Of a DNA stretch of 63,942 nucleotides, positions 1 through 63,942 are shown piece after piece. Each line of letters starts with the position of its first letter. Position 1 is the first letter of the stretch. Position numbers and translations under genes: made by a program. Source of the stretch: Anaerolineae bacterium (lineage in GTDB: Bacteria; Chloroflexota; Anaerolineae; DRVO01); contig JABLXR010000020.1 in NCBI GenBank assembly GCA_013178015.1, positions 1-63,942 of the forward strand, written 5' to 3'. The notes beneath the pieces were generated by a model. That model did no database searches and was not told the DNA's origin. It worked only from the letters and a program-made list of their open reading frames with translations.

Positions 1-390
1 GGGCAGGCTCTCTGCCTCCCGTTCTTCCAGCAGCAGCCCCACGAAGGCCCGCAGGGGCCAGTCGGGGTTGCGCTTCATGAACCACGTCAAGTCGCTCTTG
101 CCGGCCCAGTCCCGGTACCAGGCCAGGTCGTATCCCAGCTTGGGCAGCCAGCGAACCATGTGCTTGCGGGTGCAGGGCACCCACCACTGAGGCAGGCGCA
201 CGCCGTACTGCCGGGCCAGTTCCGCCCAGTGAGGAGCGTCCAGGAAGTCCCGGCGTAGGTTGGCCTTGGCCCATTCCCGTTGCGCTTTCCTGGCCTCCCG
301 ACTCTTGGCCGCAGCGGCTTTCACATCCCACTTTGAACGACGATTCTGAGGGGTTTTCGTGCGGTTCTGGGTAGGGGCAGTGTCTTTCAT
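1..390 (-). CDS. Hypothetical protein downstream of integrase (C-terminus cut by window edge)
   Basis: An open frame runs from an ATG at 390 off the left end of the window, giving at least 130 codons with no stop. A Shine-Dalgarno GGGAGG lies 7 nt before the ATG. The start is only 12 nt after the integrase stop, so the two genes are probably co-transcribed. The N-terminus (about residues 1-45) is rich in Lys, Arg and Gln and lacks a signal peptide. The rest is rich in Trp and aromatic residues (motifs QWWVP, LAWYRDW). I do not recognise the family. Position suggests cargo or an accessory protein of the mobile element, which is inference only. Confidence 0.6.
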   Translation of the reverse strand, partial: MKDTAPTQNRTKTPQNRRSKWDVKAAAAKSREARKAQREWAKANLRRDFLDAPHWAELARQYGVRLPQWWVPCTRKHMVRWLPKLGYDLAWYRDWAGKSDLTWFMKRNPDWPLRAFVGLLLEEREAESLP

Positions 391-402
391 CACGTGGCCT
401 CC

Positions 403-1497
403 CTAACGTGCCAAAGCCTTGGTGATAGCCGCTGCAGCAGCGCCATCGTCGGCACCGATGACGTGGGCGTACACGCTCATGGTGATGCTGGGGTTGGCGT
501 GCCCCAGCCGCTGGCTCACCAGGGGCACGGGGAGGCCCTGAGACAGCAGCAGGCTGGCGCTGGTGTGTCTCAGATCGTGTACGGCCAGCGTGGGCACTCC
601 CAGGCGACGGCACTCCCGCTTGAGGGCGTTCAGGGGTGTCGATCGGTGTAGGGGTGCGCCCGCTCTGGTGGTGAACACGAAGTCAGTGCCTTCCCAGGCA
701 GGCCCCGCTCTCAGTCTCCATTCGGCCTGTTGTGCCCGCTGGCGGCGGAGCGCCCGTAGCCCCTCGGAGCCCACGGCCAGCGTCCGCACTGAGGCTTCGC
801 TCTTGGGTGCCGTCACGATGTACTGCCCATCCAGCCGGTGCAGGGTCTGGCCCACGGTGATGGTGCCGGCCTCAAGGTCCACCTCATCCCAGGTCAAGGC
901 CCGGAGCTCGCCCGAACGGCAGCCAGTGACGATGGCCAGCGACCAGAAGGGATGCAGCCAGTGGCCCTCAGTCCCAGCCACGAAGGTGCGCAGCTGGTCG
1001 GCGGTCCACAGGCTGCGCCGCTCCGTCCGGTAGGCCGGGCGCAGCACCCGGTCGGCGGGGTTGGCGCCGATCCACTTCCATCGGACGGCTACCTCCAGGG
1101 CCCGGTGCAGCACCCGATGCGCCTTGTCCGCCACGGACGGGCTGAGGCCGGCATAGAGCCTCTGCAGGTGGCTCGGTTCCAGCCGGCTCAGGCGCACATT
1201 GCCCAGAGCGGGCAGTACGTAGGTCTTGAGCACCAGTTGATGATGGGCCTTGGTGGAGGGCTTGAGGTCGGCGGCCGCCAGCCACTCGGTCGCCAGGTCG
1301 GCCACCGTCCGCCGTCCGGCCTCGGGGAGCCCGGTGCCCGCACTCGCTTGCCGCCTAAGCTCCGCCAGCTTCGCCCTCGCCTCCGCCTTCGTCTTCCCGT
1401 AGACAGTGCGACGGTTCCGCCCTATCATGAGGGAGGCTTGCCACCGTCCATCCTGTCGCTGAAACACAGTGCCTTCGCCGGGGCCACGGTTCGCCAT
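403..1497 (-). CDS. int: Tyrosine recombinase / phage-type integrase
   Basis: A 364-residue site-specific recombinase of the lambda-integrase family. The N-terminal part (about 1-50) fits the short AP2-like/arm-binding segment of such integrases, and about 65-145 fits the SAM-like core-binding domain. The C-terminal catalytic domain carries the full set of active residues: Arg194 (in TGCRSGEL), Lys232, His307 and Arg310 (in HDLRHT), His333 (in LGH) and the nucleophile Tyr343 (in SVYAHV). Length and motifs are those of an intact enzyme. The gene reads away from the tRNA-Val at 1608-1681, and a small unknown gene follows 12 nt downstream. The upstream 110 nt contain two pairs of short direct repeats that could be arm-type sites. 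Whether it is still mobile cannot be judged, because the other element end is outside the window. Confidence 0.93.
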   Translation of the reverse strand: MANRGPGEGTVFQRQDGRWQASLMIGRNRRTVYGKTKAEARAKLAELRRQASAGTGLPEAGRRTVADLATEWLAAADLKPSTKAHHQLVLKTYVLPALGNVRLSRLEPSHLQRLYAGLSPSVADKAHRVLHRALEVAVRWKWIGANPADRVLRPAYRTERRSLWTADQLRTFVAGTEGHWLHPFWSLAIVTGCRSGELRALTWDEVDLEAGTITVGQTLHRLDGQYIVTAPKSEASVRTLAVGSEGLRALRRQRAQQAEWRLRAGPAWEGTDFVFTTRAGAPLHRSTPLNALKRECRRLGVPTLAVHDLRHTSASLLLSQGLPVPLVSQRLGHANPSITMSVYAHVIGADDGAAAAAITKALAR

Positions 1498-1517
1498 CGG
1501 TGCCTCCTTCGCCCCGG

Positions 1518-1599
1518 CGTTGCTGTAACGTTGCTGTCAGAACGGATGTTCTGGCGGTGACCTACTAGGGGTAGTATGCCAGATGCCTCGCACCTACTA
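1518..1599. repeat. Two pairs of short direct repeats upstream of integrase
   Basis: CGTTGCTGT occurs at 1518-1526 and again at 1529-1537, repeating at 11 bp, about one helical turn. ACCTACTA occurs at 1560-1567 and 1592-1599. They fill the 110-nt gap between the integrase start and the tRNA. Same-face repeats next to an integrase gene are typical of arm-type integrase or excisionase sites. That role is inferred. Confidence 0.4.
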
Positions 1600-1607
1600 C
1601 ACGTTGT

Positions 1608-1681
1608 GGGCGAGTAGCTCAGTTGGTCAGAGCGCTTCCCTTACAAGGAAGAGGCCACAGGTTCGAGTCCTGTCTCGCCCA
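1608..1681 (+). tRNA. tRNA-Val (anticodon TAC)
   Basis: A complete cloverleaf can be folded. The acceptor GGGCGAG pairs with CTCGCCC and the discriminator is A. The D-arm contains AGCTCAGTTGGTCAGAGC, the anticodon loop CTTACAA gives TAC, and the T-loop is GTTCGAGTC. CCA is not encoded. The integrase lies on the 5' side of this gene, whereas tRNA-targeting elements usually insert at the 3' side. Confidence 0.95.
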
Positions 1682-1786
1682 CTGCTGGCACCGGATGGGG
1701 CCCGTCGGCGCACTGCCTAGTGAACCGCGGGCCTTCTTCTGCTCAGTGGCCATCGCAAACGCTACGTGACCGCTCGGGAGGGTTCG

Positions 1787-3175
1787 ATGGCGACCAGGGC
1801 GACAGACGGACCGCTGTCGATCGCCTTCGACGCCTGGAGGGTCGGCAAGGCATCTCCCGGATCGTGGGCGCCGCGGCGCCAGGCACGGCTGACGCAGCTC
1901 ATTCGTCACGCCCGCCAGTCCTCGCCCTTCTACAGCAAGCTGTACCGCTCCTCCCCCGAGCCGTGCATTGACTTGAGATACCTGCCGGTGGTCACCAAAC
2001 CCGACCTGATGGCCGCGTTCGACGAGTCTGTCACCGATCGCGCCGTCACCAGGACTGGGGTGGAGGCCTTCGTCTCGGACGCAGAACGGGTCGGGGAGCC
2101 CTTTCTGGGGCGCTACCTGGTGTGCACTTCCTCGGGCACCACTGGAGTGCCGGGGATCTTCCTCCACGACCCTCACGCTGTGGCCGTGTATCAAGCCCTG
2201 GTGATGACACGAAGCTACGTGCGGTGGTTCACACTCTCTCAGACTTGGGCGCTGGCCCGCCGCGGGGTGCGTGGGGCCATGGTTCTGGCCGCCGGTGGCC
2301 ACTTCGCTGGCATCGGCTGGCTTGAGCGGGCCCGAAGGCTCTATCCCCGACTGGCAGGCATGTTCCGGTCCTTCTCCGCTCTGCAGCCGATTGACGAGTT
2401 GGTCAGCCAGCTAACCGACTTTCAGCCCACCTTGCTGTTGGGTTACCCCAGCGCCTTGGCGGTGCTGGCCGACGAGCGTGCTGCGGGAAGGCTGGCGATC
2501 GAGCCGATGCTGGTAGCCAGCGTTGGGGAGTCCTTCACCGAGGCCATGCGTCAGCGGATCGAGGAAGGCTTCCAGTCGCGTCTGCGCGACAGCTACGGGG
2601 CCTCGGAGTTCCTCTACATGGCCTTCGGGTGCGACCAGGGGTGGCTACACCTGCACGCTGACTGGGTGGTGCTGGAACCGGTCGACAAGCAATACGGACC
2701 GGTGCCGCCGGGAGAACCGTCTCACACAGTTCTGCTGACCAACCTGGCCAATCGCGTCCAGCCCATCATCCGGTACGACCTCGGGGACAGCGTGACTGTC
2801 AAGCCAGAGCCGTGTCCCTGCGGCTACCCCTTGCCGGCCATCAAGGTGCAGGGTAGACAGGCCGACGTCCTTTCATTCCGGGGGGCCGGAGGTCGCTCCG
2901 TGCCGGTGCTGCCCCTGGCCCTTGCTACCGTCATCGAGGAGACAGTGGGAGTGCAGCGGTTCCAGGCTATCCAGACTGGTCCGGCGGAGCTCCGGCTGAG
3001 GCTGCTGCCGGAAGCGGACAGAGATGCAGAGCAGGTCTGGGAGGCCGTCCAGGGCCGGCTCCGGGCGTGGCTGGGCAGTCAGGGGCTGGAGAACGTGCGT
3101 CTCGTCAGGGCAGGAGAGCCACCACAGCAGGACCCAGTGAGCGGCAAGCTGCGCCAGGTATGGGCGGATCTGTAG
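1787..3175 (+). CDS. Phenylacetate-CoA ligase family (adenylate-forming) protein
   Basis: A 462-residue member of the PaaK/CapK branch of adenylate-forming enzymes, which activate a carboxylic acid as acyl-AMP and usually pass it to CoA. The phosphate-binding signature SSGTTGVP lies near residue 121, a YGASE-type A5 motif (DSYGASEF) near 272, the YDLGD motif near 329, and a C-terminal SGKLRQ segment that should hold the catalytic lysine. The ATG at 1787 is preferred over an in-frame GTG at 1766 because GGGAGGG sits just upstream of it. It stands alone between tRNA-Val and a non-coding stretch, so its acid substrate cannot be inferred. Confidence 0.8.
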   Translation: MATRATDGPLSIAFDAWRVGKASPGSWAPRRQARLTQLIRHARQSSPFYSKLYRSSPEPCIDLRYLPVVTKPDLMAAFDESVTDRAVTRTGVEAFVSDAERVGEPFLGRYLVCTSSGTTGVPGIFLHDPHAVAVYQALVMTRSYVRWFTLSQTWALARRGVRGAMVLAAGGHFAGIGWLERARRLYPRLAGMFRSFSALQPIDELVSQLTDFQPTLLLGYPSALAVLADERAAGRLAIEPMLVASVGESFTEAMRQRIEEGFQSRLRDSYGASEFLYMAFGCDQGWLHLHADWVVLEPVDKQYGPVPPGEPSHTVLLTNLANRVQPIIRYDLGDSVTVKPEPCPCGYPLPAIKVQGRQADVLSFRGAGGRSVPVLPLALATVIEETVGVQRFQAIQTGPAELRLRLLPEADRDAEQVWEAVQGRLRAWLGSQGLENVRLVRAGEPPQQDPVSGKLRQVWADL

Positions 3176-3679
3176 GCCGCTCCCGCGGGTCGCGGGTGCA
3201 CGGGGCGACCCGATGCGCTTCGCTGGGGTGACCGCACCGAAGCGGGCACCCAATATCCGAGACCGGCCGCGGTCGCCTCGGCCCTCCATGCCGCCCGTGC
3301 CGATAGGGGATGGGGAGCGGGTCGGGGAGACAGCGGCGCAGGTACTCGCGGTCATGGGGCACCGGCGTTCACCGTGCTCCAAGCGATCCGGCCCATCGCT
3401 CCCGGTGCTCAGGGTGGGGGAGAGGCTTCGGGACCCTGGCTGCAGTCACGGTGAACTACGGGTTGCGACAACTTGTGCCTACCTCACAGACGGCCCAGGC
3501 CCGGGACAGGTCATGAACCCAGGTGCCCGCGCAGATCGCTGGACGGACAGCCTCGCCTACACTACCTCGGGCGATGGGCCCGGCTCGACCAACAGCCCGC
3601 CTGGCACTGGCATGGGCTTTCGCCCAGCGGGGCAGAGCTCCGCTAAGCTGGCCGCCTATCGCTGCCGGGCAGGTGCCGC
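3176..3679. other. Non-coding stretch, no convincing gene
   Basis: About 500 nt between two genes whose 3' ends converge. A short GC stem, CCCGCG-GGT-CGCGGG at 3182-3196, follows the ligase stop and could act as a terminator, but no T-tract follows it. Overlapping open frames here have no ribosome-binding site or recognisable composition. Confidence 0.5.
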
Positions 3680-4018
3680 TCAGTGACCCCCCTGAGACCC
3701 GGCACTTCTCCCGGACTCTTCCTCGCCGAGGACGTGACGCACCCCCGCGGGAGTGATCCTGATGACGGGGGGCATGCGCCCCAGCTCCCGGAGCAGGATC
3801 AGGCCCATCTTGTGGAGCCGGCGGTAGACAGCCATATTCGAGGGAGCAGCTACCAAGTAGTGCCCCGTTCTAGTACCGCGCAGGGCGGCGCCGCCACCCT
3901 CTTCGAAGATCACCTGGTAGCTATCCCCCTCGCCAGCCCGCTCATACATGGCGAGGGACCATAGCAGGGCGAACTCCTCCGGAAGCACCTCCTGCCGGTA
4001 AGCCACGACTTCCCCCAA
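3680..4018 (-). CDS. Small hypothetical protein, possible winged-helix type
   Basis: 112 residues, no signal peptide or membrane segment. The middle part has alternating helices and strands (AVYRRLHKMGLILLREL, then VIRITPAGVRHVLGE). This is reminiscent of the recognition helix plus wing of MarR/PadR-like winged-helix proteins, though the family is not certain. The first possible start is a TTG at 4018; a GTG at 4006 has a better-placed G-rich Shine-Dalgarno. A perfect palindrome lies 14 nt upstream, as expected for an autoregulated DNA-binding protein. The opposite-strand frame over the same bases looks like a shadow. Confidence 0.6.
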   Translation of the reverse strand: MGEVVAYRQEVLPEEFALLWSLAMYERAGEGDSYQVIFEEGGGAALRGTRTGHYLVAAPSNMAVYRRLHKMGLILLRELGRMPPVIRITPAGVRHVLGEEESGRSAGSQGGH

Positions 4019-4031
4019 GCCGGTTGACGGC

Positions 4032-4047
4032 TAGTACTTTAGTACTA
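4032..4047. promoter_or_regulatory. Palindromic operator candidate
   Basis: TAGTAC-TTTA-GTACTA is a perfect 6-bp inverted repeat, and the same bases also read as a tandem TAGTACT repeat. It lies 14 nt upstream of the small gene starting at 4018, beside an unusually AT-rich patch (about 4060-4125). That patch contains a minus-strand CATAAT-like -10 element. It probably binds a dimeric regulator, possibly the adjacent gene product. Confidence 0.5.
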
Positions 4048-4294
4048 TGTGCTGTCGTCCTTCTGACATTATTATGCACCCATTGTATATGAAACCTGGG
4101 CCTCATTCGTTTGATTCTGGTTAGAAGCCGAAGCGTGGTCCCGCGCCCGGCAGTGAGGGTGACTCAGGCTTAGGAGAGGCTGTACAGCCAGGGAGCGACT
4201 GGGTACACGAAGCGGCCTGGCTGGGTCGGCTTGGCCCGGCCGATGGGAGTTGACTCCGGCGGAGTGTGCCGGACTCTTTGGGAGGAGCAGTGGC

Positions 4295-5581
4295 CTAGGG
4301 AGAAGGGCGGTCGGCTGCTTGCTCGTCGCCGGGCGGAGGGCCGCTGCCGTCTTCGAAGCGGAGGAGCTCCGGCACCAGGAAGCCTGTCAGTCCACAAGCT
4401 AGGCACACTGTGGCACCGGCAACGTAGATGGGCCTCACTCCGACGGCATCGGCGAGAGGGCCCGAGATCATGAGCCCTAGCGGGGTGGCCGCATGGGCCA
4501 GGCTGAGAGCGAAGGTCATCACCCGACCTTGAATGGCGGGATCCACGGTGGCCTGCAGGATAGCGACTATGGGCCCGTTGATCAGCGGGTTGACGAAGGC
4601 GAATCCGGCCATGCCTACGACCGCCAGCCAGAACCGCTGACTGGGCGCCAGCCCCACCGTGAGCAGAAACATCCCGGCGACAAGTAGGCCCAGCAGAACG
4701 GTCAACATCCTCCTCCTGAAGCCGCCCCAGGCAGCGAGCAGCAAGCCGCCGCCGACCATGCCCAGGCTAAAGGCGGACTCCAGAGTGGCCAGGTGACCGG
4801 GGCCGCCAGCGAAGTGGTCAGTGACTAGGAGGGGCAGCAGCCACATGGCCGGGTTGATGACCGCGTTCAGTAGGGCAGCGGTGGCCATGAGAAGGCCCAG
4901 CGCCCGCCATTCCAGCACGTAGCGCATGCCGGCCCTGAGATCGGACAGCAGCGTAGGCCTCAAGGCGACCGGGGCTGCTAGGTCTTCGCGTAACGGTTGG
5001 GGAACGGTCACGCAGGCCAGCAGGGCAACGGCGATGGCAGCGGTGGCCACGTCCAGAACCATGATGCTGGCTATGGAAGTGATGGAGAGGAGGAGGGCTC
5101 CTAGGGGCGGCGAGAGGACGGCCATGGATGCTTGCACTGTCTGATTCAGCCCGGCCACGCGCGAGAGGTGCCGGCCGGGCACCATCAGCGTGGTGGAGGC
5201 CTGCATGGCGGCGAAGTGGAAGGCCCCGCCCAGGCCTCGCGCCGCCATGATGACGAAGACGTGCCAAGACTGGGCCTGGCTCGACCAGAACAAGTAGGCG
5301 AGCCAAGCCGACACCAGGGCGACGGCGGCGTCGGCCGCCATCATCACCGCGCGCCGGTCCAGGCGATCCACTAGCGCCCCCGCCACCGGCCCCAAGAGCA
5401 CTTGGGGGAGAGTGGTGGCCAGGGCGGAGGCGACCAGAACGGTGGCGGAACCGGTGGTCGTGGTCAGCCACCACACCAGGGCGAACCCAGCCACCGAGCT
5501 CCCCACGATGGAGACAGCCTGGCTGGCCCACACGGTGAAGAACCGGGGCCACCAGTTGGGGGCCACTTCAGTCGTCGCCAT
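4295..5581 (-). CDS. MFS transporter (drug/siderophore exporter-like)
   Basis: 428 residues with about 12 hydrophobic segments, beginning with a transmembrane helix near residues 13-40. The loop after helix 2 holds the MFS signature region GALVDRLDRRAVM. Overall similarity is to the MFS_3/EntS-type and macrolide-efflux group of proton-driven exporters. It is the last gene of the nine-gene minus-strand array, 34 nt after the GNAT gene, and would export (less likely import) a small molecule connected with that array. Substrate unknown. Confidence 0.85.
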   Translation of the reverse strand: MATTEVAPNWWPRFFTVWASQAVSIVGSSVAGFALVWWLTTTTGSATVLVASALATTLPQVLLGPVAGALVDRLDRRAVMMAADAAVALVSAWLAYLFWSSQAQSWHVFVIMAARGLGGAFHFAAMQASTTLMVPGRHLSRVAGLNQTVQASMAVLSPPLGALLLSITSIASIMVLDVATAAIAVALLACVTVPQPLREDLAAPVALRPTLLSDLRAGMRYVLEWRALGLLMATAALLNAVINPAMWLLPLLVTDHFAGGPGHLATLESAFSLGMVGGGLLLAAWGGFRRRMLTVLLGLLVAGMFLLTVGLAPSQRFWLAVVGMAGFAFVNPLINGPIVAILQATVDPAIQGRVMTFALSLAHAATPLGLMISGPLADAVGVRPIYVAGATVCLACGLTGFLVPELLRFEDGSGPPPGDEQAADRPSP

Positions 5582-5615
5582 GCCGCCTCCGGCCCTCGCC
5601 GCGCCGGCCCGGCCG

Positions 5616-6122
5616 CTACAGCTTCATCATATACTCGACGCTGGAGAGCACGGGCACGAAACCGACCTTCTCGTACGCGCGGCGGGCAGCGGCGTGAGCC
5701 TCGTCCAGCCCGGTCACCACGGTGGCGAAGCGCATGCCCTCGCGGCGGAAGACGTCTAACACCGCCCGGTACTGGGCGCTGCCGATCCCGCGGCCGCAGA
5801 ACTCCGGGTCCACCGCGTTGTTGCCAATGGTGCCGATCCTCCGCTCGCGATCGAGGGTGAAGGTGATGAACCCAACCACTCGCCCGCCTACCTCGCTCAC
5901 TAGAGTCCATCCAGGGTGGTCGCGGGCGAAGGACCGCACCTGTTCCCGCTTGTTCTCGACGCTCGACCGACGTGCCACCTCGCCCAGGGCCTGCTCCTGG
6001 AGATATGCGAAATGCGCGTAGATGGGCGTCCAGGCAGCGGCGGCGATGTCCTCGATGGCCTGGGCGTCCGCGGGCCGGAATGGGCGGATGACAAGGTCAG
6101 AGCGCTGGATGGCTGCGCTCAT
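5616..6122 (-). CDS. GNAT family N-acetyltransferase
   Basis: A 168-residue single-domain GNAT transferring acetyl from acetyl-CoA to an amine. Visible features are the N-terminal LVIRPFRPAD strand-helix, the central V-GFITFTLD strand, the acetyl-CoA-binding loop CGRGIGSAQY (Q/R-x-x-G-x-G/A type), and the C-terminal ARRAYEKVGF segment. The start at 6122 is chosen because its ATG overlaps the TGA of the upstream SIS gene (ATGA), which implies translational coupling. A longer frame upstream lies inside that gene. Pairing with a SIS protein suggests an amino-sugar or amino-acid-like substrate (inference). Confidence 0.85.
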   Translation of the reverse strand: MSAAIQRSDLVIRPFRPADAQAIEDIAAAAWTPIYAHFAYLQEQALGEVARRSSVENKREQVRSFARDHPGWTLVSEVGGRVVGFITFTLDRERRIGTIGNNAVDPEFCGRGIGSAQYRAVLDVFRREGMRFATVVTGLDEAHAAARRAYEKVGFVPVLSSVEYMMKL

Positions 6123-7153
6123 ATGGTGAGCGTCACCTTGGTGAGCGCTCGCGGGCTGTCGGGATCGAACCCCTTGGTGAGCGCCAGATGGTGGGCCAGC
6201 CACTGCCCGGGCACGATATTGACTATGGGGCTGAGCCACTCGGGCACGGAGGGGACCCTCAGCGCCACCCGACCCAGGGCTAGGGCCTCGTCCGCGTCGG
6301 AGATCACCACCACCTCGGCCTGCCGGTCCTTTACCGTCTTGATAGAGGACAGGAGGTTGTGATACAGAGCACCGGTTGATGCTACCGCTATCACGGGGAA
6401 ACCCTCGTCTACGGTGGCCAGAGGGCCGTGCATGAAGTCGGCGGTGCTGTAGGCCTGAACGTGGCTGTAGGTGAGCTCTTTGATCTTGAGGGCGATCTCC
6501 GCCGCCGTGGCCAGGTTGTACCCTCGACTCAGGACCAGGGCTGACTCCATGTACCGATAGCGCTCCGCGGACGCTCGTACCTGGTCCTCAAGGTCGAGGG
6601 CCTGGGCGACGGCGTCGGGTATCCGCTCGATGTCCGCCTGGCGCGCCTTGTCGCCGGACAGGGCGGTCGAAAGCAGGGCCACACAGGCCAGCTGGGAGGT
6701 GTAGGTCTTCGTGGCCGCTACTGCCTTCTCTTCGCCGGCCAGGCAGGGCAGCACAAACTGGCAGGCGCGTGCCAAGGGCGAGTCCTCGTCGTTGGTGACG
6801 GCCAGGGTCAGGGCTCCCTGGGAACGCGCGTCCTCCAGCACGGTGACAATGTCGGTGCTGGCTCCGGACTGGGAGATGCCCACCACCAGAGCTCCGTCGA
6901 GTCGAGGGGGGGACTGGTAGAAAGTGTACAGCGACGGGGCGGCCAGCGCCACAGGAAGGCGGTTGGCGGAGCCCCACAGGTACTTGGCGTAGGTGGCGGC
7001 GTGGTCCGAGGTGCCGCGGGCGGCGATGAGGGCGAACCTGATGCCGCTTGAGGCGATGGCGGCGGCACACTCCCGAGCGCGCTGCCAGTTCTGCGTTACC
7101 ACCCGGCGCAGCACCTCGGGCTGTTGCATGATCTCGCGTCGAGTCTGGGTCAA
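6119..7153 (-). CDS. SIS-domain protein (GlmS isomerase-like, FrlB/AgaS-type)
   Basis: 344 residues with two sugar-isomerase (SIS) domains, like the C-terminal half of glucosamine-6-phosphate synthase without the glutaminase half. The first domain has AARGTSDHAA (residues about 43-52) and GISQSGASTDIV (about 93-104), the phosphosugar-binding loops. EEKAVAATKTYTSQL and AYSTADFMHGPLA follow in the positions of GlmS motifs. Relatives are aldose-ketose isomerases, deaminases or deglycases acting on phosphorylated amino sugars or fructosyl-amines. It is coupled to the GNAT by ATGA and lies 1 nt after the peptidase gene. Confidence 0.88.
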   Translation of the reverse strand: MTQTRREIMQQPEVLRRVVTQNWQRARECAAAIASSGIRFALIAARGTSDHAATYAKYLWGSANRLPVALAAPSLYTFYQSPPRLDGALVVGISQSGASTDIVTVLEDARSQGALTLAVTNDEDSPLARACQFVLPCLAGEEKAVAATKTYTSQLACVALLSTALSGDKARQADIERIPDAVAQALDLEDQVRASAERYRYMESALVLSRGYNLATAAEIALKIKELTYSHVQAYSTADFMHGPLATVDEGFPVIAVASTGALYHNLLSSIKTVKDRQAEVVVISDADEALALGRVALRVPSVPEWLSPIVNIVPGQWLAHHLALTKGFDPDSPRALTKVTLTI

Positions 7154-7154
7154 C

Positions 7155-8372
7155 CTAACCCTCCATCCTTAGTCTTCCGGCCGTCAGGAGCTCCTCGTCA
7201 AGCTTGGCGGCTAGGCCCTGAGCCAGTTGTGCTGCTACTTCCAGGGTCGAAGGCTCCAGCCGGTCCGGGGTGTCCGTGATCCAGTGCCGGTTGGGCACGG
7301 CTCCCCTGCGGTCGAGGGCATGCACGGTGACGGCGGGCATGCCGGAGCGCAGGGCCAGGTAGGCGGCGCTGTTGGAGTCCTGATAGGGGCGGGCCCGCAC
7401 GGGCAGCCCGAGCTCGGCCACGACATCTCCCGCCAGACCCAGCACCTTCCTGGGGACGGGGACCGACCGCACCATCCCTTCCATCAGGCTGATGGTGACC
7501 GTTCCGCTGCCCACGCCAGCCAGGTTGACGAGCAGTGTGCTCGCCTGTCGCAGGCGGAAGGAGGCCAGGAACGCTCGCTGCCCGGCCATGCCAGTCTCGT
7601 GACCGGCGGTGGCCACGATCCAGGTCTCTGTCTGTTCTAGGCGAGGCAGCGTCTCTGCCAACTCGATGAGCACGGCCAGCCCCGAGGCACCGTCGTTGGC
7701 TCCGGGGGACCGGGGTAGGTTCAGCACCCCGTGAACCAGCACCCCCAGGTGGAAGATAAGGTAGAGCCCGGCCGCAAACGCCACCCAGACGAACCCCGAG
7801 AGAGGGCTAAAGACGGCGACCACGGCCAGCACCAAGATGATCACACCGGCATTGAAGGCGAAGAGAAGAGCCTGGCGCTGGATGAGGGCCGCCCGGGGCG
7901 CGCTGAAGAGCGTAGGCTGGGCCGTGTCCAGGTGGGCCACGAACACTATGGCCCGCAGGGGAGAGCCATTGGCCGCCCGCCTGCCGATCACGTTGTGCGA
8001 ACGGGCGCGAGGCAGCCACCGCGATAGAGCCGGGATGGCTGCAGCCTCAGTGGCGAGGATGCTCACCCCAGCGAGGGCGGCGGCGGCCGCCAAGGGGGCG
8101 GAGTAGGTCAGGATGATGGAGGCTGACACCAACAGGCCGTAGGCGATGATCTGGGGCAGGTGAGGCTGAGTGGCGACCTCGACCGGCTGCAGGTCTGCCT
8201 GAACCCCGGCCGAGTCCAGACGGTCTCGCACGTACTCTGCTGTCTGCCTCTCCGCTGGCGACCCCGCCGGACGGGCGCCGAAACGCTCCACGATCTCACG
8301 GGCGGTCGACAGAAGCCGGTTCTGCCTCGCCGGGTCTATCTGGGCTCGCGCCAACAACCCTCTCCCAACCAA
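7155..8372 (-). CDS. M28 family zinc aminopeptidase-like membrane protein
   Basis: 405 residues. The peptidase fold shows the metal-binding sequence FVAHLDT, then GANDGASGLAVLIELAE (bridging Asp) and AGHETGMAG, in the M28 (Peptidase_M28) order. Hydrophobic stretches precede HLD (about residues 78-115) and form a pair between HLD and GANDGAS (about 165-210). This interrupts the domain with membrane segments, an arrangement seen in some M28 membrane proteins. The start is uncertain: a TTG at 8372 overlaps the preceding gene by 37 nt, and a TTG at 8357 is also possible. Function: probable peptide or amide hydrolysis at the membrane. Confidence 0.78.
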   Translation of the reverse strand: MVGRGLLARAQIDPARQNRLLSTAREIVERFGARPAGSPAERQTAEYVRDRLDSAGVQADLQPVEVATQPHLPQIIAYGLLVSASIILTYSAPLAAAAALAGVSILATEAAAIPALSRWLPRARSHNVIGRRAANGSPLRAIVFVAHLDTAQPTLFSAPRAALIQRQALLFAFNAGVIILVLAVVAVFSPLSGFVWVAFAAGLYLIFHLGVLVHGVLNLPRSPGANDGASGLAVLIELAETLPRLEQTETWIVATAGHETGMAGQRAFLASFRLRQASTLLVNLAGVGSGTVTISLMEGMVRSVPVPRKVLGLAGDVVAELGLPVRARPYQDSNSAAYLALRSGMPAVTVHALDRRGAVPNRHWITDTPDRLEPSTLEVAAQLAQGLAAKLDEELLTAGRLRMEG

Positions 8373-9115
8373 TACACCACCGCCGCCCGATAGTCGTCGC
8401 TGGCCATCACCTCGTCCAGGGCGTCGGCCACGGCCTCGGCCACAGCGGTATCGCCTGCTCGTGCCACTACGCTGTACGGCACCTCGGAGATCAGCGGCCC
8501 GAAGGCGATCCCGTCATGGGGAAGGCCGAAGCTGCAAGCGGAGACGCGGGTGACGATGCCTGCCTCGGCCCCTTCGGTCAGCTGCAGCACCACATCCTGC
8601 TCCGACAACACCTCGGTGACCCGAGCCCTGGGCCAGTTCTGCCGGGCTAGGCGGGCGGCCTCGCTCCCCGCCTCGGCCAGCACCTCGCCCTCGAATGCGT
8701 CCGGGTCCGCGGCCCAGGAGTCCACTCGGTACAGCCACTGGAGGCCGTCGGTGAAGTAGGGAGCACTGTACCGAACGTCGCCCGTGCGCAGGGGGTCGTA
8801 CGGAAGGGCGGAAAGGAGCAGGTCAACCTCCCCGCACGATAGGGCTTCGTACAGGCCGTCGAAGGCGATGTTGGCGATGTCCAGGTTCAGGTCCATCTCC
8901 CGCGCCAGCAGCCGCGCCAGGTCCACATCCAGTCCCTCCAGCTCGCCGACGGCATTGACGACCTCGAAAGGGGGGAAGGAGGCATCCATCCCTACGCGCA
9001 GAGTCCCCCTCTGCCTCACTAGATCCAGCGAGTGATCCCGGCTACGGTCGGAGACGGCCATCCCCAACACGAGCACGAGCAAGATCGGGATCAGTACGAG
9101 GGCCCATCGGCGCAT
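8336..9115 (-). CDS. Family 3 extracellular solute-binding protein
   Basis: 259 residues. A hydrophobic N-terminal helix (RRWALVLIPILLVLVLGMAV) serves as signal or membrane anchor; no lipobox Cys is seen. The mature part begins with the SBP_bac_3 signature GTLRVGMDASFPPFE and continues with LEGLDVDLARLLA and CGEVDLLLSALPYDP. This is the fold that binds polar amino acids and related ligands for ABC import. No permease or ATPase of the polar-amino-acid type is nearby, so it may be an orphan binding or sensor protein. ATG 9115 is chosen because the upstream frame extension overlaps the preceding gene and lacks signal-peptide features. Confidence 0.83.
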   Translation of the reverse strand: MRRWALVLIPILLVLVLGMAVSDRSRDHSLDLVRQRGTLRVGMDASFPPFEVVNAVGELEGLDVDLARLLAREMDLNLDIANIAFDGLYEALSCGEVDLLLSALPYDPLRTGDVRYSAPYFTDGLQWLYRVDSWAADPDAFEGEVLAEAGSEAARLARQNWPRARVTEVLSEQDVVLQLTEGAEAGIVTRVSACSFGLPHDGIAFGPLISEVPYSVVARAGDTAVAEAVADALDEVMASDDYRAAVVYWLGEGCWREPR

Positions 9116-9121
9116 GGACGG

Positions 9122-9127
9122 ATTATA
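9122..9127 (-). promoter_or_regulatory. Perfect -10 element just before the solute-binding protein gene
   Basis: On the minus strand TATAAT ends 6 nt before the ATG at 9115. A transcript beginning 7 nt after it would start at the A of the ATG, so the message would be leaderless. No good -35 is visible in the 3' end of the upstream gene. The site lies in the 32-nt gap of an otherwise overlapping array. Confidence 0.4.
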
Positions 9128-9147
9128 GCCGGAGGCGACGGCCTTGG

Positions 9148-10302
9148 CTATCGGCACTGGTGGGCGTATAGACGCACGGCATCGTACACCGGCCGGGGCT
9201 GGAAGCCGGGGGTCACGAAGGCGAAGTAGTCCTGGTAGGAATGCTGGAGCCAGGGGAAGCGGAAGGCCCACGTGGCGACCATGGGGCACCAGGACCAGCG
9301 ATGACGGGCGAACTCATAGGCCCGCACAGTGTAGTCCAGGCGGAGAGCCGGACTCACTGCTCTCGTCCATCTGGGATGGTCGTTCCACCCCGCTTCGGTG
9401 ACGTACGCCGGCATCCCCGTGTAGCCCAGTCGGCCCAGGGCTGCGCGCAGGAGCTCGGCGCGGCGGAAGTTGACCCGGCCCGGCTCCGGATCGTCTTCCG
9501 GTGGGGAGGCCCAGCCGTAGGCATGCACCGCCAGCGCATCCATGCTCTGGCAGGCGCCGACGGCGCAGGCCCTCTCCAGGAAAGTGAGGTCATCCATGGC
9601 CTGGGGGTCGTCCAGCGGCGCCGGGACGGGCGCCAAGGCGCCGCCGAGGACCACCGTCTCGGGCGCCTCGGCCTTGATGGCTCCGTAGCAAAGGTGCAGT
9701 AGCTCAGCATAGCCCGCGGGATCGGGAGGCCGGAAACCCCACTCTAGGGCCAGGTTAGGCTCGTTCCAGACGATAACGTGAGCCACCTCCTCCCGGTAGC
9801 GCTGAGCGAACCGGGAGCAGAAACGGGCGAAGTCGTCATAGTGGTCGGGATCGAGGTAAGAGGAAGCGGAACCGGTCGGGCGGGCCCACTGGGGGACGTA
9901 CCCCAGGCGGGCCACCAGCTTGAGCCCCTGGCGGGCGGCGTGCTTCACCGTGAGGTCGGCGTGAGCCCAGGAGAACCGCCCCGGCTGTGGCTCTACGTAG
10001 GCCCAGGGGAAGTACTCCACTACCCAGTGGGCCCCCATCTCGCGCACCATCTCCAGGGTGCGCTTGATCTTCCACTCCTCCACCTCGTCGGTGAGCCGAG
10101 TGTGGACGCCCAGAATGGGGTTGCAGCCGCGAACCGCCTGCTGCGGACCCAGGGACACCAATGGCTCTGGGTGCACTCCGGCAGCCAGCCCCACGATGGC
10201 GGTGGCCAGGCCCCGTAGCACCTGCCGCCGGGAGGGGGAGAAGATGGGGACTCGCGAGGCCGCCGGTGCCAGCCAGAGGCGAGGCGACGCGAGGTCGCTC
10301 AA
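9148..10302 (-). CDS. Exported glycoside-hydrolase-like TIM-barrel protein (GH39/cellulase-clan type)
   Basis: 384 residues. Near residues 24-42 there is a Tat-type signal (SRRQVLRGLATAIVGLAAG), so the protein is probably exported folded. The barrel shows the clan A pattern: WNEPN near residue 177, whose Glu would be the acid/base, and TEAGW near residue 301, whose Glu would be the nucleophile. EYFPWAYVEPQPGRFSWAHA resembles the strand-2 region of retaining beta-glycosidases. The substrate is not predictable. It overlaps the preceding gene by 4 nt (ATGA), and the two TIM-barrel-like proteins may act on one substrate. Confidence 0.8.
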   Translation of the reverse strand: MSDLASPRLWLAPAASRVPIFSPSRRQVLRGLATAIVGLAAGVHPEPLVSLGPQQAVRGCNPILGVHTRLTDEVEEWKIKRTLEMVREMGAHWVVEYFPWAYVEPQPGRFSWAHADLTVKHAARQGLKLVARLGYVPQWARPTGSASSYLDPDHYDDFARFCSRFAQRYREEVAHVIVWNEPNLALEWGFRPPDPAGYAELLHLCYGAIKAEAPETVVLGGALAPVPAPLDDPQAMDDLTFLERACAVGACQSMDALAVHAYGWASPPEDDPEPGRVNFRRAELLRAALGRLGYTGMPAYVTEAGWNDHPRWTRAVSPALRLDYTVRAYEFARHRWSWCPMVATWAFRFPWLQHSYQDYFAFVTPGFQPRPVYDAVRLYAHQCR

Positions 10303-11450
10303 GACAGGGATGGCAGCCCGGCCAGGAAGTCCCGCGCTTCCCTCAGCCTGGCGAAGCGGGAGTCTCCGGTGGCGAAGAACGAGACACCCTCAGGTGCTGC
10401 GGTGAGAGCGGCGGCGGTGGCGGCGGCCACCTCGGGATCGTCCAGCCACAGGATGGGGACCAGCTCGGCCCGGCCACTGAGGCGGGCTCTAGCGCGTCCC
10501 GCCTCGATACTCACCGCATCGAGAGTCAGGCCTTGGTCTAGAGGAGCACCGGGTCGGCTGGCAGCCTCTAGGCCCAGGAATCGCAAAACCGCCTGATCCC
10601 GGTCCGCCGGCGGCGCGGCCGCCAACAGCGTGCCTAATCCAGTGACCTCGGATGCGAGACAGGCAGGCCCTTGGCCCAGTCGGTATATCATGGGCGCTAG
10701 GACATCGAGGCTGGTCCCCAGCCGGGCGTAGTCCTGTCCCACCAGGGGAGCGAGTGAAGGGGTGAAGACGTAGGCTCCCAAACGCATCTCCGGGGCGGTC
10801 GCCCGGAGCACGGCCCGCACCTCGGTCACTGCCTCGCTGATGACATCGGCGCGGAACTGCAGCCACTGCCCAACCTCCTCGCTCGCATCCAGGAACGCCA
10901 GGAGGTCGACGGGGGCTCGTAAGCCGGGAAGGGACCGGCGCAGGGCGTCTGCGGTCAGGCTGGCGAGACGATCGCGGAGCCGCCGCAATCCCTCGGCCAG
11001 CCGATCCAGCGACAGACCCTTGTCGGAGGCTAGGGCGGCACACCAGCGACAGGTGCAGGTGAGGAAGGTCTCTGCTCCCTCGAAGGGCGAAGCGAAGCGA
11101 ATGCCGTCCAGGAGGAGCCCGGCAGCCCCCCAGCCGGCCATGTCCCGGACCCGGTCCAGCAGGCGCTGGCGGAGGACGGGGTGACTGGGGCAACCGGACG
11201 AGAACCAGGTACGTTGCCTGCCCTCGAGGGATTGGCAGAGAAGGTGGGCCTCGTTCTCGGCGACGGTGAAGGCCCCCAGGCACAGCCAGGGCTCCAGCCC
11301 CTGGTCCCTGACGGCCGCTACCTCATCAGGAGAGCCCGCCGAGACTAGGTGCTGCACGCCCAGTTGGGCAGCAGCACTACGCGAAAGGGCGCTGTCCTGG
11401 TGAAGCTGACCGTGCAGCCACAGCGCGGGGCTGCCAGCGCTCATGGTCAA
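10299..11450 (-). CDS. Putative TIM-barrel glycosidase-like protein, unrecognised family
   Basis: 383 residues without a clear signal peptide. The sequence GAAGLLLDGIRFASP followed by a Cys cluster (TCTCRWCAA, about residues 129-137) resembles the barrel segment of poorly characterised glycosyl-hydrolase-like proteins, where a D-G-I-R-F strand precedes a C-x-C-x-x-C. LRLGAYVFTPSLAPLVGQDY and LDVLAPMIYRLG look like further barrel strands. Catalytic residues cannot be assigned with confidence. It is coupled to both neighbours by 4-nt ATGA overlaps, so it is clearly co-expressed with NfnB upstream and the GH-like protein downstream. Confidence 0.6.
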   Translation of the reverse strand: MTMSAGSPALWLHGQLHQDSALSRSAAAQLGVQHLVSAGSPDEVAAVRDQGLEPWLCLGAFTVAENEAHLLCQSLEGRQRTWFSSGCPSHPVLRQRLLDRVRDMAGWGAAGLLLDGIRFASPFEGAETFLTCTCRWCAALASDKGLSLDRLAEGLRRLRDRLASLTADALRRSLPGLRAPVDLLAFLDASEEVGQWLQFRADVISEAVTEVRAVLRATAPEMRLGAYVFTPSLAPLVGQDYARLGTSLDVLAPMIYRLGQGPACLASEVTGLGTLLAAAPPADRDQAVLRFLGLEAASRPGAPLDQGLTLDAVSIEAGRARARLSGRAELVPILWLDDPEVAAATAAALTAAPEGVSFFATGDSRFARLREARDFLAGLPSLS

Positions 11451-12871
11451 CGGACGATCTCCTCCGCACCGGCCCAGACGGGGCTGACGGCGCTGAGATA
11501 GGCGTCAATGTCGGCGGCGGCTCGTTTCCCGGCGCCCATAGCTGAAATGACGGTAGCCGACCCGGTGGTCACGTCTCCCCCCGCCCAGACGCGTTCCCGG
11601 GTGGTGCGTCCGGTGGTGGGGTCGGCCTCCACCGTGCCGCGACGGGAGCGCTCAAGGCCGGCTGCCTCAGAGAAGACGAGCGGGTTGGGGCGGGTACCCA
11701 GAGCCATGATCACCATGTCCACTTCCATGTCAAACTCGGTGCCTTCCAGCGGGTAGCAGACCCGCCGGCCGTCGGGCCCCGGCTCGCCCAGCTGCATGCG
11801 CACGTTTCGCATGCCGGTGACCTTCTGCTTCTCATCGCCGTGGATCATGATCGGGGTGGCCAGGAAGTCGAACGCTATGCCCTCGGCGCGGGCATGATGG
11901 ACCTCCTCAGCCCGGGCGGGCATCTCCTGGGCGGATCGGCGATACACGATGCGGACGTCGTCGGCCCCGAGGCGGAGAGCAGTCCTGGCGGCGTCCAGAG
12001 CCACGTTGCCAGCACCGATCACGGCCACCCGTCTGCCCACGTAGACGGGTGTGTCGTACTCGGGGAAGAGGTAGGCCTTCATGAGATTGACGCGGGTGAG
12101 GAACTCGTTGGCCGAGAAGACGCCGTTTAGATTCTCCCCCGGAATGCCCATCCACATGGGCAACCCGGCGCCGGTACCGAGGAAGACGGCATCATGTTCC
12201 CGGAGGAGTTCGTCTATGGTGTAGAGCCGGCCCACTACCGAGTTGAGGCGTATCTCCACCCCCAGGCTCTGCACGAATTGGACCTCGGCATCCACTACGT
12301 CCTTGGGAAGCCGGAACTCGGGGATGCCGTACATGAGCACTCCGCCCGGCCGGTGAAGGCTTTCGTATATCACCACCGAATGACCGGCGCGAGCTAGATC
12401 GGCTGCTGCTGTCAATCCAGCGGGCCCGGACCCGACGACTGCTACGCTCCTACCCGTAGGAGGGGCGATTTCCACCGACTGGACCCCGTACTGGCGCTCC
12501 CAATCGGCGACGAACCGTTCCAGCCTGCCCACGGCAATGGGTTGCCCCCTCCGCGCCAGAACGCAGGTCATTTCGCACTGCGTCTCTTGAGGGCAGACCC
12601 GGCCGCAGATGGCAGGCAGATTGTTGCGGCTCTTCAGGATCCGACTCGCCTCCGGCATGTCACCCCTGCAAAGGGCGTGAATGAACTCGGGGATGGGCAC
12701 CTCGACCGGGCAGCCTTCGATGCAGCCAGGCCTTCGACACTGGAGGCACCTCTCGGCTTCCAGTTGGGCCATCTCGGCCGTATAGCCTAGGGCGACCTCC
12801 TCGAAGTTGTGGCGGCGCACGATGGGGTCCTGCTCCGGCATCTCCTGTCGGGGCAAATCACGCGGCTTCAT
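11447..12871 (-). CDS. nfnB: NfnB/SudA/GltD-like NADPH oxidoreductase large subunit
   Basis: 474 residues of the glutamate-synthase small-subunit family. Two N-terminal cysteine clusters, Cys42/45/50/54 and Cys89/93/99/103, ligate [4Fe-4S] centres. SVAVVGSGPAGLTAAADLAR binds FAD, RRVAVIGAGNVALDAARTA binds NAD(P)H, and a final WAGGDVTTGSATVISAMG closes the FAD site. Length fits NfnB (NfnL). With NfnA upstream it should form NADH-dependent reduced ferredoxin:NADP oxidoreductase, a flavin-bifurcating enzyme balancing ferredoxin, NADH and NADPH. ATG 12871 is used; it overlaps the nfnA 3' end by 14 nt, and the longer upstream frame is within nfnA. A ferredoxin:NADP or sulfide-dehydrogenase role remains possible. 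Confidence 0.88.
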   Translation of the reverse strand: MKPRDLPRQEMPEQDPIVRRHNFEEVALGYTAEMAQLEAERCLQCRRPGCIEGCPVEVPIPEFIHALCRGDMPEASRILKSRNNLPAICGRVCPQETQCEMTCVLARRGQPIAVGRLERFVADWERQYGVQSVEIAPPTGRSVAVVGSGPAGLTAAADLARAGHSVVIYESLHRPGGVLMYGIPEFRLPKDVVDAEVQFVQSLGVEIRLNSVVGRLYTIDELLREHDAVFLGTGAGLPMWMGIPGENLNGVFSANEFLTRVNLMKAYLFPEYDTPVYVGRRVAVIGAGNVALDAARTALRLGADDVRIVYRRSAQEMPARAEEVHHARAEGIAFDFLATPIMIHGDEKQKVTGMRNVRMQLGEPGPDGRRVCYPLEGTEFDMEVDMVIMALGTRPNPLVFSEAAGLERSRRGTVEADPTTGRTTRERVWAGGDVTTGSATVISAMGAGKRAAADIDAYLSAVSPVWAGAEEIVR

Positions 12872-13724
12872 GAGCGCCCTCCTTGCGGCTGCCGCAGGCG
12901 CACTGCTGTTCTCGGAACCGTTCCAGGGCAAGTCGCTCGCTGTCCAGGTAGAGCCGTTGCTTCTCGAGCAGCAGATCCCAGTTGACCAGGTGCCCGTCGA
13001 ACTCAGGCCCATCCACGCAGGCGAAACGCGTCTCGCCCCCGATCTCGACCCGGCAGGCGCCGCACATCCCCGTTCCATCCACCATTATGCTATTCAAGCT
13101 GACGATGACGGGTGTCTCGTAACGCTTGCAGGTCAAGGCGCTGAACTTCATCATGATGGCTGGGCCGACGGCCCAGACGCGGGCGACGCGCTCGCGTTCG
13201 AGCAGCTCGGCTAGGGGCTCAGTGACCAAGGCCTTGCGCTTGTAGGAACCGTCGTCGGTGCACACCAGAGGCTCGTCGCTAAGGGCGGCCATCTTCTCCT
13301 CCCAGAAGATCAGGTCCTTGCTGCGGCAGCCCATGATGGTGTGCACCTTGTTGCCGGCTGAGCGTAGCGCACGGGCGATGGGGTAGACGGCGGCGATGCC
13401 GACTCCTCCTCCCACGCAGGCCACGGTGCCGTAATGCTGAATCTCGCTCGGCCGTCCCAGAGGGCCGGTCAGGGCGTAGAGCGAGTCGCCCGGCTCAAAG
13501 GTCGCCAACAGGGCGGTGGTCTTGCCCACCTGCTGGAAGACGAGGTCAACGGTGCCCTTCTCCCGGTCCCAGTCGCCCAGGGTGAGAGGGATGCGCTCGC
13601 CGGACTCAATGGCGATGAGGATGACGAACTGCCCTGCTTGGGCCTTGCGCGCGACTTCGGGCGCAGAGACGCGGAGTAGGGTGGTCACCGGAGCGAGCTG
13701 CTCCTTACCCACGATCTCATACAC
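12858..13724 (-). CDS. nfnA: NfnA/SudB-like FAD/NAD-binding [2Fe-2S] subunit
   Basis: 288 residues, the sulfide dehydrogenase/dihydroorotate dehydrogenase electron-transfer-subunit family. An N-terminal ferredoxin-reductase FAD barrel contains RIPLTLGDWD. A nucleotide-binding domain begins at CVGGGVGIAAVYPIAR (about 103-118). The C-terminal cluster Cys222, Cys225 and Cys237, with Asp217 shortly before, fits the [2Fe-2S] site with mixed Asp/Cys ligation described for NfnA. Shine-Dalgarno GGAGG lies 10 nt before the ATG. It opens the nine-gene array. Its partner NfnB overlaps it by 14 nt, so the heterodimer is probably made stoichiometrically. Confidence 0.87.
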   Translation of the reverse strand: MYEIVGKEQLAPVTTLLRVSAPEVARKAQAGQFVILIAIESGERIPLTLGDWDREKGTVDLVFQQVGKTTALLATFEPGDSLYALTGPLGRPSEIQHYGTVACVGGGVGIAAVYPIARALRSAGNKVHTIMGCRSKDLIFWEEKMAALSDEPLVCTDDGSYKRKALVTEPLAELLERERVARVWAVGPAIMMKFSALTCKRYETPVIVSLNSIMVDGTGMCGACRVEIGGETRFACVDGPEFDGHLVNWDLLLEKQRLYLDSERLALERFREQQCACGSRKEGAHEAA

Positions 13725-14062
13725 GACTAGCCTCCTGCAGCGCGACCCTCAGTATCCCCTCGACTATGGGGGCTACGCGATGACTGGCGGTGCATCTGCC
13801 CCGCAGTAGATACAGCCGGCGGACGGGGCCGACAGCGATCGCTTTACCCCTCGGGCTCGGCGTTCGGCCCCTCGCCCCTTGCGGCTTCTCTCCGTTCCCC
13901 CCCCGAGCTGCGCCCGCCGTTGTGTAAGGGCAAGGGGCTCAACCACACCACCCCTGACTGCGGCCGCATGCCAAGCTGTGAGGCCAGGCCGTATGGGAGC
14001 CCGGCGGGGGCGGTCACGGTGCCCGCCGCCAAGGCCTGGCCGGTGGGCGCCGGCTGCCCGAT
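13725..14062. other. Intergenic stretch upstream of nfnA, no gene seen
   Basis: About 340 nt of very GC-rich sequence between the end of the kinase operon and nfnA, both on the minus strand. It should contain the terminator of the first and the promoter of the second. I see no consensus -10 and no stem with a T-tract. The short open frames lack ribosome-binding sites. Confidence 0.5.
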
Positions 14063-14257
14063 CTAGCCGAAGGCGTCTATCACCTGCTTGGCCAGAGCCA
14101 ACGCCGTCATGCCGATGCCGGTGATGTCGGTGGCGCTGGGGCCGGCGGGCTTCCTGCTCCCCGAGCGCCGAGAAGCGACCACGGCGCCCAGCAGGGCGCC
14201 CAGGGTCCCGCCGATGATGGCACCGACGAGAATGCTTTTAGCTCCCACCTTACCCAC
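14063..14257 (-). CDS. Small YtxH-like single-membrane-span protein
   Basis: 64 residues starting with GTG, with GGAGG 7 nt upstream. One glycine-zipper hydrophobic segment (ILVGAIIGGTLGALLGAVVA, residues about 9-28) is followed by a basic patch SRRSGSRKP and a short amphipathic tail. This is the layout of YtxH/general-stress-type small membrane proteins, but the match is by composition only. It overlaps the preceding membrane-protein gene by 8 nt and ends the kinase operon. Confidence 0.6.
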   Translation of the reverse strand: MGKVGAKSILVGAIIGGTLGALLGAVVASRRSGSRKPAGPSATDITGIGMTALALAKQVIDAFG

Positions 14258-14561
14258 GGTACGACCTCCAGACTCTGCTTCGCGGGGAGCTTACCAGGGA
14301 GGCGACGGTGGCGATGGCCGACGCCAGGGCCGCCAAGGCAACGAACGGGGCGGCCGCGTATCCCACGTACTGCTCCACGTAGTCTCGCCCGCGCACGGCT
14401 GCCACCTGCCAGACGGGGAAGTTGATGGCCAGCCAGTGCCGGAAACCCCGCAGATAGCGGACGGCGAAGTAGCCGACCGCTAGCATGGGCAGACCGACCA
14501 GGAAGAACTCCAGAGCCAGAAGCACTATGGAAGCATCGCGCCAACCGGCCAGATCACCCAT
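14250..14561 (-). CDS. Small membrane protein, unknown function
   Basis: 103 residues with two hydrophobic segments: about 10-34 (SIVLLALEFFLVGLPMLAVGYFAV) and about 65-90 (APFVALAALASAIATVASLV). A basic, aromatic linker (RYLRGFRHW) lies between them. ATG 14561 is chosen because AGGAG lies 8 nt upstream. It overlaps the HAD gene upstream (8 nt) and the YtxH-like gene downstream (8 nt). I do not recognise the family. The two small membrane proteins may form a pair. Confidence 0.65.
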   Translation of the reverse strand: MGDLAGWRDASIVLLALEFFLVGLPMLAVGYFAVRYLRGFRHWLAINFPVWQVAAVRGRDYVEQYVGYAAAPFVALAALASAIATVASLVSSPRSRVWRSYRG

Positions 14562-15246
14562 CTCGCTTACTCCTGCTCTCCGCAACCACACGCCAGCTGC
14601 CATTATTCACTAACCCGATGAGGGAATCCATACGATCTATCATGAAGTCGGGAGTCACGTCGAAAGCCTCTGCCGCTCTGGTAGTAGTGAGCCCCACCGA
14701 GACCATCCCCGCTGCCTGGGCAGCCTGGATGTCGGTGGGATGGTCTCCCACCATGATGGAGCAGCCTGGGGAGGCGCCTAGCAACCTTAGCCCCTCCAGA
14801 AGGTGCTCGGGATTGGGCTTGACGTGGCGGACGTCGTCGCGACTGAGGAGCACGTCGAAGGGCAGACCGTGCCGCACTGCCACTTCTAGGACTGCTGGTC
14901 GGCAGTTCCGGGTGACGATGCCCAGCCTGATGCCCCGAGCCCGCAGCCAGGCCAGCGTCTCCGGAACTCCTGGTAGGGGTCGGGCATCCCGGGCCGCCAT
15001 GAGCTCCACCTCACGTATGCTGGCCAGGGCGTCCCGCTGGAAAGCAGCGGCGATGGCCTCGTCTCGGGCGGCCAGGCGGTCGCGAACCGACTCCACTAGC
15101 TCCAGGGTGAACCGGCTGCCGCCCTCTGCCGTCTCGCCATAGCGGTGGATAACGTCCACGGCACCCTGGCGCATGGCCTGGAAGTCAATAGTGATGTGCA
15201 CCAGAGTGCCATCGAAATCGAACAAGACAGCCTGCGGCAGGCTCAT
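14554..15246 (-). CDS. HAD superfamily hydrolase (phosphoglycolate phosphatase-like)
   Basis: 230 residues. All four HAD motifs are present: FDFDGTL (motif I, nucleophile and acid Asp, residues 9-15), GIVTRN (motif II), the lysine in HVKPNPEH (motif III) and MVGDHPTDI (motif IV). A helical cap lies between motifs I and II, as in the Gph/PGP group. It should dephosphorylate a small metabolite in the cytosol. Its ATG overlaps the stop of the kinase-like gene upstream (ATGA), which ties expression of the two together. Confidence 0.85.
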   Translation of the reverse strand: MSLPQAVLFDFDGTLVHITIDFQAMRQGAVDVIHRYGETAEGGSRFTLELVESVRDRLAARDEAIAAAFQRDALASIREVELMAARDARPLPGVPETLAWLRARGIRLGIVTRNCRPAVLEVAVRHGLPFDVLLSRDDVRHVKPNPEHLLEGLRLLGASPGCSIMVGDHPTDIQAAQAAGMVSVGLTTTRAAEAFDVTPDFMIDRMDSLIGLVNNGSWRVVAESRSKRDG

Positions 15247-18200
15247 TCGGTGATCACCACCTCAACCTCTCCCCTCCATTCGCCGATCGCCACGACAACC
15301 ACTGCTCCAATCTCCTGGCCCGCCGGCGGGCTCTCCGCTACCACTCTGAGCCGGGCCCGATGGCCCGGCCTGATGGTAAGCTGCCTGGGCCGGACGCTCA
15401 GCCAGGCAGCCGAGGCCTGCGCTATGCCGTCTGCCGTCGCCCGGCCGGCATTCCGGACGATGATAATGCCTTCCATCCCCGGCTTCAAGACCAATCGGTC
15501 CGGGGTCAGCTCGATCTGGGGACGCGCCACTACCCGCAGCCGGAGCTCGACCTCGGCCTCGCCACCGTTGGAGGACACGAACAATGCGCCCGGCAGCGTC
15601 ACTTCACCCGGGTGCATGTCCTGGGGAGGCTGGGCGGCAATGGCGACAGTCTCAGATCGGCCGCTGGCTATAGAGACCTCGGGGTCCAAAACGGACACCC
15701 AAGGCACCGATGAAGCTACCGCGGCCCGCAGCTCTCCCACTCCCCGGTTGAACAAGATGAGCTGCCCCTGGACGGGGGCGAAGTCCACGCTGTCGGGAAG
15801 GCTCAGAACAGGCTCGACAGCCAGGATAGGCTGGGAGAACGCCACGGTGGCCGGAACCGGTCGGCTGTTGTGGGGCCCGTGGAAGGTCAGGAGGGCGCGG
15901 GCCTGATGGGTGCCCGATGGGACCGCCAGCCCGTAGGCGCGCACCGTCAGAGAGGTCGTCTCTCCTTCCGGGCACACGCCCGAGGAGGGGCTCAGCTCGA
16001 CCCAGGGGGCATCGGTGGTGGCGCTCCAGTGCAGGTCGCCGGTACCGCTGTTAGCGATGGTGAGATGACGCTCGCTTACGCCCTGCTCTGGGATCACTCC
16101 GAAGTCCAAGGAGGCTGGCTCTACCTCGAGCACGGGCTTGACGAGCTTGTAGCGAGCGGCGATGCCGATGTTGCCCCCCTCGCTGCGCACAGCCAGGGCT
16201 GGGCTGGCCTGGTGAGCTCCGGGCTGCTCGGTTGCTGCCTCGGTGAGGGACACGGTGACCACGGTGCTCGATCCGGGCCTCAGGCTGCCCTCGGCCGGCC
16301 TGGCGGCGATCCAGACCACCTGGGGCACCAGCCTGAAGGTGAGCGCTTCGTTCCCTCGGTTGGACAGCACCAGCGAGAGCTGAGCTCTCGCTACCTCATG
16401 GGGCCCGAGAGCTCCGAAGTCCAGGTCATTGTCCGCCACCGCCAGCAGAGGCCGGATGACTTCGACCTCGGCGGCCAGCTGGCGGTTCCCGACCGGGCTG
16501 GTGATGCGGATGGCGGACGGCAGCGTCAATCTGCCGGGCTTGAGAGAGCCGGTATCCAGCCGGGCTGAGACCCGCACCCATTGCCGCGGGGGAACGGTCA
16601 CCTCGGGGGTGATGACGGTGATGGCGTCGTCGGCGGACCGGATGCGGGCGGTGAGGGGTGCGGAGCCGGGGTTAGCCACGATCAACTCCGCCTGGGCTGC
16701 CTCCGGGTGGCGGACCGCGCCGAAGCTCAGGGCTTCGGGCTGGACGCAGAGCTCGGGGCGGCCTCGGCTGAAGGAGACGTCAGCATAAGCTTGGCCTGCA
16801 TCGCTATCCACCAGCAGAGCGCGCGTGAATGTGCCCCCCTCTTCAGGAGCCTCGGGGGTCAGTCGGACCTGAACGGTGGCTGATCGGCCCGCCTCCAGCC
16901 TGACGTCGGAAGTGGACACCTGCAGCCAAGGAACGGCGGTGCTCAGATGAACGGAGAGCTGCCCCCCGCCGGCATTGCTCACAGTGATGGGTTGCGTGGC
17001 GCCCTCGGGCCCAACCAGCCCGAAGTCCAAAGCCTGACGGTCCAGCTCTAGCTCAGGGGCGGGCTCGACCACCTCCGCCGGCACCCAGTGCCGGCCTGCG
17101 GCGATCACCAGCACCGCTCGAGGCACCCGGGAGGTGTGAGCGGGAATCTGGTCTAGATTCGCCCGAATGAGCACGCTGCCCTCTGCGTCTGGGTCCAGCT
17201 CGATCGTGTCCGAGGCAGGCGTGAGCCAGGGGACGGCCGTGCGTACCTGGGCCGTGACTACCCGCTGCAGGTTGTTGCGGAGGCGGAGGCGGTAGCCCAC
17301 CTGACGCCGCTTGGGGCTCCGCACGATGCGCAGGCGCCTGGTAACCACGGTGATGTCTGGCATTGCCGCCGGCCTGGCCGGGGTTGCGGGCGCGGGAGCC
17401 GGAGTCACGGTATCGCCGCTGGGAGCCGTCGCCGGCGCTGCCGCCGGCTGGGCGTCGTCAGCCGGCGCCAGCGCCCGACGCAAGTGGGCCATGCTGGGGT
17501 ACCTCTTGGCCGGGTCCTGGCGGCGGGCGCGCGCCAGAGCCCGGCGGAGAGTGGGAGACAGGTCGGGAGCACCGCGACCGTCCTTAGGACCACGGGCCAG
17601 CAGCAGGAGCAGAGTGCCCAGAGCGTAGATGTCGGACTCAGGCCCGGCATAGGCCTCGGCTGCCTGCTCGGGTGCCTCGAAGGGAGGGGTGCCGCGGTTG
17701 GCCTCCCCGCGCGACTGGCCGGCCCTGAAGTGACGAGAGAGGCCCAGGTCGAGGAGGATGGCGTCTCCCCGCTTGGTGACCATCACGTGCGACGGTTTCA
17801 GGTCGCGAAGAAGGACGGGCGGCTCCTGGGAGTGAAGGAAGGCGATGGCGTCCGCCAGTTGAGCTCCCAACGCTCGCACCTGTGGCTCGAGCAACGGCCC
17901 CCGCCGGTAGATCTCCTGAAGAGTCTCACCCTCGATCCAGGGCATGACCACCCCCACCGAATCCTTATCCCGAAAGTGGGAGAGGATGGGCACCACGCCA
18001 GGGTGGCGGAGAGTCTCTAGGGCAGAGACCTCGCGGAGGAAGTTGGCCAGGGCGGTCCGTTTCTCCTCGGCGGTCACCAGGGCCACGAGGTCCAGGCGCT
18101 TGACGGCCACCGTGTGCCCTGACTGGAGGTCAAGCGCGCGATAGACCGCCGAGGTGCGGCTGCGAGAGGCTTGCTGCAGAACCTGATACCTGCCCGCCAG

Positions 18201-18395
18201 CACGTACAGCTCCCGCCCCAGGGCAGAGCGAGCCGGGCGGCCGCTGACCACCGACTGGCCGCATCGGGGACAGGCGGTGGCATCCCCATCCAGGCCGAAG
18301 CCGCAGCGTGGGCAGGGCAGCCGGAGGCGGGCGCGGCAGTGCTCGCAGGCCACCGCGCCCTCTCGGTTGGGGTAGCCGCATTCGGGGCAGCGCAT
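15243..18395 (-). CDS. Zinc-ribbon / Ser-Thr kinase-like / tandem Ig-repeat protein
   Basis: 1050 residues. Residues 3-45 hold two C-x2-C...C-x2-C zinc ribbons (Cys3/6/17/20 and 28/31/42/45). Residues about 69-320 form a Hanks-type kinase domain with Lys99 (TVAVKRL), Asp198 (LLRDLKPSH) and Asp216 (LLDLGLS). A Pro/Ala linker follows, then about seven Ig-like modules of roughly 90-100 residues, several opening with a L-x-F-G-x-V motif (LDFGLV, LSFGAV, LDFGAL, LDFGVI), as in ASPM/Hydin or BACON-type domains. No membrane span is visible. The glycine-rich loop is degenerate (QASRSRTSAVY), HRD reads LRD, and the metal-binding Asn of the catalytic loop is His203. Catalysis may be altered or lost. 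First gene of a four-gene operon. Confidence 0.82.
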   Translation of the reverse strand: MRCPECGYPNREGAVACEHCRARLRLPCPRCGFGLDGDATACPRCGQSVVSGRPARSALGRELYVLAGRYQVLQQASRSRTSAVYRALDLQSGHTVAVKRLDLVALVTAEEKRTALANFLREVSALETLRHPGVVPILSHFRDKDSVGVVMPWIEGETLQEIYRRGPLLEPQVRALGAQLADAIAFLHSQEPPVLLRDLKPSHVMVTKRGDAILLDLGLSRHFRAGQSRGEANRGTPPFEAPEQAAEAYAGPESDIYALGTLLLLLARGPKDGRGAPDLSPTLRRALARARRQDPAKRYPSMAHLRRALAPADDAQPAAAPATAPSGDTVTPAPAPATPARPAAMPDITVVTRRLRIVRSPKRRQVGYRLRLRNNLQRVVTAQVRTAVPWLTPASDTIELDPDAEGSVLIRANLDQIPAHTSRVPRAVLVIAAGRHWVPAEVVEPAPELELDRQALDFGLVGPEGATQPITVSNAGGGQLSVHLSTAVPWLQVSTSDVRLEAGRSATVQVRLTPEAPEEGGTFTRALLVDSDAGQAYADVSFSRGRPELCVQPEALSFGAVRHPEAAQAELIVANPGSAPLTARIRSADDAITVITPEVTVPPRQWVRVSARLDTGSLKPGRLTLPSAIRITSPVGNRQLAAEVEVIRPLLAVADNDLDFGALGPHEVARAQLSLVLSNRGNEALTFRLVPQVVWIAARPAEGSLRPGSSTVVTVSLTEAATEQPGAHQASPALAVRSEGGNIGIAARYKLVKPVLEVEPASLDFGVIPEQGVSERHLTIANSGTGDLHWSATTDAPWVELSPSSGVCPEGETTSLTVRAYGLAVPSGTHQARALLTFHGPHNSRPVPATVAFSQPILAVEPVLSLPDSVDFAPVQGQLILFNRGVGELRAAVASSVPWVSVLDPEVSIASGRSETVAIAAQPPQDMHPGEVTLPGALFVSSNGGEAEVELRLRVVARPQIELTPDRLVLKPGMEGIIIVRNAGRATADGIAQASAAWLSVRPRQLTIRPGHRARLRVVAESPPAGQEIGAVVVVAIGEWRGEVEVVITE

Positions 18396-18454
18396 AGGGG
18401 GTCCAGAGTCCCTGTGAGAGATAGACGCCCGATAGTGGGCGAAGAGCGCATCCC

Positions 18455-18460
18455 ATTATA
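18455..18460 (-). promoter_or_regulatory. -10 element upstream of the kinase operon
   Basis: TATAAT on the minus strand, about 60 nt before the kinase ATG at 18395, in a 288-nt gap otherwise without features. The -35 region is poor. It is the only near-consensus -10 seen in this gap. Confidence 0.45.
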
Positions 18461-18683
18461 CCTGTGGCGGGTGGAGTGACGCCAGAGTGCTGCTGTCGCC
18501 GCCGCTGGGCGTGGGTCGGAGGTCGACCAGAGCAGGGCCTGGGCCTCGACCCGAGGCACGCCGTGGCAACGGTCAGCGTGAAAGGCCTGTAGGGGGAAGG
18601 CCGGTCAGGGCTGGCCTCGGCGCTGGGCAGCCTCCGTCTGGTTCCCCCGCCCGGCAAGGCCGCTTCTGCTGCTGGGCTAAGCC

Positions 18684-20888
18684 CTATCGGGTCTCGAGGG
18701 CTCGCAGCCGGTCCGCCAAGCGGGTGTTGCGCTGGGCGACGCGGTTGTTGCGCACGGCCATGGCGATGGCGCGCCGGTCTCCCACCAGGACTACCATCTC
18801 CCGGGCGCGGGTGACGGCGGTGTAGAGCAGGTTACGTTGAAGCATAACGTAGTGCTGCGTCAACAACGGCACGACCACCACCGGAAACTCACAGCCCTGG
18901 GACTTATGGATGCTCAGGGCATAGGCGTGCGCCAGCTCGTCCAGCTGGACGAAGTCGTAGGCGACGGGCCTGCCGTCGAACGAGACTACGATCAGGCCTT
19001 CTTCGAGGTCTATCCCGGCCACGCGGCCCAGGTCGCCGTTAAAGACCTGGCGGTCGTAGTTGTTTCTGATCTGCATCACCCGGTCGCCTACCCGGAAGAC
19101 GCGATGACCGTGCCTGCGCTCAGCACGAGAAGGGCTAGGAGGATTCAGGGCGGCCTGAAGTCGCTCGTTGAGCTCACCCACGCCGGCAGCGCCACGATGC
19201 ATAGGGGCCAGCACCTGGATGTCGTCCATGGGGTCGAAGCCGAACCGGGCCGGGATGCGTCGCGTCACCAATTCGATCACGCGCTCGGCGGCTCGGCGTG
19301 CGTCTCGCTCCGGGAAGAGGAAGAAGTCGCGGGAGTGACGCTCGAAGAGAGGGATCTCGCCCTGGTTGATGCGATGGGCGTTCACGATGATGAAACTGTC
19401 CGGGCTCTGACGGAAGATGGTGTCAAGCCTGGTGGTGGGCACCCGTCGGCTGGCGATCAGGTCGCGCAGGACATTGCCAGGCCCCACGGAGGGAAGCTGG
19501 TCAACGTCGCCCACCAGCAGCAGGTGGCCGCCGGGCGGCACGGCTGCCACTAGATGGTTCATCAGCAGAACATCGATCATCGAGGCCTCGTCCACGATGA
19601 GGATGTCAGCGTCCAGAGGGTTGTCGCGGTCGCGCAGGAAGCGGTACCCAGCCGCCGGCTGGAACTCCAGCAGGCGGTGGATGGTCTTGGCCCCCACTCC
19701 GGTAGTCTCCGTCAGTCGCTTGGCGGCGCGGCCGGTGGGGGCTGCCAACAGCACCGACCGCTCCTTGGCCCGCAGAAGCTGCACTATGCCAGCCACGATG
19801 GTGCTCTTGCCGGTGCCGGGGCCGCCGGTGAGGATGCTGACCCGTTCGGTCAGGGCCATGCGAATGGCGGCCTTCTGCTGGGGCGTCAGGGCTATGGCGG
19901 AGAGGCGGTCGAGCCAGGAGAAGGCGCGATCCCAGTCCACGGTGGCGAAGGCGCCCAGACGGTCCTGGGGTGTGGTCTGGAGCCTATGGATGCGACTAGC
20001 GATGCCCGTCTCTGCGTGGAGGAAGGGAGGCAGATAGACCGCGTCGTCCTCGGCCACCAAGTCGTTCTGGCGCAGCAGGGCTTCCAGCTGGGCTCCGCAG
20101 GCATCGGCGGGAACCTCAAGCAGCTCGGACGCTTGCTGGAGCAACTGCTCCTGGGTCGCGTAGCAGTGGCCCTCGTCGCAGAGAGTGCTGAGGGCGTACA
20201 GCAGGCCGGCCTGCACCCGGGCGGGGGCATCCGGTGCGAGGCCCAGGTTGCGGGCGATCTTGTCGGCAGTCTTGAACCCGATCCCATAGACGTCGCGAGC
20301 CAGGCGGTATGGGTCCTCGCGCACCACAGCCACGGCCTGGTCGCCGTAGTGGCGGTAGATCTTCACCGCCAGCCCGGTGCTGACTCCGTGGCTCTGGAGG
20401 AACACCATCAGATCCTTGATCTGCTTCTGCTCCTCCCAGGCGCGGACGATCATCCCGCTGCGCTTCTCGCCGATGCCCGGCACCTCGAGCAAGCGCGATG
20501 GCGACTCTTCGATGACGTCCATGGCTTCGAGCCCGAAAGCGTTGACCACTCGCGCTGCCGTCACTGGCCCGATCCCCTTTATCAAGCCGCTTCCCAAGTA
20601 CTTGCGGAGCCCCTCAATGGTAGCCGGCAGCTCCACCGAATAGGTGCGAGCTTCGAACTGGCGACCGTACTGAGGATGGTTGGTCCAGCGACCCTGCAAG
20701 CGGACCGATTCGCCCGGGTTGACTCCGGCCAGGGGGCCGACCACCGTCACCAGGTGAGACTTCCCTTTGGGTACCACCCGGGCCACCGTGTAGCCCGTCT
20801 CCTCGCTCTGGAAGGTGAGACGTTCCACGGTTCCCTCAAGGGTCTGCAGGGGGTATTCTGCTCCGACGGGGGTGCTCCCTACGGTCAT
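18684..20888 (-). CDS. recD2: RecD2-type ATP-dependent DNA helicase
   Basis: 734 residues, the usual RecD2 length. The N-terminal OB-like region (TLEGTVERLTFQSEETGYTV) is typical, and helix-hairpin-helix segments follow (GIGPVTAARV, VPGIGEKRSG). The helicase core carries Walker A GGPGTGKST near residue 352, DEASM (motif II), GDVDQLPSVGPG (motif III), and the C-terminal HKSQGCEFPVV and YTAVTRAR motifs. It is a 5'-3' superfamily 1B helicase acting in DNA repair without RecB or RecC. The start at 20888 fits family length. The upstream in-frame extension is low in conserved character and crosses a TACAAT promoter element at 20914-20919. Confidence 0.92.
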   Translation of the reverse strand: MTVGSTPVGAEYPLQTLEGTVERLTFQSEETGYTVARVVPKGKSHLVTVVGPLAGVNPGESVRLQGRWTNHPQYGRQFEARTYSVELPATIEGLRKYLGSGLIKGIGPVTAARVVNAFGLEAMDVIEESPSRLLEVPGIGEKRSGMIVRAWEEQKQIKDLMVFLQSHGVSTGLAVKIYRHYGDQAVAVVREDPYRLARDVYGIGFKTADKIARNLGLAPDAPARVQAGLLYALSTLCDEGHCYATQEQLLQQASELLEVPADACGAQLEALLRQNDLVAEDDAVYLPPFLHAETGIASRIHRLQTTPQDRLGAFATVDWDRAFSWLDRLSAIALTPQQKAAIRMALTERVSILTGGPGTGKSTIVAGIVQLLRAKERSVLLAAPTGRAAKRLTETTGVGAKTIHRLLEFQPAAGYRFLRDRDNPLDADILIVDEASMIDVLLMNHLVAAVPPGGHLLLVGDVDQLPSVGPGNVLRDLIASRRVPTTRLDTIFRQSPDSFIIVNAHRINQGEIPLFERHSRDFFLFPERDARRAAERVIELVTRRIPARFGFDPMDDIQVLAPMHRGAAGVGELNERLQAALNPPSPSRAERRHGHRVFRVGDRVMQIRNNYDRQVFNGDLGRVAGIDLEEGLIVVSFDGRPVAYDFVQLDELAHAYALSIHKSQGCEFPVVVVPLLTQHYVMLQRNLLYTAVTRAREMVVLVGDRRAIAMAVRNNRVAQRNTRLADRLRALETR

Positions 20889-21394
20889 GTCTTGCGCCTT
20901 GCTCCAGTAAGCTATTGTACACCCCGTCGTGTTCCTACCTAAATGACGTGGGGGCTCAGGGTCGAGGGGAAGAACCGAACGGGCCGCGGTGGCCAAGAAG
21001 GGGCGGCAACTTGTCGCAGTTCGGGGCACCGGTGGCGCGGACGACAAGACCGTGCTGACGGGGCTCCCGCCCGCGTTGGGCGCGTGCTTCATGGGCGGCC
21101 GGCTTCCGCCCCTCGTCTGCTGTGCCGCGAGGAGCGCTGGCTCGTCTCCGTTGAAGGCAGTCGTCCGCGCCTGGGGAGGCTCCTTCCTGGTCAGGGGGCG
21201 AGCCATGCCTGCCAGATGCGCTCTCCCCGCGATGTTGCTCAGGCTTGAGTGGCGGCGCCGGTGTGATAGAATGCCCACGCCGGAAGGGAGGCCGTTCTGA
21301 GAAGCAGGCTCAGCCTACTGCTCATGCCTGGAGCCCTTCGGCGCTCTCTCGCACGCATGGGCGGTGAAATGCAAGCCATGGAGGTCCGAGGATC
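20889..21394. other. Divergent intergenic region between recD2 and the histidine kinase
   Basis: About 500 nt holding a minus-strand TACAAT (20914-20919) for recD2 and a plus-strand promoter at 21245-21272 for the kinase. The remaining frames look like chance frames: no ribosome-binding site and no recognisable domain. Confidence 0.55.
21245..21272 (+). promoter_or_regulatory. Promoter of the histidine kinase operon
   Basis: TTGAGT at 21245-21250, a 16-nt spacer, then TAGAAT at 21267-21272 preceded by TGA, an extended -10. The start would be near 21279, about 115 nt before the kinase ATG. The 13-nt core GGTGTGATAGAAT recurs exactly at 41001-41013 upstream of the gyrB operon. Confidence 0.6.
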
Positions 21395-23650
21395 ATGCCA
21401 GCCGGTGCGCGCAGCCTCAGAGATACTGCCGGCCTACGCGGGCCAGGGATGTGGCGCGGGCGCGAGTCGGACTTCCAGGCGTTGCTCGCCGCGGCCCGGT
21501 CTATCCTAGGCCAGCCGGACTTCCAGCACGCTGCCCGCGCCATCTTCGATGCCTGCAAGTCGGTCACCGGGGCAACGGCCGGGTACGTAGCCCTGCTCAC
21601 TCCGGACTCCAAGTTCAACTCGCTGTTGTTTGTGGATGCCGGCGGGTTGACGTGTCTGGCTGACGAGAGCGTGCCCATGCCCATCAGAGGCATGCGCCAA
21701 GAGGCAGTTCGGGCGGGGGTGCCGATCTGGCACAACGACTTCGCTCATAGCCCGTGGTACGGCCTCGTTCCTGAAGGCCACTGCCCCTTGGATAATGTTA
21801 TGTTCGTGCCCCTGATGTCGGGAGGGCGGGCCGTGGGCCTGTTAGGGCTGGCCAACAAACCGGGAGGTTTCCAGGAGAGCGACGCCCAGGCGGCGGAGGC
21901 ATTCGGGGAGCTGGCTGCGGTAGCCCTCACGCACGGCCAGTCAGTGGAGGAACTCAAACGCTACGCGGAGAAGCAGTCCGCTCTGTACCGCGTCAGTTCG
22001 GCTGCCGCGTCCTCGATGGACCCGACGCAGCTTCTGCTGGTGGCTCTCGATACCGTCCTCTGTCACTTTGGCGCCGATGCGGGCTGGGTGACTCTACCCG
22101 GTGCCACCGCGGATGACACGCCGCGTCTAGCTGCTTCGTCGGGGATGTCTCAGCGATTCATCGAGGCGGTGGAGGCACTGCCATGCGCCCGGTGTCCGCT
22201 GCTACGGTCGCTGTTCTACGGGGAGGGGCGGGAGGCCGGCCTGCTCTCAGTGGACAGGTGCGACGTCCTCCCAGCGGATGTGCTGGAGGAAGAGGGCATC
22301 AACGAGCACGTCACCGTCCCTTTGCGGGCCGGGGACAGCACTCTGGGGGCGCTGCACATAGCCTGGCGTGCCGGGCGCCCACCGGTCCTGGATACGGCTC
22401 TGGCCCTGGCAGTGGGCCAGCAGGTAGGCCTGGCGCTACACAATGCCCACCTGTTCCAAGCCGCGCTGCACGCGGATCATTTGCGTACCGTCAATCGGCT
22501 GGACCAGGCTCTGACCGGCTCGCTGAACCCGGAGGAAGTCCAGGAGAGATCTCTCCGGCTGGTGGCGGCGGCGCTGAACGCTCGACTGGGGGCCGTGTTC
22601 GTGCTGGAACGATGGGCGGAGCCCAGTCAGGCTTCGGTGTTCACTCTGAGCCATGGCTGGGTTCGGATGCTCACATCACCCTCAGCGGCCCAGTTTGTGG
22701 ACAGAGTGTTCCGGAGTGCGCCCGACCACCGAAGACCGGTCACCCTGCGACTGGAGGACTTCCAGCACCTGTGCCCGGACGGGCATAGCCGGCTAGCTGA
22801 GAGTTGGGGTTCTGAAGGGCTGCTCATCCCGGTGTGGACCGAGCATCGCCTGATCGCCGCCATGGCCCTGGGTGGGAGGCCGGTGGATCGCCCCTTGACG
22901 GCCGACGATCTGGCTCTGGCGGAGGCGGCGGGGGGCCGGATCGGGCAGGCCATAGAGAACGCGCTTCTCTTCCAGGCGGTTCAGAGGCAGCGCGACGAGC
23001 TGGCGGCCCTGGGTGCCCGGCTGGCCGAGGCCGAGGAAGCCGAGCGGCAGCGGCTGGCGCGGGAGCTCCACGACCAGGTGGGGCAGAACCTCACCGCCCT
23101 CGGGCTGAGCCTCAACCTGGCGCGCATGTACCTGCCTGAGGACGCCTGTCAGTCCGCGGTGACGGCTCTGGACCGCGCCTTGGCGCTGGTGGAGGAGACT
23201 ACTGAGTCCATCCGGAGCGTCATGTCGGCTCTGCGTCCACCCGTTTTGGATGACTATGGCCTGCAGGCGGCGCTGCGCTGGTACGGAGAGCGTCTTGCCA
23301 GCCAGTTCGGGCTGGTGGTCCGGGTTGAGGGCCCTGATCTTGATCCCCGGCTGCCGGATGCAGTGGAGACGGCGATGTTTCGGGTGGCCCAGGAGGCTCT
23401 CACCAACGCGGCCAGACACGCATCGGCGCGCGAGGTCAGAGTGAGCCTGCAGGAGAGCGGTGGGGTGGTGCGACTGGAGATCGTAGATGACGGAGTGGGG
23501 TTCGACACGGAGGCGGTGCGAGCGCGCACCGAGGGCGGGGGGTGGGGCCTCCTGTCCATGTCCGAGCGCTGCGCGGCGGTGGGGGGCACGTTCCGGTTGG
23601 AGTCGGAGCGCGGCCGTGGGACCCGAGTCACTATGGAGATAGCCCGGTGA
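21395..23650 (+). CDS. Multi-GAF sensor histidine kinase (NarX/DegS-type HisKA_3)
   Basis: 751 residues with no membrane segment, so probably a cytosolic sensor. Three GAF-like regions can be assigned (about 30-185, 195-340 and 355-530), and a coiled linker leads to the dimerisation domain. The phosphoacceptor is His559 in ERQRLARELHDQVGQNL, the HisKA_3 H-box. The C-terminal ATPase domain shows EALTNAARHA (N-box), DDGVGFD (G1) and GGWGLLSMSERC (G2). GGAGGT lies 9 nt before the ATG. The stop overlaps the GTG of the next gene (GTGA), coupling it to its response regulator. The signal sensed by the GAFs is unknown. Confidence 0.9.
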   Translation: MPAGARSLRDTAGLRGPGMWRGRESDFQALLAAARSILGQPDFQHAARAIFDACKSVTGATAGYVALLTPDSKFNSLLFVDAGGLTCLADESVPMPIRGMRQEAVRAGVPIWHNDFAHSPWYGLVPEGHCPLDNVMFVPLMSGGRAVGLLGLANKPGGFQESDAQAAEAFGELAAVALTHGQSVEELKRYAEKQSALYRVSSAAASSMDPTQLLLVALDTVLCHFGADAGWVTLPGATADDTPRLAASSGMSQRFIEAVEALPCARCPLLRSLFYGEGREAGLLSVDRCDVLPADVLEEEGINEHVTVPLRAGDSTLGALHIAWRAGRPPVLDTALALAVGQQVGLALHNAHLFQAALHADHLRTVNRLDQALTGSLNPEEVQERSLRLVAAALNARLGAVFVLERWAEPSQASVFTLSHGWVRMLTSPSAAQFVDRVFRSAPDHRRPVTLRLEDFQHLCPDGHSRLAESWGSEGLLIPVWTEHRLIAAMALGGRPVDRPLTADDLALAEAAGGRIGQAIENALLFQAVQRQRDELAALGARLAEAEEAERQRLARELHDQVGQNLTALGLSLNLARMYLPEDACQSAVTALDRALALVEETTESIRSVMSALRPPVLDDYGLQAALRWYGERLASQFGLVVRVEGPDLDPRLPDAVETAMFRVAQEALTNAARHASAREVRVSLQESGGVVRLEIVDDGVGFDTEAVRARTEGGGWGLLSMSERCAAVGGTFRLESERGRGTRVTMEIAR

Positions 23651-24300
23651 TCAGCGTCTACCTGGCAGACGATCACGCAGTGGTGAGGGACGGCTTGCGG
23701 TCGCTGCTGGAGGCGCACCCGGGAATCCGAGTGGTGGGGGATGCGGCTACGGGCAGCGAGGCAGTGCAGGAGATCGCCCGGCTGAGGCCGAATGTGGCCG
23801 TCGTAGACATCGCCATGCCGGTGCTCAACGGCATCGAAGCTGCTCGCCAGGTGGCGCAGGTCTCTCCTGACACCCGAGTGATCATCCTGTCGGTGCACTC
23901 CTCGTCCGAGCACGTCTTTCGGGCTTTGCAGGCGGGAGCTCGCGGCTACCTGCTCAAGGAGTCGGCAGGTGCCGAAGTGGTGGACGCCGTGCGCGCGGTG
24001 GCGCTGGGGGAGCGCTACCTGTGTCGGAGGGTCAGCGACGCCATCACCGAGGATTACGTGAGGTACCGGGAAGCGGCGGACGCGGACAGCCCCCTGGCCC
24101 GGCTGAGCGATCGCGAGCGGGAGGTGCTTCAGCTAGTGGTGGAAGGCCGTTCTTCGGCCGAGATCGCCCAGCGGCTCTTCCTGTCTCCCAAGACGGTGGA
24201 CACGTACCGCAGTCGTCTTATGCACAAGCTGGGGGTGCACGACGTGCCCGGTTTGGTCAAGTTCGCTATCCGCCACGGGGTGATCTCGTTGGACGGCTGA
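23647..24300 (+). CDS. NarL/FixJ-family response regulator
   Basis: 217 residues. The receiver domain (about 1-120) has the acidic pair Asp8/Asp9, the phosphoacceptor Asp54 (VVDIAMP) and a conserved Lys in LLKESAG. The C-terminal LuxR-type helix-turn-helix begins at LSDREREVLQLV and includes SAEIAQRLFLSPKTVDTYRSR. The GTG start at 23647 is chosen because it overlaps the kinase stop and places the first strand correctly. A longer upstream frame would be inside the kinase gene. It is the evident partner of that kinase. Confidence 0.92.
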   Translation: MISVYLADDHAVVRDGLRSLLEAHPGIRVVGDAATGSEAVQEIARLRPNVAVVDIAMPVLNGIEAARQVAQVSPDTRVIILSVHSSSEHVFRALQAGARGYLLKESAGAEVVDAVRAVALGERYLCRRVSDAITEDYVRYREAADADSPLARLSDREREVLQLVVEGRSSAEIAQRLFLSPKTVDTYRSRLMHKLGVHDVPGLVKFAIRHGVISLDG

Positions 24301-24341
24301 GTGTGCCCGGGCCGGTCACCCGGACGGCTCTCTCGTTCCTC

Positions 24342-24770
24342 TCAGAGCGGGGCAGACGGAGTCAGACCGCGCTGCACCTTGGGGCTGAGGTAGTGCCCAC
24401 CGCCGTGCACCGTACGCACGGCGGTGGCGATCTCAGTGCCGGCGCTCTCCTTGGCTACGTATGCGCTGGCGCCGGCGGCCAGGGCGCGCTGGACGTACTC
24501 GGGAGTGCAGTGCATGGAGAGCATCACTACTTGAGTGGACGGGCAGAGCTGCCGAATGCGGCGCGAGGCCTCTATCCCGTCTACGTGCGGCATCACGACG
24601 TCCATGATGAGCACGTCTGGCTGCAGTCGCTGCACCAACCCCAGGGCTTCGGCGCCGTCGGCCACATCTCCCACCACCTTCATATCGGGTTGGAGTGCCA
24701 GGAGGCTGCGCAGAGCGGCGCGCACGCCGACGTGGTCGTCGACGATCATGATGGTGATAGGCTCGGTCAT
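24342..24770 (-). CDS. Receiver-only response regulator (NarL-type without DNA-binding domain)
   Basis: 142 residues. The receiver has Asp11/Asp12, the phosphoacceptor Asp57 (IMDVVMP), Thr/Ser switch positions and YVAKESAG with the conserved Lys. The sequence closely parallels the receiver of the neighbouring NarL regulator. The chain stops at 24342, about 20 residues after the receiver, so the LuxR helix-turn-helix is missing. Only 41 nt separate its stop from the end of the convergent regulator gene, so there is no room for the lost domain. It could be a phosphate sink or protein-interaction output, or a truncated duplicate. Confidence 0.82.
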   Translation of the reverse strand: MTEPITIMIVDDHVGVRAALRSLLALQPDMKVVGDVADGAEALGLVQRLQPDVLIMDVVMPHVDGIEASRRIRQLCPSTQVVMLSMHCTPEYVQRALAAGASAYVAKESAGTEIATAVRTVHGGGHYLSPKVQRGLTPSAPL

Positions 24771-25170
24771 CCGGTGCGCTCCTAAGGGTCGGCCTCTTCA
24801 GCGGCCCCAGCCCGCTAGTTGGGTGGCATGGGTAGCCTGAGGTGCCATCGCCCAACGCTGGCGACACGGATTTCGCCGAGCCATCCCCTGGCCGGCGCGG
24901 CCGGACCGCGAACGATGGTCTGCCTTCCACCAGGGTGTCGCCTTGGCACCTGCTAGCGGCGTTCGCTGCGGTGCAGTCTACAGCCGGTATTGCCCCTGGT
25001 CTGTCGGGAGACCTGGACACTTCGGGCTGCTTTGGAGCGGCGGCTTGCCCTCTGCCCCTCGCGGCAGGTGGGGGCGGGAGCTGCTGCCCAGTCGAGACCC
25101 ATGGGGGGCTGGACAGCGGGGCCGGGGTTGCCTACTCTTTGGCGCAGCATAGGGGGCACGGGAGGATGGC
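24771..25170. other. Non-coding stretch upstream of the UroD-like gene
   Basis: 400 nt between divergent genes. A Shine-Dalgarno GGGAGG sits at its right end, serving the GTG at 25171. I find no near-consensus promoter and no strong stem-loop. A 110-codon plus-strand frame here has no family features. Confidence 0.5.
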
Positions 25171-26232
25171 GTGACGCCTAGAGAGCGAGTGGACGCGGCC
25201 CTGAGGGGCGAGATGCCGGATGCGGTTCCTTTCACGGTCTACGAGTGCATGCTCCCCAAGAGCGCGGCCGAGCGGCGCCTCCGCAACGAGGGGCTGTGCA
25301 TCGTGGAGCGCAGCTCGGTTTTCCGTGTCGTCTACCATGAGGTCAAAGTCGAGCGCACCCAGTACGTGGGCGAGGACGGGATAGATCGGGTGCGGACAGA
25401 GGTGAGGACCCCTGAGGGGACGCTGACGGCGGTGGACCGCCCGGCCGACTTCACCCACTGGCATGAGAAGCGCCTCTTCAGCGGCCCGGATGACTATGCC
25501 GCCCTGGAATGTATGATAGCAGACCGCAGCTACGAGCCCCGGTACGCGGAATTCGCTGAGCTTCAGGCCCTCATGGGAGATGACGCCTCAGTTCGGGCCG
25601 GCATCGGCTACTCTCCCCTGCAAGAGATCATCTACACCCTGATGGGAGTGACCGAGTTCGCCATCCAATGGGCGGAGAACCGGGACCGGCTGATGAGCCT
25701 ATACCGGACCCTGATCGAGGACAGGCGGAAGATCTACGATGTGGTGGCCCATTCCCCGGCCCACACGGTGAACTACGGGGGGAACGTTAGCCCGGAGGTG
25801 GTGGGCCGAGAGCGGTTCGAGACCATGATCTTGCCTCACTACGAGGAGGCGGCCGAGGTGCTGCAGGCCCATGGGAAGCTGATGGGAGTGCATTTCGATG
25901 CCAACACCCGCCTGCTGGCCCCGGGGATCGCTCGCTCGCGGATGGACTACGTGGAGGCCTTCACCCCGTATCCCGACACCGACATGACGGTAAGGGAGGC
26001 GAGGGAAGCCTGGCCAGGCAAGACACTGTGGATCAACTTCCCCTCGTCGGTCCACCTTCAGAGCCACGAAGACATCGCCGACATGACGCGGCAGATGCTG
26101 AGAGAGGCGGCACCGGGCGACCGCTTCATAGTCGGGATCACCGAGGACCTGCCGCCCGGACGATGGCAGGGCAACTACGAGACCATTCTGAGGGTGTGCA
26201 ACACCGAGGGCCGGACACCCATCGCCGGCTAG
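25171..26232 (+). CDS. Uroporphyrinogen decarboxylase-fold protein (UroD/MtaA-like)
   Basis: 353 residues with the URO-D family opening TPRERVDAALRGEMPDAVPF, and YGGNVSPEVVGRERFETMILPHY in the middle. It ends with segments typical of methyltransferase-like members (LWINFPSSVHLQ, FIVGITEDLPPGRW). True HemE conserved residues for porphyrin binding are not evident, so this is more likely one of the URO-D-fold methyltransferase or unknown-function enzymes. An ATG 6 nt upstream reads straight into a stop, so the GTG at 25171 with GGGAGG 5 nt before it is the start. Downstream are two sugar kinases on the same strand, which suggests a catabolic role (inference). Confidence 0.75.
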   Translation: MTPRERVDAALRGEMPDAVPFTVYECMLPKSAAERRLRNEGLCIVERSSVFRVVYHEVKVERTQYVGEDGIDRVRTEVRTPEGTLTAVDRPADFTHWHEKRLFSGPDDYAALECMIADRSYEPRYAEFAELQALMGDDASVRAGIGYSPLQEIIYTLMGVTEFAIQWAENRDRLMSLYRTLIEDRRKIYDVVAHSPAHTVNYGGNVSPEVVGRERFETMILPHYEEAAEVLQAHGKLMGVHFDANTRLLAPGIARSRMDYVEAFTPYPDTDMTVREAREAWPGKTLWINFPSSVHLQSHEDIADMTRQMLREAAPGDRFIVGITEDLPPGRWQGNYETILRVCNTEGRTPIAG

Positions 26233-26422
26233 GGGTTTGGCGTCGCCTCCGGCGCGGCCGACGCGCCGGCAGCACCCGGTGCCTCGGGTCCAGGGCGCCG
26301 GGCGCCGTTGACGGGCCACGGCCGCGTGCTAGAATCGGCCTGCTGTGGCGGCCGAAGTCGGCCTCTCCGGTGACCGATGGGTGGCGGCGGCTACAGCTCT
26401 CCCTCTAGACGGAGGCACTGTC

Positions 26423-27955
26423 ATGGCATACCTGCTTGGCGTGGACATTGGCACCGGCGGCGCGCGGGCCCTCCTCATCCAGGAGGATGGTGCTCCAGTA
26501 GCGTCCGCTACCTCCGAGTACCCTCTCTACCAGCCCCGGCCCCAATGGGCGGAGCAAGAGCCGGAGGACTGGTGGACCGGGGCGGTGCAGGCCGTCCGCC
26601 AGGTTATGGCCCGCGCTGGGGCCGACCCAGCTGAAGTGCGTGCCCTCGGGCTCTCGGGCCAGATGCACGGGGTGGTGTTGCTGGACGGCCAGAACCATGT
26701 CCTCCGGCGGAGCATCATCTGGGCGGATCAGCGCAGCCAGGCACAGTGCGACTGGATCACGGAGCGGATAGGGGCCAAGCGTCTCGTCGAGCGCACCTCC
26801 AACCCGGCCCTCACCGGGTTCAGCGCCCCGAAGCTTCTGTGGATCAGGGACAACGAGCCGGAGATCTTCGAGCGAGCGCGCAAGTTCCTTCTGCCCAAGG
26901 ACTTCATTCGTCTCCGCCTTACCGGTGAGTACGCCACCGAGGTCTCTGACGCCTCGGGCACCTCCCTGTTCGACGTGCAAGGGCGCGACTGGGCCTGGGA
27001 CGTAGTGGACGACCTGGGCCTGGACCGAGACCTGCTGCCCAGGGCGTTCGAGTCTCCCGAGGTTTCGGGAAGGCTGACTGCCGCGGCTGCCCAGGAGACG
27101 GGCCTGCCGCCAGGCCTCCCGGTAGTAGGGGGAGGAGGAGACCAAGCGGCGGGCGCTGTGGGTAACGGGATCGTGGAGACGGGGATCGTGTCCTCGACCA
27201 TCGGGACCTCCGGCGTGGTCTTTGCCTTCACTGACGAGCCTCGAAGAGACGATCGGGGCCGGCTGCAAACTTTCTGTCACGCTGTCCCTGGCAAGTGGCA
27301 CGTGATGGGAGTGACGCAGGGTGCCGGGCTGTCGCTGCGCTGGTTTCGGGACAACTTCGGCGAGTGCGAGGTGGCTGCCGCCCGCTGGCTGGATACCGAC
27401 CCGTACGACTTGCTTGCGCGAGAGGCGGAGCAGGCGCCGCTCGGGTGCGAGGGGCTGCTGTGGCTTCCCTACCTGATGGGGGAGAGGGCGCCCGTGCTGG
27501 ATCCTGAGGCCAGAGGGGTTCTGTTCGGCATTACCGCCCGGCACGACCGGGCCATGGTGGTGCGGGCCATCATGGAGGGCGTCACCTACAGCCTGCGCGA
27601 CTCGCTCGACATAATGCGGAAAGAGATGCAGGTGCCGGTGCGCCAGATCCGGGCTTCCGGGGGAGGGGCGCGCAGTTCCCTGTGGCGGCAGATGCAGGCG
27701 GACGTCTTCGGAGTGGAGACGGTGGCCCTGCACGTGGCGGAGGGTCCGGCCTACGGGGTGGCGCTGCTGGCCGCGGTGGGGGCCGGGCTGTACGGTTCGG
27801 TGGCCGAGGCCTGCCGGGAGACGTTACGGGTGACTGAAGTGCTCAACCCGGTGCCGGAGCACTCTCGGGCCTACGAGAGCTTCTATGGCATCTACACCAG
27901 CCTGTACTCGGCCCTGAAGGACAAGTTCCATGCCATGGCTAGCCTGGTGCAGTAA
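26423..27955 (+). CDS. xylB: FGGY-family carbohydrate kinase (xylulokinase-like)
   Basis: 510 residues. It begins with YLLGVDIGTGGARALL, the phosphate-binding strand pair. SGQMHGVVLLD is the xylulokinase-type substrate segment. FGGY-C features include GGGGDQAAGAVGNG, GTSGVVFAF and ASGGGARSSLWRQMQADVFG near the C-terminus. The SGQMHG motif favours D-xylulose as substrate, giving xylulose 5-phosphate. The ATG at 26423 has GGAGGC 8 nt upstream; a longer frame upstream has no support. Directly followed by a PfkB kinase 25 nt downstream. Confidence 0.85.
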   Translation: MAYLLGVDIGTGGARALLIQEDGAPVASATSEYPLYQPRPQWAEQEPEDWWTGAVQAVRQVMARAGADPAEVRALGLSGQMHGVVLLDGQNHVLRRSIIWADQRSQAQCDWITERIGAKRLVERTSNPALTGFSAPKLLWIRDNEPEIFERARKFLLPKDFIRLRLTGEYATEVSDASGTSLFDVQGRDWAWDVVDDLGLDRDLLPRAFESPEVSGRLTAAAAQETGLPPGLPVVGGGGDQAAGAVGNGIVETGIVSSTIGTSGVVFAFTDEPRRDDRGRLQTFCHAVPGKWHVMGVTQGAGLSLRWFRDNFGECEVAAARWLDTDPYDLLAREAEQAPLGCEGLLWLPYLMGERAPVLDPEARGVLFGITARHDRAMVVRAIMEGVTYSLRDSLDIMRKEMQVPVRQIRASGGGARSSLWRQMQADVFGVETVALHVAEGPAYGVALLAAVGAGLYGSVAEACRETLRVTEVLNPVPEHSRAYESFYGIYTSLYSALKDKFHAMASLVQ

Positions 27956-27980
27956 CGGGTGTGGTGGAACATGAGGTGAG

Positions 27981-28928
27981 ATGATGCAGGTAGCCTGTCT
28001 GGGAATCATGGTAGCGGACGTAGTGGCGCGCCCGGTGGTGGACCTGCCTGAGAGGGGGCGCCTCACCCTGGTGGACCAGATGGAGCTGCACACCGGTGGA
28101 TGCGCGGTTAACACCAGTATCTCCCTGGCGAAGTTGGGCGTGGGGGCCGGCGTCCTCGGTGCCGTAGGCGACGACGGCTTCGGCGAGTTTGTGCTGGGCC
28201 AGCTGGCTCGGTACGGAGTGGACTCCCGCGGTGTGCGGCGTAAGAGCGACGTGAACACGTCTGCCACCATGGTCATGGTGGAGCCAGACGGCGAGCGCCG
28301 CTTCCTTCACTACCTGGGAGCCAACGCCAAGCTGGTGGAGTCGGACGTGGACCTGACTCTCATCCAGGGGGCCAGGATACTGCACATAGCTGGGGCCTTG
28401 GTGATGCCCGGCATTGATGGAGAGCCCACCGCCCGCCTATTGCGCCGGGCTCGGGAGATGGGTCTGACGACTTCGTTCGACACCGTATGGGACGCGCGGG
28501 GGCAGTGGATGCGTCTGGTGGAGCCCTGCTTGCCCTACGTGGACGTGATGCTCCCCAGCCTGGCTGAGGCGCAGATGATTACGGGCAAGGAGCGGCCGGA
28601 GGAAGTGGCTGAGGTGTTCCTCCGGTATGGGGTTGACATCGTAGGCCTCAAGATGGGCGAGCGAGGGTCGTACGTGCGTCAGGGCGACACGGAGCTCTGG
28701 CTGCCCCCGTACGTGATTGACCCCGTGGACGCCACCGGCGCCGGCGACGCCTACGTGGCCGGGTTCCTAACCGGGCTGGTGCAGGGCTGGGACCTGGAGA
28801 AGACGGCGCGGTTCGCCAATGCCGTGGGTGCTCTCTGTGTGACGGCCATGGGCGCCGTGACGGGGGTGAGATCTCTGGAGGAGACGCTCCGCTTCATGGA
28901 GACCACGCCCGTCTCACATCTGCCCTAG
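27981..28928 (+). CDS. PfkB-family carbohydrate kinase
   Basis: 315 residues of the ribokinase fold. HTGGCAVNTSISLAKLG (residues about 37-53) is the N-terminal PfkB signature, and VDATGAGDAYVAGFLTGL near residue 250 contains the GAGD catalytic motif with its Asp base. Substrate may be a sugar or a nucleoside. GAGGTGAG precedes the double ATG. Its last 15 nt overlap the 3' end of the convergent flavoprotein gene. It probably forms an operon with the FGGY kinase and the UroD-like gene. Confidence 0.88.
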   Translation: MMQVACLGIMVADVVARPVVDLPERGRLTLVDQMELHTGGCAVNTSISLAKLGVGAGVLGAVGDDGFGEFVLGQLARYGVDSRGVRRKSDVNTSATMVMVEPDGERRFLHYLGANAKLVESDVDLTLIQGARILHIAGALVMPGIDGEPTARLLRRAREMGLTTSFDTVWDARGQWMRLVEPCLPYVDVMLPSLAEAQMITGKERPEEVAEVFLRYGVDIVGLKMGERGSYVRQGDTELWLPPYVIDPVDATGAGDAYVAGFLTGLVQGWDLEKTARFANAVGALCVTAMGAVTGVRSLEETLRFMETTPVSHLP

Positions 28929-30137
28929 CGTCCTCAGGACAGGCAGGTTCATCAAGAACTCGGCGAAGGCCAGTTGGCCCACGAGGAGCGCAGTTAGCGT
29001 GCGGCGTTCTTCGCCTATTCCGGTGAACAGGCGGTAGCACGTATCGGGGAAGCGCCGCACGATGTCGCCGATCACCCGGGCATAGCGCTGGTCCCGGCGT
29101 ACCATTCGGTCCAGCTCGGCATCGTACCGATCAAGTGCCGCCGGGTTGCCCTGCAAGGCCTCGGCGATCAGCCTTCCGGCCAGGTCTCCGTTGTCCAGGG
29201 CGTAGCAGATGCCCTCTCCGGCGAGACCATCGGCCAGGCCGGCGGCGTCGCCGGCCAACAGCACACCACCCTTCCGACAGGGATCCCCGAGGTTGGACAG
29301 GGGCAGGGGGTGCACGTAGGTGTGCAGTTCCTCCAGGTCTGCCTCGGGGACGAGATCGTTCTCCAGGATGAAACTCCACAGGCGCTGGCGCAGCGAGGTC
29401 CCCGGCCGGTGCATACTTCCCGCGCCGACTGACAGATGGTCGGCCTTAGGGAAGATCCAGGCGTATCCGCCCTTCACTGCTTCCACATCGAACACCAGCG
29501 TGCCTGCATAGCGCTCCAGCACCTCCGGCGACACCGTTAGCTCACACTCGATCGCTACGCCCCGTTGAGGAGGGTAGCGAAACCCCAGGAGCCGCCGCAG
29601 CGGGCCAGTGGCCCCATCGGCTGCGACCACGTACGGAGCCCGGAACTGCCCGGCGTTCGTCTGTACCAGGTGGCCGTCCCCGTGCTGGTACACCGCGGTG
29701 ACCTCTGCCTGCTCTCGGAGATAGGCGCCGACCACGACCGCCGACCGGACCAGAGCGTAATCCAGGTCGCTGCGCATGACGCTGTAGAAGGGAGTCCCCT
29801 TGGGCAGCGGCCAAGTGACGGGCATCGTGCCCCTCAGGCGAAAGCTCACGTGGGTGATGCGATGATGCGGTATGTCCTCCACCGGGAAGGGCAGTCGAGC
29901 CACGCTCTTGGGGCTCAGTCCGCCGCCACATGCCTTGTAACGGGGAAGCGCCTCGCGCTCCAGCAGAAGGACCTGGTGGCCCTCTAGCGCCAGGCTTCGG
30001 GCAGCCATACACCCGGCCGGCCCTGCTCCGACCACTATGGCGTCAAAGGGTTCGGGTTCAGCCAGGGCGTCCCTCTCGAGTTCTGGGGCAGGGACCGATG
30101 TCCAGACCGGTGCAGCTGTCAGAACGCGGGAGTTCAC
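28914..30137 (-). CDS. Geranylgeranyl reductase family flavoprotein
   Basis: 407 residues. FAD-binding dinucleotide fold FDAIVVGAGPAGCMAARSLA near residue 31, then RYKACGGGLSPKSV (the typical Cys-containing GGR segment), YVVAADGATGPLRRLLG, and GDAAGLADGLAGEGICYA closing the FAD site. Such enzymes saturate isoprenoid chains (chlorophyll, quinone or lipid geranylgeranyl groups) or act on related substrates. No photosynthesis genes are nearby, so lipid or menaquinone side-chain reduction is the likelier use. GTG start, with a near-consensus promoter 60 nt upstream. Confidence 0.83.
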   Translation of the reverse strand: MNSRVLTAAPVWTSVPAPELERDALAEPEPFDAIVVGAGPAGCMAARSLALEGHQVLLLEREALPRYKACGGGLSPKSVARLPFPVEDIPHHRITHVSFRLRGTMPVTWPLPKGTPFYSVMRSDLDYALVRSAVVVGAYLREQAEVTAVYQHGDGHLVQTNAGQFRAPYVVAADGATGPLRRLLGFRYPPQRGVAIECELTVSPEVLERYAGTLVFDVEAVKGGYAWIFPKADHLSVGAGSMHRPGTSLRQRLWSFILENDLVPEADLEELHTYVHPLPLSNLGDPCRKGGVLLAGDAAGLADGLAGEGICYALDNGDLAGRLIAEALQGNPAALDRYDAELDRMVRRDQRYARVIGDIVRRFPDTCYRLFTGIGEERRTLTALLVGQLAFAEFLMNLPVLRTLGQM

Positions 30138-30197
30138 TGGAGACCAACCTCGTTACCGGCGTCCGGTCGGCTGACCGAGGACGCGGTCAATGGACGC

Positions 30198-30226
30198 TGT
30201 ATACCACTGCCCACCGCAACGGTCAA
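30198..30226 (-). promoter_or_regulatory. Promoter of the geranylgeranyl-reductase-like gene
   Basis: On the minus strand TTGACC (30226-30221), a 17-nt spacer and TATACA (30203-30198). Near-ideal sigma-70 geometry. Transcription would begin near 30191, leaving a leader of about 54 nt before the GTG at 30137. Confidence 0.65.
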
Positions 30227-30510
30227 GGTCATGTCACAGGTGAGTGGAGCTGTAGGGTGCGACGCGGGATCGAGGCGCGCCCAGACCTCCACCGCCATGC
30301 GAAGACAAAGGCACGGATGCGTCCGCTTGAGCAGGGACTCGCAGCCCCGACGTGGGCATTCTTAGCTCACCTGTTGCCACTGGGCCCGACCGGTCGCAGT
30401 CACCGGCCTCTCACTGCCTCATGCGGAGTACCTTGGGCAGTGCTGCGCCCGGTGGCGGGGCGAACGCATGCGTTGCCTCGCGAGCGAAACGCGTGCGGCT
30501 TGGGGGGCAC

Positions 30511-30539
30511 TTGGTAGAACTGGAGCAAGTCGGTATAAT
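30511..30539 (+). promoter_or_regulatory. Promoter of the 83-residue protein gene
   Basis: TTGGTA at 30511-30516, a 17-nt spacer, and a perfect TATAAT at 30534-30539. The start would be near 30546, giving a leader of about 60 nt that ends in a strong Shine-Dalgarno. Confidence 0.7.
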
Positions 30540-30604
30540 GCGGGCGTGCTGGTCAGCGGGACCGGCTTGGGCGGTGTCGTTAGCGATAGCGTTAGGAGGT
30601 CAGT

Positions 30605-30856
30605 ATGCCGCATCACGAGCAACCTCAACATGGTCTTCCCCGTCACGGCGAGACCACCGGCACCTCGGATGTCACCTACGGCCTGACGAGCGTTCTCTAT
30701 CATGCCCTCCAGGGCGCCGAGACCTACGCGGCTTACGTGGAGGACGCCGAGAGGCTGGGCGACCAAGAGGCGGCGCGGTTCTTCCAGGAGGCTCAGCAGG
30801 AGGAGACGCGTAGGGCCGACCGGGCCAAGGCCCTGCTTCGCACCAGGATCGGCTAA
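30605..30856 (+). CDS. Small all-helical protein, possibly ferritin-like
   Basis: 83 residues. AGGAGGT lies 5 nt before the ATG and a consensus promoter lies about 65 nt upstream, so it is probably well expressed. The N-terminus is His/Gln-rich and disordered. From residue 24 two long helices follow: VTYGLTSVLYHALQGAETYA, then EDAERLGDQEAARFFQEAQQ plus a basic tail. The spacing of Glu and His residues recalls a half-length ferritin-like helical pair, but a metal site cannot be confirmed. A stem-loop follows the stop, so it is monocistronic. Next downstream is PFOR, and a redox or protective role is only a guess. Confidence 0.72.
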   Translation: MPHHEQPQHGLPRHGETTGTSDVTYGLTSVLYHALQGAETYAAYVEDAERLGDQEAARFFQEAQQEETRRADRAKALLRTRIG

Positions 30857-30864
30857 GCCAACGG

Positions 30865-30893
30865 GACCGCCCTTCCCATCCGGCGGGGCGGTC
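30865..30893 (+). terminator. Stem-loop after the 83-residue gene
   Basis: GACCGCCC (30865-30872) pairs with GGGCGGTC (30886-30893) across a 13-nt loop, starting 8 nt after the stop. The following sequence CACGTCATTATTAG is only modestly T-rich, so termination may be partial with read-through into the PFOR gene. Confidence 0.55.
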
Positions 30894-30981
30894 ACGTCAT
30901 TATTAGTGGCCGCAGGGCGTGCGCCACCCCCGGAGCGGGATGGCCCCACCCGCGGGTCCAAGCAACCTCCGGAGATGAGGC

Positions 30982-33900
30982 ATGGCACGGCAGTACGTAA
31001 CCATTGACGGTAACGAGGCGGCGGCCTACGTAGCCCACAAGACAGCGGAAGTGATCGTCATCTACCCTATCACCCCGTCCTCTCCTATGGGCGAACACGC
31101 CGACGAGTGGAGCTCATGGGGGAGTACCAACATCTGGGGGACGGTCCCCACGGTGGTGGAGATGCAGTCAGAGGCGGGCGCAGCGGGAGCAGTGCACGGG
31201 GCCCTGCAGACCGGCTCGTTGTCCACCACCTTCACCGCCAGCCAGGGCCTGCTCCTGATGATACCCAACATGTACAAGATAGCCGGCGAGCTGACGAGCA
31301 CGGTGTTCCACATCGCGGCCCGGACTGTGGCCACTCACGCGCTCTCCATCTTCGGCGATCACAGCGACGTGATGGCGGCCCGAAGTACGGGGTGGGCCAT
31401 GCTGTTCGCCAACTCGGTGCAGGAGGTAATGGACTTCGCCCTGATCTCCCAGACGGCCACTCTGAAGGCGCGGGTCCCCTTCCTGCACGTGTTCGACGGG
31501 TTCCGCACCTCGCACGAAGTGGCCAAGATAGAGCGGCTGGATGACGACGACATTCGAGCCTTGATAGACGATGACCTGGTGCGCGCTCATCGGGCCCGGG
31601 GCCTCTCGCCCGACCGACCCTTCACTCGGGGTACGGCTCAGAACCCGGATGTGTTCTTCCAGAGCCGGGAGGCTGCCAATCCCTTCTACGCTTCTGTCCC
31701 TGGCATCGTTGAGGACACCATGGAGCAGTTCGCGGCCCAAGTCGGGAGGCAGTATCGGCCGTTCGACTATGTGGGGGCACCCGATGCGGAACGGGTGCTG
31801 GTGGCGATGGGCTCGGCCTGTGAGACAGCGCACGAGGCGGTCGAGTACCTGGCCGGACGGGGCGAGAGAGTGGGTCTGGTGAAGGTGCGGTTGTTCCGTC
31901 CCTTCTCTGCCGCCCACTTCGTGGAAGCGCTGCCGGCGACGTGCGAGGCCCTGGCAGTCCTCGACCGGACCAAAGAGCCAGGGGCGCTGGGGGAACCGCT
32001 CTACCAGGACGTAGTCACCGCGCTTGCCGAAGGCGCCGAGCCGAGCCGAGCGATTCGGGTCATCGGGGGCAGGTACGGGCTGTCCTCCAAGGAGTTCACC
32101 CCCGAGATGGTCCAGAGCGCTTTGGAGGAGCTCAAGAGAGACAAGCCGAAGAATCACTTCACGGTGGGCATAATGGACGACGTCAGCGGCACCAGCCTCG
32201 ACCATAGTCGTCCCTTGGATAGCGAGTCGCCGGGAGTGGTGAGAGCCGTCTTCTGGGGGTTGGGTTCAGATGGCACGGTGGGAGCAAACAAGAACTCCAT
32301 CAAGATCATTGGGGAGACCACCGACTACCACGCCCAGGGCTATTTCGTCTATGACTCCAAGAAGGCCGGTGCCCATACCGTGTCGCACCTGCGCTTTGGC
32401 CCTGAGCCCATCCGCTCGACCTATCTCATCAGGCAAGCCGATTTCGTCGGGGTGCATCAGTTCGGGTTCCTGGAGCGCTTCCGTGTTCTCGATACCGCTC
32501 GCCCGGGGGCGACGCTGCTGCTCAATGCACCCTATGAGAAGGACGAGGTGTGGGATCACATCCCCCGAGCCGTGCAGGAGCAGATCATAGAGAAGCAGCT
32601 CGAAGTCTACGCCATCAACGGCTACCGGGTGGCGAGGGACATGGGCATGGGTAACCGTATCAACACCATCATGCAGACGTGCTTCTTCGCCATTACCGAC
32701 ATCCTCCTTACTGATCGGGCCATCGAGGAAATCAAGAAGACCATCCGCGATACGTATGGCAAGCGAGGCGAGGCGGTGGTGCAGAGGAACTTCGCTGCGG
32801 TGGACGCGGCCCTGGAGCACCTCCACCGGCTAGACGTCCCTGAGAGGGCCACGGGGACCATCGAGGTGCCTCCGGCGGTGCCTGAGGATGCGCCTGCGTT
32901 CGTGCGCGAGGTCACCGGCCGCATCATGGCCGGGGACGGGGACCGACTGCCCGTGAGCGCCATGCCGGTGGATGGTACCTTCCCCAACGGCACTACCCGA
33001 TGGGAGAAGCGCAACCTGGCGCTCGAGGTGCCGGTCTGGTTGCCCCACGTCTGCATCCAATGCGGGCGTTGCGTGATGTACTGCCCCCACGCCGTCATCC
33101 GCTCCAAGGTCTACGATCCGGCCCTCCTCGAAGGCGCCCCGCCGGCGTTCAAGTCGGTCGAGGCGCGCTGGCGTGAGCCGGCGCTGAAAGGCATGAGATA
33201 CACAGTGCAGGTGGCGGTTGAGGACTGCACCGGCTGCGCCGTGTGCGTGGAGGTATGCCCGGCCAGGGACAAGACGGCGGTGGGCCGGAAGGCCATCAAC
33301 ATGGAGCCTCAACTGCCTATCCGAGAGCAGGAGCGCCAGAACTGGGCCTTCTTCCTCTCCCTGCCCGACCTTCCTCGCGACGTGGGCCTGCGCTTCACCA
33401 ACACCAGGAATGTGCAGCTGCTTCGTCCCCTGTTCGAGTTTCACTCCGCCTGTGCCGGTTGCGGGGAGACGCCCTACCTGCGCCTGCTGAGCCAGTTGTT
33501 CGGTGACCGGGCCTTGATCGCCAATGCCACCGGCTGCAGCAGCATCTACAGTGCCAATCTGCCCGGTACGGCCTGGAGCTACGACGCAGAGGGGCGGGGC
33601 CCGGCCTGGAGCAACTCGCTGTTCGAGGACAACGCCGAGTTTGGCTTCGGCTTCCGGCTCACGCTGGACAAGCAGAACGAGTACGCTCGCGAGCTGCTGG
33701 GTCAGCTCAGGGGCGAGGTGGGGGAGGATCTGGTTCAGGCGATCCTGGATGCTGACCAATCCGACGAGGCGGGCGTCCGGGCGCAGCGGGAGCGCGTGTC
33801 ACGTCTGCGCCAAGTGCTGGAAGGGCACAGGGACTCCAGGGCGCGGGAGCTTCTCAGCGTGGCTGGCTCTCTGGTGCGCAGGAGCGTCTGGGCCGTGGGG

Positions 33901-34593
33901 GGCGATGGGTGGGCCTACGACATCGGCTATGGCGGCCTGGACCATGTGCTGGCCGCTGGGCGAGACGTCAATCTGCTGGTGCTGGACACAGAGGTGTACT
34001 CGAACACGGGAGGGCAAGCGTCCAAGGCTACGGGGCTGGGAGCGGTGGCCAAGTTCGCCGCCAGTGGGAAGCCCCTGCCCAAGAAAGACCTGGGCATGAT
34101 GGCCATGAACTACGGATACGTCTACGTGGCGCAGGTGGCCATGGGAGCCGACGACCGGCAGACCATCCAGGCTTTCCTGGAAGCGGAGAGCTACCCCGGG
34201 CCTTCGCTCATCATCGCCTACAGCACCTGCATTGCCCACGGGATCAACATGGCCCAGGGCATGGATCAGGAGAAGTTGGCGGTGGCGTCGGGGCACTGGC
34301 CGCTGTACCGATACGATCCTCGAAGGCGGGACGAGGGGCTCAACCCGCTCCAGCTGGACTCTCGTGCTCCGAGCATCCCGCTGCAGGACTACATCTACAA
34401 CGAGAACCGTTACCGGATGCTGGTCCGCAGCGACCCGGATCAGGCGGCGCGCCTGCTGGCACGGGCCCAGCGGGCAGTCCTGGAGCGCTGGAGGAAGTAC
34501 GAGCACTTGGCCGCCATGAGCTTCGATCTGGGGGCGGAAGCGGGGGCGCTGGAGAAGAGCGACGAGACGGCCGGGCTGGACGGGGTGGAGTGA
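30982..34593 (+). CDS. nifJ: Pyruvate:ferredoxin (flavodoxin) oxidoreductase, single-chain
   Basis: 1203 residues, the size of one-chain PFOR. Domain order: alpha-like pyrimidine-binding domain from residue 1 ([20 protein letters not shown]), transketolase-like domain II, the gamma-like domain (about 410-640, with [20 protein letters not shown]), and a two-[4Fe-4S] ferredoxin domain with clusters beginning near Cys691 ([12 protein letters not shown]) and Cys749 ([12 protein letters not shown]). The C-terminal TPP domain has [13 protein letters not shown] near 824, [16 protein letters not shown] and the Mg-binding [11 protein letters not shown]. It decarboxylates pyruvate with CoA to acetyl-CoA, CO2 and reduced ferredoxin, in the cytosol under anaerobic conditions. 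The next gene follows after 29 nt. Confidence 0.96.
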
Positions 34594-34622
34594 CGCGCCC
34601 AATCGGGAAAGGAGAAGGCCCA

Positions 34623-35651
34623 ATGGACTTGAGCACCACCTATCTGGGGATGACACTCAAGAGCCCGCTGGTGGCGTCAGCGTCCCCTCTGTCGCGCAAC
34701 CTGGACGTAGCCCGGCGGATGGAAGATGCCGGGGCTTCGGCGCTGGTGATGTACTCGCTGTTCGAGGAGGAGGCCAGCCTGGAGAGCGAGCAACTGGACC
34801 ACTACCTCAGCTACTTCACCGAGGCTTTCGCCGAGGCTCTGAGCTGGCATCCGGAGCAGAAAACCTACCACGTGGGTCCGCAGGAGTACCTGAACGCCGT
34901 GGCGCGGCTGAAGCAATCCCTGGGCATACCAGTCATCGGCAGCCTCAATGGCGTGTCCACCGGCGGGTGGATCGAGAACGCCAGGGGGATCCAGGAAGCG
35001 GGCGCTGATGCTCTGGAGCTGAACGTATACTTCATCCCGACGGACGTGACCCTGCAGGGCTCTGAGGTAGAGCGGATGGCGGTAGAGGTCCTGGAGGCGG
35101 TCAAGCGGACGGTTTCCATCCCGGTGGCGGTCAAGCTGAGCCCGTACTACAGCTCGACGCCCAACATGCTGCAGCGGCTGTCGGCCGCTGGAGCGGACGC
35201 GCTGGTGCTATTCAACCGCTTCTATCAGCCCGACTTGGACCTGGATGCGCTGCAGGTCGTGCCCAGGCTAGTCCTGAGCACGTCGGCGGAACTGCGGCTG
35301 CCCCTGCGCTGGGTGGCGATCATGTATGGGAGGATCGAGGCCGACATGGCCATCACCGGCGGGGTCCATACCCATGAAGACGCTGCCAAAGCGATCATGG
35401 CCGGCGCCAAGGTGGCCATGATGACGTCCGAGATTCTGGCGCGGGGAGTTGGGCGCTTCACTGAGATCGAGCAGGGGCTGCGCCGCTGGATGGGTGAGCG
35501 GGGCTACGAGTCGGTTACTGAGATGCGCGGAAGCATGAGCCAACGGAACGTGGGCGACCCGGCGGCGTTCGAGCGGGCCAACTACATGCGCGTGCTCCAG
35601 TCCTGGCGGCCTGACCCGGCGGGCCAGCTGTTTAGAGAGATGATACACTAG
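34623..35651 (+). CDS. Dihydroorotate dehydrogenase-like FMN protein
   Basis: 342 residues, a PyrD-like TIM barrel. It opens [20 protein letters not shown] and has [36 protein letters not shown] and [19 protein letters not shown], the last forming the FMN phosphate site. The substrate-side residues of true PyrD are not conserved clearly. Homologues in anaerobes sit next to PFOR and are annotated as dihydroorotate dehydrogenase-like, without known substrate. AGGAGAAGG precedes the ATG at 34623. A much longer frame upstream overlaps nifJ out of frame and is spurious. Confidence 0.85.
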
Positions 35652-35819
35652 TGGACGATGGTTAGCCTGGCGAAGCCACGTTCGCCGATGGGTGAGTGGC
35701 CGGTCGGCCATGTATGGTCGGAGCTACGCGGGGCAAAGCCTGCCTGAGTGGGTTCCGGCAGCTCTGAGCCGGCGCGGAGCTTGCCCTGAAGGCACGGAAC
35801 GGGTCGCCTTCGCTAGATG

Positions 35820-35850
35820 TAGCCCCGCGGCTTCGGCCTAGCGCGGGCTA
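35820..35850. terminator. Stem-loop between the DHOD-like and MetV-like genes
   Basis: TAGCCCCGCG pairs with CGCGGGCTA with one bulged C and a 12-nt loop, in a 235-nt gap. No T-tract follows. It may end the nifJ-DHOD transcript partly. Confidence 0.35.
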
Positions 35851-35886
35851 TGCACTGGCCACCGTCTGCCATTCACTAGCCTGTGA

Positions 35887-36462
35887 ATGAGGTTCGGGAG
35901 TCTGGGAGAGAGGGTGGAGCTGCGACCGGCATTCCGTGAAGCGCGACGTTGGCCGGGGAGCGAGTGGATCAAGGACCATCCCCGGGTGCTGGAGAAGGCC
36001 TACGATCTTACCCGTCGGGCGGTGGAGCGCGTCTATCCGGTGCTGAGTAGAGTGAGCCCCGGGCTGGCCCAACGGCTGTTCCGGTTAGGCGAGCAGGTGG
36101 CCAAGGGGTACCTCTTCAACTGCTTCATGTGCGGCCAGTGCATACTGCACAGCACCGGAATGACCTGCCCCATGAACTGCCCGAAGAAGATGCGCAATGG
36201 CCCATGCGGCGGGGTGCGGCCGGGCGGCTACTGCGAGGTGATCCCGGAGATGCGCTGCGTGTGGACCCAGGCATGGGAGCGCAGCCGCGACATGCCGGTG
36301 TATGGCGATGAGATGCTGCTGATCCAGCCGCCGGTTGACTACCGACTCCAGGGCACTTCGGCGTGGGCCAATATGATCACTGGGGCCGACCGGGCGCACC
36401 CTCCGGCATGGCGCGAACCCGAAGGAGCCGAGGAGACGAGCGTCAGCAAGCCCCAGGCATAG
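35887..36462 (+). CDS. MetV-like protein (methylenetetrahydrofolate reductase C-terminal/zinc-binding domain)
   Basis: 191 residues. The central cysteine-rich segment CFMCGQCILHSTGMTC...PMNCPKKMRNGPCGG (about residues 78-106) is the signature of the MTHFR C-terminal domain family. MetV of acetogens belongs to that family and partners MetF in the Wood-Ljungdahl methyl branch. There is no signal peptide. The start is uncertain: ATG 35887 has weak ribosome-binding sequence, while in-frame GTG 35914 follows GGGAGAGAGG closely. No metF is in the window. Its position after PFOR and the DHOD-like protein suggests one-carbon or acetyl-CoA metabolism. Confidence 0.82.
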   Translation: MRFGSLGERVELRPAFREARRWPGSEWIKDHPRVLEKAYDLTRRAVERVYPVLSRVSPGLAQRLFRLGEQVAKGYLFNCFMCGQCILHSTGMTCPMNCPKKMRNGPCGGVRPGGYCEVIPEMRCVWTQAWERSRDMPVYGDEMLLIQPPVDYRLQGTSAWANMITGADRAHPPAWREPEGAEETSVSKPQA

Positions 36463-36540
36463 GCGCTGCTCTCGCGCCGCGGTCTGTTGGCGGAAGGTGC
36501 GCCTGCCGGCGCCGGGGCGGCACGCGCGTCATGTGCCCGC

Positions 36541-37512
36541 CTAGGCTCCGATGATGGACTCGGTCAGGGCAAACCAAGGCCGTGGGCCCGGCGCGCAGGG
36601 GAAGTCGGGCGCCAGCGGCAGCACCAGGGCGGCCTCCGCCTGCCCCCGAGCGAAGCCTGCCGCTCCCAACACCCCGCTGAGTGTCGCGTCCCGCTCGTCG
36701 GCGACGGCGACCAGGGGCGCCTTCCCAGCCAGGTGGCGGCAGAGGCGGGAGAAGGCGGCCGCGTCCTCCGCGAGGGGATCGCTCAGTACTAGCCGTTCTC
36801 CCTGCATCGTCAGGCGCACGGCGGACGTGGTCACCGTCTCGCCTCCGATGGGGCCGCTGGCCCGAAGCCAGACCCTAGCCGCCACCTCTGGCGGACGGTC
36901 CTGGCGGCGCCAGCGCCAGACTGCGTCGCTGTCCTCAGGTACGCCGTCGTACCGGGACGAAGCGGCGCCCAGCAGCTCCCGCACTCGTTTCTGTTCGGCA
37001 GGAGTGGCTGGGTGCCACTCTCCAGCGTCGTTCGAAGGGGGCGATTCCGAGGTCAGCTCCCAGCAGTGAAGCCGGGCCCACTCGACGAAGCCCAGGCGGC
37101 AATATAGCCGGTACCCGTCCGAGCCGGCGCTAGTGTAGAGCTGGAGTGCCTCCAAGCCCGCGGCCCGGCTCTCCTCGATGGCACGCGAAAGCAGGGCCCG
37201 GGCCAGGCCCCGACGCCGATGGTCGGGATGGGTCATGACGGTGTCAACGATGCCTACTGATCTCGGCGTGCCTCCGATGATGAGCCGCCACCGGGTGACG
37301 AACAGGCTGGAGGCGAGCAGGTCACCTTGCCACGCGGCCGTGGACAGACCATGGTCCAGGCCCGGCCGGGCAAGGAACCAGCGAAGGAACGGCTCCCCGG
37401 CGTCAATGACACCTCCGTACTGGGCGAAGGCGAGGCGTACCAGGCCGGTGAGACTCTCACACGAGGGCAGGCGCTGGCGGTAGGGCAGAAGCTGGTACTC
37501 AAGCTGGGGCAT
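36541..37512 (-). CDS. GNAT family N-acetyltransferase, two-domain
   Basis: 323 residues. The N-terminal GNAT domain (about 1-150) has SVGIVDTVMTHPDHRRRGLARALLSR, with the acetyl-CoA loop HRRRGLA, and GYRLYCRLGFVEWARLHCW as the last strand. The C-terminal half (about 165-323) looks like a decayed second acetyltransferase or SCP2-like domain, as in Eis-type proteins, without a clear acetyl-CoA loop. ATG 37512 is chosen; it overlaps the end of rsmA by 14 nt. A 70-residue upstream extension lies inside rsmA in another frame and is rejected. Confidence 0.8.
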   Translation of the reverse strand: MPQLEYQLLPYRQRLPSCESLTGLVRLAFAQYGGVIDAGEPFLRWFLARPGLDHGLSTAAWQGDLLASSLFVTRWRLIIGGTPRSVGIVDTVMTHPDHRRRGLARALLSRAIEESRAAGLEALQLYTSAGSDGYRLYCRLGFVEWARLHCWELTSESPPSNDAGEWHPATPAEQKRVRELLGAASSRYDGVPEDSDAVWRWRRQDRPPEVAARVWLRASGPIGGETVTTSAVRLTMQGERLVLSDPLAEDAAAFSRLCRHLAGKAPLVAVADERDATLSGVLGAAGFARGQAEAALVLPLAPDFPCAPGPRPWFALTESIIGA

Positions 37513-38407
37513 TGGCGCTCTCCTCGTCGGGCAGGGCATGGTGGCGCTCGGTGGTGGCCCGAGCCAGCGCCTGCCACTGGTCGGTGGTGAGCTCCTGAGC
37601 TCGGGCCGCCGGATTGATGCCGAGGTCGAGCAGTAGTTGGGCCAGATGCTGCCGCGAGATAGGGACGATGCCGGCGAGGGAGTTGAGGAGCGTCTTGCGC
37701 TTCTGCTGGAAAGCCGCACGCGCTAGGGCGAAGAGCTGCTTCTCCACCGCGGGATGGGGGCGTCGGGCGGGGTCAGGCACTATCCGGAGCAGGGCCGAAT
37801 CTACCTTCGGCGGGGGCACGAAGGCGCCGGCGGGCACGCGGGCGGCTATCTCTGCCTGAGCGCGGAGCTGCACCATGAGCGCCAGGAGCGACAGCTCGCC
37901 CGGCCGAGCCACGATCCGTCGCGCTACCTCCTCCTGCACCATCACCACGATCACCTGAGGGGCGGGGTCCCAGCCAAGGATGTGTCTCAAGGCGGCCGAG
38001 GTGATGTAGTAGGGAAGGTTGCCCGCCACTTTGTAGGGTTGCGTGACGTCGGACAGCAATTCGGCGGGCGTGAGGTCCAGGATGTCGCCCGGGACCACGC
38101 GCACTGTCTCTACGCCGTGGAAGCGCTCGGCGAGATATCGGGCGAGGTTGTCGTCCAGCTCGACGGCCACCACCTGGCCCGCCTGTGCCGCTAGGAACCC
38201 GGTCAGGGTGCCCAGGCCGGCGCCGACCTCGACCACCGCGTCTCCCGGACGCAGGTCCAGGGCGAGGAGGATGCGCCGCAGGGCGCTCTTGCTCGCCAGG
38301 AAGTTCTGTCCCAATGCCTTGCGAGGGCCCAAATCCAGCGAGCGCAGCAGTTGGGCGGGCGCAAGCGCCTCGGGAGTCAGCGTGGGAAAGTCCGTGTCTT
38401 CCGCCAC
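37499..38407 (-). CDS. rsmA: 16S rRNA (adenine1518-N6/adenine1519-N6)-dimethyltransferase
   Basis: 302 residues. Early KALGQNFLA (about 30-38) is the family opening, VEVGAGLGTLTGFLA (about 59-73) is the SAM-binding motif I, and GNLPYYI around Asn130 is the catalytic motif IV of adenine-N6 dimethylases. VPPPKVDSALLRIVP follows later. It dimethylates two adjacent adenines in helix 45 of 16S rRNA. GTG start at 38407, touching the stop of the G5/3D gene by one base (TAGTG). The neighbour order (G5/3D cell-wall protein then KsgA) matches the yabE-ksgA order of Bacillus. Confidence 0.95.
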   Translation of the reverse strand: MAEDTDFPTLTPEALAPAQLLRSLDLGPRKALGQNFLASKSALRRILLALDLRPGDAVVEVGAGLGTLTGFLAAQAGQVVAVELDDNLARYLAERFHGVETVRVVPGDILDLTPAELLSDVTQPYKVAGNLPYYITSAALRHILGWDPAPQVIVVMVQEEVARRIVARPGELSLLALMVQLRAQAEIAARVPAGAFVPPPKVDSALLRIVPDPARRPHPAVEKQLFALARAAFQQKRKTLLNSLAGIVPISRQHLAQLLLDLGINPAARAQELTTDQWQALARATTERHHALPDEESANAPA

Positions 38408-39504
38408 TACCGCTCTCTAGGCCAGCTGGGAAGGACCCAGCGGATTCTGGACTCGGGGGGCACGGGTGTGAGCAGGTAGATGTCCACCCACCGGCGCCAG
38501 TATACCAGGTTGTGGTCGTCGTAGCAGACGTCTATGTGGCGCCCGATGATGGCGTTGCCGGTGTCTTCGGCTACCCCTATGCCGTATCCGGGGACGTACA
38601 TGCTGGTGCCCATCGGGATCACCGATGGGTCCACCGCCACCATGCCGGTGGTGGCCCGCTTGCCCGAGCGGGTGATGCCGTAGTTGGAGGCGGAGGGCGA
38701 GGGGCCGGCCGTGCTAGGGCTGTACGATGTGACCAGGACCCGCAGCCGGCGCCAGTACTGCACCGGACCCTGGGGCGTGTCCAACTGCCTCACCACTACC
38801 TTGGTCCCATAGGCCATGATGCGGTCCAGAGGTTCCTGCTGGATCCAGGAGTCCTCCAGCCTCCTTTCTACCTCCTCTCCGTTGACTGCCGTGACCCGAT
38901 AGCGGTGCAGCCGGATCCCCTCCTGCCCTTCGCGAACTAGCCGGGTGTGGTCCAGCTCCAGGTCAGGATCAGGCTGCCAGATGGTTTCGAACGAGGTGGT
39001 CTCCTGTTTGATCTCGATGCTCTCGGTCACGCGGTAGATAGAAATGGCCTGATGGCGACGGAGCGGCTCCCAGCCGGCGGGTACGGTGTAGTCGCGGCCG
39101 ACGAGATAGACGCCGACGCTGGCAAGGACCTCGGCCACTGTGACCCCGCGGCCACGGAGGCTGGTCCGCTCGGCGCCGCGGACAAGGGTGAAGGGCACGG
39201 AGCGGTCCAGCCACACGGACAGTCCCGAAGTGAGAGGCTGCCCCTCGGAGGGCCAGAGCCGGTCTCCCTCGAAGAGCCGGGCGGAGGAGTGGAACCCTTC
39301 GGCGACGCTCCGCCCACTGAGTGGAACCGTGGCCATGAGCGGGCCGGCGCGGACGGTGATGAGAGCTGGGGCATTAGCCCACGGCGGGGTAGGCGCGGGG
39401 CTGAGGAGCGGCGCAGCCGGTTGGCTCCAGCGACGAGACTGCCTCACGGAGAGATGGCCTAGCACTACGGCGCTGGCGGCGAGGGCAGTAGTACTTAGGA
39501 GCAA
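38407..39504 (-). CDS. G5 and 3D domain cell-wall protein (YabE-like)
   Basis: At least 365 residues. A membrane/signal helix at the N-terminus is followed by a DUF348-like ubiquitin-fold unit (GVTVAEVLASVGVYL), a G5 domain (ESIEIKQETTSFETIW to MAYGTKVV), and a C-terminal 3D domain with its three aspartates (VAVDPSVIPMGTSMYV, VAEDTGNAI, RHIDVCYDD). Such proteins are wall-remodelling lytic enzymes related to Rpf/YabE. The listed TTG start at 39504 cuts the hydrophobic helix: in-frame codons upstream continue it (LVTFFLLL). The frame stays open to a stop at 39643-39645 without ATG, GTG or TTG. GGAGGT at 39616-39621 sits 6 nt before an in-frame ATC at 39609, so a non-standard start is possible. 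Confidence 0.8.
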   Translation of the reverse strand: MLLSTTALAASAVVLGHLSVRQSRRWSQPAAPLLSPAPTPPWANAPALITVRAGPLMATVPLSGRSVAEGFHSSARLFEGDRLWPSEGQPLTSGLSVWLDRSVPFTLVRGAERTSLRGRGVTVAEVLASVGVYLVGRDYTVPAGWEPLRRHQAISIYRVTESIEIKQETTSFETIWQPDPDLELDHTRLVREGQEGIRLHRYRVTAVNGEEVERRLEDSWIQQEPLDRIMAYGTKVVVRQLDTPQGPVQYWRRLRVLVTSYSPSTAGPSPSASNYGITRSGKRATTGMVAVDPSVIPMGTSMYVPGYGIGVAEDTGNAIIGRHIDVCYDDHNLVYWRRWVDIYLLTPVPPESRIRWVLPSWPRER

Positions 39505-39609
39505 GAAGAAGGTGACAAGCGACTGGGCTCTGGGGGGGCTGATTGAGTTGGCAGCGTCGCGTGCGGTAGGTGCTGTGGCTGTCGTTGACGCTGGTGCCTC
39601 GGCGATGAT

Positions 39610-39983
39610 GGCAGCACCTCCGAAGGAAATCGGTATGTGCAGTCACCTTCGGCTAAGCTAGTTGAGACCGTGCACCGCCTGTCGAACCAGCGGAACCGAC
39701 TTACCTCGGAGAACGACTCAGGCCAGGCCACCCTGCGGCACCCGGAGGAATCCTCTTACCGCTGCTTCCTTCCGGACCTGACGGGGTTCGTGGCCCTCCG
39801 CCGCGCAGGACCCAGCCATCAACGCCGCTCTGTCGAGACAGGCTCGGCTCGCTTGGGCCTCGAGGCGGGGTTCAGCCCCGCTATAGCGGATTGCGGGTTC
39901 AGGGCACCGCTAGTTCCCCGCCTAGCACGGTCTCAATTCCCAGGCTAACACAGTAGGCGAGAGGAGGCAAGAGAAAAGAGAGG
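39610..39983. other. Intergenic stretch between the G5/3D gene and tRNA-Ser
   Basis: Contains the Shine-Dalgarno for the G5/3D gene (39616-39621). Near 39860-39930 it also holds a GC-rich stem (GCGGGG-TTCAG-CCCCGC) and a second pairing TAGCGG...CCGCTA around a copy of the phrase GCGGGTTCAGGGC. No gene is recognised. Confidence 0.45.
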
Positions 39984-40069
39984 CGGAGAGGGCGGGATTC
40001 GAACCCGCGAAGGATTGCTCCTTACGCGATTTCCAATCGCGCGCGTTAGGCCAACTACGCTACCTCTCC
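39984..40069 (-). tRNA. tRNA-Ser (anticodon GGA)
   Basis: An 86-nt class II tRNA. The acceptor GGAGAGG pairs with CCTCTCC, with discriminator G. The D-arm is AGCGTAGTTGGCCTAACGC, the anticodon loop TTGGAAA gives GGA, a long variable arm follows, and the T-arm is GCGGGTTCGAATCCCGC. CCA is not encoded. Confidence 0.95.
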
Positions 40070-40626
40070 GTGCCTACCTTGACATTATACCCGCGGGCTC
40101 GGTTCGGGTCCAATCATGGCCAGCTCAGGACTGAGGGACAGATGCCCAACAAGGCCTCCGCTCAGGCCCTTCGCTGCGCTCACACTAGTGGAAGCTCTCC
40201 GACTGCACCGTGGGCACACCTTCCTGCAAGCGGTGCTCGCCCTGCCTCCACCTCTCGACTGTGCCCGATGCATCTACCTTGGGAGAGTGCGCGCCTATGC
40301 ACGCTGTGCCTCCAAGTGCCTACCGTCATTGGCACGGACTCGCCGGGAGGCTGCTGCAACCTGCCGAGATGCTGGTGCCTTGCCCTCGGGGCCGGCTGAA
40401 GAGCCTGCCCTGAGAGCGGGTGACGATGCCATCAGCGCCTTTGCCCCGTGCAACCACAGCCCCCGAGCTCATTCGGCCCCTCGATGTCGACCCCTGGGCC
40501 AATCAGGTTGGTTCCCGCTGCGTATCCCGCATAGGGTCGGATGGCAGGGGGCATGCGAGCGCCTAATGCGTCACGTCTGGTGGGGCTTCTGCTTGTGGGG
40601 TGAAAGCAAAGCGGCTTGCCGGCGCT

Positions 40627-40779
40627 GAGATTCCTCGCTGTCGCTCGGAATGACAAGACAGGACAGGTCGTGGTTTGTCGCTGAGGCGGCGCTCTTCGCA
40701 GGGAGACGCTGAAGCAGGAGAGCGGCGAGCACCGACGCTGCCCTCGGCAGTGTCATGCCGAGCGACAGTGAGGCATCTC
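40627..40779. repeat. MITE-like element with 29-bp terminal inverted repeats
   Basis: The 29 bases at 40627-40655 (core CTGTCGCTCGG) are the reverse complement of 40751-40779 (core CCGAGCGACAG) with four mismatches. About 95 nt lie between them. Further short complementary stretches inside (GGCGCTCT and AGAGCGGC) would extend a hairpin. The sequence type resembles dispersed inverted-repeat units found many times in some bacterial genomes. There is no transposase and no clear target-site duplication. Confidence 0.55.
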
Positions 40780-41070
40780 CGGGTTGCGGGTGGAGACCCT
40801 CTGTGGACGCTCAGAGCCGGCCCCGCGACTGCCGAAGGGGCGACGCGGAGGCCACTACAGGGACGACGCGGGATACAGCGAGACCGGAGGGACCGTAGCC
40901 AGGACCGTACCTCACCTGTGGGCCTACGGCTTTCGCCCGGCTCCCGCTACCTATTATCTCCGACGAGCGCTCCCACCCAGGGGGTGGCGGTCGTCGGCAG
41001 GGTGTGATAGAATAGAACAAATGTGCTAGCGCGCGCCTACCGGTGGTTCGCCGCGGTGCGTTCCTGGTGG

Positions 41071-41076
41071 TATAAT
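41071..41076 (+). promoter_or_regulatory. -10 element of the membrane protein-gyrB operon
   Basis: A perfect TATAAT, with start near 41083 and about 42 nt of leader before the ATG at 41125. Its -35 is poor (TTCGCC, 18-nt spacer). A second, extended -10 (TGATAGAAT, 41005-41013) lies 60 nt upstream, so two starts are possible. Confidence 0.55.
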
Positions 41077-41124
41077 GAAGTGTTGGCGCAGTTTCTGCAG
41101 CACTCATCCAGGGGCGCAGTTGGC

Positions 41125-44027
<2,903 letters not shown>

Positions 44028-44088
44028 GTCAGCCCGTGATGGCGCCCCGCTGCGGCTGGGGCGGGCGTCACCAGGGCCCTGAAGGCCG

Positions 44089-44130
44089 AGCGCCGAAGGC
44101 GGCCACAGAGTCGTGGCCGCGTTCGGCGCT
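44089..44130. terminator. Long hairpin between convergent gyrB and sigA
   Basis: An 18-nt arm (44089-44106) pairs with 44113-44130 with one mismatch and a 6-nt loop (AGAGTC). It lies 60 nt after gyrB in a 311-nt gap that otherwise shows no gene. It would work from both strands. There is no T-tract, so it may act as a Rho-independent barrier or an RNA 3'-end stabiliser. Confidence 0.6.
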
Positions 44131-44338
44131 GGTGCGTCGCATGAGTTAAGAGTGGGGAGAGCTAGGCGGATCCGCGGCCCCGCCGATCATGAATGGTCGG
44201 GCCAGTGCAGGGCGAAGGGCCGGCTGTGAGCGGGCTGATACCTTTGGCGGCCGGCCAGAGGGTCGGCTTCGCCTCGCTCTAGTTCCGGGGCTCAGCCTGG
44301 AGCGGATTCGCGCATGGGATTCACCCCGCCCTCGGGAG

Positions 44339-45517
44339 CTACGTCAGGTACTCTTTCAGGCGGCGGCAACGGCGGGGATGCTTGAGCCGCTGCAGTGCCT
44401 GAGCCTCAATCTGCCGTATGCGCTCCCGGGTGACGCCGAACCGTCGCCCCACCTCTTCCAGGGTGTAAGTGTAGCCGTCAATGAGGCCGAACCTAAGCTG
44501 CAGTATCTTCACTTCGCGAGGAGTCAGGCTGTTGAAGAGGTCCTCCAGGTGATCCTGGAGCATACTAACCGAAGCGGCCTCCACCGGGCTGGGTGCGTCC
44601 CCATCCTCGATGAAGTCTCCCAAGGCACTATCTTCCTCCTCGCCCACCGGAGTCTCCAGCGATAGCGGCCGCTGGGCCACCTTCAGGATCTGCTCCACCT
44701 TAGCGACGGGCATCTCCATCTCGTCGGCCAGTTCCTCGGGAGTGGGCTCGCGACCCAGGTCCTGGACCAGCTTGCGGGTGGCGCGGGCCAGGCGGTTGAT
44801 CTGCTCGCACATGTGCACCGGTACCCGGATGGTGCGCCCCTGGTCAGCGATGGCGCGAGTCACCGCCTGGCGAATCCACCAGGTGGCGTAGGTACTGAAC
44901 TTGTACCCGCGCCGGTAGTCGAACTTGGCCACAGCGCGGATGAGGCCGATGTTGCCTTCCTGTATGAGATCGAGGAAGGGAACACCCCGGCCCATGTACT
45001 TCTTGGCCACGCTGACGACCAGGCGGGAGTTGGCCTTGATGAGGTGCTGCTCCGCCTGGTGGCCTCGGAAGGAGATCGCCTTTAGCCGCTGCACTTCCTC
45101 CTCAGGGAGGCCGCCCCGGCTCAGCCTGCGGGTGGCGAAGCGACCTTCCTCCATCCGCTTGGCCAGCTCCACCTCCTCCTCTGCCGTGAGCAGGGGAACA
45201 CGGCCTATCTCGCGCAGGTAGAGGCTCACGGCGTCACTGGTGTCCAGCCCAGCCAATTGGGCCTCGTCCTCTTCAGTACTGACGCGGGCCCTCAGGCGCC
45301 TGGCCAGCCATTCGTCCTTCTGATCGGCCTTGCGATACGATATCGCTACTCCCCGGTCGTCGAGGGCGGCGAAGATGCAGTCAACCTGCTCCCCGCTCTC
45401 GTCTAGCTCGGGTAGGGCCTCGAGAACGTCGTCGTAGTCCAGGCTTCCCTGCTCTTTCGCCCGGAGTTCAAGCTGCTGGACTATCGCCTCGTGTTCGTCA
45501 GCGGTGAGTTGTAGCAC
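44339..45517 (-). CDS. sigA: Primary RNA polymerase sigma factor
   Basis: 392 residues. Region 1.1-like N-terminus (about 1-85), region 1.2 [17 protein letters not shown], and region 2 [20 protein letters not shown] with [20 protein letters not shown] and [12 protein letters not shown], the -10 recognition helix. Region 3 is [16 protein letters not shown], and region 4 is [20 protein letters not shown] for -35 recognition. This is the housekeeping sigma-70 of the RpoD/SigA group, consistent with the consensus promoters seen here. GTG start with GAGGAG 9 nt upstream; an ATG further up runs into a stop. Confidence 0.95.
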
Positions 45518-46349
45518 TATCTCGCGCTCCTCTGCATAACTGTGTAGAAAGCGAAATCACTCCCGAACGCCCGGGCATCACTACGCTGATAATGACCACC
45601 AGAAGAAATCAGAACGAGTGACACGGAAGTCCTGCGGTGGGAGCTAGCATCGAAAGAGAACCGATATCGAGCCGGCCGGGAGAACGGGTGCGGCGGTGAG
45701 GTGAAGTGCCCTGCTGGCGCTGCCTCACAAGCGCTCCGCCGTCAGCGGCCGTGTATGAGCCTACCTCCACTGCAGCAGCCTCCGCCTCATTGTGGTGCAG
45801 GGTGGCCATCAGCCGAGGGCCGGCCCATCGCGCCGGCGTAAGCGGCATCATCCGATGGCGTGACCATCACCTTGTGACTGGCCCTCGGCCAGGGGCTGGC
45901 GCCTCTAGCCTCTCGTCCCTGGCGTCGAGAGGGGACGTCCGCACCCCCGCTGGCCTCCCAGAGGGCATGGGTATCACGTACCAGAGCCAAGAACACCGGT
46001 GGAGAGCCAAAGTCGCTATCCACGCCCGCTGGTACTCACGCTGTGGTGTCCGCCATCGGGGTGCTCCAGAAGGTCCGCTGCCCGGCTGGCGGATCGGCGG
46101 TCGCGGGCTCCCTGCAGAGTGAGGGAAGCGCGTACCGTCGGTCCGCCCGAGGAAGCACGGATGTCCCCTGACCGCCCATCTGGGCCTGACTGGCACCGGG
46201 CGCGGCCGGCAATGAGCCGTCTGGCCCCGGGGGCGCAGGCAGGGGGGCGGAGCAAAGCGGTAAAGCTGGCACCGGGCACATACGAGGCAGTTCGCCGACG
46301 GGTGACCGAAAGGGGGTCTGGACGCCTACCGGGAAACCAAGGTACTTCG

Positions 46350-46429
46350 GCCGTTCTGACGTCTGTGCTTACGTCCCCGATGACGACCGTGCTGCCGAAG
46401 TTCCTGGTCAGGCTGTGAGCCTCGATCAT
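46350..46429 (-). pseudogene. Possible remnant of an ABC transporter ATP-binding gene (N-terminus only)
   Basis: From the ATG at 46429 the first codons read MIEAHSLTRNFGSTVVIGDV, closely like the start of many ABC ATPases (M-I-E-x-x-x-L-T-x-x-F-G-S-x-x-A-x-x-x-V). GAGAGGG precedes the ATG, and an extended -10 lies 42 nt upstream. After about 25 residues the similarity ends where Walker A should come, and the rest of the 137-codon frame is composition noise. A decayed or truncated gene with intact start signals is the simplest reading. Confidence 0.4.
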
Positions 46430-46470
46430 CCCTCTCGCCTGGTAGGCTGCTGAGATACGAACCGAAGGTA

Positions 46471-46476
46471 ATTATA
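46471..46476 (-). promoter_or_regulatory. Extended -10 upstream of the ABC-ATPase remnant
   Basis: TGC-TATAAT on the minus strand, an extended -10. The transcript would start near 46464, giving a 35-nt leader to the ATG at 46429. The -35 is weak. Confidence 0.4.
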
Positions 46477-47020
46477 GCACAGGGCTGCAAGCTCCTGGCG
46501 CCGGCAGACATTTCGGGCAACAGGTCAGGATCGGGGGCGACAGTGCGTCTGGGAAGCGGCAGGCCGCCGTACACCAGCGCCCATGGTCGCCCGTTATTCG
46601 CCCAAGGCAGGCCCCGAGGCCGACAACGAGCCAAGGAGGCAGCATCGTGGCAGAGGTCCCGGTCTCTCTTGAGGAGTGACCGCCGCCCGGCGCGCTACGC
46701 GAACGGAGGAAGCGAACGTGCCAGCGAGCGCCCTCCGTCGAGGAGGGCGGATCGTGAAAGCACTCAGGGCGTTCTTGCGTGGCCTGAGGGCAACGAAGGG
46801 CTAGTGCGAAAGTACTGTTGGCAGGCCGTCGGCCCGATCTTGAGCTGCTGCCAGCGCGGGGTTGGGCGGATGTCGAGGTACGGCGCCACTACAGCATGTC
46901 CCTCCATAGGAGCCGAGGCCGTGGGCGCTCGATGGCAATAGCGGCGCAGGCGCTGGGCGTCTGCCCAGTGACAGCCTGGCAGGATTCGCAAGGCACCACG
47001 CGCTCTAGGGCAATGGTCCC

Positions 47021-47045
47021 GGGCCCGGCTCTTCCGCGCGGGCCC
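47021..47045 (-). terminator. GC stem after the SBBP gene
   Basis: GGGCCCG (47021-47027) pairs with CGGGCCC (47039-47045) across 11 nt, beginning 6 nt beyond the SBBP stop on the minus strand. No T-tract follows. Confidence 0.4.
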
Positions 47046-47051
47046 GAGGTC

Positions 47052-49739
47052 TCAACTGCGGCGCATGCACAGGGGGACGAGGATGCGGTGGCCATTCTCC
47101 CACGCTACCGTCGCTCCGGGGCTGTTAGAGATGGCCGATACGTTGGGCACCTCGTCCAGGGTCTTGATCGCGAAGTAGTAGGTACGTCCGGAAGTCAACC
47201 CGGTGACGGTCATGGACTGCGGTGTTCCGGCGTCTGCGGGGATCGGTATGCCGTGGGATACCGGGGTAGCCGTGCCCCAGTCGGCCTCGGTGATGACCGA
47301 CGAGCCGTAGCGGACTTGGTAGGCGGTGGCGGTGCCGGCGGTGCCATCGTCGCCGGGAGCGGTCCAGTGGAGCACAATAGTGCCGGCCACGGGGCCGGTA
47401 GCTGCTGTCAGGTCGGCTATAGCGGCGGGTGGCGTGGTATCTCCGTTGGTCGAGGGCTCGCCTATCTTGGCCACAAAGGCATCGTAGCTCCCGTTGAAGG
47501 TTAGGTCCGGGCCCACCGTCTCAGGGAAGGTGTCAATGGGGTACTCCTCGAAGTCTGGGACAGTGTAGTAGGTGAAGCCGGTGAGGTAAGCGTTGCCTTG
47601 GCTATCTACGGCCACTCCCTTGCCCAGGTCAGTAGCGGCGCTACCTACGTAGCCGCAGTACTGGAGCTCGGTGCCATCGGGCCGCACCTTGGCCACGAAG
47701 GCATCGCTGTCACCTCCGAACGTGAGCGTCGGGCCCTCGCGCACGGGGAAGGTCGCTTCCGATGAGCTGGTGTATCCGGTGACGTAGGCGGCGCCCTGGG
47801 AATCAACGGCTATGTCGGTGCCGCTATCCATGTCTGTCCCGCCGACGTAGCCGGAGTACACCAGCCCGGTTCCGTCGGGCCTCACCTTGGCCACGAAAGC
47901 ATCCTCGGCGCCGTTGAAGGTCAGGTCCGGTCCTACCAGCAAAGGGAGGTTGCCCGCGCCAGTAGTGCCGGTCACGTAGGCTGCCCCCAGGGCGTCCACC
48001 GCGATGCCCTGGCCGGCGAATCCGCCCAGGTAACCACAGTAGACTAACCCTGTGCCGTCGGGCCTGACCTTCGCCACGAAGGCGTTGAAGTCCCAGAAGC
48101 CGCCGTTGAAGGTGAGGTCTGGCCCCACGAGCACGGGGAAGCTGACCTGCGTGGACCTGGTCCTGCCAGTGATGTAGGCAGCACCGGACGCGTCTACCGC
48201 TATGGCGTTGCCCTCGTCCCGGCCCGTGCCTACGATACGATCCACCACCGATCCGCCGATGTAGCCGCAATACTCTAGCGAGCTGCCATCGGGCCTGACC
48301 TTGGCCACGAAGACGTCGCCATCCCCCTTGTAGGTGAGGAAGGGGCCTGCCTGTACCGGGAAGCTATTGTGATCCGACGTCGTTGTTCCCACCACGTAGG
48401 CTGCTCCGGAGGAGTCCACGGCTATGCCCGCTGGCGAGTCTTCTTGGAGCCCGCCGATGTAGCCGCAGTACTCCAACGCCGTGCCCGCCGGGTTGACCTT
48501 GGCGACGAACGCATCGGCGCCTCCGTTGTGCGTGAGGTCAGGGCCCACCAGGACGGGGAAACTGGCTTCGGTGCTCTCGGTGACGCCGGTGACATACGCT
48601 GCCCCGTGGGAATCCACGGCGATGCCCAGGTCGCCGGAATAGGCGTCGCGCAGGGCGCCCCCGATGTAGCCGCAATACTCCAAGGCAGTGCCTTCGGGGT
48701 TGACCTTGGCCACGAAGACATCAACCCAGCCACCGTTGAAAGTAGAGTCGGGGCCCACCACCACTGGGAAGCTGTCTTGGTGCGACTGGGTGTTTCCCAC
48801 AACGTAGGCGGCGCCTTCGGCGTCCACGGCGATGTCATAGCCCTCGTCCGAGTCCGACCCGCCCAGGAAGCCGCAGTAGAGCAGCTCCGGGTCGAGAACG
48901 AGGGTGGTAGAGCGATCATAGGGGCCAAGAGTGAAGCCGAAGGAGAGGCCGTCGCCATCCACGGCGTAGGCCGCCTCCACCAGCCGCCGTTCTCCCCCGA
49001 CGTCCTGGTAGGCCAAAGGCGCCTGATCAGAGATGGTGCGGGCAGGAGTGGCTATCTCGAGAGAGCCGGTCTCGTTCAGGTGCATCGAGGTGGCACCCCG
49101 GTAGGCGAGGCGGATACGGGAGGGATCACCACCCGGCCGGACTATGAACTCGTATTTCAGGTTCCCTGCCTCACCGTAGTAGGCCAGGTCTATGCCAGGC
49201 CAGAGGTCGGAGTACACCACGCGGTGATAGGTCGGCACGCCGACGTGCCACCGCTCGAGCTGGCTCCGGAAGTAGGACACCACTGTCTGGGCGCGCTCCC
49301 GTCCCGCCGGCGTCACGCGAGCGGCGCCCAGGAAGTCCAGCTGCACCACGTGCCTTCTACTGCGAGGGTATGCGCTCCCCGTGGCCACCCCTGGGACATC
49401 GGGCGTCGCCCCTTGCAGCACGAAAGTGACACCGTCGGCGGTGAAGTAGACAGTGGCGCTTTGCCCCGGAAGGTAGTAGACGACCCGGCGGTCCAGCTGT
49501 CCCTGGTTCTCGATGAAGAGAAGGGGCAAGTGGCCCAGGGCGCCCACCAATCTAGCTCGGTCCTCAAGCGAAACGGATTGCGGAGACGAGCGGCCCACCG
49601 CGATTGGCGAGGCCACGGAAGCCGGTTCAGGGGGAAGGGCGGAACCGGCCCGAACGTGGATGGGCGACAAGCAGGAGAGCAGCAGAACTAGGCTCAAGGC
49701 GGAATGAAGACACCGACGCGAAGAAGAAGACTGGCTCAT
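47052..49739 (-). CDS. Secreted SBBP beta-propeller repeat protein with fibronectin type III domain
   Basis: 895 residues. Signal peptide at about 10-32 (ALSLVLLLSCLSPIHVRA). The N-terminal domain (about 60-290) has LLFIENQGQLDRRVVYYLPG and YSDLWPGIDLAYYG, typical of the domain that precedes SBBP repeats. About seven repeats follow, each with the pattern IAVDSxGAAYVTG...DAFVAKVRPDGTxLxYCGYxGG. A fibronectin III domain (PPAAIADLTAAT to GRTYYFAIKTLDE) follows near 775-870. The chain ends RILVPLCMRRS, similar to the P-L-hydrophobic-R tails on exported Chloroflexota proteins. The Cys in each YCGY is conserved across six repeats. Probably a surface adhesion or scaffolding protein. Confidence 0.85.
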   Translation of the reverse strand: MSQSSSSRRCLHSALSLVLLLSCLSPIHVRAGSALPPEPASVASPIAVGRSSPQSVSLEDRARLVGALGHLPLLFIENQGQLDRRVVYYLPGQSATVYFTADGVTFVLQGATPDVPGVATGSAYPRSRRHVVQLDFLGAARVTPAGRERAQTVVSYFRSQLERWHVGVPTYHRVVYSDLWPGIDLAYYGEAGNLKYEFIVRPGGDPSRIRLAYRGATSMHLNETGSLEIATPARTISDQAPLAYQDVGGERRLVEAAYAVDGDGLSFGFTLGPYDRSTTLVLDPELLYCGFLGGSDSDEGYDIAVDAEGAAYVVGNTQSHQDSFPVVVGPDSTFNGGWVDVFVAKVNPEGTALEYCGYIGGALRDAYSGDLGIAVDSHGAAYVTGVTESTEASFPVLVGPDLTHNGGADAFVAKVNPAGTALEYCGYIGGLQEDSPAGIAVDSSGAAYVVGTTTSDHNSFPVQAGPFLTYKGDGDVFVAKVRPDGSSLEYCGYIGGSVVDRIVGTGRDEGNAIAVDASGAAYITGRTRSTQVSFPVLVGPDLTFNGGFWDFNAFVAKVRPDGTGLVYCGYLGGFAGQGIAVDALGAAYVTGTTGAGNLPLLVGPDLTFNGAEDAFVAKVRPDGTGLVYSGYVGGTDMDSGTDIAVDSQGAAYVTGYTSSSEATFPVREGPTLTFGGDSDAFVAKVRPDGTELQYCGYVGSAATDLGKGVAVDSQGNAYLTGFTYYTVPDFEEYPIDTFPETVGPDLTFNGSYDAFVAKIGEPSTNGDTTPPAAIADLTAATGPVAGTIVLHWTAPGDDGTAGTATAYQVRYGSSVITEADWGTATPVSHGIPIPADAGTPQSMTVTGLTSGRTYYFAIKTLDEVPNVSAISNSPGATVAWENGHRILVPLCMRRS
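47470..48880 (-). repeat. Tandem SBBP repeats within the gene
   Basis: Seven units of about 160-220 nt coding the SBBP motif. Spacing varies because the loops between units vary in length. The phrase encoding GPDLTFNG recurs in at least four units, so recombination between units is plausible. Confidence 0.65.
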
Positions 49740-49901
49740 GGGGTGCCTCCACGACGGACAGCCTATCGGCCGGAGCGTCAGCTGCCCGCATGGTAGCGGT
49801 AGTGTTTGGAGATGTCCAGTGGCCTCGTGCCGGTGTCTGCCATGTCCACGGCCCGGCTACCGGCCGGGCCGTGGGGGTAGGCGAGAGATCCTGCTGGACC
49901 G

Positions 49902-50867
49902 CTACTCGCGCAGGCGCGGGTCGAAGGCGTCGCGCAGACCGTCGCCCAGGAAGTTGAAGGCGAGGACGGTGAGGGTCAGGGCCGTCGCTGGTACCAGGAT
50001 TACGTGCGGGTACGACCGGATGCCCTGGAAGCCTTCGTTTATCATGATGCCCCAGCTGGGCGTAGGCGGGTTGGCGCCCAGTCCTATGTAGCTGAGAAAG
50101 GCCTCGGTCATGATGTAGCCGGGGATGGAGAGGGTCTCGGCCACGATGCACGGACCGAGTATGTTGGGTAGCAGGTGGCGGAAGAGCACCCGAGGCGTGC
50201 CCACGCCGATGGCGCGAGCCGCCTCCACGAACTCGCGCTCCTTGTAGGAGAGCACCTGCCCGCGGGCTATGCGCGCCATCCCGATCCAGTTGAGAAGCCC
50301 GAGGGCGAGGAACACGAAGAACAGCCCACCCAGGGCAGTGTCCAACCTCACCAGGGCTGCCATCAGCCCGGTCACCTCTCCTCGTCTGGAGACGGCCTTG
50401 AAGAAGACCTGCATGAGGATGACCACGATGAGCACGGGCAGCCCGTAGAGGAAGTCCACTATGCGCATCATGAGGTTGTCAACCCATCCGCCAGCATAGC
50501 CGGAGATGGTACCGTAGGCTACGCCGACGACGAGGCTCACGGTGGCAGCCACGAAGGCGACCGCGAGAGAAACGCGCGCACCATAGATGGTACGGCTGAG
50601 TATGTCGCGGCCTAGGTAGTCGGCGCCAAGCGGGTAATCGGGCCCGGGGAGGGCGTAGTTGTCCTGGAAGTGGGTCTCGGCGTAGCCGTACGGAGCCAGA
50701 ACCGGGGCGAAGACGGCGACGACGAGCAGAGCGAGGATAAACACACCGCCCGCAGTGGCCACGCGGTTTCTGAACAACTGGTGAAGCGCGTCCGACCAGG
50801 GACTACGCTGGCGCCTCTGTGCCCGGCTGGCGAAGACCTGCTGGGCTACTGCCTCCTGAACGGCCAT
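49902..50867 (-). CDS. dppC: Dipeptide/oligopeptide ABC transporter permease (DppC/OppC)
   Basis: 321 residues. An N-terminal cytoplasmic stretch is followed by a membrane helix (GGVFILALLVVAVFAPVLAP, about 41-60), then the OppC_N boundary GADYLGRDILSRTIYGARVSL. The BPD_transp_1 helices carry the EAA loop EFVEAARAIGVGTPRVLFRHLLPN, which docks on the ATPase. The C-terminus is FNFLGDGLRDAFDPRLR, diagnostic of DppC. GAGGAG lies before the ATG. It is the last gene of the dpp cluster, 66 nt after dppB. Confidence 0.93.
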   Translation of the reverse strand: MAVQEAVAQQVFASRAQRRQRSPWSDALHQLFRNRVATAGGVFILALLVVAVFAPVLAPYGYAETHFQDNYALPGPDYPLGADYLGRDILSRTIYGARVSLAVAFVAATVSLVVGVAYGTISGYAGGWVDNLMMRIVDFLYGLPVLIVVILMQVFFKAVSRRGEVTGLMAALVRLDTALGGLFFVFLALGLLNWIGMARIARGQVLSYKEREFVEAARAIGVGTPRVLFRHLLPNILGPCIVAETLSIPGYIMTEAFLSYIGLGANPPTPSWGIMINEGFQGIRSYPHVILVPATALTLTVLAFNFLGDGLRDAFDPRLRE

Positions 50868-50933
50868 TCTAACTCCTCACTAGATGCGGCGGGGTTCACA
50901 GCGGCCCTTCGCAGTGACCTCGTCCGCGACTGC

Positions 50934-51908
50934 CTACGAGTAGCGTATGCGCGGGTCAAGCCAGGCATAGGTGATGTCCACCGCCAGGTTGGAGAGCACC
51001 AGGATGACGGCGTAGATCAGGGTGACTCCCATGATCACGGGATAGTCGCGGTTACTGATGCCCTGCACGAAGTACTTGCCCATCCCGGGAATGCCGAAGA
51101 CCGCCTCGATAACGATAGTGCCGGTAATGACGGCGGCGAACATGGGGCCCAAGACCGTCACTACCGGTATGAGGCTGTTCTTCAGAGCGTGGCGCACCAC
51201 CACGGCCCGCTCCCGCAGCCCCTTGGCCCGAGCGGTGCGGATGTAGTCCTCGCGGATGACCTGGAGCAGAGAGGCGCGAGTGAGGCGAGCGATACTGGCG
51301 GAAAGGCCCGTGCCCAGAGCAAGAGTGGGCAGGATGGCATGCCGGAAGAACTTCGCCGTCGGGGTAGGAATGAAGCCGAGGAAGAACGGTCGCTCAGCTC
51401 CCCACAGAGCCACCGGCAACCAGCCCAGCTTCAGGGCGAACACCCAGTAGAGCACCGGGCCCAGTACCAAAGCCGGGATGGACACGCCCACGATGGCCAG
51501 GAAGGAGGCCAGGTAATCGGGAAGGCGGTTGTGGTTGAGGGCAGCGATGATCCCGGCCGGCACGCCGATGAGCAGGGCCAGCCCTATGGCCAGGATGCCT
51601 AGCTGAGCGGAGATGGGCAGGCTGTCGCCCACGATGTCGTTGACCGTCCGGTTCCGTTGAGTGAACGAGGGGCCGAGGTCGCCTTCCAGCACTACAGCCT
51701 TGAGGTAGTTGAGGAACTGCTCGTGTAACGGCTTGTCCAGCCCGTACTTCCGCTCCAGATTCTGCACCACGGCGGGGGGCAGGTTGCGCTCCCCGGCGAA
51801 GTCGAAAGGGCCACCGGGTATGGCCTGCATCAGCAGAAACACGGCCAGCAACAGGGCCAGCAGCACCGGCACAGACCAAAGCAGCCGGCGCACGATGTAT
51901 GTGGTCAT
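50934..51908 (-). CDS. dppB: Dipeptide/oligopeptide ABC transporter permease (DppB/OppB)
   Basis: 324 residues. The start TYIVRRLLWSVPVLLALLLA is the standard first helix of DppB. A periplasmic loop (YGLDKPLHEQFLNYL) follows, then QLGILAIGLALLIGVPAGII, and the EAA loop YIRTARAKGLRERAVVVRHA. The end is ITYAWLDPRIRYS, the typical Y-x-x-x-D-P-R-I-R-Y tail. It forms the translocation pore with DppC. Spacing from dppA (177 nt) is filled by two strong hairpins. Confidence 0.93.
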   Translation of the reverse strand: MTTYIVRRLLWSVPVLLALLLAVFLLMQAIPGGPFDFAGERNLPPAVVQNLERKYGLDKPLHEQFLNYLKAVVLEGDLGPSFTQRNRTVNDIVGDSLPISAQLGILAIGLALLIGVPAGIIAALNHNRLPDYLASFLAIVGVSIPALVLGPVLYWVFALKLGWLPVALWGAERPFFLGFIPTPTAKFFRHAILPTLALGTGLSASIARLTRASLLQVIREDYIRTARAKGLRERAVVVRHALKNSLIPVVTVLGPMFAAVITGTIVIEAVFGIPGMGKYFVQGISNRDYPVIMGVTLIYAVILVLSNLAVDITYAWLDPRIRYS

Positions 51909-51953
51909 TAAGCATCACTCCGGTAATAGTCGGTCTTCAGTCTCACGCAATCA

Positions 51954-52008
51954 CCGTCGGTCCACATGCGGCCAGTGCACTTGCCGCTGGCCGCATGTGG
52001 ACCGACGG
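51954..52008 (-). promoter_or_regulatory. Perfect 22-bp hairpin in the dppA-dppB gap
   Basis: The 22 bases at 51954-51975 are perfectly complementary to 51987-52008 with an 11-nt loop. It is the more distal of two hairpins after the dppA stop and 45 nt before the dppB start. The length and perfection would make a very stable RNA stem, suited to protecting the upstream dppA message or limiting read-through. A role as inverted repeat for protein binding cannot be excluded. Confidence 0.75.
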
Positions 52009-52039
52009 GGATCTAGGTCCCCGTCGTCGTTCTGCGGGT

Positions 52040-52068
52040 GGAGACGGGGCCTGTCGCACCCCGTCTCC
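52040..52068 (-). terminator. 10-bp GC hairpin directly after dppA
   Basis: GGAGACGGGG (52040-52049) pairs with CCCCGTCTCC (52059-52068), 9-nt loop, starting 17 nt past the dppA stop. No T-tract. It probably attenuates the transcript so that binding protein exceeds permease. Confidence 0.6.
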
Positions 52069-52085
52069 GATCATTCACAGACGCT

Positions 52086-53933
52086 CTACCTGCCGGTGGC
52101 GGCCTTCTTGGCCTCCCAGTCTATCTTCCACTTCCACACGTGGTCCATGCTCAGGGGGTTCACGATGCGCGTCAGGTACGGCTTGTTGAGCGTGACCCGG
52201 GTGTAGAAGTAGATGGGCGCCATGGCGGTGACCTCGTTGTTCAGGATGATCTCCGCCTGCTTGTAGAGCGCGGCGCGGACGTCGGGATCAGTCTCGACCT
52301 GAGCCTGCTCCACCAGCGCATCGAACTCATCGTTGTAGAACTTCTCGTAGTTCTCGGTGCTCTTGCTGTGCAGCACGTCGGCCAGGAAGTTGTTGGCATC
52401 CAGATAGTCGGCGCACCAGCCCATGCGGAAGATGTGAGGCTTGTCCTCGTCGGGCGAGTCTGGCTTCAGGGTGTTCAGGTAGACTGCCCACTCCTGCTGC
52501 TCGATGTTGACCTCCACGTTGAGGACCTCCATCCACATGGCCTGGATGGCCTGAGCGATCTGGAGGTGAGCCTCGGACTGGTTGATCATCAGAGTGATCG
52601 GCGGCAGGCCCTCGCCGTTCGGATATCCGGCCTCAGCCAGAGCGGCACGCGCTGCATCCGGATCGAACAACAACCCTACCTCGGGGTCTCCAGCCACGTT
52701 GCCGAACACGCCGGGGCAGGTGAAGGAATTGGCGGGACGCTGCTCGCCCTTCAGCAGGGTGTCAATCAGGGTCTGGCGGTCAATGGCGTAGGAGAACGCC
52801 TTGCGCACCAGATGATTGTCGAACGGCGGCTTGTTGTTAAGGAAGCCATAGTAGTAGGTGCACAGCCGAGGCAGGATCTGCAGCTCCTGGCTGAGCACTG
52901 GGTCGGCCTTGATGCGATCCATGTCGGGCAAGGGCGGGCCCCACCCGGGATCGCCAGCGAAGTCTATCTCGCCGGCTTCGTACATGGCCATGCCGGTGGA
53001 GGCCTCAGCCACTATAGGAGCCTGGAGGACCTCGATCTGCACCTGGTCGGCGTCGTACCACAAGGGGTTCTTCACCAGCGTCAGGTGGTCGCCGTGGGCC
53101 CATTCCTTGAGCATGTATGGGCCGTTAGTGACGATCAGGCCAGGCTCGATCCAGCGGTCGCCCCATTCTTCGATGGCGGCCTGGGGCTGCGGGCGGAAGA
53201 TCCACAGGCTGACCATGGCGGGGAAGTAGGTGGCCGGCTGCTTGAGAGTATACTCGACGGTGTAGTCATCAATGGCACGCACGCCCACAGCGTTGCGGAG
53301 CTCCTCCAGGCCCTCCTCGCCGACTTCGTCAACGTCGGCAAAGGCGAACTCCTCCGCGCCCACGAGTACAGTGGTGGGGACGTAGGAGTAGGGAGCGCCG
53401 GTGCGCGGGTCGAGAGTGCGGAGAATGCCGTAGACCACGTCATGAGCGGTGACCGGGCCGATCTCGTTCACCTGATTGCCCACGAGCTGCACCCACACGG
53501 CATCGTCGCGGAGATGGAAGGTATAGACCGTTCCGTCCTCGGAGATGTCCCAGCTGGTGGCTAGCTCGGGCACGACCTCCAGGGTGTCATCGTCGTAGTC
53601 GGTGAGAGCCAGGAACATCTGCTCCACCAACCACACCGAGGTAGTGTCCTCACTGATGGCCGGGTCAATGGTGGGCGGCTCGGACCCGAAGATGAAATCG
53701 AGGGTCACTCGCTCAGCGCCGGGCTCGGGCGTGGGGGTCACCACCACTTCCTGGGTGACGATCACCTCCTGGGTGACCACCACTTCCTGGGTAACTACCT
53801 TCTCGACCTCCTGGGTGACTACGACGGTCTCCTTGATGACCTCCGGCGCCGGTGTGGCGCCGCAGGCCGCCACCACCATAGCAAGGACGGCCAAGATGGC
53901 CAGCGCCCCAAACCACTTGCTCTTAGGTCTCAT
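52086..53933 (-). CDS. dppA: Peptide ABC transporter substrate-binding lipoprotein (DppA/OppA)
   Basis: 615 residues. Signal peptide with lipobox AVVAAC (Cys24), so lipid-anchored at the cell surface. Residues about 34-70 form a low-complexity linker of V-V-T-Q-E-V repeats. The SBP_bac_5 fold follows: LDFIFGSEPPTIDPAISEDT, then VLVGAEEFAF and FSYAIDRQTLIDTLLKGEQR, the conserved ligand-cavity region. Substrate may be a peptide, although family 5 proteins also bind oligosaccharides. AGGAGGG precedes the ATG. Leader bases 53934-54078 contain two short hairpins (CCATGG-AAGAG-CCATGG and GGGAG-ACGC-CTCCC on the minus strand). Confidence 0.92.
   Translation of the reverse strand: MRPKSKWFGALAILAVLAMVVAACGATPAPEVIKETVVVTQEVEKVVTQEVVVTQEVIVTQEVVVTPTPEPGAERVTLDFIFGSEPPTIDPAISEDTTSVWLVEQMFLALTDYDDDTLEVVPELATSWDISEDGTVYTFHLRDDAVWVQLVGNQVNEIGPVTAHDVVYGILRTLDPRTGAPYSYVPTTVLVGAEEFAFADVDEVGEEGLEELRNAVGVRAIDDYTVEYTLKQPATYFPAMVSLWIFRPQPQAAIEEWGDRWIEPGLIVTNGPYMLKEWAHGDHLTLVKNPLWYDADQVQIEVLQAPIVAEASTGMAMYEAGEIDFAGDPGWGPPLPDMDRIKADPVLSQELQILPRLCTYYYGFLNNKPPFDNHLVRKAFSYAIDRQTLIDTLLKGEQRPANSFTCPGVFGNVAGDPEVGLLFDPDAARAALAEAGYPNGEGLPPITLMINQSEAHLQIAQAIQAMWMEVLNVEVNIEQQEWAVYLNTLKPDSPDEDKPHIFRMGWCADYLDANNFLADVLHSKSTENYEKFYNDEFDALVEQAQVETDPDVRAALYKQAEIILNNEVTAMAPIYFYTRVTLNKPYLTRIVNPLSMDHVWKWKIDWEAKKAATGR
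53735..53826 (-). repeat. Short tandem repeat coding the V-V-T-Q-E-V linker of DppA
   Basis: The phrase CCTGGGT (plus strand) recurs four times at irregular 24-36-nt spacing, coding Thr-Gln-Glu-Val units. Copy number could change by slippage, altering linker length behind the lipobox. Confidence 0.55.
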
Positions 53934-54078
53934 CTATCCCTCCTGACAATGAAAGCACCTCCATGGCTCTTCCATGGGCCGGTACCGACAACACCCGGGA
54001 GGCGTCTCCCCCGTACGGTATAGCATCCGCCGGCTCACCTCCTTCTGGCCAGAGCGTCGCAGACTGGCCGTGTGGGTT

Positions 54079-55077
54079 CTATCCTTCCCGACTCCGGTAA
54101 CACGCCACCCAGTGGCCTTCGCTGACCTCCTCGAAAGGAGGCTCCTCCTGCTTACAGATGTCCATGACCACGGGACATCTGGTGCAGAAGTTGCATCCCT
54201 GAGGCGGGTTGGCAGGGCTGGGCACATCCCCTTCCAGGATGATGCGCTGACGCTTGGCCTCCACCACTGGATCCGGGATGGGCACTGCCGAGAGCAGGGC
54301 CCGGGTGTAAGGGTGCCTTGGATCTCGGTACAAGTCCAGGCGCTCAGCTAACTCCACGATCTTGCCCAGGTACATTACGGCGACGCGGTCGCTGATGTGC
54401 CTGACGACGCTCAGGTCGTGGGCGATGAACAGGTAGGTGAGCCCGAACTGCTCCTGCAGGTCCTCCAGGAGGTTGATGATCTGAGCCTGGATGGACACGT
54501 CCAGCGCCGAGATGGGCTCATCGCATACGATGAAGTCGGGCTGCACGGCTAGGGCCCGGGCCACGCCGATCCTCTGGCGCTGACCCCCAGAGAACTCATG
54601 GGGGTAACGGGAGGCGAAGTACGGGTTCAGGCCCACGAGAGCAAGCAACTCGCGGACGCGCTCCTGGAGCGCCCTGCCCTGAGCCAGCCCATGGACCTCC
54701 AGGGGCTCGCCGATGATGGAGCCGACGGTCATGCGAGGGTTGAGGGAGGCGTAGGGGTCCTGGAAGATGATCTGCATGTTGCGGCGCATACGGCGTAGCG
54801 GTTCGCCCTTGAGCTTCACTAGGTCCACGTCCTGGAAGAGCACCTGCCCGGCCGTGGGTCGGTAGAGCTGCAGGATGGCGCGCCCGGTGGTTGACTTGCC
54901 GCAGCCGCTCTCTCCCACCAGGCCCAGCGTCTCCCCTTTCTTGATGTCGAAGGAGATGCCGTCCACCGCGCGAATGGAGCCGATCTTGCGCTGCAGGATG
55001 ATACCCCGCGTGATGGGGAAATGCATCTTGAGATCGCGAACACGGATCAGAGCGTCATTGCCGTTGTCAGAGGCCAT
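54079..55077 (-). CDS. dppF: Oligopeptide ABC transporter ATP-binding protein (DppF/OppF)
   Basis: 332 residues. Walker [17 protein letters not shown]-loop [14 protein letters not shown], signature [16 protein letters not shown], Walker [18 protein letters not shown] and the H-loop [12 protein letters not shown]. The C-terminal oligo_HPY region contains [12 protein letters not shown] and a Cys cluster ([19 protein letters not shown]) likely to hold Fe-S. It energises DppB/DppC. ATG 55077 matches the family start; it overlaps the dppD stop by 11 nt. An upstream GTG extension is not supported. Confidence 0.93.
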
Positions 55078-56056
55078 TGCTGCCGTCCGGGATAATATCT
55101 TGCCAGCAAGCCACCTTGTGCCCTCCACCGATGGATCGGAGGCTGGGATTGCCCGACCAGCACTTGTCTATGGCCGCAGGACAGCGAGGTGCGAAGGGAC
55201 AGGCGTCCGGCAGGTCAATCAGGTCGGGCGGAAGGCCCTCGATCGGTATGAGCCTGGTGGCCCTCTCCTCGTCCAGCCGGGGCACCGACCGCAGCAGACC
55301 CACGGTGTAGGGGTGCCGGGGGTTGACGTAAAGCTCTTTGACCGGGGCCGATTCGATGATGTAGCCTGCGTACATCACAATGACCCGGTCGGCCAGGCCG
55401 GCAACTATGCCCAGGTCGTGGGTGATCCAGATGACGGCCATGCCCAATTCGTCCCGGAGCCGCTTCACCAACTCGATGATCTGGGCCTGGATGGTGACGT
55501 CGAGAGCGGTAGTGGGCTCGTCCGCGATGAGAAGCTGAGGGTCGCATGACAGTGCCATGGCGATCATGGCCCGCTGGCGCATGCCGCCCGAGAACTGGTG
55601 CGGGTAGTCATCCAGACGGCGATGGGCCTCAGGAATGCCGACCATCCGCAGCAGCTCCACGGTCCGGTTTCGGGCCTCGGAGGAGCTGAGCCCCTGGTGT
55701 ACCTCCAGCGCCTCGCCCACCTGCCTGCCTATGGTCAGCACCGGATTGAGCGAGGTCATAGGATCCTGGAAGATCATGGAGATACGGTTGCCCCGTATGG
55801 TGCGGAGCTGGTCCTCGGGAAGGCGCAGGAGATCCCGATCCTGGAACAGCACCTGGCCACCGACGATGCGGCCAGGTGGCTGGGGAATCAGGCGCATGAT
55901 CGAGAGCACGCCAACGCTCTTGCCGCATCCGCTTTCCCCCACGATGGCGACGGTCTCTCCCTCGTTGACTTCGTAGGAGATGCCGTTCACGGCCATGACT
56001 ACGCCGTCTTGGGTATGGAATTCCGTCCTGAGATCCTTGACCTCGAGTAACGCCAT
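55067..56056 (-). CDS. dppD: Oligopeptide ABC transporter ATP-binding protein (DppD/OppD)
   Basis: 329 residues. It begins [19 protein letters not shown], the usual DppD start. Walker [17 protein letters not shown]-loop [14 protein letters not shown], signature [15 protein letters not shown], Walker [17 protein letters not shown] and H-loop [12 protein letters not shown]. The end has [14 protein letters not shown] and [14 protein letters not shown]. An in-frame ATG at 56095 is also possible, since the promoter start lies upstream of both. First gene of the dpp cluster (order D-F-A-B-C). Confidence 0.93.
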
Positions 56057-56137
56057 GCTGGCTGCTACCTTGCTAGGGCTAGGATTGATGCCCATCCAGG
56101 CACGTTCTATTGGCAGGGGCCTGTAGACAACAGAGAA

Positions 56138-56167
56138 ATGCTAACAAGGAGGGAAACGGTTTGTCAA
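56138..56167 (-). promoter_or_regulatory. Promoter of the dpp operon
   Basis: On the minus strand a perfect TTGACA (56167-56162), 18-nt spacer, TAGCAT (56143-56138). Start near 56131. It lies in the short divergent gap shared with the DUF4038 glycosidase gene, so the two could be co-regulated. Confidence 0.7.
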
Positions 56168-56286
56168 GCTAGATAGTGCAAGGATGGGGTCAGGTTTTCG
56201 CTGACGATGTAGGCGCACGGGCTTGGGCAGGGCAACCCCGGTGGCTGGCGCACGTGCCGTTGAGTGCGAGGGAAGGGGTAGTTAGG

Positions 56287-57858
56287 ATGCAAAGGGTCGG
56301 AATCTGGCGGGTAGCGGAGCTGACGCTGGAGGCGGATAGGAGGCACAGCAATCCCCTGTACGACGTGGTGGTGGAGGCCCGCTTGCGGGGCCCCGGGGGC
56401 CGGGAGCGACGGGTGGAAGGGTTTTGGGACGGAGGCAAGACCTGGCGGGTGCGGTTCGCGCCCGACGCGGCGGGGGAGTGGCACTACGACATCGTCTGCC
56501 GCAAAGGCGCAGATCCGGGCCTGGACGGACGCAGCGGCGTGGTACAGTGCGTGGCAGGCGAGCCCGACGCGGCGCTCTTTCGATATGGGCCGGTGGCGGT
56601 ATCCCCAGACGGCCGGCACCTCATCCACGCCGATGGCACGCCCTTCTTCTGGCTGGCGGACGCGGCCTGGAATGGGGTTCTGAAGGCGAAGCTGTCCGAC
56701 TGGAAGGCATACCTCCGGACGCGCCGGGAGCAGGGTTTCACCGCGGTGATGTTCGTGCTCACGCACTGGCGGGCCTTCCTGGGCGACGCGCTCGGGGAGC
56801 GGGCCTACACCGGGGCGGGGCCGATCCAGGTCAACCCCGGCTTCTTCGCCCGCCTGGACGCCAAGGTAGAGGCGGTGAACCGGGAGGGCCTGCTGGCGGC
56901 GCCGGTGCTGCTGTGGGCCATCGCGGCCCCCGATGACCGCAATCCGGGCTACTCCCTGCCCGAGGACGATGCGGTGGCCCTGGCGCGGTACATGGTGGCG
57001 CGCTACGGGGCGTATCAGGTGGCCTGGCTGCTGGGCGGCGACGGCGACTACGAGGGGGAGAAGGCGGAGCGCTGGCGCCGGATCGGGCGGAGGGTGTTCG
57101 GAGACGGCCACGACCGGCCGGTGACGATGCATCCCCGCGGGGTGCAGTGGGTAGGGGTCGAGTTCCGCCGGGAGGAGTGGTTCGACTTCATCGGGTACCA
57201 GAGCGGCCACGGCGACAGCCGTGACCACCTGGCCTGGCTCACGCAGGGACCACCGGCGACGGACTGGGACACGCCGCCGGTACGGCCGGTCATCAACCTG
57301 GAGCCCAACTACGAGTATCACGTGTCCTATCACTCGCGGCAGCGATTCACCGACTACCACGTGCGTCGCGCACTGTACTGGAGCCTGCTAGTCTCTCCCA
57401 CTGCGGGCGTGACGTACGGGCACCACGGCGTGTGGCCCTGGATGGAGGAGCATGCGGTGCCCCCAGACCATCCCAGTAGCGGTGAGGCACCGCCTTGGCA
57501 CGAGGCCCTGCACAGCCCGGGCAGCATCTCCGTGAGGCACCTGCGTTCGTTCTTCAACGGCATCGAGTGGTGGCGCCTGAGGCCCGCGCCGGAGCTGCTG
57601 CTCGCCCAGCCCGGCGGCCACGACCCGGCGGAGTTCGTGGCCGTGGGTGCTACCGCAGAGAGAGACCTCGTGGTGGCGTACTTGCCGAGAGCGGGAGAGA
57701 TCGGCCTGGCTGGCAGGGAAATGCCGGAAGCGTTCCAGGCGCGCTGGTACGACCCAGCTGAGGGCACTTGGGCAGAGGCAGTTGACCTCGGTGAGGGCTG
57801 GCTCCGGTTTCGAGCAGCAGGAGAGAGGGACCGGGTGCTGCTTCTGGAAGGAGTCTGA
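56287..57858 (+). CDS. DUF5060/DUF4038 glycoside hydrolase (GH140 apiosidase-like)
   Basis: 523 residues, no signal peptide. The N-terminal beta domain (about 1-115, NPLYDVVVEARLRGPGG, GFWDGGKTWRVRFAPDAAGEW) fits DUF5060. The TIM barrel from about 120 has the DUF4038 opening DGTPFFWLADAAWNGVLKA. VMFVLTHWRAFLG, ARYGAYQVAWLLGGDGDYEG and the family-like NLEPNYEYH (with a Glu candidate catalyst) follow. A C-terminal putative collagen-binding/beta domain ends the chain. Characterised relatives (GH140) release apiose from rhamnogalacturonan II. Substrate here is inferred from the fold. ATG 56287 has GGGAAGGGG upstream; the longer frame from 56176 runs through the promoter region. Confidence 0.75.
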   Translation: MQRVGIWRVAELTLEADRRHSNPLYDVVVEARLRGPGGRERRVEGFWDGGKTWRVRFAPDAAGEWHYDIVCRKGADPGLDGRSGVVQCVAGEPDAALFRYGPVAVSPDGRHLIHADGTPFFWLADAAWNGVLKAKLSDWKAYLRTRREQGFTAVMFVLTHWRAFLGDALGERAYTGAGPIQVNPGFFARLDAKVEAVNREGLLAAPVLLWAIAAPDDRNPGYSLPEDDAVALARYMVARYGAYQVAWLLGGDGDYEGEKAERWRRIGRRVFGDGHDRPVTMHPRGVQWVGVEFRREEWFDFIGYQSGHGDSRDHLAWLTQGPPATDWDTPPVRPVINLEPNYEYHVSYHSRQRFTDYHVRRALYWSLLVSPTAGVTYGHHGVWPWMEEHAVPPDHPSSGEAPPWHEALHSPGSISVRHLRSFFNGIEWWRLRPAPELLLAQPGGHDPAEFVAVGATAERDLVVAYLPRAGEIGLAGREMPEAFQARWYDPAEGTWAEAVDLGEGWLRFRAAGERDRVLLLEGV

Positions 57859-57869
57859 GAGGCAGGTCG

Positions 57870-58925
57870 GTGGGACTCAGGTTTCGACATCGCTACCTAG
57901 ACAGCTGCACTCCTGGGTGGGAGAACGACGTGTGCCTCCTGGGAGACGTGGATGGCGATGGCTACGCCGACGTTGTCATCGGGGGCAAGGAGGGCCAGGA
58001 CAACCTGGTCTGGTATCGCTACCCCTCGTGGACGAGGCACACCATAGGCACGGCCAACCTGGAGGCCGGAGGTGTCCTGCTCGACATAACCGGGAACGGG
58101 CTACTTGACCTGGTGGCGGGGAGGCCGTCGGGCGGTAGGGAGTTGTACTGGTTGGAGAACCAGGGCACCGGGCGCTGGCCGATGCGGGTGATCGAGGACG
58201 GGCTGTGCAAGTACCACGACCAGGCAGTCGGCGATGTGGACGGCGACGGGAAAGCGGAGATCGTGGTTGCCTCTCAGGAAGCCGGCATGTTGGTGTACTA
58301 CGATCTGCCTCCCGACCCGCGGGTATCTCCCTGGCCTTCGGAGTGCAGGCACCTGGTATGCGAAGACCTGGTGGTAGAAGGGCTGGCAGTGGCGGATCTG
58401 GACGGCGACGGCCGGCAAGAGATTGTGGCCGGACCCAACTGGTTTGAACCGCCCGAGAGTGCCGGCAATAGGTGGACGCGTCACCAGTTCGCCGACTTCC
58501 GCGATTGCAGGGTGGCGGTGGGCGACCTCAACCGCGACGGTTGGCCTGAGATCGTGCTATGCGAGGGGGAAGCGGATCGAGGAAGGTTGTCCTGGTTCGA
58601 GGGAAGGGGGTGGGAGAGGGAGCACCTGATCGCGGACGACCTCTTTCACCCGCACAGCCTGGCGTTGGCGAGCTTCGGCGGCGGCGTAGAGCTCGACGTG
58701 TTCGCGGCTGAGATGGGTTTGGGCCGCCACGAGCGGGCCCGGGTGCTCATCTACGTGAACCAGGGGCAGGGTCAGTTCGAGGAGTTCTTGGTGGCGGTGG
58801 GGCATCCGACTCACGAGGCCAAGGTGGGCGATCTGGGAAAGACCGGCCTGCCGGACATAGTGGGCAAACCGTACCGGCCGGGACGGTACGTGGAGTGGTG
58901 GGAGAACGTCTCCTGGCCGGGGTAA
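57870..58925 (+). CDS. FG-GAP/VCBS repeat protein
   Basis: 351 residues with GTG start, 11 nt after the glycosidase stop, so co-transcribed. Several calcium-binding-like loops occur in repeats: GDVDGDGYADVVIGG, GDVDGDGKAEIVVAS, ADLDGDGRQEIVAGP and GDLNRDGWPEIVLCE. They form a seven-bladed propeller-like chain (FG-GAP/VCBS type). The N-terminus is hydrophilic and has no signal peptide, which is odd for a family usually exported. Trp-rich loops (WYRYPSWTRH, NWFEPPESAG) could bind sugars. Possibly an accessory or lyase-like partner of the glycosidase. Confidence 0.78.
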   Translation: MGLRFRHRYLDSCTPGWENDVCLLGDVDGDGYADVVIGGKEGQDNLVWYRYPSWTRHTIGTANLEAGGVLLDITGNGLLDLVAGRPSGGRELYWLENQGTGRWPMRVIEDGLCKYHDQAVGDVDGDGKAEIVVASQEAGMLVYYDLPPDPRVSPWPSECRHLVCEDLVVEGLAVADLDGDGRQEIVAGPNWFEPPESAGNRWTRHQFADFRDCRVAVGDLNRDGWPEIVLCEGEADRGRLSWFEGRGWEREHLIADDLFHPHSLALASFGGGVELDVFAAEMGLGRHERARVLIYVNQGQGQFEEFLVAVGHPTHEAKVGDLGKTGLPDIVGKPYRPGRYVEWWENVSWPG

Positions 58926-58993
58926 GGACGACGGAGCGGCGGTAGTCGCCAGTGCACAGCTCGTTGGGGGCTGCAGCGAGGTCGGTGCCGCGG

Positions 58994-59022
58994 TTGCCGG
59001 GAGTGGTGTGGGCGGGTATAAT
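58994..59022 (+). promoter_or_regulatory. Promoter of the tRNA-Cys/tRNA-Leu unit
   Basis: TTGCCG at 58994-58999, 17-nt spacer, perfect TATAAT at 59017-59022. The start would be near 59029, only 5 nt before tRNA-Cys. Confidence 0.7.
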
Positions 59023-59033
59023 GGGAGCTGTAG

Positions 59034-59104
59034 GGCGACGTAGCCAAGTGGCAAGGCAGGGGTCTGCAAAACCCCCATCGCCGGTTCAAATCCGGCCGTC
59101 GCCT
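59034..59104 (+). tRNA. tRNA-Cys (anticodon GCA)
   Basis: 71 nt. The acceptor GGCGACG pairs with CGTCGCC, and discriminator T gives the U73 identity element of tRNA-Cys. The anticodon loop CTGCAAA gives GCA, and the T-arm is GCCGGTTCAAATCCGGC. CCA is not encoded. Confidence 0.95.
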
Positions 59105-59121
59105 CAGAGAGGAAGACGCGT

Positions 59122-59142
59122 GCCCACTGGCGTACAGTGGGC
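59122..59142 (+). other. Hairpin between tRNA-Cys and tRNA-Leu
   Basis: GCCCACTG pairs with CAGTGGGC, 5-nt loop. Nine nt later a TTTT run (59151-59154) precedes tRNA-Leu directly. It may be a processing signal or partial terminator in a bicistronic tRNA transcript. Confidence 0.5.
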
Positions 59143-59154
59143 GTGTGTCGTTTT

Positions 59155-59237
59155 GGGGCGGTGGCGAAACGGCAGACGCTGCGGACTTAAAATCCGCTGG
59201 CCGCAAGGCCATGTGGGTTCGAATCCCACCCGCCCTA
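59155..59237 (+). tRNA. tRNA-Leu (anticodon TAA)
   Basis: 83 nt, class II. The acceptor GGGGCGG pairs with CCGCCCT (one G-U), discriminator A. The anticodon loop CTTAAAA gives TAA, a long variable arm (TGGCCGCAAGGCCA) follows, and the T-arm is GTGGGTTCGAATCCCAC. CCA is not encoded. Confidence 0.95.
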
Positions 59238-59299
59238 CCTCCTCTGCCGGGACGGCGTTGGCGCTCGTCGCCCTAGGTGAGGCTCACAGCCGCTAGGGA

Positions 59300-59314
59300 G
59301 GCGGCTGGGCCGCC
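59300..59314. terminator. Short GC hairpin between tRNA-Leu and the TPR gene end
   Basis: GGCGGC-TGG-GCCGCC, followed on the plus strand by CCCTCTCTCTC. It lies between convergent units and may stop transcripts from either side. Confidence 0.35.
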
Positions 59315-59441
59315 CCCTCTCTCTCAGAGCTGGGTGCCACAGGCAGCGTCCCTCGGCCAGCACACCCAGCGGCAAGGTGCGCGCCGAAGCTGTGACCAGG
59401 CTGCTCGGCGATGCCCGACGCCCGATCCGGTGCCGGGCGAC

Positions 59442-60446
59442 CTACTCCGCTTTCGGCGAGACCTCGGCCTCCACGCCGGGCAGCTCTCCCGGGCGCTGGG
59501 AGAGCATGCCCAGGCGCATCTTGATGGACGCGGTCAGCGCTGCATCGGTGGTCAGGGTGGAAGCCCGATCCAGTGCCTCGATGGCCTTGCCCACTTCGCC
59601 CTGCATCTCGTAGACGCTGCCCAGGGCCAGGTAGGCCATGGCCGAGGTGTCATCGGCCTCTACGGCGGCCAAAGCGGCCTCTTCCGCCTTGTCCGCGGCA
59701 TCCACTCCCCCTTGCGAGGCCATCTTGTAGTAGATCAGGGACAGGTTGGCGTAGTAGTCGGCCTGGCTGAGTTGCTGGCGGGCCCGGTCCAGGTACTGCT
59801 GGGCCTCATCGCTACGGCCCAGCTGGGTGAGGATGGCCCCGATGGCGAGGGGAGCCTCAAAGCCCTCAGCGCCGTCCTCCAGTGCAGCCATGTACTCGGC
59901 TAAAGCCGTCTCCAGCTGGCCCTGGGTGAGGTAGCTCTCGGCGCTACGCAGGCGATCGCTGGCGCCGTTTGATGATGGGGCGAGGAACACCTGATAGGCC
60001 ACCGCCAGGATCACCACAGCTACCGCTGCTACCCCCAGCCTGAGGCCCAGGCGACGCAGCCGCTGGCTCCGCTCTTCGGCCACTATCACATCCAGACGCA
60101 TCCACCAGTCTTCATTGCCGGCGCCGACCTCCCGACGGAGCTCCTCGAACCTGCTTCGGCCGACCTTGCGCACCAGCAGGGCGGCGTTGCTGCGGAAAGC
60201 GCCCTCAAGCGTCTGCAGGCGGGAGCGCTCGGCCTTGAGCTCCACCCCGAACTGCTGCTCCAGCCTGGGGATGGACTTCTCGATCACGTGCATCGTGCGA
60301 ACTGCCTCGGCAGCCTGCTCGCCGGTGCCGCGCCTCAAGTCGGCGATGGCCAACTCGGTCTGGCGCAGCAGGTCTCGCAGCTCGCTGGCGCTCTTCACGG
60401 TGTCGTGGGTGACGGGGACTCCATCAGTGTTGGCTGGGTCGCGCAT
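59442..60446 (-). CDS. Membrane-anchored TPR protein
   Basis: 334 residues. The N-terminal half (about 15-130) is helical and charged, coiled-coil-like (ELRDLLRQTELAIADL, VELKAERSRLQTLEG). One membrane helix follows at about 135-158 (LGVAAVAVVILAVAYQVFLAP). The C-terminal half (about 165-320) has tetratricopeptide repeats (AESYLTQGQLETALAEYMAA, LTQLGRSDEAQQYLDRARQQ, LALGSVYEMQGEVGKAIEAL). With one span, coil and TPR face opposite sides. ATG 60446 follows AGGAGG by 7 nt; a minus-strand TATAAT at 60510-60515 lies upstream. Role unknown, probably protein assembly. Confidence 0.78.
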   Translation of the reverse strand: MRDPANTDGVPVTHDTVKSASELRDLLRQTELAIADLRRGTGEQAAEAVRTMHVIEKSIPRLEQQFGVELKAERSRLQTLEGAFRSNAALLVRKVGRSRFEELRREVGAGNEDWWMRLDVIVAEERSQRLRRLGLRLGVAAVAVVILAVAYQVFLAPSSNGASDRLRSAESYLTQGQLETALAEYMAALEDGAEGFEAPLAIGAILTQLGRSDEAQQYLDRARQQLSQADYYANLSLIYYKMASQGGVDAADKAEEAALAAVEADDTSAMAYLALGSVYEMQGEVGKAIEALDRASTLTTDAALTASIKMRLGMLSQRPGELPGVEAEVSPKAE

Positions 60447-60803
60447 GTGCGTGCCTCCTTCGGCTTCACATGTGACAGTCGTGGATTCTCCTGCATTGGC
60501 TGCCCCCACATTATACGCAAGGTTTCGCCGTTTTGCCCCCTCGCTTGCCGGTGCCGCTTGGCGGCCGCTAGGGCGCAGCGGCCATGTCCGTAGCCACGCG
60601 CCGGCGCAATGTCCTGTCTCAAGCCGCGCCCTGCCTGGAGTCCATGGGCCGGACCGACGCGCGCATACTTGACTGGCGTAGTAGACCGTCACCACCAGTG
60701 GGCGTAGACTACCCTAGGCGTTTGCCGCAGGTGCTCTTTCGGCCGAAGGGGGCCGGACGATGAGCCGCGGGAGTCACCTTTCGTCAGTCAGAGGAGCGTT
60801 ACC
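60447..60803. other. Divergent intergenic region
   Basis: About 357 nt. A minus-strand TATAAT (60515-60510) probably serves the TPR gene. The plus-strand promoter of the copper ATPase is not obvious; AGGAG lies 8 nt before its ATG. No binding palindrome for CueR or CopY is evident. Confidence 0.5.
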
Positions 60804-62933
60804 ATGTCGACTCAGGACCGCGAGACGCACGAGAGCCACCCCCAGGATCATGCCCGTCACCACCACGAAGCGGAGCCGGTGGAGCTCCAGGCCATGGACC
60901 ACAACCTCCATGGCCGGCACGTGAGCCGCCCCGGGAAGGAGCCGGAGCACCGGGCTCACGCAGATCACACCGGGCACGAGGAGATGTTCCGTCGCCGCTT
61001 CTGGGTGTGCTTGGTGCTATCGGTGCCGGTGCTGCTCTACAGCCCCTTCATCCAGGAGCGACTGGGGTTCACCGCTCCCGAGTTCCCCGGCAGCCAGTGG
61101 GTTACTCCGCTGCTCTCGGTGGTCATCTTCCTCTACGGTGGCCTGCCTTTCCTGCAGTTGGCGGTTCCGGAACTGCGCCAGCGCCAGCCGGGCATGATGA
61201 CGCTGATATCGCTGGCTATCACGGTGGCGTTTGGCTACAGCCTGGCGGCGCTGTTCCTGCCCGCGGGGGACACCTTCTTCTGGGAGCTGGTGACCCTAAT
61301 TGACATAATGCTGCTAGGGCACTGGCTAGAGATGCGCAGCGTGCGCCGGGCCTCAGGAGCACTGGGGGAGCTGGCCAGGCTCATGCCCGACACTGCCGAG
61401 CGCATCCGGCCCGACGGCTCGGTGGAGCAGGTTCCGGTGAGTGAGCTCAATCGGGGTGACCTGGTGCTGGTACGGCCAGGGACGAGCGTGCCCGCCGACG
61501 GGGAGGTGGAGCAGGGCGAGTCGCGCGTGAACCAGGCTATGATCACGGGGGAGTCCCGGCCGGTGGCGAAGGGGCCGGGCGACCGGGTCATCGGGGGGAC
61601 GATCAACGGAGATGGGAGCCTGCGGGTCCGGGTGACGGCCACCGGGCAGGAGACGGCTCTGGCCGGAATCATGCGCCTAGTAGAGGAGGCCCAACAGAGC
61701 AAGTCCCGCACTCAGGTTCTGGCCGACCGGGCGGCGGCCTGGCTCTTCTACATCGCCCTGGCGGTGGCCGCGATCACGGCGGTGGCCTGGACGCTGGCGG
61801 TGGGCTTCCGGGTGGACGTGGTGGCCCGGGTGGCCACGGTATTGGTGATCGCCTGTCCGCACGCCCTAGGCCTGGCCATCCCGCTGGTGGTGGCCATCAC
61901 CACGACGATCGGGGCCAACAACGGCATCCTAATCCGCGATCGGCTGGCGTTGGAGGAGGCTCGGGAGGTAGACGTGCTCATCTTCGACAAGACGGGCACT
62001 CTCACCCAGGGCGAGTTCGGGGTAGTGGGGATGGCGACCGCTAACGAGTCCGGTGAAGAGCAGGCACTGGCGTTGGCGGCGGCGGTGGAGGGGGACTCGG
62101 AGCACACCCTTGCTCGTGGCATTCGACGTACGGCCCAAGAGCGGGGGCTGCGCCTGCCGGAGGTGAGCGACTTCGAGGCCATCAAGGGGCGGGGCGTCCG
62201 GGCGCGCAGCGATGGACGGACGGTGTACGTGGGCGGGCCCAGACTGCTGGAGATGCTGGGGCTGGAGTTGCCGGAGCCTCTGACGCGGTTCGAGCGCGAG
62301 GCCAGCGGCAAAGGTCAGACGGTGGTGTACCTGACCGACGAGGCGCGGGTAGAGGCGGCCTTCGCCCTGGCGGACACCATCCGCCCGGAGAGCCGTCGGG
62401 CGGTGGACCGGCTTCACCAGATGGGCGTGGAAGTGGCCATGCTGACGGGGGACAGCGAGGCGGTGGCGCGGGTCGTGGCCGAGGAGCTGGGCATAGACCA
62501 GTACTTCGCCGAGGTGCTGCCCGAGCACAAGGACGAGATGGTGAGTCGGCTGCAGCGTCAGGGAAAGAAGGTGGCCATGGTGGGCGACGGGGTGAACGAC
62601 GCCCCGGCGCTCGTGCGCGCCGACGTAGGCATCGCCATCGGCAGCGGCACCGATGTGGCCATCGAGTCGGCCGGCATTATCCTGGTCAAGAGCGATCCGC
62701 TGGACGCGGTGAAGGTCATCGAGTTAAGCCGACAGACGTACCGCAAGATGGTGCAGAATCTCGCCTGGGCCACGGGCTACAACGTGGTGGCGCTCCCGTT
62801 GGCGGCCGGGGTGCTGGCGCCCTTCGGCATACTGCTCACGCCGGCGGTGGGGGCGCTCTTCATGTCCCTGAGCACAGTGATCGTGGCCATCAACGCTCAG
62901 ACGCTGAGGCGGTGGCGGGGCACGACGGAGTAG
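60804..62933 (+). CDS. copB: CopB-type P1B-ATPase (copper/silver exporter)
   Basis: 709 residues. The N-terminus (about 8-60) is rich in His and lacks the CxxC heavy-metal domain, a CopB feature. Eight membrane helices can be placed. The metal-site helix has Cys351-Pro352-His353 (CPH, the CopB/P1B-3 motif). The A-domain has MITGESRPV, the P-domain Asp395 in [10 protein letters not shown], the nucleotide domain [11 protein letters not shown], and the hinge [20 protein letters not shown]. It should pump Cu (or Ag) outward with ATP. The conserved HP of P1B enzymes reads His434-Thr435 here. No chaperone or regulator is adjacent. Confidence 0.9.
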
Positions 62934-63307
62934 GCGTTTTCCATCGTCTGACGGCCGGCACCTGGCGCAGTCTGCCATTCCCTGGGGTTGACCGGCGGAG
63001 ACGGCGTGTCTATCTTGCCGGGCGAGCCATGAAGGCCGCCACGCGGGCCGTGGCGAGGGGAGGGACGTGGCAGGGAGATCCGGCCGTCACTGGTGGTTCA
63101 TTGACGAAGGCCGTTGCCCAGGGCAGCTGACACTAGGAGGCGAGCTGGTCCGCACGGGCGACGAGCGAGGGTTAGGCGCCGAGGGCGACGGTGTGGCCCC
63201 GATGGCCTTCATTGGCGTCTGCCGCCACAGGCGGGGATCTACGTGGCCTGAAGGGGCGGACGCGATCTGTTCGCTGCGGGTTCACAGCGGCCGCGGCCGG
63301 ATGGCGG
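62934..63307. other. Intergenic stretch, no gene seen
   Basis: About 370 nt between copB and the partial transporter. An 88-codon frame here has a G-rich upstream sequence but no recognisable composition. I see no strong hairpin or promoter. Confidence 0.45.
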
Positions 63308-63942
63308 GTGAGGGCACTGTCCTTGCCGGCTGAGGATGACCGTGTAGCGGTAGGGCCGGTTCGTAGCACCCGAGGTCTTCCCTGGCTTGGCAGGGCCCGT
63401 CAGGCGGCGTGGCTGCGGCCTTTCCTTGCCCTGGTGTCAGTGGTCTTCTTGGGGCAAATTGCCATCGCCCCCGGCCAGTCCCTGATCTCGGTGTACGTGG
63501 AGGCCGTGCTGGGGCGTTCCCCGGCGTTCACCTCCAACCTGCTCTCCACCCGTCTGGTGCTGGGTGCGGTGGCAGCGCTGGTGGGGGGTGGACTGGCGGA
63601 CGCCTACGGCCAGAAGAGAGTGATGGCCCTGGGAGCCTCCGGGCTGCCTCTGGTGGGGGCGGCATTCCTGCTGAGGTCGCCGGCAGCGCTGGTCCTGCTC
63701 TGGGCCTATGTGGGCTTCTCCCTAGGTCTATACACGCTAGGGCGGCAGGCGTACAGCTTGGCGTTGGTGCCGCCTCACCGGTTGGGGGTCGCCTTCGCCA
63801 TCATCTTCACCGGCATCACCTTGGGGGGAGCGGCGGGCAACCTGGCGGCTGCGGCCGTCATCAGGGAGCGGGGCTTCGGCGCCCTGGGCGTGCTCGCCAT
63901 CGTGGTAGGAACGCTGGTCTTCCTGGGGGTCGGCCTCGCCAT
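63308..63942 (+). CDS. MFS transporter, C-terminal part beyond window
   Basis: The frame is open to the right window edge, giving about 211 residues. After a hydrophilic start of about 38 residues, hydrophobic segments begin at LRPFLALVSVVFLGQIAIAPGQ. The loop LADAYGQKRVMALGASG is the MFS motif after helix 2, and RQAYSLALVPPHRLGVAFAIIFTGITLGGAAGN is a typical later helix pair. The start is unclear: GTG 63308, or TTG 63323. Likely a proton-coupled exporter; the substrate is unknown. The tail lies outside the window. Confidence 0.75.
   Translation, partial: MRALSLPAEDDRVAVGPVRSTRGLPWLGRARQAAWLRPFLALVSVVFLGQIAIAPGQSLISVYVEAVLGRSPAFTSNLLSTRLVLGAVAALVGGGLADAYGQKRVMALGASGLPLVGAAFLLRSPAALVLLWAYVGFSLGLYTLGRQAYSLALVPPHRLGVAFAIIFTGITLGGAAGNLAAAAVIRERGFGALGVLAIVVGTLVFLGVGLA

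Follow-up and report, generated by a model that had tools for sequence, protein, structure and literature searches.

A putative soluble pseudokinase with a zinc ribbon and seven Ig-like modules in Anaerolineae

The window analysed here is a stretch of 63,942 nucleotides (contig JABLXR010000020.1, assembly GCA_013178015.1) from an Anaerolineae bacterium. Its reverse strand carries a gene for a 1050-residue kinase-like protein, followed by three smaller genes that overlap in series. The features of the locus are as follows.

15243..18395, reverse strand: coding sequence for 1050 residues (open reading frame), with a double zinc ribbon, a pseudokinase-like domain and seven Ig-like modules
18258..18389, reverse strand: double zinc ribbon, residues 3-46 (Pfam DZR and conserved columns)
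17460..18200, reverse strand: kinase-fold domain, residues 66-312 (Pfam Pkinase and AF2 model)
18150..18167, reverse strand: degenerate glycine loop SRSRTS, residues 77-82 (sequence)
18099..18101, reverse strand: Lys99, the VAIK lysine, retained (sequence)
17787..17810, reverse strand: catalytic loop LRDLKPSH, residues 196-203, with Asp198 and Lys200 kept and Asn replaced by His203 (sequence)
17742..17750, reverse strand: DLG motif with Asp216, retained in the window protein (sequence)
17358..17459, reverse strand: Ala/Pro-rich linker, residues 313-346, the least conserved segment (family conservation)
17058..17357, reverse strand: Ig-like module 1, residues 347-446 (repeat boundaries)
16758..17057, reverse strand: Ig-like module 2, residues 447-546 (Pfam and repeat boundaries)
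16452..16757, reverse strand: Ig-like module 3, residues 547-648 (Pfam and repeat boundaries)
16137..16451, reverse strand: Ig-like module 4, residues 649-753 (Pfam and repeat boundaries)
15831..16136, reverse strand: Ig-like module 5, residues 754-855, the best conserved module (module comparison, conservation and AF2 model)
15525..15830, reverse strand: Ig-like module 6, residues 856-957 (repeat boundaries and module comparison)
15246..15524, reverse strand: Ig-like module 7, residues 958-1050 (repeat boundaries and module comparison)
14554..15246, reverse strand: HAD-IA hydrolase of 230 residues, with motifs DFDGT, VTRN, KPNP and GDHPTD intact
14250..14561, reverse strand: small membrane protein of 103 residues with two hydrophobic stretches, assigned to no family
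14063..14257, reverse strand: glycine-zipper-like membrane protein of 64 residues (weak matches only, and hydropathy)

A Pfam scan of the window protein places DZR at residues 3-46 (E 1e-7) and Pkinase at residues 80-268 (E 2e-30). The C-terminal two-thirds gives many HYDIN/VesB, BACON_2, Cep192 and ASH matches, with the Ig-like repeats matching PF22544 at E 7e-27 and PF19190 at E 4e-24. Repeat boundaries divide residues 347-1050 into exactly seven Ig-like units of 93-105 residues each. The original prediction, which had called for these profile searches, described a double zinc ribbon, a kinase domain and about seven Ig-like modules without a membrane span, and this architecture is confirmed. 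Neither a membrane span nor a signal peptide was found in the protein. Since no 19-residue stretch exceeds a mean Kyte-Doolittle hydropathy of 1.31, the protein is predicted to be soluble, and an extracellular or membrane-tethered position of the Ig modules was rejected because there is no membrane span.

AF2, supplied with an alignment of the protein's own seven repeats, models module 5 confidently as an Ig-like sandwich (pLDDT 96.6), whose nearest solved folds by Foldseek include OCRL1 ASH with Rab8a, HYDIN, CEP192 and VAP MSP. Cytosolic Ig-like modules had been put forward as unusual; the lack of a membrane span stands, but the arrangement is less odd than it seemed because the closest folds are themselves cytosolic ASH, HYDIN, Cep192 and MSP domains. 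HYDIN, CEP192 and OCRL1 belong to the same Ig-like fold class (ASH/HYDIN/MSP, PapD-like) and are intracellular and protein-binding, some of them in arrays, but they are eukaryotic proteins of cilia, centrosomes or trafficking and lack such an attached pseudokinase. The kinase domain model has a mean pLDDT of 70 and rests on a shallow alignment of 4 rows; its nearest PDB structures are Stk1, PknA and PknB. The PASTA kinases PknB and Stk1, the closest solved kinase folds, also give the best partial NCBIfam match, which scores 107 bits where the cut-off is 450. Unlike the window protein, they are membrane-anchored, carry extracellular PASTA repeats and are catalytically active.

The active-site residues read as first reported: L196-R197-D198, His203, D216-L-G and Lys99, with a glycine loop that contains no glycine. 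Against the canonical set for active Hanks-type kinases (GxGxxG, K, E, HRDxKxxN, DFG), the protein keeps the VAIK lysine, the HRD aspartate and the DFG aspartate, and lacks the glycine loop and the catalytic-loop asparagine. Part of what had been taken as degeneracy proves ordinary, however. FRD or YRD is what most intact zinc-ribbon kinases of the class carry, intact kinases of the class include both DFG/DLG and FRD/YRD/HRD forms, and an otherwise intact neighbour kinase (L050:9554-11068) also has DLG; LRD and DLG alone are therefore not signs of decay. The informative lesions of the window protein are N203H and the lost glycine loop, and to this extent the reading of degenerate catalytic residues stands.

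The pseudokinase gene and the HAD gene share an ATGA overlap, and 8-nt overlaps link the HAD gene to the membrane protein gene and the latter to the small protein gene. Gene order is the same in a same-genus genome (G001), where identity is 75% for the HAD hydrolase, 59% for the membrane protein and 52% for the small protein; this supports the predicted operon. The G001 pseudokinase gene is split over two contig ends and is 53-60% identical to that of the window, with an identical LRDLKPSH and DLG.

A profile built from nine members was run against a class-wide sample of 396 genomes. It detects a single copy of the gene in each of 26 genomes, which belong to seven families; most of the members found are full-length and a few are cut by contig ends. 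Outside the class, a phylum-wide sample yielded no full-length member, only matches to the kinase part, and a contig search covering phyla other than the window's returned three ordinary kinases and nothing else. The gene is single copy in the window genome, where the other four kinases lack the architecture and no paralogue was found. Relatives carry the seven modules in collinear order, each ~100 residues long. Modules 1, 2, 5 and 6 of the window protein mostly find their best match in the same-numbered module of relatives, and module 5 does so in all seven relatives tested; 28 of 49 comparisons are in register, with modules 3, 4 and 7 not resolved by best match. The eight cysteines of the zinc ribbon are likewise conserved family-wide, as seen in conserved alignment columns. 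By these comparisons, the zinc ribbon, kinase fold and fixed seven-module array are inherited together across the seven families.

Genomic neighbours are less constant. In family f36, a short gene for a DarA-like c-di-AMP receptor (PF06153) lies directly downstream in 12 of 13 loci, the thirteenth ending at a contig edge; in the window genome, the two genes matching PF06153 lie on contigs other than that of the window. In family f24, mreB stands beside two of four loci (L052 and L082, with Pfam confirmation for L052). ATP-synthase-like genes were noted by eye near L082 and L083 of the same family. As neighbours differ among lineages, partners would be lineage-specific or unlinked. The proposal that the kinase-like protein, HAD hydrolase and membrane proteins form a regulated complex finds support at the level of the genus and does not extend to more distant members, which have other neighbours. 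The HAD hydrolase was accordingly rejected as a general partner of the family, being linked only in the genus.

Within this retained architecture, the catalytic residues are eroded to very different degrees. The catalytic-loop asparagine is present in none of 25 readable members (His in 21, Arg in 2, Asp in 1 and Val in 1), and the catalytic-loop lysine is kept in only 3 of 25. The HRD aspartate persists in 8/25 members and the αC glutamate in 8/24, while the DFG aspartate is kept in 15/25 (lost in 10) and the VAIK lysine in 19/24. At least one of the VAIK lysine, HRD aspartate and DFG aspartate, whose absence marks a bacterial pseudokinase, is missing from most members, but not from that of the window. 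An f36 member reads FLSPxH and GLG and is predicted to be catalytically dead. Structural residues are held far more tightly: Asp255 of the αF helix and Arg298 occur in 25/25 members and the APE glutamate in 24/25. All 27 comparison kinases without the Ig array, zinc-ribbon or related, have the five canonical residues intact. A D-x-K/R-P-x-[N/H] loop is readable in 68 kinases of the fetched loci, with Asn in 65 and His in 3, and all three His-loop kinases are members of the Ig-array family.

When the trait columns are left out of tree building, K99, D198 and D216 each require at least four changes on the resulting tree; such counts alone do not separate gain from loss, and loss is the plain reading given that the outgroup kinases are intact. 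A rapidly computed tree, to be read with caution because some of its branches are long, places the Ig-family kinase domains on one side of a branch with SH-aLRT support of 97. On the other side are soluble Ser/Thr kinases of the same phylum (L098, L097 and L059; DZR plus PF00069), which likewise have a zinc ribbon at the N terminus and a homologous kinase domain after it, but have intact catalytic residues and no seven-module Ig array; kinases of this type are ~31-36% identical to the window protein. The window protein and its G001 counterpart sit on a long stem of 1.1-1.5 changes per column, and their exact position in the family is thus less sure than their membership. Both keep Lys99, Glu122, Asp198, Lys200 and Asp216, and the pair stands at the least decayed end of the family series. 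NG86 dN/dS values for the window lineage, rough because synonymous sites are near saturation, are ~0.24 for the kinase domain, 0.15 for DZR and 0.38-0.40 for the Ig modules, which indicates purifying selection that is stronger on the kinase domain than on the Ig modules.

A non-catalytic function is expected to leave just this pattern, in which catalytic residues are lost again and again while fold and architecture stay. As its relatives retain the whole shape in this way, the protein most likely serves in signalling as a scaffold and not as an enzyme. We consider it probable that this soluble protein, encoded by a single-copy gene, is a signalling scaffold based on a pseudokinase, with an Ig rod that binds lineage-specific partners. 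In such a scaffold, phosphorylation would no longer be the selected job of the kinase fold, which would instead act as a switch or offer a surface for docking; the fold may remain responsive to nucleotide in those members that have decayed least, including that of the window. Partner proteins would be bound by the Ig-like rod, chiefly by module 5, and would vary by lineage, tethering or regulating the scaffold in different ways. Plausible partners in the window genus are the translationally coupled HAD phosphatase and the two small membrane proteins, of which the latter could anchor the complex at the membrane. For family f36, a DarA-type c-di-AMP receptor is the plausible candidate.

The strongest competing explanation is that of an active but unorthodox kinase, in which His203 of the window genus replaces Asn as a metal ligand, phosphorylation persists and the HAD hydrolase perhaps opposes it. 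The five residues kept in the window protein and G001, together with a kinase domain constrained at a dN/dS of ~0.24, are what would be expected if ATP binding or catalysis persisted, and a phosphatase-fold gene overlaps the kinase gene. Yet the histidine also persists in relatives that have lost the HRD aspartate, the catalytic lysine and the DFG aspartate, and in those relatives it is therefore not kept for catalysis; the glycine loop, moreover, lacks glycine. HAD-IA enzymes act mostly on small molecules, and the one encoded here reaches no specific NCBIfam equivalog cut-off. On balance this explanation is unlikely, although nucleotide binding or weak activity is possible in the window lineage, since its member is among the least decayed and purifying selection on its kinase domain exceeds that on the Ig modules.

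A kinase fold repurposed for other ATP-dependent chemistry, such as the AMPylation or glutamylation carried out by SelO or SidJ, is more doubtful still. Retention of the VAIK lysine in 19/24 members and of the DFG aspartate in 15/25, with the HRD aspartate mostly lost, loosely resembles SidJ and SelO as described in a 2025 review (PMC12599244), but 10 of 25 members have lost the DFG aspartate and no alternative acidic or basic active-site set appears among the conserved columns. Sequencing error or a decaying pseudogene, the former to have been recognized by normal HRD and Asn residues in close homologues, could account for degenerate motifs but is rejected as extremely improbable given the 1050-codon open frame, the same LRDLKPSH loop in the same-genus relative, purifying selection and family-wide conservation.

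The pseudokinase scaffold favoured here can be set beside the bacterial pseudokinases of that review (PMC12599244), which lists seven families, ActPs1-3, GLW, CP1, DYD and DLHK, plus EssB/YukC, SidJ and SelO. The seven families likewise have a bSTK fold with degraded motifs, and CP1 and DLHK are also soluble, but their descriptions (the ActPs1 and ActPs2 sections aside) give other motif patterns, partner domains and taxonomy. DLHK pseudokinases are described as having a degraded VAIK lysine and DFG motif with the HRD aspartate and loop asparagine kept, a pattern reversed in the window family, where the lysine is kept and the asparagine lost. CP1 pseudokinases are linked to a COG3899 ATPase domain; Pfam and NCBIfam scans find none in the window protein, which has the Ig array instead. 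ActPs3/MviN members show complete motif loss, an activation-loop deletion and often a C-terminal membrane span, whereas the window protein partly keeps its motifs and has no span. The use of a kinase fold as a non-catalytic scaffold has precedent in the EssB/YukC and MviN pseudokinases (PMC12599244), which differ in being membrane-anchored, tied to the T7SS or peptidoglycan synthesis, and unrelated in architecture. The available review text makes no mention of a zinc ribbon, Ig modules or Chloroflexi for its pseudokinase families, and none of the named families compared by description was accepted as the identity of this one. A literature search on Chloroflexi or Anaerolineae pseudokinases, zinc-ribbon kinases and ASH-bearing bacterial kinases found nothing relevant.

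By these descriptions, the family is real and conserved and apparently undescribed; it seems to be of a known kind, a bacterial pseudokinase scaffold, with a new architecture, and it may equal an unnamed cluster in a large-scale bSTK classification. More tentatively, and as a whole rather doubtful, it could be a new class-restricted pseudokinase family that combines active sites graded from near-intact to dead in one architecture, a non-catalytic His for Asn, a cytosolic scaffold with an ASH-type Ig rod and, in one lineage, coupling to c-di-AMP.

Few families of bacterial pseudokinases are known, and hardly any of them has been assigned a function. The present family would place an ASH/HYDIN-type Ig array, whose eukaryotic relatives are protein-binding scaffolds, in the bacterial cytosol. 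It also offers a single recognizable, single-copy architecture in which the active site has decayed to many different degrees, and intact kinases that are close relatives can serve as controls. Such a series would allow one to ask directly at what point, and for what reason, a kinase in bacteria ceases to be an enzyme.

The pseudokinase gene of the window lies about 290 bp downstream of a gene for a RecD2-like helicase:

window 18684-21278, same strand as the pseudokinase gene: RecD2-like helicase gene

No such helicase neighbor was seen in the examined loci of pseudokinase relatives. For window 21395-24300 and 24342-24770, reading by eye also gave a sensor histidine kinase of the GAF type with a LuxR-type response regulator after it and, nearby on the other strand, a second receiver domain that stands alone. 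The same genome encodes another large kinase:

L006 (a locus on contig 7), 3791-7666: large kinase, 1291 aa

Inspected by eye, this protein carries an HLDLKPAN catalytic loop with DFG, and hydrophobic stretches followed by a long TPR-like array.

Within the window's class, mreB adjoins the pseudokinase gene in family f24 (L052:4525-5529, L082:4343-5404), and ATP-synthase-like genes lie near the two genes in L082. In family f36, the pseudokinase gene is followed by a DarA-type gene at 12 of the 13 loci, in many genera:

L093:9239-9526, and 11 further f36 loci: DarA-type c-di-AMP receptor gene, short at about 95 aa

In most of these loci the next gene is convergent and lactate-racemase-like (Lar_N/DUF362). 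The conserved synteny is a hint of c-di-AMP signaling.
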